The notes beneath the pieces were generated by a model. The model had not been told where the DNA came from and did not search any database. It worked only from the letters and a program-made list of their open reading frames with translations. From Sipunculus nudus (taxonomy: Eukaryota; Annelida; Sipuncula; Golfingiida; Sipunculidae), in NCBI GenBank assembly GCA_026874595.1, contig CM049316.1, positions 9,290,839 to 9,354,838 on the forward strand: a DNA stretch of 64,000 bases, read 5' to 3'. Below are positions 1 through 64,000 of this stretch, piece after piece; the stretch's first letter is position 1; each line of letters starts with the position of its first letter. A program made the translations under genes and the position numbers.

Positions 1-232
1 ATTTGTGCATCAAAAGCCTTGAGTAGAGAGATGCTATATTGTTTAGTATGGCCTGTGTGTCATGCATGTCGTGCTAAAAAGGGTAATAACACAAAGGAAT
101 GTGACAGTTTTAGCTCTCACACTATGTTGTGTATTAAATTCTTTATGTTATTCCTCAGGGCTGTCTGTGGGTTGGCATAACTGGGCACCACTGTATTATG
201 GTCAATTATTACAACATTATTACTTGGGACTA

Positions 233-492
233 GGGGCCTGGACAGCTTAGTGGTAAAATGCTTGGCTCTCTCCGATGGCAACCTGGGTTCGATCCCTGGC
301 GTGGCTGTGAGAGTGGGCTGTAGTTGCCCGTCCAAGGCGGGTGGTTTTCTCTGGGTACACCTGTTTCCTCCACCCCTGCAGACTACTGAACGCCATCACC
401 GGAGCCATAGACAGTGCCTAGATTAGTTATAATAACTATTTGTACAATCCATGTAAAATAAATAAGTTTATATAACAAGTTTATATAACACG
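233..492 (+). mobile_element. tRNA-derived SINE
   Basis: The 5' part resembles a tRNA: an A-box-like CAGCTTAGTGG near 243-253 and a perfect B box GGTTCGATCCC at 286-296. A GC-richer non-tRNA body follows (about 300-420), then an AT-rich tail ending in two exact copies of AAGTTTATATAAC (464-476, 477-489). This is the layout of a Pol III-transcribed SINE rather than a functional tRNA gene, because no acceptor stem closes after the B box. No clear target duplication was found, so both ends are approximate. Confidence 0.6.
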
Positions 493-540
493 GTGAGTTG
501 GTATTTTCATTCACTCTAGAAATATCTGCTTGGTCTTTAA

Positions 541-806
541 CCCTTTACTGTTTACAAGCCACTAAAGAGCACTCTAAATGGGCAACTAGAATGCCATGAT
601 ATGTATAGATTCTTTCAGGACAAAAATATTGCATATTATTTCTAAGTTTCAATGATTTTCAATAATCTTCAGCAAACCCTCTTAGTGGCAACTGTTGAAA
701 ATTTGATAAAGATCCATAAAAAGCTTGAAAAGATATGGCTGTTAGTGTAAATATAAATAGTGTCAGAATTTGTCAGAAATCTAAAATAAATGTAAACAGT
801 AAAGGG
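541..806. mobile_element. piggyBac-type MITE with TTAA target sites
   Basis: A 266-bp element with perfect 16-bp terminal inverted repeats, CCCTTTACTGTTTACA at 541-556 and its reverse complement at 791-806. TTAA directly flanks both ends (537-540 and 807-810). TTAA duplication followed by a CCCTTT-like terminus is the signature of piggyBac-superfamily elements. The interior has no coding capacity, so it is a non-autonomous element. Confidence 0.8.
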
Positions 807-1263
807 TTAATATACAGTGGAACCTCCTTAATACAGACAATAACATGTCTTGGGATTTTGACCATAATACAGAGGTGTCCAAATCATGGAGGTTATACAC
901 CATACAGTTCCTAATTTAGTCAGGGGCCTCCCATTATCTGAGGCCATTTCCCTACCACATGATCAGGACAGAAGATGTCCTGACATAGGAGAGTTATTGA
1001 ATATAAATCTCGGTATTTTACAATTTATTCCTGCCTGCGCATTTGTGCCAATCAGCTGTCATTGCTAAACATCTGCCCCTTACAACTGGAACAGCAAGTG
1101 AATGTGTTCGTACAGGTATAACAAGGTGGCCTCACATGTACCTCACAGACCCTCCAATAACATGTTGTGTGTTTGATGGCTGATTTTGGTTGTACAGGAT
1201 TTCTCCTGAAGTTGAAAGCAATTATAATAGAGAGGTGCCTGAATTAGAGGCTACATGTAAGTC

Positions 1264-1478
1264 CACAATTCACAGGACAGCCTTAGGTGTTCCTATTAGG
1301 TATAGATATCACATTCTACAGGACAGCCTTAGGTGTTCTTAATCACAAGGAGTGGGGGGGGAGGGGGGTTGTCTGTGACAATTCAGATGACAGCCTTAGG
1401 TGTTCCTAATAAGGGGTGTCACATTCCAGATGACAGCCTTAGGTGTTCCTAATAGGGTGTGTCACATTCCACAGGACT
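1264..1478. repeat. minisatellite, four copies plus a partial
   Basis: The core GACAGCCTTAGGTGTTC recurs at 1275, 1322, 1389 and 1432, each followed by a variable linker ending in CACATTC-type sequence; a partial fifth copy starts near 1470. Spacing is irregular (about 43-67 bp). A G-run lies in the second linker. No coding sense was seen. Confidence 0.65.
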
Positions 1479-4400
1479 GCCCTTTGATGCAGATCTTTAC
1501 TGTATTCATGTACAAATCCAAAATGAAGGGATAGCTAGTGGCCATTTTCTGACAGTGAGTGGCCACTTCTACATCAATTTGTAAAAACACCCACAAGTAA
1601 TCCACTTTCGCTGAAAAAAAAAATGATAGGCTGGTGTATGAGTACTGTTGGTCTTTACTGCATCCAAAGTTTCATGATATTTTCTCTTTCTTTTTTGGTT
1701 AAGTGTACTATAATTAATTGCTTTATATGTTAAATATTATATATCAGACATAGCTGCCCTTAAGATATATAGCATTATACTGACAAAATATAAAAGCACA
1801 GAATCATATTTACACTGTATATAATCATGGTTAATATTGAATTGACACTATATTCCCCATAAAACCTGTAAAACCCACAAAACCCAGGTTTACTAAGAAA
1901 AAAATCCACTGGGCTGGGCTTAATGCTTAAAACCCAGGTTTGCCAAACCCTGTAAGGACAGCCTGTTCCATATGGGGGTGCCCCATGGCAGTCTCATGCA
2001 GGTTGTCCTAATAAGAAGGGGGCAGGAGTGTAGGGGTTGCTGTAAGGAGTGGTTCCCCTTTACGTGAATGATAAAGGGGTAAAATTAAAAACCACACCTA
2101 GTGAAGACATTGTGCTTGAATACCCCTCTACTGTATCATGATGTGGTGTGTTTATATCAGTACAGGTGGTTTGGTTCACAAAGGTCTGATGCATGACACC
2201 TGAAGTATTTAACCTCACTCAACAGGATATCTCATACAGCATCTCCATAGTATGGATGTTAATATTATTAGTTAATAGTTGACATAAATAAATGAATTAA
2301 TTTTAGGATATACAGGTAATTAACAAAAGAATTGGCTGGATGATGAATTCTTTAGTATTACCAACATACTCTTTAATATAACGCTGATATCCAGAAGTTT
2401 ATACCTGGGTATAACCTATTTTACCCAGCCAAGGTAAAAACCTGGGTTTTACCCAGGTGTTGTTTAAAAAATGGGTAGTCCTGTCCAGATATGATCTTTG
2501 AAGCATAAAATGGAAAGAGTTTCTGTTTGTGAAACAAGTGATATCAGTACACCTGATTCACGAAGGGAAAAAACATGACGAGTATCAGACTGGCTCTCAA
2601 GAGTCATCATTTATTTCCTTATTTGAATGAGTTGTTTTGCACATGGAATATCTTACATTCACAAGGGTTTTCCTGCTGATGTAAAAACTGCCAGTTCCAT
2701 GATAATTGTCAAGATATCAATGATCCCTCCAGTTTCATTTGATCATCTCATGAGATCTTTACTCTTAGTTTACTTATTACACAAATGTCATTCAGTTACT
2801 TACTCATTTAAAAAGTGAAACTCTTCAAAACAATAATTGTGTTCATGTGTGTGTGTGTCATTACACTTCTCAGAAAAGTTTATCATAATTAAATGTGGAG
2901 AATACTTCAGTAGCCCTTGATTTATGATTGTGATCATGTATTCACCAGGAGCATGTAAGCGTGCATTAAATAACCATACACAGAACACATGTAGATATAC
3001 TGTGTGCCAGTTGAGGACATATGTACGACCCCTCATTACATATGGAGTAGGCATATGTTTGTTTGATCTATTTTTAGAAACTTGGTGGGCTGGGATTTCC
3101 ACACACATGAAAGTAACAATTAATGTATATAAGGAAGTGCTATACCTAGTTACTGTTATAAGAAGAATTGTCAGAGCTTTGTCAAACATTATCAACTGAA
3201 TACACAAAATAGGTGGGTTATTATTGTTGATAATTAAGTGGATTAATATACATTAATATACATATTTGACAGATGGTTTTGTTTGATTGTTTATCACTGG
3301 TCCCTGGATCACACTCAAACATGTATTTGTTACACTAGCTGTTAGCTGAAAGTTTTATACATGTGTATTATTAATATATACTTGTTTGAGGTACTCAGTT
3401 CCTGAGAATTTATGTGATATTTGTTGTATTGTAAACCATTACTTTGATAAAGGTACAGGCAAAACAGTGCCCCAATTGTTACTATTCATGGTCCTTTCAC
3501 TTTTTTGGTATACACATGTTATCTGTTCACCAGATTTATAATTTTAAATAAGTTCCTATTACACAAAGTGAGTTCAAAACATGCCAACTTAGTGGTTAAT
3601 TTTACCTAAAATAATTGTACCATAGATATATCCTAGATTCTGTACTACTCGCACATAGAGTGTAAACAAGTTCAGATCCCTTAAATTCATCTGTGAGGTG
3701 ATCTTGATATTTGATCTAATTTTACCTTTATGGTCAGTTAACAATTGGAGAATCTTTTTGTCACATTGATTTAAATAAGTCACATCATATTAACTGAACT
3801 TACTGATATTTAGCCAAGTATGGAAAGGTGACAGAGTATCAGCATATGGACATCAATCTTAATCTAACATAAAGTCTCGGTAATGATATGCTTCTTATGC
3901 TAGATGATGGAATCAAGGTACATAATGATTAAAAAAAAATTAATTTATGGTTTCATAAAATATGTTCATGTTCCTTTATATAGGTTTCTCCGTTTTTCTT
4001 TGTTTACAGTTTGGAATGTATGGGTTTCATTAAATGTCTGCTTACATGCACAATCTTTTTGATAAAAAGCTATTTAGTTCAGTAGAAATAATCCCTCTCA
4101 GCCTAAGCACTCAGCACTAAACAAAGCCAGAAACATTCAAATGAGTGAAAAAAAGGTTTATTATTCAGTATACTTAAAATTTACAGGTAGTTTTTGTGCC
4201 TGTAAAAAGTGGTTCTGGGTAACTGCTAAAAATGTACTTCATGCCACCAACAGTATTCCCAAGTACCAAAGATTGAATTTAATTGTAATAAATTGCCATG
4301 TATAGATATAGTAATAATTACACTAGTTGTGATGGTTGACTGTCATGTACCAATATAACAAAATCCATCAACCCATCTGATGACCTATGTCCATTATTTA

Positions 4401-4615
4401 GTGGATCATACTTCATATTATGTTGATATATCAATAAATATTAATTTATCATTATGTATCCGTTAAACATTGTGTTCTTCCCATTATAGATTGGATATTG
4501 TATGTTTGTTTGATGCAGCCAAAATAATGTATTTTTAGGATACTGGTATTGCCTTAGTGATATAGTCAGATAGACCGTATGATTTGACTTTGAATTATTC
4601 TGTGTTTAATTTCAG
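1479..4615. other. intergenic sequence upstream of LRR gene 1
   Basis: AT-rich sequence without convincing coding signal. ORFs of 60-135 codons here (for example 2800-3207 minus and 2924-3199 plus) overlap on opposite strands and show no domain or splice support. The 5' non-coding exon and promoter of LRR gene 1 should lie here or upstream of the window, because the coding exon begins right after a splice acceptor at 4614-4615. Confidence 0.5.
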
Positions 4616-4616
4616 G

Positions 4617-7600
4617 ATGGCGTTCTACATGTTCGTCCTTGTTATGGTCCATGTGTTACTGATCCTGGGCCCAACACAGGGTCAGACAAGCCAGTGTCCA
4701 TCCGGGTTACCTGATACCTGTAAATGTGAAGGAAAGAGACTCTCGTGCGTCGCTGTGGGGCTCACAGAGATGCCGCCACCTGACCTAATGACAGGATTCA
4801 CTACCATAGAGCTGGACCATAACTCGATTCAGTTTATACCCAAGTTATCATACCCCAGTGCTGTGAGTCTGAGTATTTCATATAACAGGATCCAGAATAT
4901 CTCAGACGGGGCTTTTAGTGAGCTGACCTCTCTGAATCATTTATACCTTGTTGGTAATAAACTGACCAAACTTAGAGCCAAAATGTTTACAGGACTTGGA
5001 AACCTTCACAGCCTCAGCCTGGCATCCAATCAGATCAAAGAAATCAACCCACATGACCTTTGTCCTGGACGTCTGCAGAATCTGAGAGAGCTGGTCCTCT
5101 CCAGCAATCACATTGAATCCCTCAATAAGAAAGACACTTTTGGGTTTAAGAATCTGAGTAAAATATATTTGAGCCACAATGGGTTAAAAACTGTGCCATC
5201 AAATGCCTTTACTTTTGCCAGCTCATTGAAAGAAATGCATTTGGATCATAACGATATTTCACACATCCCTGCTGAGGCTTTTAAATTTTTCACGGGCTTG
5301 CAGCTATTGAACCTGGACACTACAGGCCTAGCCTCATTAGAAGACGACACCTTTGTTGGTTTGACGCAACTGACAGAACTCGATTTAGGTAACAACAAGT
5401 TGACAGACATTTCCTCGAATGTCCTGAGACCCTTGGATAAATTGCAGAAGCTACATTTACAGAACAACCAGCTGAGCTCACTAAACTGGGAAGCGTTTCC
5501 ATGGATACAGCTCAAGGAGGTCCGACTTGGAAACAATCCATGGACATGTAATTGTAAAGTACACTGGATGAATTCAGCAGGCCTCGGACATAAAGACCAG
5601 GAAAATGTCACGTAAGTAATGGTTATATATATATACATACAGTGAAACCCCAAACTTAAGACCACCAATAGGGCGTCAATAAAGTGGTCATCTGACCAAG
5701 GTCTGATATAAAGAGCAGAAAATAATTGGGTCCTTGAAAAAGTTGTTGTCATTTTGAGGTGATCACTAAAATGAGGTGTCCGTTAGGGGAGGCTTTACTG
5801 TATTCTCAAAATGCCATGACCTTGCTGCTGTTTCAAATGTCTGCTGAAGTTTTGCTGAGGACAGACAAAGATTCCTCATGAAGCTATTATACACACTGTT
5901 TATGTCTGTCAGGTTCATGTGGTGTTGAAGTTTCAGTGGTCTCCAGCTTTCAATGACCTGTTTCTTTTGTCAGGGGCAAAATAAGGTGTGGGTTAAATGT
6001 GACTATATGAGTTGATTGTTTCTAAACATGTTAGAAAATAACCAATCAGTTTATCCAGGTAACTGATCCACAGGTGCAGTAAACAGAAATTAAATAAAAA
6101 AATAAAAAAACATAATTTTCAATTGGAAAAATGAAATTTTCAATGACTGATGTTTGTACAGTGGAGAAGTATTTAAAACTTAATTGAAGCACTCTGAATC
6201 CGTGAACCTCCCAATGAATCAAATACAGTATCTTTAGTTAATGAAACAATACACCAGTTTAGTCCCAACTTCCATATGGGAAGAGTCTGTTAACCACGCC
6301 ATGATAATACACAGTTTATCTTTAGATGATATCTTATCCTTGGATTCACCTGCTCAAGGACTTCATGGTTCCCATGCATTCCATATCCTCGATGCTGAGT
6401 CATTGATACATGTGTATTGGTCCAAACTGGACCTAATGTTGTTTTGGACTGGACCACCAGGGGGCAGGAAGTCCAAGTCTGCATCTATAGATATACACAA
6501 TCTAAAGGCATAATTAAAACCAGTATAATAACACCACTGTAGGAAAACCTTTCAATTTTAATATAATGTGATATGATTTGTATTGAGGGTTATAGCTGAT
6601 TTTTTTGGTACTAAATAAAGTCTTCAGACCTAGTTATGCCTGGTTGATGATATTTTATTGCATTAAATGATTGAAAATAAAAATCAAGCTCTTTCAAGTC
6701 ATATTCAGTCAGTATAAAAAGTATAGTAAAGTGATTAAACCATTTATATTGTCAGTTAATAGAATAAATATAAAATGAAATACATTTTCAGTTATTCAAA
6801 ATTGATAGGCATCCATACCAGTTAGCTGATATCCTATTAGCCAAGAAAGCATTATATTGGATCTGGTATTGCATATCTTATCTAAAATATTTGAAGTTTT
6901 CTAAAAGTAGAAATGACCCTTTCTTCTCCTGAATTAAGTCCTCCAATCCCATCTGAATCAGGGAATTTAATGAGAACTGATAGATATTTGTATTGATAAC
7001 AAACTGTAGAATTTCACAATGGTTTGTAAATAGTTCATTAATTTTCATTTTTTTTCTCTTTTTCTTGAAATATTAATTTTGTGCCATGTTAAAATCAGGA
7101 AAAGTTTTTTGCTTGAACCTGTTTAAGCATCAAGTTGCATTAATTTCCTTTGGAATTTATAGAAAAATAAATTCTTGTGAACTAAAGAATGGATCAATGA
7201 ATAAAATCCTTGATGTGGTCCATACTGTGTATTATCCAAGGTATAATGTACAAGGTGTATCATTCAATCTGAGTAATAATTTAGTGTTGATTGTTGTTTC
7301 AGCGTGTTATAAAATGACCTACCTTAATTCTGTTTTTCATTTTGTTCCACACAGGTGCACCAGTCCACCTGAGTATAACAGTCAGTCCTTGTTCAACGTG
7401 ACCATGTTGTTACGATGCAAGGATAAAAACCGGTCCGGCACGCTGGCCATCGCCATTGGTATCCCCATCCTCATCATCTGTGTCCTCCTCCTCATCTTCT
7501 TCATTTACCGTGCGATGAAGACGCGTCAGAGCGACAAGCGCAAGTCTGTCAGGTACAGTGCCGTCTACAGGGATACTGTGGAATCGAAACACGATCCTAC

Positions 7601-7628
7601 CAAGCCTAGACCTGTCACAAACTTGTAG
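4617..7628 (+). CDS. LRR type I membrane receptor (gene 1), two coding exons
   Basis: Coding exons 4617-5611 and 7355-7628 give 422 residues. The ATG lies one base after an acceptor (TTTCAG, AG at 4614-4615), implying an upstream non-coding exon. The donor is CAC|GTAAGT at 5612 and the acceptor is CCACACAG at 7354; the phase-2 intron falls just before the LRRCT Cys333. Seen in the protein: signal peptide (about 1-22), LRRNT with clustered Cys (CPSGLPDTCKCEGKRLSC), about ten 24-residue LRRs, LRRCT beginning NPWTCNC, a TM segment at about 361-383, and a 39-residue basic tail. The tail holds VRYSAV (397-402), which fits the ITIM consensus and also a YxxPhi sorting signal. The family mediates adhesion or ligand recognition at the cell surface; the ligand is unknown. 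Polyadenylation candidates AATAAA lie near 7767 and 8365. The paralogue at 34405-36427 shares this architecture and intron. Confidence 0.85.
5640..5800. mobile_element. TA-flanked MITE in intron of LRR gene 1 (pogo/Tigger-like)
   Basis: The termini CAGTGAAACCCC (5640) and GGGGAGGCTTTACTG (to 5800) are imperfect inverted repeats, flanked on both sides by TA (5638-5639, 5801-5802). This fits a Tc1/mariner-type, probably pogo/Tigger, non-autonomous element of 161 bp. It sits in the intron 28 bp after the donor site. Confidence 0.6.
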
Positions 7629-8937
7629 ATAGACTGTTCCTATCAGAACTTCTTGTGACTTTAATGCGTAATGCTCTCTTGTTAAAGATTCATTATAGGC
7701 ACAGGAACATTTCATATATGACAAAACGTTTCAATGTAGGTGCAGATCCTGAGGGTCCTCAAAGAGAAAATAAAAGACGGCTGAATATGGAAAAAATGCC
7801 CCAGTAACTTGGGATATGATGTACATATCTCATAACTGGGAATATATTGTGATACGTTTCCCGGGCTCTGCTTTCGGTGGATTGGTAGGAAGGGGGAGGG
7901 GTGAGGGCAGTGTCCTGCCCATTTTTCTGCCATTAGTTCCTATGCCTACGTCAGCCTGGTCATGTAAGCTCCTCAGGTTAAATAGTAGAAAAACATATCA
8001 AGATTTAGGCAGGGAAGATACTGATATTGTTAGTGAAATTTTACATCCACAAATAGAAGTGTTTGAAATATGCAGAAAATATACAGAATTTAGTTTTCTC
8101 AAATAAGCAAATGAGTTTATTATCAGGCCTTACAATGCGTCTTCCAATATTTATAGGGTTGGAGTTGTTTTGATAGTAGTGTGAATGTACTACACATGTA
8201 AAAAGTGTATTTTTTATCAGAATTACTTATAATCATGTACATTTTAGCAATTTGTATATACCAGGTGCCAGGGGCATAGCAAGTGTTAGACCATTCCGTT
8301 TGTTAGATTTAGTTTTATAATGTTATAGACTGTATTTTTACATGGATAAATGTTTATGGTAATAAAAGAGGAATCAGTGGACATTACTTTAATTGTTGCT
8401 TCATTTTTCAAATGAACATGAGATGTTTGCTGTTGCGAACAGGACAGTGCTTTTAAAATGACATTGGTCAGCCTAACAGTGATAAGTTTTTGTCTCTGTT
8501 ATGATAAGATGGTTGTAAGTTTGGCAGTTTGTTTTTATCTTGCTCCAATAGTGGAGTCATCTCAAACACAAATGCTGTCATTTCATCATCATAGTTTTAT
8601 GCTCAAATACTTCAATTTTGCCTCACATTTTTTTACATATGTATCCAAGCAGGTCTACAACCATACCTTATATATATATATTTTTTGCTACAAAACTCTG
8701 TAAGACTGTAACTGTGACTTTCATAAAGATTGTCATAACATTGAGTAAAATATATTAACCTTTAAATTAACGTTTAGGCAGATGCCCTAGTGAAGTCCAT
8801 GTTAAGTATGTTCAGTATTTAATTGTCTTAACATTATATACTATAAGTGCCTTATGAAAATTTTACTCGTCAAACATTCGCAGAAATTTACATTTCTGAA
8901 GACAATTTATTGACACAGTCTATAGAGCAGCCATATA
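7629..8937. other. 3' flank of LRR gene 1
   Basis: Probable 3' UTR followed by intergenic DNA. AATAAA-type signals occur near 7767 and 8365. ORFs at 7816-8106 and 8458-8703 are AT-rich with no recognisable product. Confidence 0.5.
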
Positions 8938-9021
8938 CAGTGGTTCTTTCTTACTGTGGATGCTGTCTGGACTTGGTTATTTGCTTGTAATAGTGAGGTT
9001 CTTGTATTAGAGAATTTACTG
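8938..9021. mobile_element. short TA-flanked MITE
   Basis: CAGTGGTTCTTTC at 8938 and GAGAATTTACTG ending at 9021 are short imperfect inverted termini flanked by TA on each side. The CAGT..ACTG ends resemble the element at 5640-5800. Only 84 bp long, so chance is possible. Confidence 0.35.
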
Positions 9022-9231
9022 TACTTCAGGGGTTTTGGATGTTTTGATTACATATCACAGGATTGTTACAGGAGATGTATTTGTAATGGGAAATGTAAGT
9101 AAGAGAGAGGTGATCTTAATGAAGAGGTGCCCATAAAAGGATAGAGGTTAATTTCCATGAACTAGTTTTCCCATTTCCACAGTTCTTTCATTTTTTAATA
9201 AATCAGCTATACTCCTTACAGGAGAAGGAGT

Positions 9232-9234
<3 letters not shown>

Positions 9235-9288
<54 letters not shown>
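9235..9288. repeat. (AT)n microsatellite
   Basis: An uninterrupted TA/AT dinucleotide run. Confidence 0.95.
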
Positions 9289-9289
<1 letters not shown>

Positions 9290-9292
<3 letters not shown>

Positions 9293-10777
9293 AACATATA
9301 AAATATATCTTATATAAGAGATTAAAAAGAACTGACTCTTTATTTGGATTGAAAAAAAAAATAATTCGAAATATTAAGTAGGAGTTTGAAACTTCTGTAG
9401 CATGGACTGTTTGTGTGATTGGTCAGACTTGGACGCCATCTGGTGGCCATCTGATCAACTCTTAGTAAACTTAAAGTTAGGTTCAGCATTTGTGGCATAG
9501 TTTATTGAATCTGTTATGATATTCATTGCAATGATTCCATTGACAGGGAGAGAATGGTATACTTAACATGTTCATACAAAATTAATGTGTTTTGGTTTTA
9601 GTTAGAAACTCATAGCATACACTTTTGTGTACATCAGAATTTAGCTGAATATGCATGGATTTCAAAACAGTAAACTGTGGAATTTTTATGTACATGTGTT
9701 GAGACTGAAATGCCAAAGTAAACCAGTACATGCCTAATTTTTACTGCAATTTCTATATTACCAATAGAAGTACCAAGTGAACTGGTTGAGTTCTGAACTA
9801 AAATGGATTCTGATATATACACTGTGATATATATCTTTTTATGCAACTCCATTCCTTTATGTATTCCATATAATGTGGTGAGGATATTCCAGTTTTGTAT
9901 GTTTTATATATATGTGAAAATACACCATGTTATACAGTATCTCAAACAGTATCATCAGTAAGTATTATTCAGTAACTGCTGCTGTATTACAAGTTGTGCC
10001 TTGCATGTATGAGTTATCATGAAACAGGAGTTGATAATCTTACATTCATAATGCGACTATTATAGAGTGAACATATCAAAATGCTTACTGTGATTATGGT
10101 ACCTCTGTACCTGCACCCCTGATAACATGCAGTTGAGTCAGAACTTGCTTAATTTATATAGACAGCCCAAGCAAGAGCTTGATCCACACTTACATGTGTA
10201 AAACACCGTTAAATTGTTGCTTTACATACAAATTTGAATGCTTTAAAATTTCATCATGATTTTTGAAAGACAAATGATATTTTGTAGTTAACACCTTTTA
10301 GGCCAGAATTGTGATATGCACACCATTAATTGTATCTTTGTAGCTTACAGTTGGTCAAACAAAGGGGTTACATAAAATCTGTAAAAATTATTAGCAAGTT
10401 ACAATGCTTTTGATGGTAGCTGTGTTAGCGTTTGGCTGTTAGTGAATTGACTGAAGTCAGGTTATTGATGTATGAGCATTTGTAGGATTTTTTTTGTTTG
10501 TTAACTTTTTACTCTTTTATAAACATGTTATACTTCAGATTTTAATTCTAAAATTATAAAATTTGGACAGAAATAAATTTCTTTGAAGGCAGAGATGTTT
10601 TAGGGGCATGTATTATCCATAAAGAAAAATAAAATGATATTTAGACTTCATGACTTATTAATGAATATTACATGTAATAAGAGAAAAACAGTATGGTGTC
10701 TTCTGTGTATATACGCCGTAGTTTTTGTGCAGCGTTTACAGGTGAGCTGATTAAAGGGATGTTCAAGTTAATATATC
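9290..10777. other. AT-rich intergenic DNA, nothing identified
   Basis: No splice-bounded coding segment, RNA gene or inverted termini were recognised. The single 72-codon minus ORF at 9634-9852 has no domain features. Confidence 0.5.
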
Positions 10778-11392
10778 TGGCGTAGCCAGGATTTAGGGAG
10801 GGGAAGGGCCGAAATGTTTGACAAAGTTAATCGATGTACATTTATATACGTACGTATATATATATATATATAAAATGCATATTCATGTTTTAATTCATAT
10901 TAGAAATATTAGTTGTACAAGATGAATAAATAAAAAATATATATTTGCAGGATCAAACCTAATGAAATGTTGAATTATCAATAAACAATACATTAATTAT
11001 TACGGCATGTGCAATGCATACAGGACACCTCAGCCCTCTAATGAGATGATTGTAGCTCAAGTTTTCTCAGATGTCGCCTGGCTAACTACGATGTTACATC
11101 ATGAGGATCGATCTAAGTGTCTCCGTGCACTGACATCAGGGAGTCTCTCAATCCCCATGGTGAACCCAGCCTGTTCTTAAACAGTTTTAGCGTGCTTTTG
11201 GAGCAGTATTTGTACTGAAACAAGTGCTTAATCTGCGGATACCAAATACACGGATTTCATTATCGTGTTCTCGAAATTTTTATCATTATTAAACCAAGTT
11301 AAATTCCGGGAGGACGGGAAGTTCTGGATTCGAGGGGGCGGGGGGGCATGGGCGTATTGGATTCGAGGGGGGGGGGGGGGGCTACGCCCTTG
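10778..11392. mobile_element. degenerate GC-ended MITE, possibly hAT-like
   Basis: The left end reads GGCGTAGCCAGGATTTAGG (from 10779). The right end reads GGCTACGCCCTTGG (to about 11392), which in reverse complement repeats GGGCGTAGCC. G-runs (11336-11348 and 11367-11380) follow two copies of GGATTCGAGGGGG. GGCGTAGCCAGGATTT-type ends are typical of hAT-like MITEs. No 8-bp target duplication was found, so the class is uncertain. Confidence 0.35.
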
Positions 11393-11557
11393 GGTTTGGC
11401 TGGTACAGTCGGCAAATCTAATAAGACTTGCCGTTGCTATATGGCAGAACTTGGAACTGCCACCTTTCGGCAAAATATGTAACTTATTTATGGTCATGAG
11501 CCATGAAAGAAGCTTCACACAGTTGTCTATAAATGTATGTGCTGGTATTTATTTAAT

Positions 11558-11686
11558 TTAATTCAGGTACAAACAGTTACTACTGTCCAGACGAATCTGA
11601 CCAGTCACTAACCTCTCCAGTTCCGGTCCTTCCTCAATGTCATTACAGTCCACAGGCCTTGATCCGCTGCCTTCAGGGAAAGAAAC
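11558..11686 (-). CDS. possible orphan terminal coding exon
   Basis: On the minus strand a good acceptor (TTATTTTAG, AG at 11687-11688) opens a 42-codon reading frame. It begins VSFPEGSGSRPVDCNDIEEG, is Glu/Asp-rich in the middle, and ends in CLYLN and TAA at 11558. AATAAA follows the stop within a few bases. An alternative donor-like GAGAG|GTTAGT lies inside. I do not recognise the product. A second open minus-strand stretch at about 11850-12155 could be an upstream part of the same gene, but no donor joins them. It may equally be a fragment carried by a repeat. Confidence 0.3.
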   Translation of the reverse strand, partial: VSFPEGSGSRPVDCNDIEEGPELERLVTGQIRLDSSNCLYLN

Positions 11687-12138
11687 CTAAAATAATTTAT
11701 AGGTTTAGGCTGTAAAGAAAAGTCCAAATTTTATATTTTCACAATTATTTTTGTAAGGCACTCCATGCCCAAAGTCCTTCCCCATTTAAAATATACCAAC
11801 CTAAATAACAATATTTGATAAAATTTCTGTTTATGAATTGTCCAAGTCATTTATTGGAAGCCCTGAATTGTTTAAATGTACGAAGGTCCATGATGTTTAT
11901 GTGCGTGCGGGTGTGCATGCATGTGTATGTGGAAGAGAGAGAGAGAGAGCTTTGCCTTTGTCCTTGTGCAGCTTCTTAAAAGTCCACATGTGGCGTGTAA
12001 CTCCGCATTCCTTGATGGGACCTACCACGTCGGAACAAGAAATGATTGAATTAACCCTTGGCGCATTTACTTGCCCAAAATGGTATTTCTTGCGTACATG
12101 AAGGGGTGCTACGAGAGGACATACCGCTACACAGAGGT

Positions 12139-12171
12139 GTGGACCGGACCGCTTAGATCAGTCCGGTCCAC
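12139..12171. repeat. perfect 11-bp-arm inverted repeat
   Basis: GTGGACCGGAC (12139-12149), an 11-nt loop, then GTCCGGTCCAC (12161-12171). CGGACCGC-type words recur through 12175-12220, so this is probably part of a small GC-rich repeat rather than a regulatory hairpin. Confidence 0.5.
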
Positions 12172-13441
12172 GATTTCGGACCGCTAACACAAAATACCCC
12201 TTCTGGTTTGACCGGACCGCTCTACCTAATTTTTAATGGATTAAGCTAAACAGCTGACTTTATGGATTTAGTTTTAACCTATAATTCTTGTTATGAACAA
12301 GTTGTCATTAAATTTTCAAAGAAAGTTTGTTCTCTGAATGACAATACATTAACTTTGGATTGAAGTGACAAGTTCAGCATTAGAAACATTGTCCCTGCTG
12401 TGCTGCCCAGTGCGGATGATTTTCCGTTTTATCACCTGTCCTTCAACTTATCAGAATTATATTCATTAAATACATAGGACTATATAGACTATACATTAAA
12501 CCATTAATATTAGATCAGTAAGTTTTCTATTTTCAAATCGCACTTAAACCACTAATACTATTCAGCAAATTTCAACCCGCATCCATCCCCTGAAGCTATT
12601 TTTTTTAACCAGCTCGCCCCACCGTGCACAATTAGGTTTATATCTAACCACCATGCCCCACACAGTTACAAAAAATATTCCGCTGTTGTTATTAATAATT
12701 CAAACCCACATCGCGCGATTTCTAAATGGCTTATAGTATTTATTTCTTGGGGACTTACATTCGGGGGGGGGGGGGGGATCTAATATTCGCTCTGTGCCGT
12801 ATTGTGCATGACAGTATTTTAGCTAGGGTATCATGAAAAAAAAAATATCAAATGAAAATACCATTCAAACAGTAGACCAGCATATATCTATAGCTTATAT
12901 CTGCTTCAAGTGAAAAAACCACTAGCACTTTCGACAGGTGCAACCATACATTATATGTTTTTTTTACAATAACTGCACTACTTGTGCAATCACATAAAAA
13001 CGTAAAATCTACCAGACGAGGCATAATATATGCAAACACCAAAATAACAAATTTAGCGATCAACTAAATTATAAGTTCTCTTTGGATGTTATTAATTTTA
13101 TTCATTTATACTCCTTTAATTCCCCTTTCTCTAAATATTTATAATGTATTGCCTTACTAAAGCTGACTTATCCGCAGACTGATCTACATAAAATGGAAAT
13201 ATAATTTCAGCCCACAGAAAGGTCAGTTTATAGGTGGCGCCATATGCAGCAGTAAATCACATAACAGTCACATGATCAATATCCCTGTGAAATTTTGTGC
13301 TAAATTCTGTGACCATGCATTCCTTCAGATATTGCATACTCTATGCAACCGCATCGATTAGTCAAAGTTTATACCAGATATGAAGTTCCGTAAAGACATA
13401 CTTTGTGCAAAAAGAATCCACTCGGTGCACACCCATTTTAT
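12172..13441. other. intergenic DNA, no gene recognised
   Basis: AT-rich sequence with a G-run at 12763-12777. A 71-codon minus ORF (12848-13063) lacks domain or splice support. Confidence 0.45.
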
Positions 13442-15190
13442 TAGCTCAGCTGACTATAAGTCATCTGAGCTATAGTATAGGGCACGTTTTGAAACCGTTG
13501 GACCTACGAATCCAAAATTTTGCATACAGTTAGATGTCCCCAAAATCTCCTACCATACCGAAAATTGGGTCACTAGGACTTCGTTCCTTCGAGATGAAAA
13601 AACCTCTGGTTTCCATAAAAAAAGCCATTGTTACACTTTAAGGCTGCCTAATATCAAAACTAATGATCTGTTTTTAATCATATTTAGTATGCATTTACTT
13701 CCATACATTTTCTGTGAACATACCAAAAATTTGGTATTGCGTATTGTTTTTAAGTTATTGGCCCAAACATAATTCAATTTTTAAAAAATCAGGAAACATA
13801 TTTGCTGATGCTAAAGACCCTTTCAGGGATATAACATTATTTAATCAATATTCAATTGTTTATCCAAAAATAGATCTGAATTATGCAATGTTTTAAAGTT
13901 ATTAGCATAAATGAAAAATCAATACCTTAAATTTTGTCCAACTTTGGCCACGGCACGTTTTCCCTGTAAGCACTGTTGATTTAATTTTCACAGCATGTAT
14001 ACATAAGGATTGAATCTTTTAAAATCTGAAAATTCAAAGGTATTGATTGAAAAGAGTAGTTTTTATTCAGGTTTCCATACACCATGCCAAGTATTGTTTA
14101 CATCAAGCCCACCTAGTGTTATGTAACCGACACCAGGTAGCTTGCCATGGCTCAGCTTGGCCACTGCTAGCAAGCTTCCCCTCTGCCCTGTACCCCCCCC
14201 CCCCCCAGATGGTGCATAAACTAGATGAATGTATTTGATTCATTCTTATTCTAGGCTATGCTACATTTTAGATTTTGTATTGTACCACCAGGGTTACAAT
14301 GATTAAAGTGCACATTAAATTGTGTCCGCAAAGTGGTGTATTGCTATGAAGGTGTGGATGTTCATCAGATAAGGAATTCCTTACTTCAGAAGAGTAAAAC
14401 CTTCACCAGGTGTGGAATTGACTATTAATTCCAAGAATAAATTATAGCTGAGAAAGTTATGATACAATGATATTGTTTGTCCCTCATTCATCAAACAGTG
14501 TGTATACTTTATTTTAAAAGAGGTTTATATTTTATCAAATTTACTGAATAATTTATCTCGGTGAATAAAATTAAGCATGTACTAAAAACTCCGATGTACA
14601 ATTTTTAAAATTTTGATTCAAGGAATAATCTTGAAGATGCCATGTTGTGGCATTATTTTCTTTTAAATTCAGTTTAAACATTTGTGATTTAAAAATAATA
14701 AAATATATGTGTATGCATAATATGACCCGATATGAGCTACACTCTGGATAAATAATGATTGCAACTTAGAACTCTGATATTTTAACTTAGATTTACAGAT
14801 TTTTTTACTTGTTAATAAAAAAGAATGAATCTGATAAAAACTATCAATGGAAAAAGTGATATGCTAAAAAACAGGCTTTAATATAAAATTAAATGCATTA
14901 TTCCCTTGAAAGTGAAATAAATTTATCAGTCCACTTGCCTGTCCAACTGTAAATTTTTCATATGCATCACAGTATCTCAAAACTTTTACTGTTTTTCTTA
15001 ATGACAGTCTTATCAGAGTAAAAGTTCTGCAATCATATATTTAGAACTTTACTATGACTAAGTAGGAGGGCCCCCTTCCTCTAAGCTTCTCATATGCTTA
15101 TATAAATGAAAAACATTACAATAGAATATTTTGCATATTTTGCCTTTGCAAAAATTTCAAACTTCAGCTGAGCGCCGTGACCCATAGGTC
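13442..15190. mobile_element. dispersed non-coding repeat opening with a hairpin
   Basis: The left end is a strong hairpin, TAGCTCAGCTGACT (13442-13455), ATA spacer, AGTCATCTGAGCTA (13459-13472). A related CAGCTGAGCGCCGTGACCC sits at 15166-15184. Repeats with this AGCTCAGCTGAC...CAGCTGAGCG layout are, from general knowledge, common in bivalve genomes. No coding content was seen. Whether one element spans the whole interval is uncertain; a C-run at 14190-14205 interrupts it. Confidence 0.35.
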
Positions 15191-15329
15191 CCTTGTTATA
15201 ACCCGTCCTCTATTAAATTGCTAACTAGGATATCAAATCATTTTCACCCTGACTTATCTACAGAAAAGTATCCTTTAAGCTCGAAAAGAAAAGGTCAACA
15301 TTTACAGTGAACTCCCTCTACTGTTTCAA

Positions 15330-16150
15330 TTTTTGTATGCCTAAAGATCTCACAATCATACATAAGAAATGGCGCAACCATACTGATTGAAAAAGTTGTT
15401 TCATATATATTTTACAAAAATTCTTGATGACACATAGCTTTATTGGTTTGTCTGTTGTTCGCGTGTACTAGTCAATGGTAACTTTTATGTGAAAATAATT
15501 CCAAATTATTTGTAATGAAAAACTACATTAATTTCTCTGTTGAACAAGTGCCATTTTCATAATCTCGTTATTTACCTCCTCTTCTGAAAACTATTATTTC
15601 TGTTCCATCCATATTTATATTTTATCCCATATTTTATACAAATTTCTTGAAGTTGGTTAATTTTCCCAAAGGGAACAATATCATCAAAACATCAAGGTAA
15701 TAATATTAAGTAGATCTTCATTAATAAAGATAAGAATTATTAAGATTATTAAAATATCTATCAATAACTACAGAGAAAAAAACTCGCCATATAGCCCTGT
15801 CTAGTATTAATTGAACATGTGAAATAAATCGTAATCCATTTATCTGCATTGGTACGTGATTGTATTTTGGAATACAAAGATCTAATAATTAGAAGATTTT
15901 ACAATTTGTGCTTTGTTTAAGTAATATATTCCATAATATTTCATATTACACAGAGTCACACGCTTTACTAAAATCCACAAATATACAAAATAACCCCCTT
16001 TCTTTTGCAAAAATAATTATGAACAAAAGCCTGTAAAACCAAAACATAATCTATGGTGCTATATTTTTTATTGTGTCTTGTCTGTGCTTCCGGCAAGAGT
16101 TTTTGTCTTTCCACATATTCAATCAACCTGTTTCATTAGACTTTAGTTTT
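15330..16150 (-). pseudogene. decayed non-LTR reverse transcriptase
   Basis: Conceptual minus-strand translation, with stops and shifts, shows the ordered landmarks of a LINE RT. FVDFSKACDSV-like motif A lies at about 15950-15990, then a TRQG..ASFFS-like segment, and an AxDI..FGK-like remnant of the YADD region (about 15640-15700), followed by downstream RT-like text. Many stops show it is long dead. The clade cannot be set from this remnant. Confidence 0.55.
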
Positions 16151-16214
16151 AACATTAACCGAACCAAGACTAAAAAAACATATTTCAGATATGCGTCATC
16201 TGTATGATCATATA

Positions 16215-16525
16215 GTATTATAGCGGGGGTTATGTTTTTGGCGGCGTTGTTTTATCTGCATGTTTGTTTGTCTATTAGTAACATTACTCAAAAAAAGTTA
16301 TATTTTCGGTAAAAAAAAAAAAACGGATTTTGATGAAATGTTCAGGATAGCCCGACAATGATACAAGGAACAATTGATTAAATTTTGGGGGTGATCCGGA
16401 TCGCCATCTGGATCTAGGATTTTTTAAGGAAAAATGCTGCATTTCTGACATTGCCATATGGGGGTAATGAGCTGCCTTGGCGGTGGTCTGCGCTCTTTGT
16501 GAGCCTTTCTGGTTGCACGTGTTAT
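16215..16525. repeat. fragment of a dispersed metazoan repeat
   Basis: Contains TTTGTTTGTCTATTAGTAAC, an ACGGATTTTGATGAAATG block, GTGATCCGGATC and GGCGGTGGTCTGCGCTCT (16479-16496). The last motif recurs at 33089-33106 as GGCGGAGGTCTGCGCTCT. The block order is one I associate with a widespread non-coding dispersed repeat; the family name is not certain. Confidence 0.45.
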
Positions 16526-16925
16526 TAATTTTTTAAATGTTTGTGGGACAGGTCCTGTATTATCAAATCAAAGGATGACACTTGAAAACTGTGTGTTGTA
16601 ATAGGCCCCTACATAACCGTTGTCTCTTGCAAATTGACAAAACAAAACCCTCGGGAGAGGGCTAAAAGTATTATATTCACAAAATTTGATTTCAGTTTAC
16701 CTCACTGTGTGGCAGCACCGTCGCACGTCTCCAGATGTATCCTTCGTGATTTTGTAGACGGAGACGAGGGAGAGTTTCTCTTAGAAGCATTTCCTTCTCT
16801 CTGTATGATCATGTAGTATTAATTTATTAATTTAGTAAAATGAAATCAAAATACAAAATGTCAGTAGAATTTTTCATGATGTTATATAAAAAACGCAAGT
16901 GACACGTATGCCATGACGCTCATCC

Positions 16926-16927
<2 letters not shown>

Positions 16928-16963
<36 letters not shown>

Positions 16964-16974
16964 GTAATAATAAA
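16928..16974. repeat. (AAT)n microsatellite
   Basis: Trinucleotide AAT/TAA run with one interruption. Confidence 0.9.
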
Positions 16975-17189
16975 GTCACAGGTAACAGAACTGCACCTGA
17001 TATTTCTTGTTTTTACCTTGACATATTTTTTTACCCGGTCACGACCGTGGCATAATTTTCAAGGAATTGAAAAGGTATTCAGGCTTCCCTTGTCGACTCT
17101 GGGTGATTAGAAACCTAAGTTGCAGGCTGTTTCGGCCAATGGCTTGTGGAAACTGGCCATGGTAATTATATACCAAGTTTATCTCGGCA

Positions 17190-17640
17190 GCACTCAAGAT
17201 GAGGTTATCCGAAATCTATGAACATGCAAAATTTAGGCTAGACACGTCAAAACATTCCTGAGATATGTGCGATGGGGGGTACGCTACGTAGAGACGATTG
17301 TAGGTGGCGCCACCTCATTTGATGTATGAAACGTTATCCACGATGTATGGACAAGCTAAATATTAGTATCAGACCAGTACGCAAAACCATTTCTGAGATA
17401 TGTGCATGAATGTGTGCTGCGTATAAACGATTTTAGGTGGTGCCAACTGTGTTGTATATAAGCTATCAAATATGATTGCACATTTAAATTCCAGAGCAAT
17501 TCATCTAACCTCTCCTAACTAACCACCAGGTTTGTGAACGTGATAAAGCTCTACAAGATAATTTCAGACCGATACATTTAACTACTCCTGAGATGTTCGT
17601 GTTTTTCTCCCAATATAGATGACATGATAGACGCCATGCT
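17190..17640. repeat. degenerate ~150-bp tandem repeat, about three units
   Basis: Three diverged units share the order AGxCxxxTACxxxAAxxATTxCTGAGATxTGTxC and GATxxTAGGTGGxGCCA. CTGAGAT recurs near 17260, 17393 and 17588, and AGGTGG.GCCA near 17302 and 17434. Units are heavily diverged, so the boundaries are approximate. Confidence 0.45.
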
Positions 17641-18078
17641 CAGAGGAAAGGTCAGAGGTCAAAGCAAAATGGTAGGGCACCAGTTCAAAGATGACCCCAG
17701 TTTTGGAAATTCAGTACAGCGGTTTTCGAGGAAGTTCTCCGGAAACGAACGGTGGAGGCGGCGAGACCTGGCAGAAAACACGAAAACTCGTTCCAGCGGA
17801 TACATTATAATGATTTGTGCTTTCTGTACCTGTAAATATGAATTCCTGCTATTGTTATAAGACTTAAACTGAATTAAAGGCGTTTTGAAAAAAATGAACA
17901 TATGAGTGTAGCCGTAAAAAATAAATTGATTTTGTATCCGGCTTCCGGTTGTTCTGAAGTATACTGTAACAGTCCTAGACTCGGTTGATCTGACACAGGT
18001 GTTCACAAGTCAGTCATTATTAGTTAAATATTAACAAAGGGATCGTCAAGTCACCTTGTATGTATGCTAGCCAGCCGC

Positions 18079-18086
18079 TATAAATA
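18079..18086 (+). promoter_or_regulatory. candidate TATA box for an orphan 5' exon
   Basis: TATAAATA in a GC-flanked context (AGCCGCTATAAATATAG). About 380 bp downstream is a strong splice donor, ACAGG|GTAAGTAT at 18465/18466. The interval 18110-18465 could be a 5' non-coding exon. It lies upstream of LRR gene 2, whose coding exon starts at a splice acceptor, but a 16-kb intron would be needed and no transcript evidence exists. Confidence 0.25.
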
Positions 18087-18465
18087 TAGATATAGCTCAG
18101 GTGAGCAGATAAAGACAGCGAGTGTGTCACTGATCCGCAGTCTGACGGTCATACGTACCCCTCTTTATGATATACTAAAGGTTATATATTCACCAGCAGC
18201 TGATAAGCTTCAACTAAGTTATATTCATTACAATAAGGGCCAATATATATCCTGGAGTACGATTTTCATTTCACTACTCGAGAAAATGTGTATTAGTAGC
18301 TCACGAGCGATGTGAATCTCGGATGTACAATTTATGGACACCTAAAGCTGTAAAGAGACAGAGGTCGTCCCCGTTTGATCATATCTTTATTTTTAGTGAA
18401 TCAAATTACGTCTTGTCTTTATCTCAAGTGTGTTTGGTTTCTTTGGATTAAACAGACAGTACAGG

Positions 18466-19512
18466 GTAAGTATATTTAAATTCATATACTTTTTTGAGTG
18501 ACTTGTGCGTAAAATTGTTAATTAACTCAGACTGCTCTATATATACGTACTTGCCCTTGAAGTCGAAAATGTCCTTTTCATTTGTGCATGTACGTGTTTG
18601 CATCAATTCTCAGAGCAATGTCACATTGTAGATTCGTATATATTTATTGCTTGCAAAATTGATGATTTTCTATGGTGTAATTAAGTGCGTGGTTTTGTTG
18701 AGAACAGTTCTTCAGTTTGGACGTTTTACAGTCTAAATAAATTGGTTCTGCCAGGCCCAAAATTCCGCAGGAAAGGAAGGGCAAAGTCATGATTTAAACA
18801 TTGAATTTCGTATCACAGGAAGCCTATGCAGGATTTCAACAAGGTACCGCAATCTGAGCATTCGGGTGTCGGTGTTTGTGTGTATGTGTTTGGTTATTAT
18901 GTCAATAGACATAGTGATAAACCACTGAATGCATAGAACCATATCCTGCAACAGATAATCATGATTAATACATGTGTATTATGAACTTTACGGGCGGGAG
19001 AAAGCTCGTAGAAAGCTCAGCTTTGAGTATTTCAAAACCAGTGACAAGAAAAGCACGTTTTAACACTGACTGGCTAATTATTTATCTATCTCAACATTCT
19101 TCTGTAACATATAACAATAACTGCCTTCAACTTCTGTCAGGTTAGATTAATCAGCAAGGAGAGCTGAGGAATTCCTCACTTTAGAATATTACACCTCGGC
19201 ACCTGTTTCTCAGGCACAATGGCCCGCGGTTATATTGTGATTAGTTTTAAAGGGTGATTTATGATTCTGTTGTTTTTGTATGAGTCACAGTAATGAAAGT
19301 CACACATGGCTGTCTACCCGACAGGAAATAACCATCGTCTCTGATTGCTATCACGAGGTGTCCTCCAATTTCTTCCCTTGGTTTCCTGTATCTATAATAA
19401 ACCGTTATCTCCTTGCATGCTCTACTGGAAGTCGTCCACATTGTAAATGGTGATTCACCAATTTATATATGGCATGCAGTTTCCCGCACAAACTCTCCGG
19501 CGGGCCCTTTGA

Positions 19513-19513
<1 letters not shown>
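18466..19513. other. intergenic or intronic DNA, nothing identified
   Basis: No coding segment or element termini were recognised between the donor-like site at 18466 and the AT microsatellite. Confidence 0.45.

Positions 19514-19580
<67 letters not shown>
19514..19580. repeat. (AT)n microsatellite
   Basis: About 33 uninterrupted AT dinucleotides. The ORFs of repeating Ile-Tyr crossing it are artefacts. Confidence 0.95.
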
Positions 19581-19584
<4 letters not shown>

Positions 19585-20474
19585 GTGTTGCCGCGTTTGA
19601 TGCGAAATGTTTACCCTTTATAAAAAATTTCATCATATCACTCAACACTTTTTTTACAGGAGACTCACTCCTGTCAACGTATGGCAGGTTATATCAGTCG
19701 AATTTGCCAGAATAGGGATGGCCGATAATTCAGCATACTTCATATTTTGATAAAGGTCAAAAGGAGAGTGTTGGTATATGTGTACCAGGACAAACCATAT
19801 AATCACAAGGCCATTTTATTTGTGCATGTTACTTGTTAGATGTCAGAGTACACATACAATGAGAAAACATGTAAAACAAGATAGATCAATTCAGGTGATC
19901 CAGTCAGGTTTTGATGGAGTATCATATGATAAGTTTATATAAGGCGACGGACGTAAAGTCAGATATAAATAGGAAACTTTTCAGCCATGTTATACCGTTA
20001 CAGATGACAAGCCGGAGCTTGCTCAGTTTTGACTGACATTTCTTGTCTGACCTATATGTTTGGCTTTCAGATTCCTCTTCTTGTGCACTTGTCACATTTT
20101 ATATGATCCTGAGTCATCAACAAACCCAACTGACCTCTTATTTGTTTCATTAATTTAAGTATCTGTTCAACTTAGCATATTTCATTTTATCTTTCATCTT
20201 TTTGACTAGCTGATGCAAGTTCTTGTTTCCTCTTTTCCCCCTTTAACTTGCGATCGTGCGTTTTTTTTTTTTTTTTTTGTTTTTGTTTTATCTTCTCATT
20301 TCTCTCGGCTTCTCCTTGGTTTCATTTCCCTTCGATTTATGCGTTATACATGTATATGGGTTCCCCTGTACCAAATTTAGGACTATTGTATTTTCTATTT
20401 TCTGTCGCCCGCTTTCCAACTTTTGCCCGTAGATAATGTGTTTCCGCATTCTCCGTCAATGTCTCTTTCACTCG

Positions 20475-20850
20475 TTTATTATATAATAATTTAATAATAA
20501 TAATAATTTATTTTATAAAGCGTAAAATCCACTAGACATGGTGCCCTAAACGCTGTACACGACTAAAAGGTGAAAAATGGAAAGATATTTGTTGAATTAG
20601 CAATAAATAAAATGAACGAATAAAAACATTAAAAAATAAAGTTTTAAAACAATAAAATAACGTTCCAAGAATTCATATAACAGAAGTTCATTGACTACAA
20701 TACCCGTAAAACTGTTTGAACAAATGGGTTTTAAGATGAGACTTTAAAGCTGCAAACTGGATTGTGTTCGCAGGTACTGCTGTAATTCATTCCAAAATTT
20801 AAGACCAGCTACACGGAAAGCTCTCATGCATACAGTCGATGACCTTGTCA
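20475..20850 (-). pseudogene. 3' end of a CR1/L2-like LINE
   Basis: Minus-strand reading from about 20825 to 20700 gives RAFRVAGLKFWNELQQYL, then after a one-base frameshift LKSHLKTHLFKQFYG. This matches the typical C terminus of CR1/L2/Jockey-type ORF2 proteins (RAFS.AAP.LWN.LP ... FK..LKT.LF). An AT-rich 3' UTR ending in TTA/ATT repeats (about 20480-20510 on the plus strand) serves as the tail. It is a 5'-truncated dead copy. Confidence 0.6.
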
Positions 20851-21069
20851 ATTCTTTTTACCGTTATGTTTCTCTTGAGACCCCATACTCCTTAAAACAT
20901 TTCTTTGGCACTTTCACTTTCTTTTTCAGCCTCTTCTTGTACCGGATGGGTACAACTCCTTAATTCCGATTTCAAGCAACTTTATTTCTTCTGTTGGTCC
21001 AGTATCTCGTCCATGTCTTTTAAATCATTCACTCTAAACGCATTGAACTTTGCACGACCAGTACTTTTT

Positions 21070-21780
21070 AGCCCTCAGCCCTTAGGCTGATGGGCTATTG
21101 TCGTCACCCAAGCTGTCCGTCCGTCCGTCCGTCCGGCGTCCGTTAACTTTTACCTTGTGAGCGGGATATCTGGAAAAGGATTCACCGTCAGAATTTTATT
21201 TCCTTGGTAAAGATGTATATCGACAAAATCTCGGTCAAGTTCGAAGATGGGTGACCTTGACCTATTTTTCTACATTTTAGAGCTGATTATAGAAAAACAC
21301 TTAGATGCTTATTACTCAGGAACCATTTGGTGGATTTTCACAAAACTTACTATGATCATAGGGACTGATGGTCTGTAACTGGTGCACAGGTTTGAGGGTG
21401 CCACCTACAATTTCTGATTTTTAATGAATTTTTTCTTGGATTTTTCAACTTTGGCCTTGTGAGCGAGATATCTCTAAAAGGATTCACAATAGGAATTTTA
21501 TTTCTTTGGTGAAGATGTATATCGACAAAATCTCGGTCAAGTTCGAAGATGGGTGACCTTGACCTACTTTTCAAGGTCACAGAGCTTATAATGGAATAAA
21601 ACTTAGAAGCTTATTTTTCAGGAAGCATTTGGTGGATTGTTATGAATCATGGTACATACCTCTCTATTTTAAATTTATAACTGAGACATGTATAGATATA
21701 CATGTACATCCATTTGAGAACAGATATTTAGTACTAGTTACTGTTACCACCTTTAAACAATGTTCCTTTGGCTGAGGGCT
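21070..21780. mobile_element. non-autonomous element with 11-bp inverted ends and internal duplication
   Basis: Termini AGCCCTCAGCC (21070-21080) and GGCTGAGGGCT (21770-21780) are perfect inverted repeats. A (GTCC)n run follows the left end. Inside, a block containing GATGTATATCGACAAAATC and GAAGATGGGTGACCTTGACC occurs twice about 300 bp apart (near 21210 and 21510). No ORF of transposase type is present, so it is a MITE-like element with an internal tandem duplication. The superfamily was not determined. Confidence 0.6.
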
Positions 21781-24700
21781 TTTGTCAGTTTCTGCTGATA
21801 TTCTAGTTTTCTCTTGTTCTATACTGGAACTATATAATCTGTGTAATGAATGGTTATGGTTAATTAATACAGCCCGGTCATTTAAATAGGAATTAGATAT
21901 TTTTTGTGTAATTAATACAATACCAAATTTATATCGTAACGTGATATTGTTTAATTAATATAACACGTAATTTATATTAGCAGGAATTAGATATTTTGTG
22001 TAAACAATATGACACGTGAACGTTCCCTGCACAAATTACTTAACGGCAATGTGGTGCCCGTTACGTGTTACTGCCAGTATCCTGTATCACACAGCGTATA
22101 ATTATAATAGCTCAATATCTGCAAGTTCAATCCTCAGTATAATAATAATAAATAGATCAGAAAAACAAGAATGTACCCAAAGAACCGTGCAGGTTTCAAT
22201 AATAGCCTCTAATTAGGATCTTGATGTTCAGTCATGCGCGGCCGTGTATAGGTAATTAAAAGTGAAGGAATAAAGGCTGATCCGTACTTGCGTGCCCATG
22301 AAAATAACAAACCGATTATTTTGAGGATATTAATGATATGTTAAGTGTGAACCTGAACGCATTAGGTAAGAACAAGTTTATATGTACATACAGGTTGACT
22401 GAGCCTGGGCCATTGTTCAGACAATGAATTGTTGCTCCTTGCGACGGTCTGCCTTTGCTAATAAATATATCTGGAGCTGCTGTGTACGATTCCCTCGAAT
22501 AAAGCTCACAGTACACAGTATAAGACACTGGAGCGTTGTGTACGTCTGCGAGAAGGAAAAGCCATTCAGGTGTGTAATATGTGTTGAACACCTGCATGTT
22601 GTACGTGTGTACACGGCGTACCGAGTCGGAGCATACTGCACACGTAGCAAACACCTTGACGGCTTTCTGACATTGCGGCCAAAGACGGGAGGTGTTTTAT
22701 TGGCCTTATGTACTTGTAAATACGGATAAAAAACTAACAAATCTACACATGGAATGACACACTGAAGGCCGGCGTTTGGATACAGGTAGGGGTGATGTCG
22801 GCATGCTCGGGTGAAGGTGTTTTTGTGCATGGTTGTCTTGCTGTGGGTGTCGTAAGGGCAGTGTGCATGCACACGCTCGGAAGTGAGTCCATGATGTGGG
22901 CTGCTGGGTTTTATACTTGTTCTGTACTCGTGACACTATCTGACTGGCGTATCATTGATTCTGTAAGGAACACAGTCTTTACTTTATCTGCGGATCAGGG
23001 GTGGTCCACTGTCATTCCGCAGCACAATAACAAAGACATGTCAATCTTACAATGGTTTACACGATGCGTGAAGTGGGTTGGAGTCAGCGAGTGAGATCTC
23101 GTTCACCGGCATGCTTTATATGGTTATATAATATTTTAGAGCAGATGAAACTAGGTTTTCATTTTATGCACGGTGTATACCGCGTTTATACATGTACCTG
23201 CTAGGAAACCACTTTCCTTAGCCATTGTGTGAAATGTAATTATCCACCTTAATTTATTTACTCCAACTGAGCCAAGACATTGTAAATAGCATCACGCTAA
23301 GGGAGAATTAATTAATAAAGAATTATTTAAAAAAAGTACTATTGCCGTGAAATTATTAGATTTTTTTACAAAAGTCACTTAACAGTATTGGCATGTCCAT
23401 GCATTTATCCAAATATAGATTGGAATGTATCTTATGAGTTGAGAATGTTCGGTGGTATAAAAACCTCTGATTTTGTTTCCATTTAAATCTTTAAATATCC
23501 ACACGGATTCTTATCTAATGCCTTTACTGCGTTATTTCCAAGAATCCGGCCCACACGCCCACATGTGCAGCTGATGTATCCAAACTTTGCATGGTAGAAA
23601 TTGAAAACCTGCCGGTAGAGATTAACATTGATTTCTACCGGTACAGATTGGTAGTATATATCCTCTACTGGTAGGATTTAAGATTCTGTCAGTCTAAATA
23701 AGAAAATGATTTCCATCGGCAGAAAGGCAAATCTTAACAAACATCCCATATATTCAGACCATGAATGGAAATCGAATTCATATATTGTCATATGTACTAT
23801 ATTTTGGCAAGGTAGTGATCGATACTTGTAAGCAAACTAACTTCATTTTTATTTGATAGATTATATATTTACAAGTGATCTGTTGACAAATTGAATTTAT
23901 TTGCTCGATAGATAAAATCTTGACAAGAGGTATAGTTATTAGCAAAATAACTTTATCTGTATCACTTAAATGTTTTATATCTAAGATTTGAAAATGCTAT
24001 GAAAATATCTGATTTGAAATTCTAAGCTATTAGATTTGCAAATGTATAACATGTTCTCACACTCGGAAAACAGTGATCTAAACGGTCACGAGTTGCAATT
24101 CTATGGTAGAAATTAAAATATTTATGTCTAATGGTAGTTCATTATATCTTCATAATTAGATTCAGTAGAAATAAAAAATTTCACCTTTGGTTATATATAA
24201 TTTCTATCGGTATAGAGAATCATTATAAATTAGATTTTAATTTCAAAATACCGCCAATATAGGGTTCGAAATCCCAACAGTCGAGATGGAAATTTTAATA
24301 TCTACGTGAAGAAATCATGATTTCAAATCGTCCATATTTTGATCTCTGCCATGCATGACATATACATGTCCATGCATTTAATTTGTGCAGGAGGGTCGTT
24401 GTAACTCTTTTAACAGGGACGTGCACTTGTTGACATTTGACGCCTCACTCGGGTCGTATGATGACCGCCCCCGATGACCGGGACACGCCCACTGATGACA
24501 CACGCACCTGATGGTCACGGGGAGTTCTGGTTTATGAATGGAAGGTGTTAAAAGTAAATTGTTAAATCCCGTGTGAGCTGAGTGAAATGTTCGATGAGAT
24601 GGGAGAGACCAGCCCGATACACCGTGGTGGAAGAGTCCTAGCATAATACACCCTAAACATTTTATATGAACTTGTTGAATTTTCTTTTCTTTCTTGAGAA

Positions 24701-24875
24701 ATTTACTTGATATATTCAGAAATTTTGGCATGAAGGTATTTGAAATCGTGGATGTTTTCTAATATGAGGTAGGCTAAATAATCCTTTCGCCACAGACCGG
24801 AGACATAGAAACAGTTCAACTTTTAGTATAGTATATTGAATTTTAGGTGAAAGTTTTGGAACTGTGAAAATGAAT
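21781..24875. other. gene-poor stretch with ambiguous ORFs
   Basis: The 22316-23094 part is richer in GC and carries several overlapping ORFs of about 100-150 codons on both strands. None has a recognisable domain, and mutual overlap suggests low stop density rather than genes. From 23590 to 24320 the word TTTCTACCGGTA and variants recur, including the imperfect palindrome around 23611-23641. Confidence 0.4.
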
Positions 24876-24887
24876 GTCCCCTTTTTT
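24876..24887. repeat. left target-site duplication of LINE fragment
   Basis: GTCCCCTTTTTT, identical to 26651-26662. The T-run overlaps the A-tail side, so the true duplication may be slightly shorter. Confidence 0.7.
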
Positions 24888-26650
24888 GGTTTAAACAATA
24901 TTTTTATTGCAAAACAAAGCAATGAGGATTGGAAAACAGGGCACAGCCCTATATCAATTCCTCTCCTCCATCAATATGTTATTAAATAATCCTCTGTATG
25001 AAACACATTTACATTGTTACATTATGCTGTTGATACATGGATTACGTAATATGGCATACAACTGACATAAATATGTTAATCTATATTTACACCTGAGCAA
25101 TACAAGCAAAGACTAAACAAGATAAAATAAATTATTTACAATTGGAGAACAATACCTTATATAATTTATATAATTTACTAACCTCTAATATTTCCCAAAT
25201 TCAAATTTACTTAAAACGTTTAGTTGCCACTATAAACCGCTGTATATTATCAAAAAGTTCACAATTCTCTGTTACAGACAGATTATTGCTTCCATGTAGT
25301 AAGATATATTCACTTCTGTACTGCATTGATACCTTCGTAAAGAGTTCTTCTCTCATATTCACATAAAGGGGGCAATACAAAAAATAGTGCTCAGGGGTCT
25401 CTACCGCGAGACCACAAGAGCAAAGCGGATTTTCTAAACAATGGTTTTTAAATAAATGCCCATTCAGGGAGCTGTGACCAAGACGCATTCTTGTATGATG
25501 TATTTGTGCCTGTCGGTTACCCATGTACTGACTGTAATATTTGGGGGGCTTCTGCAAATTTCTTTCTAAATTTTTCCTGAAAATTGAGACGGATGGGCTG
25601 TTTCTTGTAATTGGATCTAACGTATTCCACAAACAAGTCGTTGATAAAAGGAAACTGTTTTGCCGTAAAGACGTACGAGCTGCTGGCGGACGCAGATTAT
25701 ACTTGTTACGCAATTCATATCCATTGCTTCCAACCTCATCAGGTAATAAGTCGCACATATATGGTGGTGCCAACCCATTTACCATTTTATAGAACAAAAT
25801 AAGCTTTTTAATACTCCGTCTCTCACTTAGTAGTTGCCATCCTGTTTCTTTGTAAATTAAATTGTGACTGGTGCCCTTTATTGCACCAGTCACTATTCTC
25901 GCGGCACTCAGTTGAACTGATTCAATTTGACGTACTAGAGCCTCATTGCACCCATCCCACAGTTCACAAGCATATTCTAAGACAGGCCTAATAAAAGAGA
26001 GATACAAAATTTCCAAAGCATCCTATCTAGTCTATACATAAGTGATCTCATGACATCTATTCGCCTACTGGCTTTTTCGCAAATATAATTTATGTGATCT
26101 TTCCACGTGCAACGTTCGTTCAAAATAACACCCAAATGTTTGTGATTCGACACCGATAGAAGCGGCTGTCCTAGCATTGATACAGGCGGTATTGTTACAG
26201 TTCTCCTGGTGAAAGTTAACATTTCTGTTTTTCGAGGATTAAATGTGACGAACCATTTCTCAGCCCATTTCTCAATAGATAACAAATCATTGGTTAGGCT
26301 CTTAGACATACTTTCCATGTTTCTCCCTACATTAAATATTGAAGCGTCATCCGCATACAGTCGGATGTTGGTGTTTACACATTCTACCATATCATTGAAA
26401 TATACTAAGAACAGCAGCGGGCCCAGTATTGAGCCCTGTGGGACGCCAGCTGGAACATGCATGCAGGATGAGGAATGACCATTTATCACTACTCTTTGCA
26501 TTCTGTTATACAAATAATCAGAAAACCATTTAAGTAAATTACCTTGAACACCCATTTTACTTAGTTTAAATATAAGGCCCTCGTGCCATACCCTGTCGAA
26601 TGCATTTGATGCGTCCAAAGATATAAATATAGTTTCATTTTCCGAATCAA
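24888..26650 (-). mobile_element. 5'-truncated Jockey/CR1-type LINE insertion
   Basis: A 1763-bp insertion bounded by 12-bp direct repeats, with its 3' end at the left (AATAAA signal on the minus strand near 24900). It carries the RT and C-terminal part of ORF2 only; the reading frame is open right up to the truncation point at 26650, as expected for 5' truncation during target-primed reverse transcription. Confidence 0.8.
25207..26650 (-). pseudogene. LINE ORF2 fragment: reverse transcriptase and C-terminal domain, frameshifted
   Basis: Segment 26650-25977 starts inside RT motif A (ISLDASNAFDRVWHEG) and includes GVPQGSILGPLLFLVYFNDM and the catalytic YADD (RLYADDASIF). Segment 26016-25207 continues with LSFIRPVLEYACELWDGC, the thumb, and the tail LGHSSLNGHLF..., which contains a C.CG...EHYFLYCP zinc-knuckle-like motif. 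A frameshift near 26010-26025 separates the two. The endonuclease domain is missing through truncation, so the copy cannot be autonomous. Confidence 0.8.
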
Positions 26651-26662
26651 GTCCCCTTTTTT
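26651..26662. repeat. right target-site duplication of LINE fragment
   Basis: GTCCCCTTTTTT, the partner of 24876-24887. Confidence 0.7.
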
Positions 26663-27112
26663 AAATTTAACTGTTTTTATCTTGCTGCTTAATCAGGGCT
26701 GGATCGAGGGGGGGGGGGTACCCTTACATTACAGAACCTGGAGACATGGAGAGTCATTTTTTATACAAAGCCCAAACATATTAAATATATCACTTTAAAT
26801 TTAATTGTATACTAGTATATGCAAATATACCTGTAATGTTATTACTTGACTTGTGGTAAATATTTTCTTTTTAAAACTTATTCTTTAGGCCTGTTCTTTG
26901 TTTAGCAACCCCCTCCCCGAATTAAGTAATAGAAATATGTAGATAGAAAACGTAGGCCCAATAATAGTATATGCTGAAAACTGAAGCCCATTAATTAGAT
27001 CTATGTCATTATAGTCTGTCCCACAGTAGGGTGCCCATTGCAATTTTGCAATATTTTCATAAACTGGCAGATTAAATCCAGACTGTATACTGCAATGAAG
27101 GAATTGGGTTTT

Positions 27113-27478
27113 TGGCCTAATTGACTATAATTAAATCCAAATCATATCTTGCAAAAATATTACGTAATGCAATTAAATCAATATCTGAGTAAACAGTCTA
27201 TTTTTTACAACATCTCAACTCCATTCATGAAGGTCAAGGTCACTGGTCAGTGTGTGGTCACATCCTTAAAGAAGTGCACTTGAAAGCCCCTGCTTGGCTA
27301 ATAATTGGTCATAAATATTCTAAAATAATGCAGCTGTCTGCAACCAGTGAAAGACGCCATGTCACTTGACCACAAAATTCAGAAGAACCAGAGTTTTGCA
27401 AAATATAAATGTTGGTGTTGTAATGAAGTTAACATGTCATAAAAGGCCTTTGGTCCCTCATCAGTTTTAAGGTCACAC
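27113..27478. repeat. left arm of a divergent long inverted repeat
   Basis: Reverse-complement similarity to about 28618-28988 runs the whole length. Shared blocks in order include GGCCTAATTGACTA, AAACAGTCTAT.TTTTACA, CACTGGTCA, TCATAAATATTCT, GCCATGTCACTTG, TTGCAAAATAT and GGCCTTTG.TCCCT.ATCAG. The arms are clearly diverged with small indels. The loop is about 1.14 kb. It may be an ancient fold-back transposon or two oppositely inserted copies of one repeat. Confidence 0.7.
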
Positions 27479-28617
27479 TTTGTGATAACTTATGAGTAGG
27501 CCTAGTGGGAGAAAGGTGTTAAATGATAGCAGATGACACTTTTATTGTCAATCTTTATTAAACTTGCTTTGGTGTTACCAAGCATGGTGTTAAATGTGAC
27601 ATATATTTTATCACAGACTGAATAAAAATTTGCTTCACATAGTACATATGTACATAAGAACAGTATATTCCAAAGTCAGAAACACACACATCCCCCTACA
27701 TGAAGGTAAGGGACTTTTCTCACGTTGTGACACATGCTGGACTTTTGTACACACATGAATTTCGAAGTGTCCCGTTCTTTTCTAGCAGGAGAGAAAAAGT
27801 ATATCTCGGAAAGAGAGGAAAAAAGGAGTGCTGCTTAAAAAGATTGAAAACGGTAATTGTAGTGTCATTTTCACTTATTCCTAAAATAAAGTTACGCCTT
27901 AAAAAAAATGATTTCGCAGGCCTGATGTATAGAACCGTAGCCCGAATTTCATAAATTTTACATTTGATACGAAAGTTAATTGTATACTAGTATATGCAAA
28001 TTAATTTGCAGTCTAACTGATGGTTTCAGACTAGAATATACATTGGGTTACACGGATATGACGTCACAATATAGGATTGCCCAGTTTAGTTGTTACACAT
28101 ACCTTTATTACGTCAAATATATTCATCGGAAGGGATAAACAAAAATGAGCACGTCATGTATGGGAAGACATGGAATTTCAGGGACAAACCAGTATCTTGG
28201 CAGAGTAAATATTTCCCGTGATTAAAGTCAATTTAAATTATATAAGATATATAATAAAGTCATTGGTGGATTGAGTGCATTGGAAGTGAGACACCGTTAA
28301 AGCGAGTGGATGGAACTTTCATTTCTCCATGGTATCATACACGAAAAAAAAGTTTTAAAAGTTTATAAAGGTTTCTGTAAAAATTATAAAACGTAAGCGC
28401 GATAGAATTGAAACGGAAAAACAGGAACAATTCCTTCTTCATGTTTTATCTGTATCTTCGACATAGTTAGCATTGCATTTTGTAACTCGGCATGATCAGA
28501 CTGGAGGACGGTGAAACTTTCTTCATGACAAATATGTGAATCACAAATTGTATAATCGGTTCCATGGTGGGGTGCCAAAATTTTGTGATTATTCTCTTAA
28601 ACTTAAATATGGTTACA

Positions 28618-28988
28618 CAATTTGATACTAAAACTGATTAGGGATCAAAGGCCTCATATGAAATATAAAACTACATAAAAAACTAATATAAATATTTTGC
28701 AACCTTTGTTTCTTCTTAATCTTTTAGCCAAGTGACATGGCTGTGGTCATATATAAATAGCCTAACTTTGACAATTACATTGTTCAGAATATTTATGATA
28801 CTCCACAACCATTCCACAGCTTTTAAATGTAGTTGTCTAACCATGTGACCAGTGGCCTCGGCCTTCATCAGATTGGTCGAGATGTAAAAGATAGACTGTT
28901 TTCTAATATATTGATTTTAATGCATTACTAAAATATTATTCATTGTATTGTTTTTACTTTCATTCTAGTCAATTAGGCCTATGCCTCT
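28618..28988. repeat. right arm of a divergent long inverted repeat
   Basis: Partner of 27113-27478, in opposite orientation. It ends at TCAATTAGGCC near 28988. No target duplication was seen outside the arms. Confidence 0.7.
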
Positions 28989-29639
28989 CGCCTATGTCTA
29001 AGGTTACTTTCTCGATCTGATCTGTGAGTTTAAGAAAAGATCAACACATTTCAATTAGCGCCCAGCTATACAGACTGACCGGGACACATCGCACTCTGAC
29101 TACCTCAATGACAGCTTTGTGTATAACATAATAAATAATTTTTAACACGATGTGCAAGTTTCACCAGATGTTAACTAAATGAAATGGTCTTTTACAAAAA
29201 GATGGATCATCATCTGTAAAGGAGTCTTATAAAAAAAATAAAGATAAAACAGAAAACAGGTGTTAGTTTGTTATAGGTGCGTCATTGGGTGAATTATGTA
29301 TGCATGTACGCTTATTGACTCGAAGATAAAATATGAAATGTTGACTTTACGATTAAATATGAAAAACATGTTCATTCCATGAAGCAGGATGTATTTTGTT
29401 ATCAATTGTTAAGTTTGATTTATGGTTGCTTCCGATATGTGTCACAGGCGTGAGAACAGTGACTTTACTTTACTCTTGAGGACCGGATCCCGGGTTTCTT
29501 CCCAGATGTGGGTGCTATGAACTGATACACGGCAAGAAAATATTTTTTTCTTTTCAGTTCGACAGGAGTTAATTTTATATGGACCGGATTAGTGGCGCTT
29601 AAAACTGTGGACGACTATCATGTTAAAGGTTTGCAAGGC

Positions 29640-29692
29640 GCGGGGGAGGGGGGGGGGCTTCAACCTCCCCCCCCCCCCCCCCCTTATGGATC
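29640..29692. repeat. poly-G / poly-C inverted tract
   Basis: A G-run (about 29644-29660) is followed after a short spacer by a C-run (about 29668-29684), forming a potential G:C hairpin. It is also a likely site of sequencing or assembly length error. Confidence 0.7.
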
Positions 29693-29878
29693 TGGTACTG
29701 TTCTCCACCTATGTTTGTTCACACAGAATAACCTGACACCGCTAGCTTAAATGTCACTCCTCCGTCAATGAAAGTGTGGCACAAAGCTGTTTGGTGAACC
29801 CCGGGGTGCGCCGCGGTAGGCCTGCACACATACAGGAGGACCGAGTATACGAAAACATGTAGGTTAAACCGAGAAATA

Positions 29879-30287
29879 CTGTGGTTGCCTTTTTATTCGT
29901 AAGTGTTTTAATTTCGCGATATTCGCGAATGTGATATAATCGCGAATATGACTCCTTCGGGAATAAGATGCCCCATTAAGTAAAATGACCTATGAAAACA
30001 ACCTCATTAGCAACCTAGTTTGTGCCTGGTTTCGAAACTGGCCCTTGCGTTAGCCGTACACACAGACTGTGATACATATGGACTGTGATACAAGTCCAAA
30101 TTTAATGACTGAACCAGAAATTAAAAGGGTTTTGTAGGATTTTTTTTCTAAACTTTTAACCAATACAGAACCTGCGATACTTGGATTTTACAGGTTCTGG
30201 TGCAATCGCGAAAATTAAACGCTCGCGAAACGTTCAAAATGATTAAATCGCGAAATTTCAGCCTCGCGAAAATAAAGCGAACCACAG
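29879..30287. mobile_element. TA-flanked MITE rich in TCGCGAA words
   Basis: The left end CTGTGGTTGCCTTTTTATTC and the right end GCGAACCACAG form inverted termini, flanked by TA at 29877-29878 and 30288-30289. The subterminal regions also pair: TTTTAATTTCGCGA at left against TCGCGAAAATAAAG and TCGCGAAATTTC at right. No ORF is present. TA duplication suggests a Tc1/mariner-type origin. Confidence 0.65.
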
Positions 30288-30289
30288 TA

Positions 30290-31966
30290 TATGTCCTGAG
30301 GTCGAGGTGCGTGTTTACAGGTGTCTCCACCTACCTAGCTTATTGACACAGTATTGCCTTTTATACCTGCATGTTAACTTTATACTTTATAACTATAAAT
30401 TAAATTAGACTTATCACTTTTAAATATTGATACACGTATATAGCTTGGTCATATTAAGTTTTTTTCTCATATAGCTATACGTCATATTCATCTGTTTAAA
30501 GGGATTTTGCGCATGATATGCGCGACCAAAAGGATTTTCTCCTTGACGTGGCATCGTTGACATATTGATTAACTGATTATACCTGTTGATGTTTGAGATA
30601 ATATTTGTTTAGGGCCTCAACACAGCGCGCCCGGTGTTAAACCTCGGGGCTCTCTCACCAGTGGTCTGCTTATGGTAAATATATATGCAAGTCCTAAAAA
30701 ACTTTAATTACATTATCTCAATGTACTATGAAGTTTTATATAAATGGGTTTATTTGCAGTTCAAATCGATATTCTACCTATATGAGTGATATAATCTAGA
30801 ACACTGTGAAGTATTAGAATTGTAGTCCGTAAAACGCACATATCAGCCAAAGCTAAACAATCCTACTGAACCCGCCTCTTTACACAGATCCTGCCTAAAA
30901 AATGGTAGGACCAGCAATCCTGAATCCCCCCCTGCGGATCAGCTAATTGGTCATCCTTCCCATTCAGTCCTTCAGAAAGCTTCGTGGAAATAGTGGTTGA
31001 GTGTAATTTATATATAAATTGTACTCTTCTTGGCGAATATAATGCCGTCAAGATATTTTCCCAGATGATTAATTTTGTGTGAAGTTCAATTTTGAAAGCC
31101 CTATAACATAAAATTTGAATGTGAACTGCATTATAAAAAATGAAAAAGCTAAAACTGGCGAATATGTTCATGCTTCCTTATCTACAGGAAACATCTCCTT
31201 AGCTCCAGCAATAGTGAAAGTAGACGTCTGTGTTATTCAAATCATTTAAATAAACCGATTTAGATGTAGCATGAAAAATATTATTGACACAATCTTCTTG
31301 ATATTTCCTTATTCTCCTTTGGCATTCAAATGGGTGAAGGCTTATCTTATAGTCGCTATACTTGCCACGTGCGTGGTCGGCGTGCATCAGCCCTGCTTAA
31401 TATAAAGCGCCACAGGTTTGAGGAGGTGAACGCCACATAAAAGGCAACCTCTGATATATCCAATGTTTACCGGTCGTGCCATCGTACCGTGTACACGGAG
31501 GTCCATGGTTGTGCATAAATAATTGAATTCTTCTGAGCCAGAAACCTGAGTAAGGAAATTGTACTCGGTGTACATGTGAGTATACATTTGTATAGTGTCT
31601 GTCAGGGAGGCGGGAATACATTCTACGAAAGCTGAGGTACGTGTATGCTAAGCAATGTGTAGTTTATTAAGATACCCATGTCAGTTTTCGCAGATTAAAC
31701 TCACATTTCCTCGACCGGCGAAAAGCCAGTACAAAGTACACACCGCTTAAATGAGATAATAAAAAAGGCTTGTTGAATTTTCCAGACTTACACTATATGA
31801 TTGAGGGTTTTTATGAAGTCCATTTACCTGTCAAAATATTCTGCGGTTCAAAGATACGGATATGGTATAATTATACCATCACGTCGCAGACGATAATTGC
31901 GCGCCGCGCCACTCATTTGTTGAGCAGACGATCTGAGCGTGTAACACAGACAGTGTCAGACACACT

Positions 31967-31968
<2 letters not shown>
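30290..31968. other. intergenic DNA, nothing identified
   Basis: No domain-bearing ORF, RNA gene or element termini were recognised. Minus ORFs of 60-102 codons between 30863 and 31621 overlap each other and look random. Confidence 0.45.

Positions 31969-32046
<78 letters not shown>
31969..32046. repeat. (AT)n microsatellite
   Basis: Long TA run with one AA interruption near 32010. Confidence 0.95.
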
Positions 32047-32048
<2 letters not shown>

Positions 32049-32635
32049 TCTTTTATATTCATATAGAATATAGAGTAAACCATATAGATCGCTTTAAGCG
32101 TGCGAATAATAACAGGAAATTATAATAGGATACGCCACACTGTACTACGACTTTCACTGAGATTTTTTTTTCTTCGTTTCATATTTGTTGAACTGAGATC
32201 TTAACCATAGGGACCATTAAAGGAACGAGAAATACCACAACATCTAATAACAAAACTATAAATATCAAGCCATCTGTACTGGGGTTAATATTGTAGTTTT
32301 TTTCACGTTTTTCACAATACTTTGCTGCTGAGCGGGAGACTGATTCTGTTTGATGTTCATTACTTTTTTTACTGGTCTGAGACTGAGAAAGCGTCAAACG
32401 CATGTTATAAAACATGAAAAATAATCCAACTTAACCAGATATGTTGCTTCAGCTTTAACCAAATTTTTCAGCTTATATAACATGTGCATGTCTTGGTTGA
32501 AGGATAATAGGCTCAACAGTGTTTATTATGTTTTGCGATTTTGACGGTTTTAATTGCATAATTTCATGAAAATATCTAAGAGGGAAATTTGAAGAGAATT
32601 ACAGATATTAGCAAATATTGCAATAATAATATCGC

Positions 32636-32697
32636 ATTATATATATATATATATATATATGTGATGGTGTGTGTGTGTGTGTGTGTTTGTGTGTGTT
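32636..32697. repeat. compound (AT)n-(GT)n microsatellite
   Basis: A short TA run is followed by GTGTGTG with one T interruption. Confidence 0.9.
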
Positions 32698-33074
32698 TTT
32701 TATTGAACTGTGTACATTAAATATATTAATTGTTATTTTTTTAAATTAAATTTTGAAAAATTTAGTTATTTTCAGTGTGGTGTTTATGTTGCATAAGTCA
32801 AGTATATATACTAGTATATCTGTCTTACGTCCTGTTCGCCATTTGACTGTTTTAATCTTTCTCTGTTTACACAAGATACACAACATATTTGTTAAGCATA
32901 GGCCTGCTATAACATTTGGTGTGATCCCGATGCATATGATTGTAGGAATATTAAATTTATGTTTTTGTAACTGCAATATAGATAGAAATGCCACCAGTTC
33001 TAGCGTTGATTGAGCGATTTAGTACCATTAAAAATTTCACTGTTTGAGGTGACACCAAGTTTTGATTTTAGATC

Positions 33075-33125
33075 ATTATCTTGGTGTTGGCGGAGGTCTG
33101 CGCTCTATGAGTGCTCTCTAGTGTG
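33075..33125. repeat. terminal piece of the 16.2-kb dispersed repeat family
   Basis: GGCGGAGGTCTGCGCTCT (33089-33106), followed by ATGAGTGCTCTCTAGT, matches 16479-16496 with one mismatch in the core. Only this end of the repeat is obvious here. Confidence 0.4.
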
Positions 33126-33364
33126 TAACGTTTACATCATGAAGATAACTCCGCAGCAACGAACACCATATACGTATACCACTGACAGAAAATTCTCCGT
33201 TTATGGCATAGTCTAATCTGTGACTTACCTGAACAAAACAGACAACACCAGTTCTGATTGATTCTGATGTGTTGGCAACGTGTTTTATGCTTCACAATAT
33301 AAACAATAAGTTAAAGTTGGTACCAATTATATTGCTGTTGTTATTTTTCTTCTAATTATTATTG

Positions 33365-34135
33365 TCTCCCTCTCCCGGAACGGGAGACATTAATTTGGGT
33401 TTGTCTGTCTTTCTGTCCCTCTGTCTGTCAGGTTTTCGTTTCCGTGCGATTCGTTTCCTAGATATTATCCGATTTCATTCAGATTTGGGTCAATGATTGC
33501 TCTCATGCTTACCTAGGTTGGGATAGGTTTTGGAGTGTCTGCCCTCTGTCTGTCACTCTGTCTGTCCGTCCGTCAGGTTTTCGTTTTTGTGCGATAACTT
33601 TCCTAAGTATTAAACGATTTCATTCAAATATAGGTTACTGATTGCTCTCATTCTTACCTTGGTTGGGACTGGTTTTGGAGTGTCTTCCCTCTGTCTGTCT
33701 GTCTGTCACTCTGTTTGTCCGTCCGTCAGGTTTTCGATTTTGTGCGATAACCTTCCTTAATATTATCTGATTTAATTCAAATTTGGGTAACTGATTGCTC
33801 TCATACTTACCTTGGTTGGGATTGGATTTGGAGTGTCTGCCCTCTGTCTGCCACTTTTTCAGTCTGTTCGTCTGTTTTCGTTTCTGTGCGACAGCTTTCC
33901 TAAATATTGTCCGATTTCTTTCTAATTTGGGTCACTGATTGCTCTCATGCTTACCCTGGTTTGGATTGGTTTTAGAGTTCCCCACTCTGTCTGTCTTTCT
34001 GTCAATCTGTCGTTCCGTCCGTCAGGTTTTCCTTTCTGCGCAATAACTTTTCTAAATATTATCTGATTCATTCAAATTTGGGTAAGTGATTGATTTCATG
34101 CTTACTTTGGTTAGGATAGGTTTTGGAGTGTCTGG
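33365..34135. repeat. ~149-bp tandem array, five units, upstream of LRR gene 2
   Basis: The landmark GGTTTTCGTTT-type segment lies near 33431, 33576, 33729, 33873 and 34025 (spacing about 144-153 bp). Each unit contains a CTGT/GTCC-rich run, TTTTCGTTTxTGTGCGA, an ATTATCCGATTTxATTCAAATTTGGGT block and TTGGxTxGGTTTTGGAGTGTCTG. A hairpin TCTCCCGGAACGGGAGA opens the array (33373-33389). Confidence 0.75.
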
Positions 34136-34360
34136 TTATTTGATTATAATCTGATAAGATAATATTATCTGATAAAATAATAATACAGTAGAATCTTTCA
34201 TTTGTTGATATGATGCATCAGCACATTTAGTGAAACAAATCATCAACAGGTGTCGCCAGCGGGTGACGTAAATTCCTTGAATTTGCTTGATGTTATTATT
34301 AATATCTCTCAGATTCCCAGATTCCCTTTAGGCAGGGGATTTGGTCCTCTGGATATTTTC

Positions 34361-34363
<3 letters not shown>

Positions 34364-34392
<29 letters not shown>

Positions 34393-34393
34393 T
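34364..34393 (+). repeat. (ATT)n microsatellite abutting the splice acceptor of LRR gene 2
   Basis: The ATT run continues directly into TTTCAG, whose AG (34395-34396) ends the 5' UTR intron. The repeat therefore occupies the usual branch-point and polypyrimidine region. Confidence 0.85.
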
Positions 34394-34404
34394 CAGGTAC
34401 AGCC

Positions 34405-36427
34405 ATGGACCTGACACAACTGGCATTCCATTTGCTGCTGATCCATCTCCTGTATGACCCATTATCTGCGGGATGTACCGGTGACTCCCGGTGCGCATGT
34501 TACGAGGATGGAGTTATACGGACGTGCATCACGGACGAGCTGACGGATGTCCCGCAGGATCTCCCGCATAATATTACCATCCTTCATATAGAGGGCCACA
34601 ACATGCCAACAATCAGCGCCGTACCTTATCCGAACCTTGTCACTCTTGTGTTAAGAAATAATAGCATGGTTAATATAAATCCTGGTGCGTTTGGCGAACT
34701 ATCAAAATTACACCAGTTAGTACTTACCGATAATAAAATTAAAAATATTGACCCGGAAATGTTTGTGAACCTTTCGTCACTGACCTTACTGGCGCTAAAC
34801 GGAAACCCTCTAAAGGAGTTAAAGAGCGGGACTTTCAATGGAGACTTCCTTCATAATCTACAGGTCCTTGATTTGACTAACACATCTCTAGAAAGAATTG
34901 AGAAGGGCAGCTTTATGAATTTAAAAAGTCTTGATGACCTAGTTTTAGCGGGAAATAAGCTCGGCAGTGTCCCTTTGATGGGAGAATCTGATTTTCCTAA
35001 TCTCAGGGTATTTAATCTGACCGGAAATGAGATTCTCCAAGCTTCCGGTCACCCATTTCAGGCAGTGCCACATTTACTTAATCTTCATATGAACAAAAAC
35101 GGTTTACGGCATATATTTAGCGACACGTTCACGGGGTTAACGAAACTCACACATCTCAACTTGGCACAAAACAATCTCAGGACAGTACCGCCGAACGCTT
35201 TGAGTGTATTAACTAATCTTACACATCTTGATTTGAGCTCAAATAACTTCCGGATCCTTGAACACGATAGAGTACCTAGACATCTTGAAAAATTATATTT
35301 GTACGATAATCCCTGGCACTGCGATTGTATAACAAAATGGATTCGTGTGGACCTGATATCTCTCTCCACGAACACGGGGACAAATTTCACGTGAGTATTT
35401 GTCATTTTGAAAAATTATGATCTAGTAATAATAAAATAAGGCCCATATCAGAGTGCAATAGGAAGTAAAGACCCTAATCAAATTTTGGTGTGTCGTATAC
35501 TTAAGCCTAGAGAAATGTGTGTCACGGTTCAGGAACCCGATGGCTGCATCACAGGTAAGCTCTGGAGATACGATCACATTGCAGACGGGAGAAATTTTCA
35601 CAGTGATCGGAAATTTCGACTTGATTTTCCTAAGGAAAGTTAATGGCGATGACGCCGCCTTAAATTCGAGAGGAACCAACGTTGTAAAAGCATCTCGTAA
35701 TCAACAATCCTAATATTTTATGATCCAGGTTGACTCAAAATGTTAATGGATCATTTTTTGGGCATTACTCGAACCCTCCAAAAATTTAATCAAAATATAA
35801 AGAATTCATTTTGACTCAGTTTGTGAACAGACAAACTAACCAACTGACGACGGCAAAATCCCAGCGAAGGTATAGTAAATACAAAATGTGGTAGCTTGAG
35901 TACAACTATTATGTACCTACATATCACTATCAGAGTGTACACAAACATGTATAGTGTATACTTCTGTAGAGTAATAAATTTATAACACATACAAATATAT
36001 AGTAATTCATATTTAACATATTATCTTTATATGCCCTTTACTTAAATATAAAGGTACTGGGTGCTTGGGCGTTTTGTTTTTGAGGAGACAGTTTGAGATT
36101 CACTATATGACCCATGTATATCTTTCTTTAATAGACAACTCTTTAAAGCTCGTGATCTTTGTTTTCAGGTGTGCAAGTCCCCACATCTTAGCGGGACATC
36201 CGGTACTTTTACTTAAGGCATCAGTTTTCATATGTCCGCATGGGTCAGTGCATCAAGCCAGGCAGAAAATGTGGATGGCAATGACAGTCATAATTGTTTT
36301 AGTCGTCGCTGCTACGGCAACGTATATGACGTACTCGGTGCGTAGACGGCGCCGCCTGGAGCGCCAGAGCGGAACTACAGTCCCTTACTCCCGCGTGATC
36401 GAGGAAAAAGACATGTTCAGTATATGA
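34405..36427 (+). CDS. LRR type I membrane receptor (gene 2), two coding exons
   Basis: Coding exons 34405-35390 and 36169-36427 give 414 residues. The ATG lies eight bases after an acceptor (AG at 34395-34396), so a 5' non-coding exon exists upstream. The donor is TTCAC|GTGAGT and the acceptor is GTTTTCAG; the phase-2 intron sits directly before LRRCT Cys330, as in gene 1. Seen: signal peptide (about 1-22), a short Cys-rich LRRNT, about ten LRRs, LRRCT starting NPWHCDC, a TM segment at about 363-384, and a short Arg-rich tail (RRRRR). The tail contains VPYSRV (400-405), matching the ITIM consensus and aligning with VRYSAV in gene 1. Expected role: cell-surface recognition or adhesion receptor. 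No kinase or TIR domain is present. The ligand is unknown. Confidence 0.85.
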
Positions 36428-36799
36428 GTTTTAAACGCTTCTAAGAAACTATCCGTCCGTTTTAAGGTAACATTACCGACACACATGTAAGCATTCATCA
36501 AATATGTATTTTAGTCACACAGAGTGAATGGTTATTTCATATTCACGCCCATTCTTGTTCTTCAAGTCAGCCCGCCGTCACCTGGGATGTCTATACTGAA
36601 TATGTATGTGTGCACACTCATTGACCTCTTTCTTTTAACTCCTCGATAATCTTGATATCTCTTTATTATCGGACTTGTGTATGTGTACACTACAGAAATG
36701 AGAGATTGCTAGTGTAAGGGATTTTTATTGCGTTTGCTTGGAATTAAGTAGTTTACAGTGCCTTTTGTCAAAGCGAAATAGAGTGAAACCGACCTAAAA
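36428..36799. other. 3' flank of LRR gene 2
   Basis: Short spacer between the LRR gene 2 stop codon and the left edge of duplication copy 1. It presumably holds the 3' UTR. No clear AATAAA was seen before the duplicated block. Confidence 0.4.
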
Positions 36800-37995
36800 T
36801 TAGAAAAAAAATAGGACGGTTCTCCTTAATAGTAGATTGCCATTCAGTGTCACTCGTTCATAATTATTGCAAAATTTTGCAGAGTGGCTCTATTGTGAAA
36901 GTAGAGACCTCTAGTGGCGCCGGCTTAAACTATGTGGATAGACCTCACATCGGTACAACCAAATACAAGCGTGTTTAATTATGTTGTGTCAATTTTGTAG
37001 ATTCCTAAAATATTCATAATCAGGCTTGATTGGGAGATTGATTAGTTCATAACAGAATTGTGTTGTTTAGGGATCAAAGGACCAGAAATATGCTGTTTGT
37101 TTTCACCGCATGTAAAGTATAACGGTACATGTACGTATATAACACAAATACACACGTGTGTCTGCTTGTTCGTTAACAAACGCCAGCCATATTTCATGGT
37201 GTCTCTGTGTTATAAAAACGCAGGATATGGAGTTATTGTAGATAATAAATTTTTATTGTCTGGGACAAGTCAACACTGTATAAACATTAAATAATTTAAG
37301 TTTAATATGGATTATTAATATATTTGCTACTCTGTGATTTTACTTGGCGAGTATGACACCTCTGCATATTTCTTATATGTATGGTTTATTTTGCTATGTA
37401 TGTATATGTATAAATACAGTATATTCTTGATTGTATTTTAGAATGTAGGGTGTAGATAATGGATGTTTATGTATGTTATATTTCCTTGACTATATATAAA
37501 GACTGAACATTCCGCAGATACTTATGAGTATTTATATTAGTAACAAAACTTAAAATAAAATGACTGAAGATGCACAGCGATTGTGTTTTAAATTGAGGCG
37601 ATCTTAATGATATGTCATTGTACAGTCTCCCATCGTCACCAGGATAACTTATAATCATTTGTGTTCATGCCTTCAGGCGTCTTCTAGTTAAACTTATTTC
37701 GTTGCGGACCCAGGGTTTGTGCACATATTAGTATCACTATTTATAATAATAGCGTAGGTAATAAAATATTGTATTAAATATTTTATGTTGGAGACCAGTT
37801 TCTTATATATATAAATATAACACAAAGATTGACATTTTATGTTCCATGTTTAAAGACTGAGATCAATGTGTGAATAAAATTAGTATATACAGATGGCGCT
37901 GCAATCACATTCGTAATCAAGATGAAGAATATACTTTAGTTCCTGTACTAATCAGTTCTTGTATATTTAAGATCCCGTCATTCATACATGGTCGT

Positions 37996-37997
<2 letters not shown>

Positions 37998-38044
<47 letters not shown>
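37998..38044. repeat. (AG)n microsatellite in copy 1
   Basis: AG run absent from the matching position of copy 2, where an AT run occurs instead. Confidence 0.95.
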
Positions 38045-38046
<2 letters not shown>

Positions 38047-38258
38047 ATGTCGTTAAGATTCAGCTAGTCTTGTTATTTAAATTTTATTTTTTATTGAATT
38101 GTACATATCTGACTTTAAAAATGAATATTTCATATTTTTAATAAAATGAAATTATATAATAGTGTATGTTTTGTATTTTGCCGTATTATAAAATCGGTTA
38201 CATCAAGGAGAGGCTGAGAGTATCTGGAGGCTGAAGTATAAGACCACGTTCATTCATT

Positions 38259-38263
<5 letters not shown>

Positions 38264-38305
<42 letters not shown>
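38264..38305. repeat. (AT)n microsatellite in copy 1
   Basis: AT run followed by AATGTTATGAATAAAATTA; the copy 2 counterpart is at about 46956-47034. Confidence 0.95.
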
Positions 38306-38307
<2 letters not shown>

Positions 38308-39205
38308 GTTATGAATAAAATTAGCATTGACAGCTGTCCCTTTAAAACAGCACACTCTTGTACACTAAAGTATTCGGTAAAACGTGAATTCGCCATAGCT
38401 TTTATTACCTCATTAAGGAGTTTGAAATACAATTGATACAATTGGCATTGACAGTTATCTCTTTGAAAGAGTAAAGTCTGTTCAACTGTGTACATGATAG
38501 TACTCTGAGAACAGTAAACTTCCAATACCTTAGTAATGTGGGAGAATCAATGGGAAAAAAAGGGGGGGGGGGGGGTTCCTTGTAAAGTTCGTTGTGCAAA
38601 ACTGTAATTTGAGATATATTAATATGATTAAGGTACTGTTTTCAGTAATTTCATGAAATCCCTACACATTTTAATGGTTTCATGAAATCCTTTAATCCAT
38701 ACACATTTTAGTGGTTTCATGAAATCCCTTAGTGAAACAGTGATTTATCTCATTTCCTGAAAGTTTCAGGGATTTCGCGAAATCCCTAGTAACACAGTTC
38801 TTACTGTAATTTATACACAGGCAACAACATTTCAATTATTTCCAGGGACCGAGGATCACCTTTATTTGAACTGTTTTGAATTGTGAGACACTCTGTTGAG
38901 AGCGCATACATTAACCAGGGGAAACATTATACATTACGTATATGCTTGACCAAAATGTTATTTTATATATACAGTTGCATATATTTTGTAAATATTTTAA
39001 TTATTGTCTCTACTTGGTAACAACCATAATTTAACAAACAGATGACCCGGGGCACAATGTTTGTAAATACCACGCCCGTTCAATAAATGTGAAATAAAGG
39101 GCTTTGATTTTTTTTAAATTCCTGTCATGTGGTCGACTGTTGTGTATTTAATCGACCAAGTTTCTAAAACAATGTCATATTGCGCAATATATATGACGTA
39201 AACTT

Positions 39206-39211
39206 TTTATT
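39206..39211 (-). promoter_or_regulatory. polyadenylation signal of the Ebony-like gene
   Basis: AATAAA on the minus strand, 55 bp downstream of the TGA that ends exon 4. The same signal is kept in copy 2 at 53774-53779. Confidence 0.6.
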
Positions 39212-39266
39212 ACTGAATGGCGGCCTTTTGTAGTAACGAGCCATTTGATGCATATATATGGCGCGG

Positions 39267-42200
39267 TCAGTGTGCCGGAAACGCTTCATCAGACCGGATC
39301 TCCATCTTGTGTGACGTTACGGTGAACTCTTCCGGCACATCGCTGAAAGGTCGGCAACCATGGAACTCAAACGTGTTGATTCTGACGCTGGATATTGATT
39401 GAAAACCGGTCTCTTTGAGTATTTGCTAAAAATGGATGAAAAGAAATTGTAAAGCTTTTTAATAGTGATACTGATTCTGCAAAAGAATATATTCATTATT
39501 TTGATTCATTACATCCATAGAGAATACACGCCAACCCTGGAGTCATACTGTTAATTCTGGTGATCAAGAAGTATATATTAAAGTATATCTGATGGAAACA
39601 TGGATCCACTTAATGTTAAAGCTATCGCTTCACCTACCCTTTCTATAGAACTCTTGGCATACATATTGATGAACTAGGCCAACCCTTTTCAGAAAAGTCC
39701 TTATAAAGCCTCTGTGACAGATGTACGCGTATGTTTTTCTACAAGATGTTTGTGGACACAGCATTGTTGACAAAGGAAAAACTATATGTTACCCAAGGTG
39801 GCTGGTTGTGTATGTACGGAAATTGAAAGGTCGATCATTAGTTGCAAAAGATCCTTTACAAAACTCTGGTTTGTCCGACGTGCTGCCATTTGGATGATTT
39901 TGGCGGGTACCACACATATTATACGTGGATAAAGACAAAACGAACAGTTTGTGTGCTGCGGGATCGGCGTTGTTCGGCCTATTTTATAGAAGGTTCAAGA
40001 GATTATCTTTAGTTGATGACATACCGAAATAGATATCTTTAAAAAAATTGACCTTACATTGAACCAATTATTGCTCAAACGGCGAGTGATGAGAAGCCTT
40101 TCACTTTCATCATAAAAAAACCGTGGTCATTACTGGCACTTTGGCCCAGTCAGTATGCTTTACCATCGCTGTATGGTAGCACCGAAACCTGTGTGGGACG
40201 GTCGTAGGTACAGCTATCTGGCGGTAATCTATATAACTAATAACTCGTCTTGCCATCTGACATAAGCATGAACCAGAAGTTTCAGAAGTTATGTCAATGG
40301 GAGAAGCTGGTCCGGGTGGACACAAAGGTTCAACTAGAGTCTGATCCGAACAAAACGACTTAGAGACTAAACATTATAAGATGAACTCGGGAAGATGCAC
40401 AGCTCAAAGATAAACTTCACCTGAGAAACCGGGTTGATGGTGATTGCCACAATCCACTTAATTTTTCCTGATTTCTTTGCAGAAGTAATTGGATTCCGAA
40501 CGAGGCCTTTGAGAATTTTATCGGAATCTTCAGCCGACAGGTCCTTACTTGTCCCCATGTGCAACATAATCATCACATTGTCTGCTGGACAGATTAAATC
40601 GGCGTGGAGAGGCCGAACTGCTTCATCAAACAGAGCCCGGGCAGCCTCATTGGACGAGCTGGCACGCAGCAGGTCCAAGTGACCATTGACTATGATCCCG
40701 GCGGCCAACAGCTTACCAGAAGATACATCATGAACAACTGTAGGAAACATAAACGTATAATACCTGAACGAAGAACCAAATCAAGAAAAGTTTATCTATG
40801 TGCATGGTAAGGAATATTGTCTAACAGATTAAATTACTTGTATTAAGATGTTAAAAGATAAGGACACAGAGTACATTAATTAAACGACAACATACAGGCT
40901 GCTCTCTACATTATTAAGTTTGGTATTATTAGTACTCTATTGCGAAGTAATTATAGAAATTCATTGAACGACTGACCATATTGTAAAATTGAAGGACATT
41001 TATTATGAAAAGATGGAGCGAATATTCCCATATGTCAGTAAGCATCGTTTTTTTATAGACTTAATATTTATTGTGGTACAGTTTAAAACTTTGAAATACA
41101 CTTCGAATTGCAAATCAGAACTCCTTGCCTAACCTTCAGAGACAAAGCACAACGTTTACTTATCTCACCAACAGAGAGTTTGCTTTCCACTGACGCCTCC
41201 CAAAACAAGGCTGGGTCGGGGTAGGGTCGCCCTGAGATCCTGACCAAGTTTCGGATAAACGGATTTTTCTCTTCATGTGAGACCTGGAGAAACTGGATCA
41301 CATCTCTGGCAGCTGTTTGACTGTGTAGCGGGACAACCTTCAAATGATCAGGGGCCTCACCTTCTCCTTGGGCATTGATCAAGCCCTTTGAAGCAACAAG
41401 GTTGATAACCTCTTTGACTGTTTTAGTATGCATGAAATCCGAGAAAGACACCCTCACATGGTAGTCTCTCAACATCATCCACAGTCTGTACAAATGCATA
41501 GAATTAGCTCCCATGTTTTCGAGTACTTCATCGGCTGAGATGTCGGACAGGGGCACATGGAGCAGTTCAGATATGATATGGAAGACCCTTGATTCCATGC
41601 CCGATTTCGAGTCTGTCTTCTCTCGATGTATGTCAAGTCTTTCTTTGTACCTTTTCTTCAATGCTTCGATATCGACCTTTCCACCTGGCAACCTAGGCAG
41701 TGAGCTAATGGAATGCAACCTTGGCCACATATAATATGGAAGCCTCTGCTTGCAATGTGCCAAAATGTTATTACTATCTGGACTTGCTCTCGTTGAAACT
41801 GTAAAGTAAGCAACTACAAATGTTTCGTTTGGAGTGTCATAGCCAAAAGCCGCTGCTCTGTCGACACCAGCACATTCTTCGATGGCTTTTTCAATTTCAA
41901 TTGTACTGATTCGCATCCCATGGACTTTCAACATATACTTCTCACGACCCCTAAAATAAAATTTTCCGTCTCTTATCAACCCAAAGTCACTGGTAAGGAA
42001 CATTTTGTCATGGCCAGGCCTTGGGCAGATGGTGTTTGTAATAATCGAGTTGGACTCATGACCCAAGTAGCCAGAGAACACGCTAGGTCCACTGATAGCG
42101 ATGCGACCCATTTCTCCGGTCGGAGCACACGCCAAATCTTCATTTAGAATGTATACCACCGTGTTTTCAATCACTTCATCAAATGCTGCTGTGTTGTTTA

Positions 42201-43829
42201 CTATATTCGAAAGCCCTTTCTCTCCACCCAAAATCCCAAAGGACACCACGGACGATGTCTCAGACATGGCGTAACTGTTAACGAGTCGCACACCATTATT
42301 TAAACAATTGATCCAATTTTTGGCCAAATTTGCGGACACCATCTCCGCGCCAACTCCTATCACTTCTAGAGTTTCCAGTGTTTTATGACAATCTGATGAG
42401 TGAAGGTACCAATACATGCCTTGAAGTAACTGCGGCGCCACGCCCCACACATGAGTCACCCGGTGTCGTCCCAAAAACTCAACAAGCTCTTCAGGGTGCT
42501 TTTTCATTTCATCGTTGATGAGCACCTGGGAGGCTCCGTGCAACAACGGGTAACAAAATTCATTAGGAAATGCAACAGTCCGGAATGTCAAGAGTGAGGC
42601 GAACTTGGAATACTTGTTCGCACGGAAATATGAATGTTGGCCTTGGAGACACGCCAGTAAGTTGCGATGTGTCAGCGGTACTGCCTTTGGTTTCCCCGTG
42701 GATCCAGAAGTCATAATTATCACAGCTACAGTCTCCTCTGGACATTTGTTACTGATCATTTCGTCTGGTTTGATCGGGCATCCGTCTTTGTTACTCTGTA
42801 GTTCGAGAGGGTTTTGCACGTGAAAATGTTGCACGGGAACTCTAAAGCTAAGTTTCTTACAAATGACGGCGTTTCTTTCGTCGTGTATGATACACATGGG
42901 CATGGTCGTGTCGAGTGCATGTTCTAAAATGTTAGAGGGCAGGACTGGATCAAGGGGTAAGTACGCAACTCCAAGTTTCCACAAAGCCAGAAGAACAAAG
43001 ATTCTCTCCAGCCCAGTTGACATGAACACGGCCACATTAGGCGGTGCAGCTTTGAAGAACTGTGGGTCATTCTCTGCAGCTTTTGCAATGTGCTCTCTTA
43101 TTATTCTGGCCAGCCGATTGGTAGTTGTTTTTAACTCGGAATATCTCACTCTTCTCCCTTGGTATTCTATGGCAACTTGTTGTCCTAGACTTGGTGCTTC
43201 CTTCGAAAAAAAAGTCATTTGGATTTATGTGTTCTGTAAGACTTATTAAGGCATGGTTTCTTTACTTGTTCTACAGAACTTATTCAAGCATGTTATATGA
43301 GATGGTATGTGACAGTTGGCTTTCTAAAATATAAATATAGCATGTTGATAGAGGAATGTTATCAATTACAAATGGGTCAGAACTTTTATTTGACAATATC
43401 TCTTTTAACTTGATTGGGAAAGGGCAGTTAAGATAATGTATAGCAAATTCATATCATTATGGCAACCAATACTCAAAACCCGTAACTCATCTGAGGTGAT
43501 ACAACAAATCATTGGGTATGCGTGAGGTAAAACATAATGTATACATATGGCGTAAGGACAATTTACATGACGCTTGAATATTGTGAAAGGGAATCTATAT
43601 ATAATAGCCTTAAAAGTTATAGAATTCGGTTTCTGCCCATTACATGCAAGAATGGATGTAAATACTTTATAAATTCCTCAAGACTATATTTAATGAACCA
43701 AATCCTGTGTGAAACAAACTTTTCCGAATCTGTACTTACGTGAATGTTTCTCTCGATAATCCCGTGGAGATGCCCCTCCATGATATCCCGGTGATCACCA
43801 ACCATTATACCATTACTGCCCGTGCTCAT
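39267..43829 (-). CDS. Ebony-like NRPS-like enzyme (adenylation, carrier, acyltransferase), four exons
   Basis: Minus-strand exons 43829-43740, 43200-41169, 40737-40421 and 39425-39267 join in frame to 865 residues, close to insect Ebony (about 880). Exon 1 (donor CAC|GTAAGT) supplies the LHGIIERNIH segment that completes the adenylation N terminus; an internal Met at 43218 lies in the intron. Seen: A3 loop TSGSTGKPK (about 194-202), A5 NSYAMSET (338-345), A7 TSDF (433-436), A10 PGGKVD (535-540), carrier motif GANS with Ser597, then a C-terminal domain across exons 3-4 containing LHMGTSKDLSAED, NPVSQQ and CRPF. That domain resembles the GNAT-like amine-condensing domain of Ebony. Known of the family: beta-alanine is activated, loaded on the phosphopantetheine arm and joined to dopamine or histamine in the cytosol. 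The substrate here is inferred. Neighbour: a broken duplicate at 53835-58317. Confidence 0.85.
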
Positions 43830-44138
43830 GATGGTTTGATGAGAGTGCTTGTGGGGGGCTGTTACGGATTGTAGAAGTCCTACCGGCGTTTATAGATTAA
43901 CAATATTGTTGATATGCGGATCCTCTATCGTGCTCTAATGCAGTCCATAAGAAAAGAGCCGTCGGGAAATCCAGGTCATGTAAACGATCTATAAAACATT
44001 TCAACACATTCATCCTGTAATCTGGCAGATTTAATATGCCTCATATATTCAAAGGTAAAGATTGGAAGAGACAATATCCGGTTACTCGCAAAAAAAGTGA
44101 CTATCATTTGTACCCTCAGATTAGCACAATAATCATAC

Positions 44139-44220
44139 CTTGTATTACGTGGAATGGGTTCGTATGATCTGCCGCTTACTGTCGCCCTCGAGCCGCCCGC
44201 TTCCACTGTGTATTGGCTTT
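44139..44220 (-). promoter_or_regulatory. conserved CCAAT block and probable 5' non-coding exon of the Ebony-like gene
   Basis: On the minus strand a CCAAT box (44212-44216) is followed by about 70 bp of GC-rich sequence ending in a donor-like ATACAAG|GTATGATT (exon end 44139). The block is almost unchanged in copy 2 (60768-60845), while flanking sequence has diverged more. That suggests promoter or 5' UTR function about 310 bp upstream of coding exon 1. No TATA box was seen. Confidence 0.45.
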
Positions 44221-44395
44221 TAAATGAAAAAAAAAATCATTTTACAATGTAAGTGTGCACTGAAGTTTAGCAGAGAAAAGAGGTCACAGGAACGCAGGTG
44301 CCTAATTTAGTCTAAATAAACTTTATAGTATTTTGATTGTGAAAGAGTAAGGTCACAAACGGAACGTAACTGGAGCGAAAAATATCTATAGAAAA

Positions 44396-45419
44396 AGATA
44401 CCTTGTGAGTGTGTATGTGTGTTCACAACATAACTTACGCAATAATGAATGGAATCCCATAAAATTTTCAGGACACCTCGGAAATAGGCAAGTGAAGAAC
44501 ATTTAGATTTTGGCATGGACTCCCCCCATCATCCGGGTTCAGGAAGGACTTCATTGAATATTCACAAATATACGGTCACTTGTTTATGAAAGAACATAAG
44601 AATAGGGGCCTAATAAGTGAATGAAAACACGGTTGAATTTTAAGGAACTTCTGCACAAATGAACCTGGAGTTTCGGTTGAATAATAGAAGTCAAACACGT
44701 TTTGGGGAGCATCCGATAATAAGGACCGCCCACATGGCGGAGGCCTGAATTCCTGAGGATTAATATTTCTATTTTATCTCTGAGGTAACCGGTTTGACAT
44801 AACAAATAAAGTTCTAGTGAAATATCACACCATTAATAAGTTCTAGAAAATTCAGAAATATTTTAAACGTAACTTATCGGAAAATGAAAGGGTTTAGGTT
44901 TACAGCGCATAGGTCTCAAACGGATACGCGAGATCCAAATATATGTATAAAATAAGCTAAGATAAGATAAGATAACATTACATAACATAACATAACGTTA
45001 CATTTATTAGCCTTCATTCAAGGGATTTGTTGTTGACTTGCAATTCATAGCATAAAAATAAATAAATACATAAAATAATACATAAAAAATAACACAGAAC
45101 GTATTTGACTATGCATGTAAAAATAAGCATGTAAAATGATAAAACAGATAATTCTGCAGGTAAAACACAAAGTTCAAAACATTAGATATCTAGAGGGCTG
45201 CTAGTTTAAAAGTTTGATACTGTATGGCACAAGATATTTTTCAAAAGTGATAAGTTCTGTAGAATGTTACCTGTAGGTAAAAAACTGAACTCTGAATACA
45301 GGGGATGTATTGTGTCATTCATGATTATATGAAGCCCATTGATTTTGTTTCACAGATTTCCTGGAGTTAAGCAAGAGCGTACTAGTTTGAAAATATGTGG
45401 CCACTTGTTCTAAAAGCCA
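44396..45419. other. unduplicated spacer between the two copies
   Basis: AT-rich sequence with a short ATAAG/CATAA microsatellite (about 44955-45000). No gene was recognised. Confidence 0.5.
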
Positions 45420-46072
45420 ATTAGAGAAAACAGGACGGTTCACTTTAATAGTCGATTCCCATTCAGTGTCGCTCGTTCATATTGCAAAATTTTGCAGAGT
45501 GGCTCTAATATGAAAGTAGAGATCTCTAGTGGCGCCAGCTTAAACTATGTGGATAGGCCTCACATCGGTACAAACAAATACATGTGTGTTAAATTGTGTT
45601 GTGTTAACTTCGAGATTGCTATATAATCCACAAAACGCGGTCACCAGGCTTGATAGGGAGATTGGTATTGTATAGGAATCTAGGGAACGGAAATATGCTG
45701 TTTGATTTTACTGTATGTGTAGTATAATTATATATATTATAAGACAAACACACACGTGAGCCTGTGTTCGTAAACCAACGCCAGCCATGTTTCATGTTGT
45801 CTCTGTGTTATATAAACGCAGAATTTTGAGTTATTATGGATAATAATTTTTTAAAGTCTAGGACAAGTCCACATTGTATAAACATTAAAAATTTAATGTT
45901 AATATGGATTATTAAAACATTTGCTCCTCTGTGATTTTACACGGCGAGTATGACACCTCTGTATACATTTGTGTGGTTCATTTTTAAGTATGTATATGTA
46001 TATATACAGTATATTCTTTATTGTATTTGAGTGTAGGGTGTAGATAATTTATGTTTGTGTATGTTATTATAC

Positions 46073-46478
46073 CATAATGAATGAATATTTATTCTGGTTT
46101 AAAGGCCTCCGGCCCATAGAACCAATAAGAAGTACAACTGCACTTGTTTATATATATATATATGCAAACATTACATTAACAATATAATAAATACCAAAAA
46201 AAAATAATAAATAAGAAATACAAAAATCTTGCATGCATTAGATTATGCGGAATAGTATATATTCAATGAAATATACTGTATTATTAAAATAAATAACAAT
46301 AATAATACTCATAATAATTATAATAACAATAAAAAGAATGATTCAATGATAGCATTATACACTCCAAATGCCCCTAATGCAAGCAGTACACAGAGAAAAT
46401 ACAAAGCATTCAAAATACATAAAAGCAATTAATACAATGCATAACCTAACAATAAATGAGAAATGAGCCATACCTTTA
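46073..46478 (-). mobile_element. insertion in copy 2, possible LINE 3' end
   Basis: Absent from the matching position of copy 1 (near 37478). The left edge on the minus strand reads GGCCTTTAAACCAGAATAAATATTCATTCAT, whose ATTC repeats resemble CR1/L2-type 3' tails. Possible 5-bp CCATA duplications lie at both edges (about 46070 and 46480). The interior is AT-rich without an ORF. Confidence 0.4.
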
Positions 46479-46770
46479 TACAGACTGGAAATTCCTCAGG
46501 TACTCGTATCTATATTATACGAACTAAATCAAATTACTGAAGATACACGACGAATATATTTAAAATTGAGGCGACCCTAATTATGTCATTGTACAGTCTC
46601 CCATCATCACCAGTATAACTTATAATCATTTGTATCCATGCCTTCAGGCGTCTTCTAGTTAAACGTATTCCGTTGCGGACCCAGGGTCTTGGCACATATA
46701 AGTATCATAATTCAAAATAATTGCGTAGGTAATAAAAGATTGCATTTCATATTTTATGTTGTGTACCAGT

Positions 46771-46820
<50 letters not shown>

Positions 46821-46968
46821 AAAGATTGACTTTTGTTTCATGTTTAAAGACAGAGATCTATGTGTAAATATAATAAGAATATACAGATGGCGCTGCATTC
46901 ACATTTGCAATCAAGATGAAGAAAATATTTTAGTTCCTGTACAAATAAATTATTGTATATATATATAT

Positions 46969-47034
<66 letters not shown>
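46771..47034. repeat. (AT)n microsatellites in copy 2
   Basis: Two long AT runs (about 46771-46817 and 46956-47034) separated by unique sequence matching copy 1. Confidence 0.9.
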
Positions 47035-47035
<1 letters not shown>

Positions 47036-47585
47036 GTTTTGAATAAAATTAAGATTAAAAGCAGTCCCTTTTAAACAGCACACCGTTGTACACAAAAGAA
47101 TTCGGTAAAACGTGAACATACCTTGTGGTGCCTCATTAAGGAACGTTTGAAATAGCATGATACATTTGGCATTGACAGTTATTCCTTTGAAAGAGTAAAC
47201 TGTGTTCAATTGTGTACATGATAGCACTCTGTAAACAGTAAACTTGTAATACATCAGTAATGTGGGAGAATAACGGGTAAAAAAAAAGGGGGGGGGGGTA
47301 CCTTGTAAATTCCGTTGTATACAACTTTATTGGTGATATATTTATATGACATTTTATTTCAGGTAGTATTTTCAGTAATTTCATGAAATCCCTAGACATT
47401 TTAGTGATTTCATGAAATCCATTAACGAAACAGTTATTTCACTTATTTCCTGAAAGTTACAGCGAAATCCCTAGTTACACATTCTGGTTGTAATATATAA
47501 ACACAGGTAACAATATATCAATCACTTCCAAGGACCGAGGATCACCTTTATTTGGACTGATTTGAATTGTGAGACACTCTGTTGA

Positions 47586-47598
47586 GAGCGCATACCTT
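47586..47598. repeat. left target-site duplication of the 5.8-kb LINE
   Basis: GAGCGCATACCTT, repeated exactly at 53422-53434. The uninterrupted paralogous site is in copy 1 near 38900-38912. Confidence 0.9.
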
Positions 47599-48092
47599 TT
47601 TTTTTTTTAAATATTTTTATTGACATTTCTAACATATATATACAAACAAATATCACACATGACAGACACGTTAACATTACATAACAATGACAGACAAAGT
47701 GAAGATGTGACAATACATTCAACAGTTTGCTTACATTAGACAACACAAGGCATCAGTATAAACAGTGTTTACATTACATTTGAACAATGTTTTACCTATT
47801 CATAAACATCAGTATTTCTAATTTTTTTCTACATAGTTCTTTTTAAATACAGGTCGATAAAACAAAGTAAATTAATCTAACATATGTAATTATCAGTTGG
47901 TATGTAATGTTTTCCTACAAATATGGGAGCAGCTTTTCCCATTTTTTTCAGATGTACACACAATTTCTCTTTTTTTCTGAGCTATAATATATTCTATTTT
48001 CTGTAGGTATTTCAACCTATTTCTGAATTTTTCGAACAGGTTAATATTTTCTTCACCCCTATTCTGATATAGAGTCATTTTGTATGTACTAA

Positions 48093-51000
48093 TCAGTTGA
48101 TTGAGCAACAAATTGGAATTGGAATTGGAATCATTCCAAACAGAATAACAGTAATTTCATAGTCTGGGAAACTTAAATTGCATGATTTCATCCGAGACTG
48201 TATTTGAAGATATAAATTTCTAGAGACGAAACATTCATAAAAAAGGTGTGTAATTGTTTCGTCGTAAAGGTGACAATATGAACACCGTGGACTGCCAACA
48301 AGTTTCCACTTAAATAGCCAGTAGTTTACTGGTAAATAATTATGTATGATTTTGAACTGAAACTCTCTGCTATACATATCGAGAGAAACTTTATGTACTG
48401 TATAATAAAACTGTTTAAAATCTTCATAACTATGTAATCCTGTAATATCTAACCAATTAACCAGAGTAGTTGGTGTGGTGGTTCTCCGACTGATCAAAAA
48501 TTTATATACCCAGTTAGATGTAATATCTGATAATCCCTTTATTCCTGCCAAAGTAACCAATCTGTCCTCCCTACTTTCTCTGTCATTTGTTTTTTCGCTT
48601 GGTGTTGACTTGCACAAACTAATCCACTATTTTGGTATTGCACTTATCATAGACCTCCACGACAGATATGTATTACTTGATAATTCCGGGTATCTAGTTT
48701 TAATCTCTTGCCATGTGCAGACTTTACCAGTATCATTTAAAAAATCTTGTACTCTCCTAATACCCAAGTTGTCAAAATATCTGTAGAAAAAGATGTATTG
48801 TTGACCTTTAAATAATAGTTATTCAATAGTGGTTGCATTCTAACTTCTTCTACCGATATTGGACTTCTTTTAACAAAATGTGACCACTCTTTTAAACAGT
48901 TTTTATAAAACACTGGTAGCTTTCTGGGTATTCTTGTCACATCAAAATTAGAGGTTATTGAGCAAGTGCCTCCCAAAGAGTATAAATAATGTTGTGAAAC
49001 ATATTTCCATGGCATATCTTTTCCATCTATTAATCGTCTAATCCACATAATACATTTATTCCTCCCATATTATAAGGTCCAATGAGAGTATCATATTTAA
49101 TCTTTGGTCTCTTGCCTTTCCACAAAAAAATGCTTTAAATGCATTTTAACATTTTCAATAAATCCTGCAGGTGGGATGCACATGTTACACACATATAATA
49201 TTTTTGGCAAAGCCAAAGTTCTACATATTTCATTGCGACCAAATATTGTAAGATTCCTGCTAGACCAGATATTGAGCACCACCTTCAGTTTTTCTTCCAC
49301 TGAATGAAAATTAAGCTTTTTATTTAAATCGTTATTGTATGTATACCATATACTAAGTATTTTCATGGCTGTAACAGTAAGGTTGACCCATTTGCAATTC
49401 ATTGGCTTTTCATTCTTCCTTTTCCATGCACCAAGCCAAGCAGCTTCCGATTTATCATAATTAACATGCAATGTAGAGAACTCACAAAATGTTTTCAGAA
49501 TATTTATAAGTGATTTAAATGAATCTACATCAGACAAGAAAAATGTAATATCATCAGCAAAGGCTGTCAGTTTAACTTCCTTGTTGCCAATCATTAAACC
49601 TTTTACCCTTCTCTCTGCTCTAACCATATGCAATAATACTTCAATGACCAGCATAAATAGGTATGGAGATATTGGGTCACCTTGTTTCGTTCCTCTAGAT
49701 AAAGGGAAATAATTAGTTGAAAATCCATTATTCAAAACACAACTTTGTGACCCTGTGTGTATCAACTTAACCCAGTTTATAAACATAGGTCCAAATCCAA
49801 AACGTTTCAATACAGAAATTACAAAAGTGTGATCAACAGAATCAAATGCTGCTGTAAAATCTGCACCAAATAATATTCCATACTTGTTTTCAATATTACA
49901 ATATTCAATCATATCAGAAATTAGGCGAACTGAGTTTCCAATATATCTCCCAGGAACAAAAGCATTTTGATCTACATGAATCAATTTGTCTATGACTTTA
50001 CTCAAACGAGCCACTAATATCTTACTCAACACCTTAGTGTCCACATTTATTAGACTTATAGGACGCCATGACTGTATGAGTATGACATCCTTCTCTGTTT
50101 TTTCTATCAGAGTAATTACATTTTGTTTTTGACTTGTTGTTAACTCTCCAACATTAAAACATTCATTCAGACAAGTTGTCAATTCTTTACCTAATACACT
50201 GAAAAAACATAAATAAAACTCCTTACTAAGACCATCATTTCCCGGTGTCTTATTATTACCCATAGCTTTCACAGCTTTATATACAGAGTTCATTGTCACC
50301 ATACCTTCACACAGTAAGGCATCATCTGTCTCTAATACTGGCAAATTGTCTATGCTATTTAACCAGTCATCACATTCCTCTTGATTTTTACCTGTTAGTC
50401 CTTTAAATCTATCAGAATAGAACTTATTAATATGTAATAATATATCCTTTTGATTTGTAAGTTCCTTACCGTTTTCTATCAACTTCCTAATACATGATTT
50501 ATTCTTGTTTCTTTTTTCAAGGTTTACAAAATATTTACTATTACGCTCACCATGCTCAAACAATTGAGCCCGAGATCGTATTATAATGCCTTCTGTAATT
50601 TTGTCATAACAGACTTCCAATTCTTTCTTCAATTTTTCATAATTCTTGAGGTTTACTTCATTAGGATGTTTATCTATTATGTTTTCTAATCGTTGTACCT
50701 CTTTTTCAAGTGACTGGTAATGATCTTTGAACGTTTTGTTCATTTTCTTTGAATAATTTATAGTAAACTTTCTGACACTGTATTTTAAGTATTCCCATTT
50801 TCTGCGAGCATCCAGGGACATCTGATCCGCTTCTTTTTTAATAGTAACAATATATTCTTTCATCTTGCTTACATACTCAGAGTCATTAACAAGGGAGCAG
50901 TTAAATATCCAAAACGAAGGACCCCGGTTCTCATCTTTCAAACTCTTTATAATAAGTTCCACAGCTGAATGATCTGAACCTACGCTAGTTTTAATGTAAC

Positions 51001-51772
51001 ATTCTGAAATAACTGGTTGTAAAGCAGAGGATACCAAGAAGAAGTCTAATCGTCTTTGTGTTAGTGGAGAAAACCTTCTCCATGTAAACCTGCTCAGTTG
51101 TGGATTACAAATCCTCCAAACATCACACAGATCTAACGCTTCCATAAAATTCTTAGTAGTCTTGTACTTTAAACTAAGATTACCTCCATAGGCATCTTCT
51201 TTAGCAAAGCAAAAGTTGAAATCCCCCCCCCCCCAACTTATATGTGTGTTTTCCTCAAGTTCAAAATATTCAACAACCATCCTGTAGATTCCCTTATAAC
51301 ATAAAATTTGTTCTGTTTCAGTATTTGGTCCATATACATTAATCATTAAAAACTGCGATCCTTGAATAATACAATGCAGCATGACATATCTTCCATCTGG
51401 GTCAATTTTACTTTTTATTAACGAGAATTCAAGTTTAGAACCAACTAAAGTGAGTGTACCTTTTGATTTATTTGTTCCATGAGAAAAGAAAGAGTGACCC
51501 CTCCATTGATGTTTCCATACCTGTTCACACTTAGCATCAGAATATGACTCTTGAATGAAACAAATACCTTTATCCATGTCATGTTTATAACACCAGTTAA
51601 ATAGTTTTCTTCTTTTTACATAATTCCTAATTCCATTTGCATTAATACTTATCACTTTAAAATCTAAATATGTATCTTTTTCTGCAGTTTTAACCGTCAC
51701 TTTACTACAAAGTGTGTAATTAAATATAATGTCAATGAAATCATATCCAAGAGAATGAACTGACATTTGCAT
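48093..51772 (-). pseudogene. LINE ORF2: AP endonuclease and reverse transcriptase, broken at the 3' end
   Basis: The frame is open from ATG 51772 to 49097 (891 residues). It contains an AP-endonuclease domain (VISINANGIRN, FIQESYSD, GGGDFNF, GSDHSAVE) and a reverse transcriptase (RPISLINVDTKVLSK, motif A FGADFTAAFDSVDH, GTKQGDPISPYLF, catalytic FADD). Beyond that the frame is broken by shifts near 49115, 49050 and 48765 and a TAG near 48635. Similarity continues as MWIRRLIDGKDMPWKY (49048 on) and ends in a C-terminal zinc-knuckle-like CSYCHLYDETITHLFYEC (about 48255). The layout and ORF1 type fit the L1/Tx1 group. Catalytic residues are present in the intact part, but the C-terminal lesions should abolish full-length protein. 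Confidence 0.88.
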
Positions 51773-52169
51773 GTACTCACGTGAAAATCTATTTTAATAT
51801 ATACTGCTGCATACTTATTATCGAACATCATATATAAAATAACCATTGTGTGTCCTTGTTTTGTACTATATCCATCTGTTGTAGATATAATATGTAGTAC
51901 ACAGATACCTAAATAAAGATGTTTGAATAATGAACACTGATTTAAGAGACACAGATGCCTAACATAAAACATTAAGACAAAATATGAAAAACAAAGTGGT
52001 ATATCTGACATAGTGGTACCTAACCAAGGACCTAAATAAGACCTGGACCAGTTCACCTTAATCATTTGTATTCATATACATTTAACATAAGATCAAAAAT
52101 CTAAAGTTTTTCTTCATCCCCCTTTTGGTATCACATCATAAATTTTAACTGAAAAGAATTCTGTCTGAT

Positions 52170-52990
52170 CTACTTTGTTTTCAATACATCATCCAACTGT
52201 TGACCATACTTTACAGTGAAAATCTTATCTTTATGATCTTTGACAAATACCTTTCCATTCCATGTCCATGCATCTTTTAATCTTTTATCATTTATCACTC
52301 TGTTGTAAAGCTTTTGCATTTCCATACACATGTCATCCATTAATGTAACTCCAGTATTTTTTAGTCTCTTTCTGGCTTTCATTACCTTTAGTTTATCTTC
52401 TCTGGAGATGAATTTAACAATGATTCCTCTAAGTCTTTTTTGGGAGACCCTACCCTGTGTGCCACATCAATGGTATCTGGTTTTATTGTGACATTTAACT
52501 TGCTCTGAAAAAGGGAGAGAGCAACCTGTTTTGTATCTTCTTGTTTTCCCTGGTCAGTGACACCTACTATTCTAATGTTTGACCTTCTTGAATATTGTTC
52601 ATTTTCTATGGCATGAACCCTGGCCTCTGTTGCTCGCTGGTAAGCCAGTTCACATTCACCAATTAGAACAGTATTAGCCTCCTTCAAGCTCTGTATTTCT
52701 TTCTCCAGCTCATTAATTTTTCTTTCCAGAGGCTTAACACATTTGTCTCTAATGGAATCTTCTATCTCTGCTAGAATAGAGTTCTTGATATCTACAATCA
52801 GATCTTTCTTGAAACCTAATATTTCTAGTAACCTGTTCTCTGTTATACTTCCCTGGCTCTCCTCTGGGCCAGAGTCACCAGACTCAGCTGACAACACCTG
52901 CTTAATTTTTTTTTGAGAGAACATTGGTGAATTTGAGGAAGAAGAACTTGACAAAAGTGATCTATTTCTCTTTGTATCTTCTCTTGACAT
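52170..52990 (-). pseudogene. LINE ORF1: coiled coil and RRM, single frameshift
   Basis: Starts at ATG 52990 (MSREDTKRNRSLLSSSS). A Ser-rich N terminus is followed by a coiled coil (about residues 60-125, heptad-like, rich in E/K/L/I) and an RRM-like segment (EQYSRRSNIRIVGV). At about 52436-52445 a one-base change in an A-run shifts the frame. The continuation in the other frame includes REDKLKVMKARKRLKNTGV and ends at 52170 (LDDVLKTK). This matches the coiled coil-RRM-CTD layout of L1-type ORF1 RNA-binding proteins. The A-run position makes a sequencing error possible. Confidence 0.8.
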
Positions 52991-53421
52991 ATTATATCCT
53001 ATTATCACATTAATTTAATTTCACCTGTGAACTGGTCCAAGATTGTTTACATTTTATTTAAACATGTTAACCATAGTACACACAAATACAGAGGCACCAC
53101 TCATGACCCTGGCGTGCACTAGCTGGCCTCCCGTGCCCATTGAAGTGTTGAGGCACCTATTGTGTTTAAGCCCCTTCCCGGCCAAAGAGCCGGTAAATAC
53201 CCCTTCCCTGCAAATCAGAAATCAATTTTAATGGTATTAAAAACTACAAAATGGCATTACCTTCAGATTCCAAACTCTCAGAGTTTATAAATCAGATGAT
53301 TATCAGTCCCTGTGCAAATTTTTGTGGAAATACACTGTCTCTAAACTTTTTAAAACACCATGAATTTCTCCCTACACTTTCCCATGACCTGCCTGCTCAA
53401 GTGCAAACCAAAGACCTCAAG

Positions 53422-53434
53422 GAGCGCATACCTT
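53422..53434. repeat. right target-site duplication of the 5.8-kb LINE
   Basis: GAGCGCATACCTT, the partner of 47586-47598. Copy 1-like sequence resumes immediately after it (GCCAGGGGAAACATTATA). Confidence 0.9.
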
Positions 53435-53773
53435 GCCAGGGGAAACATTATATATAACGTATATGCTTGACCAAAATGTTATTTTATATATACATTTGCA
53501 TATATTTTGTAAATATTTTAATCATGTTCTCTGCTACGCAACAGCCATATTGTAACAAACTGAGATGACCCGGGGCACAATGTTTGTACTACGCCCGTTC
53601 AAAAAACGTAAGATTAAGGGCTTTGATTTTGCATATTTTTATCTTGTCGTTTGTTGTCCAGTTAATTGATTATTTTTTTTTATATATTCTAAAAATGTGC
53701 ACGAGTGTGACGTATTTAATCGTCCAAGTTTCTAAAACAACGTCACATTGCGCATTATATGACGAAAAACGTT

Positions 53774-53779
53774 TTTATT
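53774..53779 (-). promoter_or_regulatory. polyadenylation signal of the duplicate Ebony-like gene
   Basis: AATAAA on the minus strand about 55 bp after the exon 4 stop, conserved with 39206-39211. Confidence 0.5.
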
Positions 53780-53834
53780 ATGGGGTGGCGGCGTTTTGTA
53801 GTTCCGGGCCATTTGATTCATGTAAATGGCGCGC

Positions 53835-56800
53835 TCAGTGTGCCGAAAACGCTTCGTCAGACCGGATCTCAATCTTGTGTGACGTCACGGTGAACTCTTC
53901 CGGTACATCGCTGAAAGGTCGGCAGCCATGGTACTCAAACGTGTTGATTCTGACGCTGGATATTGACTGAAAACCGGTCTCTTTGAGCATTTGCTGAAAA
54001 TGGATGAAAAGAAATTGTTCAAGGTTTTTAAAAATTATAATGATTCTGCAAAAAAGAATACATTCATTACTTTGCTTCATTACATCCACAGATAATATAC
54101 GCCAACCCTGGAGTCATACTGTTAATTCTGGTAATCAAGAAGTAGATTAAATTGTCTCTCATGAAAACATAGATCTACTTAATGTCGCCTTACCTACTCT
54201 TTCTATAGAACTCTTACTCTGCATACATATTGATGAACTAGGTAAGCCCTTTTCAGAAAAGTCCTTATAAAGCGTTTGTGTATGTACAAGATGTTAGTAA
54301 ACACAGCAATGTTGACAAAAGAAAAACTATGCAAATCAAGGTGGCTGGTTGTATATATTTGCGGAACTTGAAAGGTCGATCATTAGTTGCAAAAGTCCCT
54401 TTACAAAACTCTGGTTCGTCTGACTTGCTGCCATTTGGATGATTTTGGCAGGTACCATACATATTATACACACAAGGATATAGACAAAACGAACAGCTTG
54501 TGTTCGGTGGGATCGGCGTTGTCTCGCCTATTTTACAGAAGGTTCAAGAGGTTACCTTTAGTAAAAAAAAAGTCACACACCGGAATAAGCATCTTTAAAA
54601 GGAAAAGCTCTCTGTCACGTTCACCATTAACAAACCGTGGTCATTACTGGCACTTTGGCCCAGTCGGTATGCTTTATACCATCGCTATATGGCAGCACCG
54701 AAACCTGTGTGAGACGGTCGTAGGCAGAGCCATCTAGCGGTTTTCTATATAACTAATAATTCTCGTCTTGCCATCGAAATCAACATGAACCAGAAGTTCA
54801 AGTAGTTACGTCAATTAGAGAAGCTGGCCCGGGTGGACAAAACGGGTTCAACTAGAAATTCGTCTGATCAGAACACAACAACTTTATATTTAACCTCCAG
54901 GTATTTGCACAGCTCATAATAAATCATCACCTCAGACACTGGGTTGTTGGTGATTGCCACAATGCATCTAATTTTCCGGATTTCTTTGCAGAAGCAATGG
55001 AATTCCGAACGAGGCCGCGGAGAACTTCATCGGAATCTTCAGCCGACAGGTCCTTACTTGTCCCCGTGTGCAACATAATCATCACATCGTCTGGTGGAAC
55101 GATTATATTGGCGTGGAGCGGCCAAACTGCTTCATCAAACAGGGCCCGGGCAGCCTCATTGGACGAGCTGGAACGCAGCAGGTCCAAGTGATCCTTGACT
55201 ATGATCTGGGCGGCCATCAGCTTACCAGAAAATACGTCATGAACAACTGTAGGAAACATAAATGTATAATAACTGAACGAAGAACCAAATTAAGAAAAGT
55301 TAATTTAAGCATAGAAAACAATATTGTCTAACAGATTAAATTACACGTACTTGTATTGAGATGTAAAAAGATAAGGAAACAGAGTACATTTAGAGCTCTG
55401 TCTTCCCAAGATAATTAAGTTTGGTATTATTAATACACTATTTTGAAGTGATAATAGAAATTCATTGACCATAGTGTAAATTTTTAAGGACATTGGTATA
55501 AAAAGATAAAGCGATTATTCCCTTATGTCCGTAAGCATCGATTTTCTTAGAGAATAAATTTTCGTATTGAACAGTTTAAACAAAACTTTCAATTACACTT
55601 CGAATTGAAAATCAGAACTACTTGTCTAATCATCAGAGACGCGGCAAAACGTTTACATATCTTACCAACAGAGAGATTGCTTTCCACTGACGCCTCCCAA
55701 AACAAGGCTGGGTCGGGGTAGGGTCGCCCAGAGATCCTGACCAAGTTTCGGATAAACGGATTTTCCCTTCATGTGAGACCTGGAGAAACTGGATCACATC
55801 TCTGGCAGCTGTTTGACTGTGTAGCGGGATTACCTTCAAATGATCAGGGGCCTCACCTTCTCCTGGGGCATTGATCAAGCCCTTTGAAGGCACAATGTTA
55901 ATAACCTCTTGGACTGTTTTAGTATGTATGAAATCAGAGAAAGACACCCTTACATGGTAGTCTCTCAACATCATCCACAGTCTGTACAGATGCATAGAAT
56001 TAGCTCACATGTTTTCGAGTACTTCATCGGCTGAGATGTCGGATAGGGGCACATGGAGCAGACCAGATATGATATGGTAGACCCTTGATTCCATGCCCGA
56101 CTTCGAGTCTGTCTTCTCTTGATGTAGGTCAAGTCTTTCTTTGTACCTTTTCTTCAATGCTTCGATATCGACCTTTCCACCTGGCAACCTAGGCAGTGAG
56201 CTAATGGAATGCACCCTTGACCACATATAATATGGAAGCCTCTGCTTGCAATGTGCCAAAATGTTATTACTATCGGGACTAACTCTCGTTGAAACTGTAA
56301 AGTGAGCAACTACAAATGTTTCGTTTGGAGTGTCATAGCCAAAAGCCGCTGCTCTGTCGACACCAGCACATTCTTCGATGGCTTTTTCAATTTCAATTGT
56401 ACTGATTCGCATCCCATGGACTTTCAACATATACTTCTCACGACCCCCTAAATAAAATTTTCCGTCTCGTATCAACCCAAAGTCACTGGTAAGGAACATT
56501 TTGTCATGGCCAGGCCTTGGGCAGATGGTGTTTGTAATAATCGAGTTGGACTCATGACCCAAGTAGCCAGAGAACACGCTAGGTCCACTGATAGCAATTC
56601 GACCCATTTCTCCGGTCGGAGCACACGCCAAATCTTCATTTAGTATATATACCACCGTGTTTTCAATCACTTCATCAAATGCTGCTGTGTTGTTTACTAT
56701 ATTCGAAAGCCCTTTCTCTCCACCCAAAATCCCAAAGGACACCACGGACGATGTCTCAGACATGGCGTAACTGTTAACGAGTCGCACACCATTATTTAAA

Positions 56801-58317
56801 CAATTGATCCAATTTTTGGCCAAATTTGCGGACACCATCTCCGCGCCAAATCCTATCACTTCTAGAGTTTCCAGTGTTTTATGACAATCTGATGAGTGAA
56901 GGTACCAATACATGCCTTGAAGTAACTGCGGCGCCACGCCCCACACATGAGTCACCCGGTGTCGTCCCAAAAACTCAACAAGCTCTTCAGGGTGCTTTTT
57001 CATTTCATCGTTGATGAGCACCTGGGAGGCTCCGTGCAACAACGGGTAACAAAATTCATTAGGAAATGCAACAGTCCGGAATGTCAAGAGTGAGGCGAAC
57101 TTGGAATACTTGTTCGCACAGAAATATGAATGTTGCCCTTGGAGACACGCCAGTAAGTTGCGATGTGTCAGCGGTACTGCCTTTGGTTTCCCCGTGGATC
57201 CAGAAGTCATAATTATCACAGCTACAGTCTCCTCTGGACATTTGTTACTGATCATTTCGTCTGGTTTGATCGGGCATCCGTCTTTGTTACTCTGTAGTTC
57301 GAGAAGGTTTTGCACGTGAAGATGTCGCACGGGAACTCTAGAGCTAAGTTTCTTACAAATGACGGCGTTTCTTTCGTCGTGTATGATACACAAGGGCATG
57401 GTCGTGTCGAGTGCGTGTTCTAAAATGTTAGAGGGCAGGACTGGATCAAGAGGTAAGTAAGCAACTCCAAGTTTCCACAAAGCCAGAAGAACAAAGATTC
57501 TCTCCAACCCAGTTGACATGAACACGGCCACATTAGGCGGTGCAGCTTTGAAGAACTGGGGGTCATTCTCTGCAGCTTTTGCAATGTGCTCTCTTATTAT
57601 TCTGGCCAGCCGATTGGTAGTTGTTTTTAACTCGGAATATTTCACTCTTCTCCCTTGGTATTCTATGGCAACTTGTTGTCCTAGACTTGGTGCTTCCTTC
57701 GAAAAAAAAGTCATTTGGATTTATGTGTTCTGTAAGACTTATTAAGGCATGGTTTCTTTACATGTTCCACAGAACTTATTCAAGCATGTTATATGAGATG
57801 GTATGTGACAGTTGGCTTTCTAAAATATAAATATAGCATGTTGATAGAGGAATGTTATCAATTACAAATGGGTCAGAACTTTTATTTGACAATATCTCTT
57901 TTAACTTGATTGGGAAAGGGCAGTTAAGATAATGTATAGCAAATTCATATCATTATGGCAACCAATACTCAAAACCCGTAACTCATCTGAGGTGATACAA
58001 CAAATCATTGGGTATGCGTGAGGTAAAACATAATGTATACATATGGCGTAAGGACAATTTACATGACGCTTGAATATTGTGAAAGGGAATCTATAGCCTT
58101 AAAGTTATAGACTTCGATTTCTGCCCATTAAATGTTATAATGAATATAATTACTTTATAAATTCCTCAAGACTATATTTAATGAACAAAATCCTGTGTGA
58201 AACATAACTTTTCGAACTTGTACTTACGTGAATGTTTCTCTCAAAAATCTCGTGGATATGACCCTCCATGACATCCCGCTGATCACCAACCATTATACTA
58301 TAACTACCTGTGCTCAT
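53835..58317 (-). pseudogene. duplicated Ebony-like gene with nonsense codon and two frameshifts
   Basis: Exons match copy 1: 58317-58228 (90 nt), 57696-55666 (2031 nt), 55246-54931 (316 nt), 53993-53835 (159 nt). Splice sites are retained and in places better (GTTG|GTAAGA). Three lesions are visible. GGA to TGA at 56007-56005 replaces Gly594, three residues before the carrier serine. One base is missing in exon 2 near 55758-55767, and one in the exon 3 A-run near 54970-54978; both show as exon lengths one base shorter than in copy 1. Exons 1 and 4 remain open. A translated product would stop after 593 residues, leaving a complete adenylation domain without carrier or transferase. I call it a pseudogene, but an adenylation-only protein cannot be excluded. 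Confidence 0.85.
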
Positions 58318-58542
58318 GATGCATTGATGAGAGTATTTCTGTGGGTTTGTTATTTTTTTTTTCCTCCCGACGTGTTCAGTTTAACAATCTTGTAGATATG
58401 CGGATGCTTTATCGTCTTTTGATGCAGTATAATATAAGTATGGAATAAGAATCCAGATCATGTAAACTGCCTACAAAACAGTTTAACATATTCATCCTGT
58501 ATTGTGGCAGATCTGATATTCCTCATGTATTCAAAGGTCAAG

Positions 58543-60684
58543 TTTCAATGTATTCATTGCTCGTTTTGAACATTGAACCGAGTGAGTCGCATGTATAAAT
58601 ATATGTTATGACTTGCACACTGAGTCTTTCACATTCAGACCAAACTGAAGATGTCAGTATATACGGCTATGACGGCTTCAACGATAAATATTTCTTACCA
58701 GATTATATTTTATTGCTTGCCGGAATCAAAGATTCCGGCTAGCATGTTGGTCAGTCCCGTATGTTTGCTCTGCAGGCCTCAATGTTGCATTATGCGCTCT
58801 GAATCGGCCAAAATTGAAGGTCAAGGTCACCAAAAAACCTTGAAAATCAGGTTTCCCTCATATATTTGTCGCTCTAGAGGCCACAATTCTGCAGGAATCG
58901 TTTTGAAACTAATACATTTGATGCTATACAGCAATATCTCGAAACTGTTTTTTTTTATTAATGGAAAATAGCCACCAGGGGGCGTTGTACCGGAAAGAAC
59001 TTAAAATATCTTTTTTTCAATATCTCTAAACTATAAACGATATCACAAAATTTTATGCAGCATCTAAAACAAGTATCCATTGGCGTATTTCTAGGTAAAT
59101 TTGGCTTAATTATATTGTAACCAGGGTTACCTATATAAGAGTATAAGTTATGAAACTTGAAAATATCTATAAAGTCATTACTGCCCCTACAGGTGTCCCT
59201 TTTAACTGCAAGAGGGCGTTGCACATAAAATCTATGAAATATGATTTTGTGCCATATCTTCAAAATTATAAATAATATTACAACTTTTATTACATCATAT
59301 GGCAATAGGAGTGATGGCGTTTTCTGTCTGCCTGTCCAGCTGTATGTCTGTATGTCTGTCTTATTTCAACGTTCGGCAAGCGCTCGACCTCAGGTCGTCT
59401 AGTTTTTATTTCAATTCTCGGGACAAACGAAATTACTCAATTTATTTCTGTTCTTCCATGCAGCGTTCATCCTTAAGCATGTCATATACACCTGGTATAC
59501 ATTATTACAAACAGTAAAGGAATATCTTTAAAGATTCATCCATAGAAAACAGATTATTTACGTTTGTAAGCAGTATTAGGTTAGTATAACGCGACAGTAG
59601 TCAAGGACTGGACACATTCCGTTCTCATTCAGATCAGATATCAGGCCGACTTGTTCCGCCTAAATGCTGAAATCCCAGGCCCATCAACGTTAAATTTTAC
59701 GTCATAATTATGGCCCGTGTAATATAACATGCTTTACCGTCTGACAGCGATATCATGTTTGTCCCTGGATAAAATATACAAATAATCCCTAAAACTACAA
59801 AAGCGATACTTACATCGCTGCCTGTCTTTTAAATGTACGGGTACGCTGCCCATGTACAATTAAGGGGATTATTGGATGTACAATTAAGGGGATTATTGGA
59901 TGTACACTTAAGGGGATTATTTGAAATATTGTTGAAGGACAAGTATGATATCAGAAGGAAAGTCATGTAACATTTTATAATTCTAACGTTAAATAAACTG
60001 TGCCATGGATTTGAACATTAAAGGGGTTGTGAATTGTGTTGGGAGTCGCTTCCTCGGTCATCATCGATAATCGATCATTAGTCGCCTTGAGAGGTGTTGG
60101 GAATTAAGTAAAATTTAGTTCAGGTTCAGGAGAATGAAATTTCTGATCAAATACAGACCTGTACATCCTCTCACCTGATATATAGGCCTGGAAGAGTCTA
60201 CGTGTACAAAGTAAGCTCAGGTGTGTAACTATTAGTAACCGCAGACTTTTCTAACGTTTGTTTACATTTGTATGAAAGCGTAAGTGTAATGTTAACATGT
60301 TAGGTATGATTATATATGACTGTCATATTTTCATCAATAATTTATTGTTAATATTATATTATATAAATATTATCAACAGAAATATGTCAGAACATCGACT
60401 TGAGTTTTTTTTTATTTTATCTTAATGAAAATAAACCATTATAGACTTAATAATATGATTTTATGTTAAATTACAGGTTTGTGCAGTGTTAAAATTTCCT
60501 TTCTAATACCTAAGTATATCCTGTCGAAAAGGGTGTAGTAATTTAAAGTAAAGTGAATGGTTGTCACCATTGTTGAAAATAATCAGATTGGACTCTTCCT
60601 ATGGATGGTGATTGTTTTACTCAGAAGCCAAGTTCTTCATCTGGAAGTGGCCTTGGAGCCCATGCAGTTGAGCACTGACAGGCA
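58543..60684. other. ~2.1-kb insertion in the 5' intron of the duplicate
   Basis: Copy 1 is continuous across this point (about 44062), whereas copy 2 is interrupted between ATTCAAAGGTCAAG and ATTGGAAGAG. The insert contains a 9-bp-arm hairpin GCCGGAATC/GATTCCGGC (58720-58740), repeated AAxATCTxTAAA-like AT-rich blocks, a 24-bp minisatellite (59852-59923) and no recognisable ORF. The edges lack an obvious target duplication. It separates the conserved CCAAT block from coding exon 1. Confidence 0.6.
59852..59923. repeat. 24-bp minisatellite, three units
   Basis: ATGTACAATTAAGGGGATTA plus TTGG repeats at 59852, 59876 and 59900; the third unit has two substitutions. Confidence 0.85.
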
Positions 60685-60767
60685 GATTGGAAGAGAAAAC
60701 ATCCGGTTACTCAAAATAAAAGTGTTTCTATCATTTGAACCTTCATAATAGCACAAAAAAAACATAC

Positions 60768-60845
60768 CTTATATTACGTGGAATTGGTTCGTATGGTCTG
60801 CCGCTTACTGTCGCCCTCGAGCCGCCCGCTTCCACTGTGTATTGG
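60768..60845 (-). promoter_or_regulatory. conserved CCAAT block of the duplicate, now 2.4 kb from exon 1
   Basis: Nearly identical to 44139-44216, with CCAAT at 60841-60845 and a donor-like ATATAAG|GTATG at exon end 60768. The 58543-60684 insertion has moved it away from exon 1 (58317). Confidence 0.4.
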
Positions 60846-60894
60846 CTTTTAAATGAAAAAAAAAATAAAACATATCATTATTTGATCATGTAAG

Positions 60895-61215
60895 TGTGCA
60901 CTGAAGCATGTCAGAGAAAAAAGTCACGGGAGCTCAGGTGTCTGATTTAAGTCTAAATAAACTGTATAGTATTTTGATGGTGAATGAGTTAGGTCACAGA
61001 CGGAACGTAACTGGAGCGAAAAAAATACCTATAAATAAAGATCTCTGAAAGGTGTTTCTTAAGGTATAAAGATGGAAACAACAAAGGGTAATTGTTACTT
61101 CACTCTGTAAGTGCGAATTGGAGCAGAGCTTAGAATGGGCCTTATTGCACACCATTTTGAATAGCGTTGGGTACAAATGGAATGCAACTGGAGCGAAAAA
61201 TAATCAACAAGGTCT
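60895..61215. repeat. local two-copy direct repeat at right edge of duplication
   Basis: GTAAGTG.GxA.TG.AGCA and GGAA.G.AACTGGAGCGAAAAA occur at about 60890/61000 and again at about 61108/61180. A short direct duplication therefore lies across the copy 2 boundary. Confidence 0.45.
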
Positions 61216-61479
61216 GATAAAGGGATAATGCTCAAAATATTATAAAGGAATGAATATGCCTCTGGCAAGAAACCCCCCCCCCCCCCAAAAAAAAAATAAA
61301 TAATAAATAAATAAATAAATAGATAAAATAAATAAATAAAATCTGATGTCACGCTTCAGTAACATATGATCATCTGTCCAGCTGCTTACATATGCTTGCC
61401 ATAATATCTGTGAATGGAGTATTCTCCCCGTGTACAAAAGAATCGCCCTGTGTCACAATGGTATATAATCCTTTGAAAA

Positions 61480-61640
61480 ATATATAATGGTGATTCAGGT
61501 TACCTCCTATAGACCAACACTCTTGGCTGGAGCCGACCGTGTGAAATCTGACCGCTTCTCGACTGAGATTCGATCTCACGATCGATCTGAGCACACTGCT
61601 CAGACCCAAGACCGCAGAAACCGGTAGCTCTTGATGATTA
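61480..61640 (-). mobile_element. possible tRNA-derived SINE
   Basis: The minus strand shows GTCTGAGCAGTGTGCTCAG (A-box-like) and, 31 bp on, GATCGAATCTC, which fits the B-box consensus GWTCRANNC. A GC-richer tail follows. The stem regions do not make a convincing tRNA. Boundaries are approximate. Confidence 0.3.
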
Positions 61641-61776
61641 ACGTATCATTTGACCTAATATAAATAACACACATATTTCAAGTCACGGTATGTAAATGAA
61701 TCTGAACTTGTGATGTAGATTTTGAATGAAGCAGGTATAATGGTACCAATTGGTCAACTGGGATGCATCATAACTC

Positions 61777-61778
<2 letters not shown>

Positions 61779-61869
<91 letters not shown>
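61779..61869. repeat. compound (AT)n-(AG)n microsatellite
   Basis: AT run to 61830, then AG run to 61869; another short AT run follows at about 61899-61917. Confidence 0.95.
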
Positions 61870-61874
<5 letters not shown>

Positions 61875-62127
61875 AGGTTTTCTGCAATCAACAACTACTA
61901 TATATATATATATATACTGAGTTTACTTTTAACTTGTCTACTTAGTCGGATAGCAATAATTTTTTAATGCAAAATAAGAAAGTATATCGAGAGCATTTTC
62001 AGACAAAATTTCAAACAAAATGCTTTGTGTTAATTTTTATTTATAATCAAAGCGGTTAACTTATCTGTACTATTGCTTGGAGGATAATGTAATGACTGTG
62101 TTATTTGGCCCATTCATTTTAGCCTTT

Positions 62128-62512
62128 AGTCAACTCACCATGCACCAAAAACCCTCCGCGAGGAAAGTGACTGTAGTTTGGTGGACACTGATACAAAAGC
62201 TTCACCTTTTAAAGATGGTAGCCCTTTGACACTTTACTGCTCTCGGATCGTCTTCGTCTGTCTCACAGAGGAGTCATACGTGTATTCAGGAACCTTAATC
62301 TTGGAGACCGTGTGCCATACAACAGGAATTTAAAAATACCAAATCATGCGGAGGCAACGGCAGTGACACACACAGGACAAACACGTGATGCCAACAAGAT
62401 GTCGTGGTCAGTCCAAGCCCCATCGACGACGCAAGTTCACTTTAAGAACGGAAACCGCAGAATAGTCGAGGAAATCCTAGCATACAATTTCATCGAAAGC
62501 CGGTAACGGTAA
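62128..62512 (+). other. unassigned stretch with two overlapping open frames
   Basis: After an acceptor-like TTTTAGCCTTTAG (about 62127) one frame reads through DCSLVDTDTKASPFKDGSPL to a stop near 62332. A second frame runs from about 62212 to TAA at 62506 (HRGVIRVFRNLNLGDRVPYN onward). Base composition is less AT-rich than the surroundings. No domain was recognised. It could be a dead exon or repeat-borne fragment. Confidence 0.2.
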
Positions 62513-63172
62513 AAGATCTGAGCCAAAACGCGGGAACTGGGTAATGTGACCAAAGGGTGTGATCTTAATTTCCCTAAGGTTTGTTTCGATTGTAGCAAAG
62601 AAGGGTACACAGCAAAACAGGCACACAGCCACAATACCAGGCAAAATCTTACGTCCCATAAATGGCCGCATGTTCAGGAGAACACAAATATAGCTCAGTC
62701 AATCAGTTAATGAGGCAAATTATACCGAAATTTTAAAATACCGAAAAAAAACTTCCTTTTATTTTGCTCAGTTGCAACATACTCATATGTATATATATAA
62801 TCTTTAAAGAGAATTATTTTCCCTCGTAATACCCTTTGCTCTGTGTGTAAGACCTTTTTGCTGAGGCCCTTTACATTGCTACATATGGGCCTTGTTTAGC
62901 TTATATATAGCTGAATGAATACAATTTGTCATTTTTTATTTATTATTATTATTTTAACTAGAATGATTTTATTATCACGAATTATAAATGACTACTGTAT
63001 ACGTTTTTAGCTTAAACGTATGCTTAATGCTTAAACCCATATGATAGTTGTGCTTGTTTTTAATGTGCTTCTTTATATTTAACTGCTTTTAGTGTGCATG
63101 ATACTTAACTTTGTCTTATTATTATACTGGGCCACTTCAGCATTGATGTCTCAAATGCTCGTGGTCCTAGCA

Positions 63173-63495
63173 GTATCAAAAGCGGATCCAGTGTGTGTGT
63201 GTCAGGGGGGGGGGGGGGGTGTCCAGGGGGTCTGAAGCCCACCTTTTTCAGCCGCCGCAACCTTATTTTATAATGGGTTCATACCAAGATTTGCCTCCTA
63301 GAACGCCCCCTCCCGATTCCGGACATGGGGAACTTTTTCAGGTTTTATCAGAATCAGAATCGGGGGGGGGGGGGGGGTGACAGGGGGCCATGAGACCCCC
63401 CCGCCTTCAGCGCCGCAACCATTTTTTTAAAGGTCTCAGACAAAGTTTGCAGCCTGAACCCCTCTTTTTCCTAAATCCTGGATCCGCCCCTGAGA
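63173..63495. mobile_element. MITE-like element with GCGGATCCAG ends (hAT-like)
   Basis: AGCGGATCCAG at 63181-63191 and CTGGATCCGC at about 63478-63487 form 10-bp inverted ends. Long G-runs (63206-63219, 63362-63377) and a twice-repeated block (CCGCCGCAACC / AGCGCCGCAACC) lie inside. GGGGCGGATCCAGGATTT-type ends are characteristic of hAT-like MITEs. Target duplication was not resolved. Confidence 0.5.
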
Positions 63496-64000
63496 ATTAA
63501 TTATACATGCAATCTACTTCAGCTGTCCTAATTCAGCTGACAAGATAACCTACACGTGTAACATCATCATCGGAAACATCTATTGATTAATTATTAACAT
63601 CAGTCCCGGAGTATTCATGAGTATATCACTTAACACATTAAGTATCCTGAACGAAAGCAATACCACTCGCCCGTCGATACTATGTAATACTAGTATTTGA
63701 CGTTAATTATTTTATCGAAGAGTTGATAGCTAAAAAGATAAATATTGTACATGCAATCAATAAGGTTACATGAGATTTTTGGAAACGCATGTTCCTCAAA
63801 ATGTATCAAATAACCACGCACCCCTGAAAAGTAGGAGATGAGTTATCAAAGATGAAATTCATAATGCTATGAAATATCAACTTATATATATAAGACCTAT
63901 AGACACAAACAATGGACACGCATTTCTTATTTTACTGTTTACAGAACCCTTAGAAATTATATGAACAAACAGCTAAAAGAGCATAAAAGAAAGTTTAGTA
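63496..64000. other. right-edge intergenic DNA
   Basis: AT-rich sequence; no gene, RNA or element end was recognised. Confidence 0.5.

Follow-up and report, generated by a model that had tools for sequence, protein, structure and literature searches.

Does the Ebony-like reading frame on the minus strand of a Sipunculus nudus contig belong to one complete gene, and would that gene encode a beta-alanyl-amine synthase? Enzymes of the Ebony type act on amine signals, which they either inactivate or generate: dopamine and histamine in flies, and a reproductive signal in flatworms (PMC11214079). We analysed a window of 64,000 nucleotides of contig CM049316.1, together with the rest of the assembly. 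The reading we favour, with a probability of roughly two in three, is that of a complete, selected gene predicted to encode a single-module Ebony-family enzyme, which forms a divergent sister lineage and whose acid donor would not be beta-alanine.

A complete four-exon gene

A first-pass annotation of this locus had proposed a gene of four exons encoding 865 residues with all phases kept. Splicing these exons (Table 1) gave a single minus-strand frame of 865 amino acids with one terminal stop and matching phases. All introns are of the GT-AG type (GTAAGT...GAAG, GTGAGA...ACAG, and GTGAAG...TTAG), and the layout recurs in a neighbouring copy (copy C, see below), confirming that the window gene, hereafter copy A, is a single complete four-exon gene. 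The annotation was also right in that the long frame starting at 43218 is not the whole protein: this 711-amino-acid open reading frame (ORF) starts inside intron 1 and reads on into intron 2, and is therefore an unspliced artefact. Exon 1 is the weakest of the four. Its length and phase equal those of exon 1 in copy C, to which it shows 38% protein identity (E 2.0 when searched alone), its residues 22-30 align with the N terminus of an NRPS adenylation domain, and it is the least conserved exon between both copies (dN 0.61 over 30 codons). At the other end of the gene, a 61-amino-acid frame on the plus strand (39217-39402) overlaps exon 4 and looks like its shadow, as had been suggested: of the 9 sites in this exon at which copies A and B differ, 7 are third positions of the minus-strand frame.

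Table 1. Features of copy A and of its broken tandem copy (positions in the window)
Feature	Position	Strand	Remarks
Exon 1	43740..43829	-	30 codons, residues 1-30; ATG at 43829; phase-0 donor GTAAGT; matched by a 30-codon phase-0 exon in both tandem copies, B and C
Exon 2	41169..43200	-	residues 31-708, last codon split, phase 1; adenylation and carrier domains, first part of C domain; 3' end at 41169 with donor GTGAGA
Exon 3	40421..40737	-	middle part of Ebony-type C domain, up to residue 813
Exon 4	39267..39425	-	52 codons and TGA; end of C domain, residues 814-865
Candidate polyadenylation signal AATAAA	39206..39211	-	55 nt beyond the stop codon
Pocket residues V239, A240, N243 (GrsA 235, 236, 239)	42562..42576	-	five relatives on C4/C16 have Asp236
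Pocket residues S339, S347, V348 (GrsA 322, 330, 331)	42247..42276	-	five relatives on C4/C16, and L045, have Asp331
Lys538 (GGKVD)	41677..41679	-	conserved GK column of the A10 motif; from alignment
Ser597 (GANS), predicted phosphopantetheine attachment	41500..41502	-	carrier domain; arm on Ser597 follows from the family
Tandem copy B, pseudogene	53835..58317	-	exon counterparts 58317-58228, 57696-55666, 55246-54931, 53993-53835

Domain order and an Ebony-type C-terminal domain

In the spliced protein, Pfam recognised an AMP-binding domain at residues 37-409 (174.4 bits), an AMP-binding_C domain at 465-533 barely above its cut-off (24.8 vs 24.5 bits), and a PP-binding domain at 569-631 (35 bits, cut-off 20.8), i.e.: an adenylation domain followed by a carrier domain, the order that characterises the Ebony family. 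Lys538 presumably corresponds to the catalytic K517 of GrsA, the aligned GrsA stretch ending at 340. No Pfam domain was found beyond the carrier domain, and the canonical condensation domain of classical multi-module NRPSs, which we take to be PF00668, was absent among the five Pfam families matched at E up to 1.

We searched residues 643-865 alone against 177,635 PDB sequences and obtained the C domain of Drosophila Ebony as top match (6dym, E 6.6e-4), with the runner-up at 0.31. A profile built from five C domains of this genome (those of copy A, copy C, one gene on contig C4, and two on C16) matched Ebony at 5.8e-25, the next hit (9.3e-8) being the A654L protein, which we take to be a viral GNAT. 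The C-terminal domain is homologous to the Ebony condensation domain, as in members of the family, and would adopt a GNAT fold judging from the solved Ebony structure. The first-pass annotation had claimed this domain order and C-terminal domain, and had proposed searching the spliced protein against Ebony and NRPS-like families; both claims stand, with the adenylation and carrier domains identified by Pfam and the Ebony C domain ranking first in PDB. Among prokaryotes, none of 50 pattern matches to the single window C domain, a query that reaches close relatives only, proved to be a relative.

The similarity to Ebony depends on the gene model. With the letters of the Ebony C domain as sole query, the full model scored 21.9 bits, falling to 5.0 without exon 4 and to 6.9 without exon 3, while the best of 2000 shuffles (1302 reported) reached 7.6 bits and the variant with exon 2 only had no reported score. 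The similarity thus requires both exon 3 and exon 4, as well as their joins, since removing either exon takes it down to shuffle level. A weaker control with four reference rows showed the score rising with each exon (9.1 bits at first, 33.6 or 28.7 next, and 66.4 at the end, vs 11.3 for the best of 2000 shuffles, 1427 of which were reported), yet is partly circular, because three of these four rows had their last exons identified by resemblance to exon 4 and related exons. The control with Ebony letters only is free of this circularity, and we do not use the four-row version as main support.

Tandem copies and selection

The lineage counts three copies in tandem, of which one is dead. Copy B lies in the window in a block that aligns with copy A at 88% DNA identity. 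Its carrier motif is interrupted by an in-frame TGA, and exons 2 and 3 have each lost 1 nt, lesions that make it a pseudogene. Identity between A and B is 97.5% in exon 2 and 96.0% in intron 1, against 75.4-94.3% in seven other segments, and this step suggests gene conversion between both copies. Copy C, beyond the window, has an intact frame of 859 codons. Its exons measure 90/2029/317/141 nt, its introns are GT-AG, and its phases equal those of copy A, to which it is 74.6% identical over residues 31-707. Comparison of A and C over 858 codons yielded a dS of 0.58 and a dN of 0.18 (dN/dS 0.31), pointing to purifying selection between them. By domain, dN/dS was 0.27 for adenylation, 0.25 for the C domain, and highest, 0.46, for the carrier domain.

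The surroundings contain other elements. Three minus-strand ORFs related to reverse transcriptases (25977-26618, 48093-48617, and 49097-51772; RVT_1 and zf-RVT), the last two of which sit between copies A and B, are probably non-LTR retrotransposons. Near the gene there are also two dispersed repeat pairs of about 79% identity (36798-37410/45419-46000 and 38264-38912/46992-47598). Leucine-rich-repeat genes (Pfam LRR_8) are found on the plus strand at 4584-5615 and 34405-35394, with an LRRCT piece at 36065-36427, and perhaps form a local family.

Relatives elsewhere in the genome

A protein search of the whole assembly returned at least 45 matches; 52 of 108 candidates were scored, and the counts are lower bounds. 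Beyond the tandem copies, the best matches listed fall on two chromosome-size contigs, C4 (two matches) and C16. Here we read five ORFs (L040 and L041 on C4; L042, L043, and L044 on C16) and a split C16 gene, L045. The last intron is equal in place, phase 0, and of GT-AG type in L040, L041, L042, and L043; the last exon was not found for L044 or L045. Adenylation domains from C4 and C16 are 24-26% identical to that of copy A (tblastn). The C4 relatives have no intron at the first two intron sites of copy A, and hold the adenylation domain, the carrier domain, and most of the C domain within one ORF. These genes, as well as copies B and C, were missed by the first-pass annotation.

In a tree of adenylation domains, copy A, copy C, and L045 grouped together (97/97), and did so again (96/96) in a second tree built without the Drosophila Ebony row and four long rows. 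Next to this group stand the genes of C4 and C16 (90/91 and 93/93), which makes the lineage of copy A a divergent sister to the conserved-pocket Ebony-like genes of this genome. Support for joining C4 to the Drosophila Ebony row in the first tree was just 82/81, too low to show the C4 genes to be orthologues of Ebony.

Some further loci are worth recording. Between its adenylation domain and a carrier-like remnant, the C16 gene L043 (2055-4892 of its locus) shows a long repetitive coil-like stretch (read by eye). Very long open frames with adenylation-domain matches occur on chromosome-size contig C1 (78473190-78785913; L024-L028, L030-L034, and L036), ten of the 11 measuring 1242-2534 amino acids and one 716, and a 1923-amino-acid frame of this kind lies on another chromosome-size contig (C3:77172635-77177521; L023 and L037). 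These long frames are candidate multi-module NRPS genes. AMP-binding domains in intronless 650-amino-acid frames with near-equal scores were found on contigs such as C61, C62, C64-C66, C69, C72, C75, and C89 (L002-L008). Such frames make up 10 of 14 scored matches, their contigs measure 0.35-3.3 Mb where a size is given, and they probably represent bacterial symbionts or contaminants in the assembly. A Tan-type partner (PF03417) was also sought and discarded: all six genome matches lie on C61, C62, C89 (two), C90, and C115, and none on chromosome-size contigs, in an exon-by-exon search that could miss a split gene.

The acid pocket lacks the aspartate pair

We established pocket positions from one multiple alignment that included a 108-residue stretch of GrsA (1amu letters). 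At GrsA positions 235, 236, 239, 278, 299, 301, 322, 330, and 331, copy A reads VANWGGSSV and copy C VGNWGGCSV (G236 and V331). W278 is less sure, because one extra residue follows that column in the window rows. Both C4 ORFs, which are near-identical, read VDVTMNLAD, and the three C16 ORFs IDTVVSLGD, IDSLVSLGD, and VDTVVSYGD; for Drosophila Ebony we assume VDAVVSFGD. We take the pair Asp236 and Asp331 to mark beta-alanine use and to define the Ebony family. Copy A has Ala and Val at these positions, while five of the six further Ebony-like genes that we read here keep the pair. The sixth, L045, is the nearest other relative and has Ala at 236, Asp at 239, and a retained Asp at 331 (read by eye), so that the pair may have been lost in steps, and what its loss means could vary from member to member. 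A stated beta-alanine pocket code was not found in the literature searched, including the accessible parts of PMC10758118, PMC12186527, and PMC3630128.

With both aspartates absent, beta-alanyl conjugating activity should not be assumed for copy A. The first-pass description of an Ebony-type amine-conjugating enzyme thus holds for structure and family (domain order and C domain), and needs narrowing for function. The donor is probably other than beta-alanine and perhaps an acid without an amino group at the usual anchoring place; that Gly at 299 and 301 would give space for a larger acid is speculation.

Proposed reaction and alternative readings

Following the known chemistry of the family (PMC11214079), the adenylation domain would activate a carboxylic acid with ATP, the activated acid would be loaded onto the phosphopantetheine arm at Ser597, and the Ebony-type C domain would transfer it to a free amine, yielding an N-acyl amine. 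We infer from sequence that the window enzyme is catalytic and, from the family, that the acceptor is a monoamine.

An ordinary beta-alanyl-amine synthase, in which residues other than Asp236 and Asp331 hold the amine of beta-alanine, would have the domain order and C domain seen here, as Ebony does, and would retain the lysine of activation and the serine of loading. We nonetheless consider this unlikely: both aspartates are replaced in copies A and C and retained in five of six other Ebony-like genes read, and the change sits in a gene under apparent purifying selection. That selection also bears on whether copy A is decaying toward loss with a relaxed pocket, as a broken neighbour and the raised dN/dS of the carrier domain could indicate. 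Copy A is free of lesions over 865 codons with GT-AG introns, however, and its adenylation and C domains show ratios of 0.25-0.27 against an intact copy C, values that average both lineages and so still leave room for very recent decay; we hold decay to be very improbable. Least credible to us is that the exons represent two genes or are spliced otherwise, the C-terminal part being separate, since Ebony similarity spans the joins of exons 2, 3, and 4 and falls to noise without exon 3 or 4, copy C has a matching layout, and the C4 relatives carry nearly the whole architecture in one ORF.

The favoured reading, a divergent Ebony-family enzyme with another donor, can be extended. At somewhat less than even odds, these genes may represent a separate animal Ebony-like branch in which beta-alanine has been abandoned and an acid lacking the usual amine anchor is turned into N-acyl amines of a class not yet described, the branch having expanded and turned over in tandem through birth, gene conversion, and pseudogene formation. 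If true, a sister enzyme with an altered acid pocket beside Ebony-like genes with a conserved one would offer a natural experiment on how the donor changes, and could point the way to amine conjugates not known so far. The result is a sound gene with a testable substrate change, and not a new kind of system.

Comparison with known systems

Drosophila Ebony, with 879 amino acids, resembles the window protein in length and in its single module of adenylation, carrier, and atypical C domains, but differs in the pocket (V-D-A...G-D vs V-A-N...S-V). AASDH/ACSF4 has other C-terminal domains, PQQ-like repeats, whereas the window protein has no further Pfam domain past its carrier. Likened by description only, this beta-alanine-activating enzyme is also an animal single-module acid-activating enzyme (PMC10531068).

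Ebony-clade adenylation domains are reported from Platyhelminthes, Annelida, Priapulida, Hemichordata, Nemertea, Cnidaria, and Branchiostoma in PMC10531068, and a planarian Ebony-like enzyme in PMC11214079, so that finding an Ebony relative outside arthropods is in itself no novelty. PMC10531068 also describes molluscan NRPSs found by antiSMASH as sharing a clade with echinoderm ones, apart from the Ebony clade; no mollusc Ebony was found in the literature searched, which does not show absence from print. Ebony is mentioned or cited in PMC9151784, PMC8072286, PMC12943608, and PMC8097023. Novelty may lie in the changed pocket beside conserved relatives within one genome, of which we found no report in the literature searched, comprising few subscription papers and no query aimed at pocket change.

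The flatworm NRPS that makes beta-alanyl-tryptamine (Schmidtea and Schistosoma), likened by description only, is Ebony-like outside arthropods and uses beta-alanine, beta-alanyl-monoamines being made by both Ebony and the flatworm enzyme (PMC11214079). Within the same genome, the C4 (L040, L041) and C16 (L042, L043, L044) genes share a homologous adenylation domain with copy A, and four of the five its last intron, but unlike copy A they keep Asp236 and Asp331.
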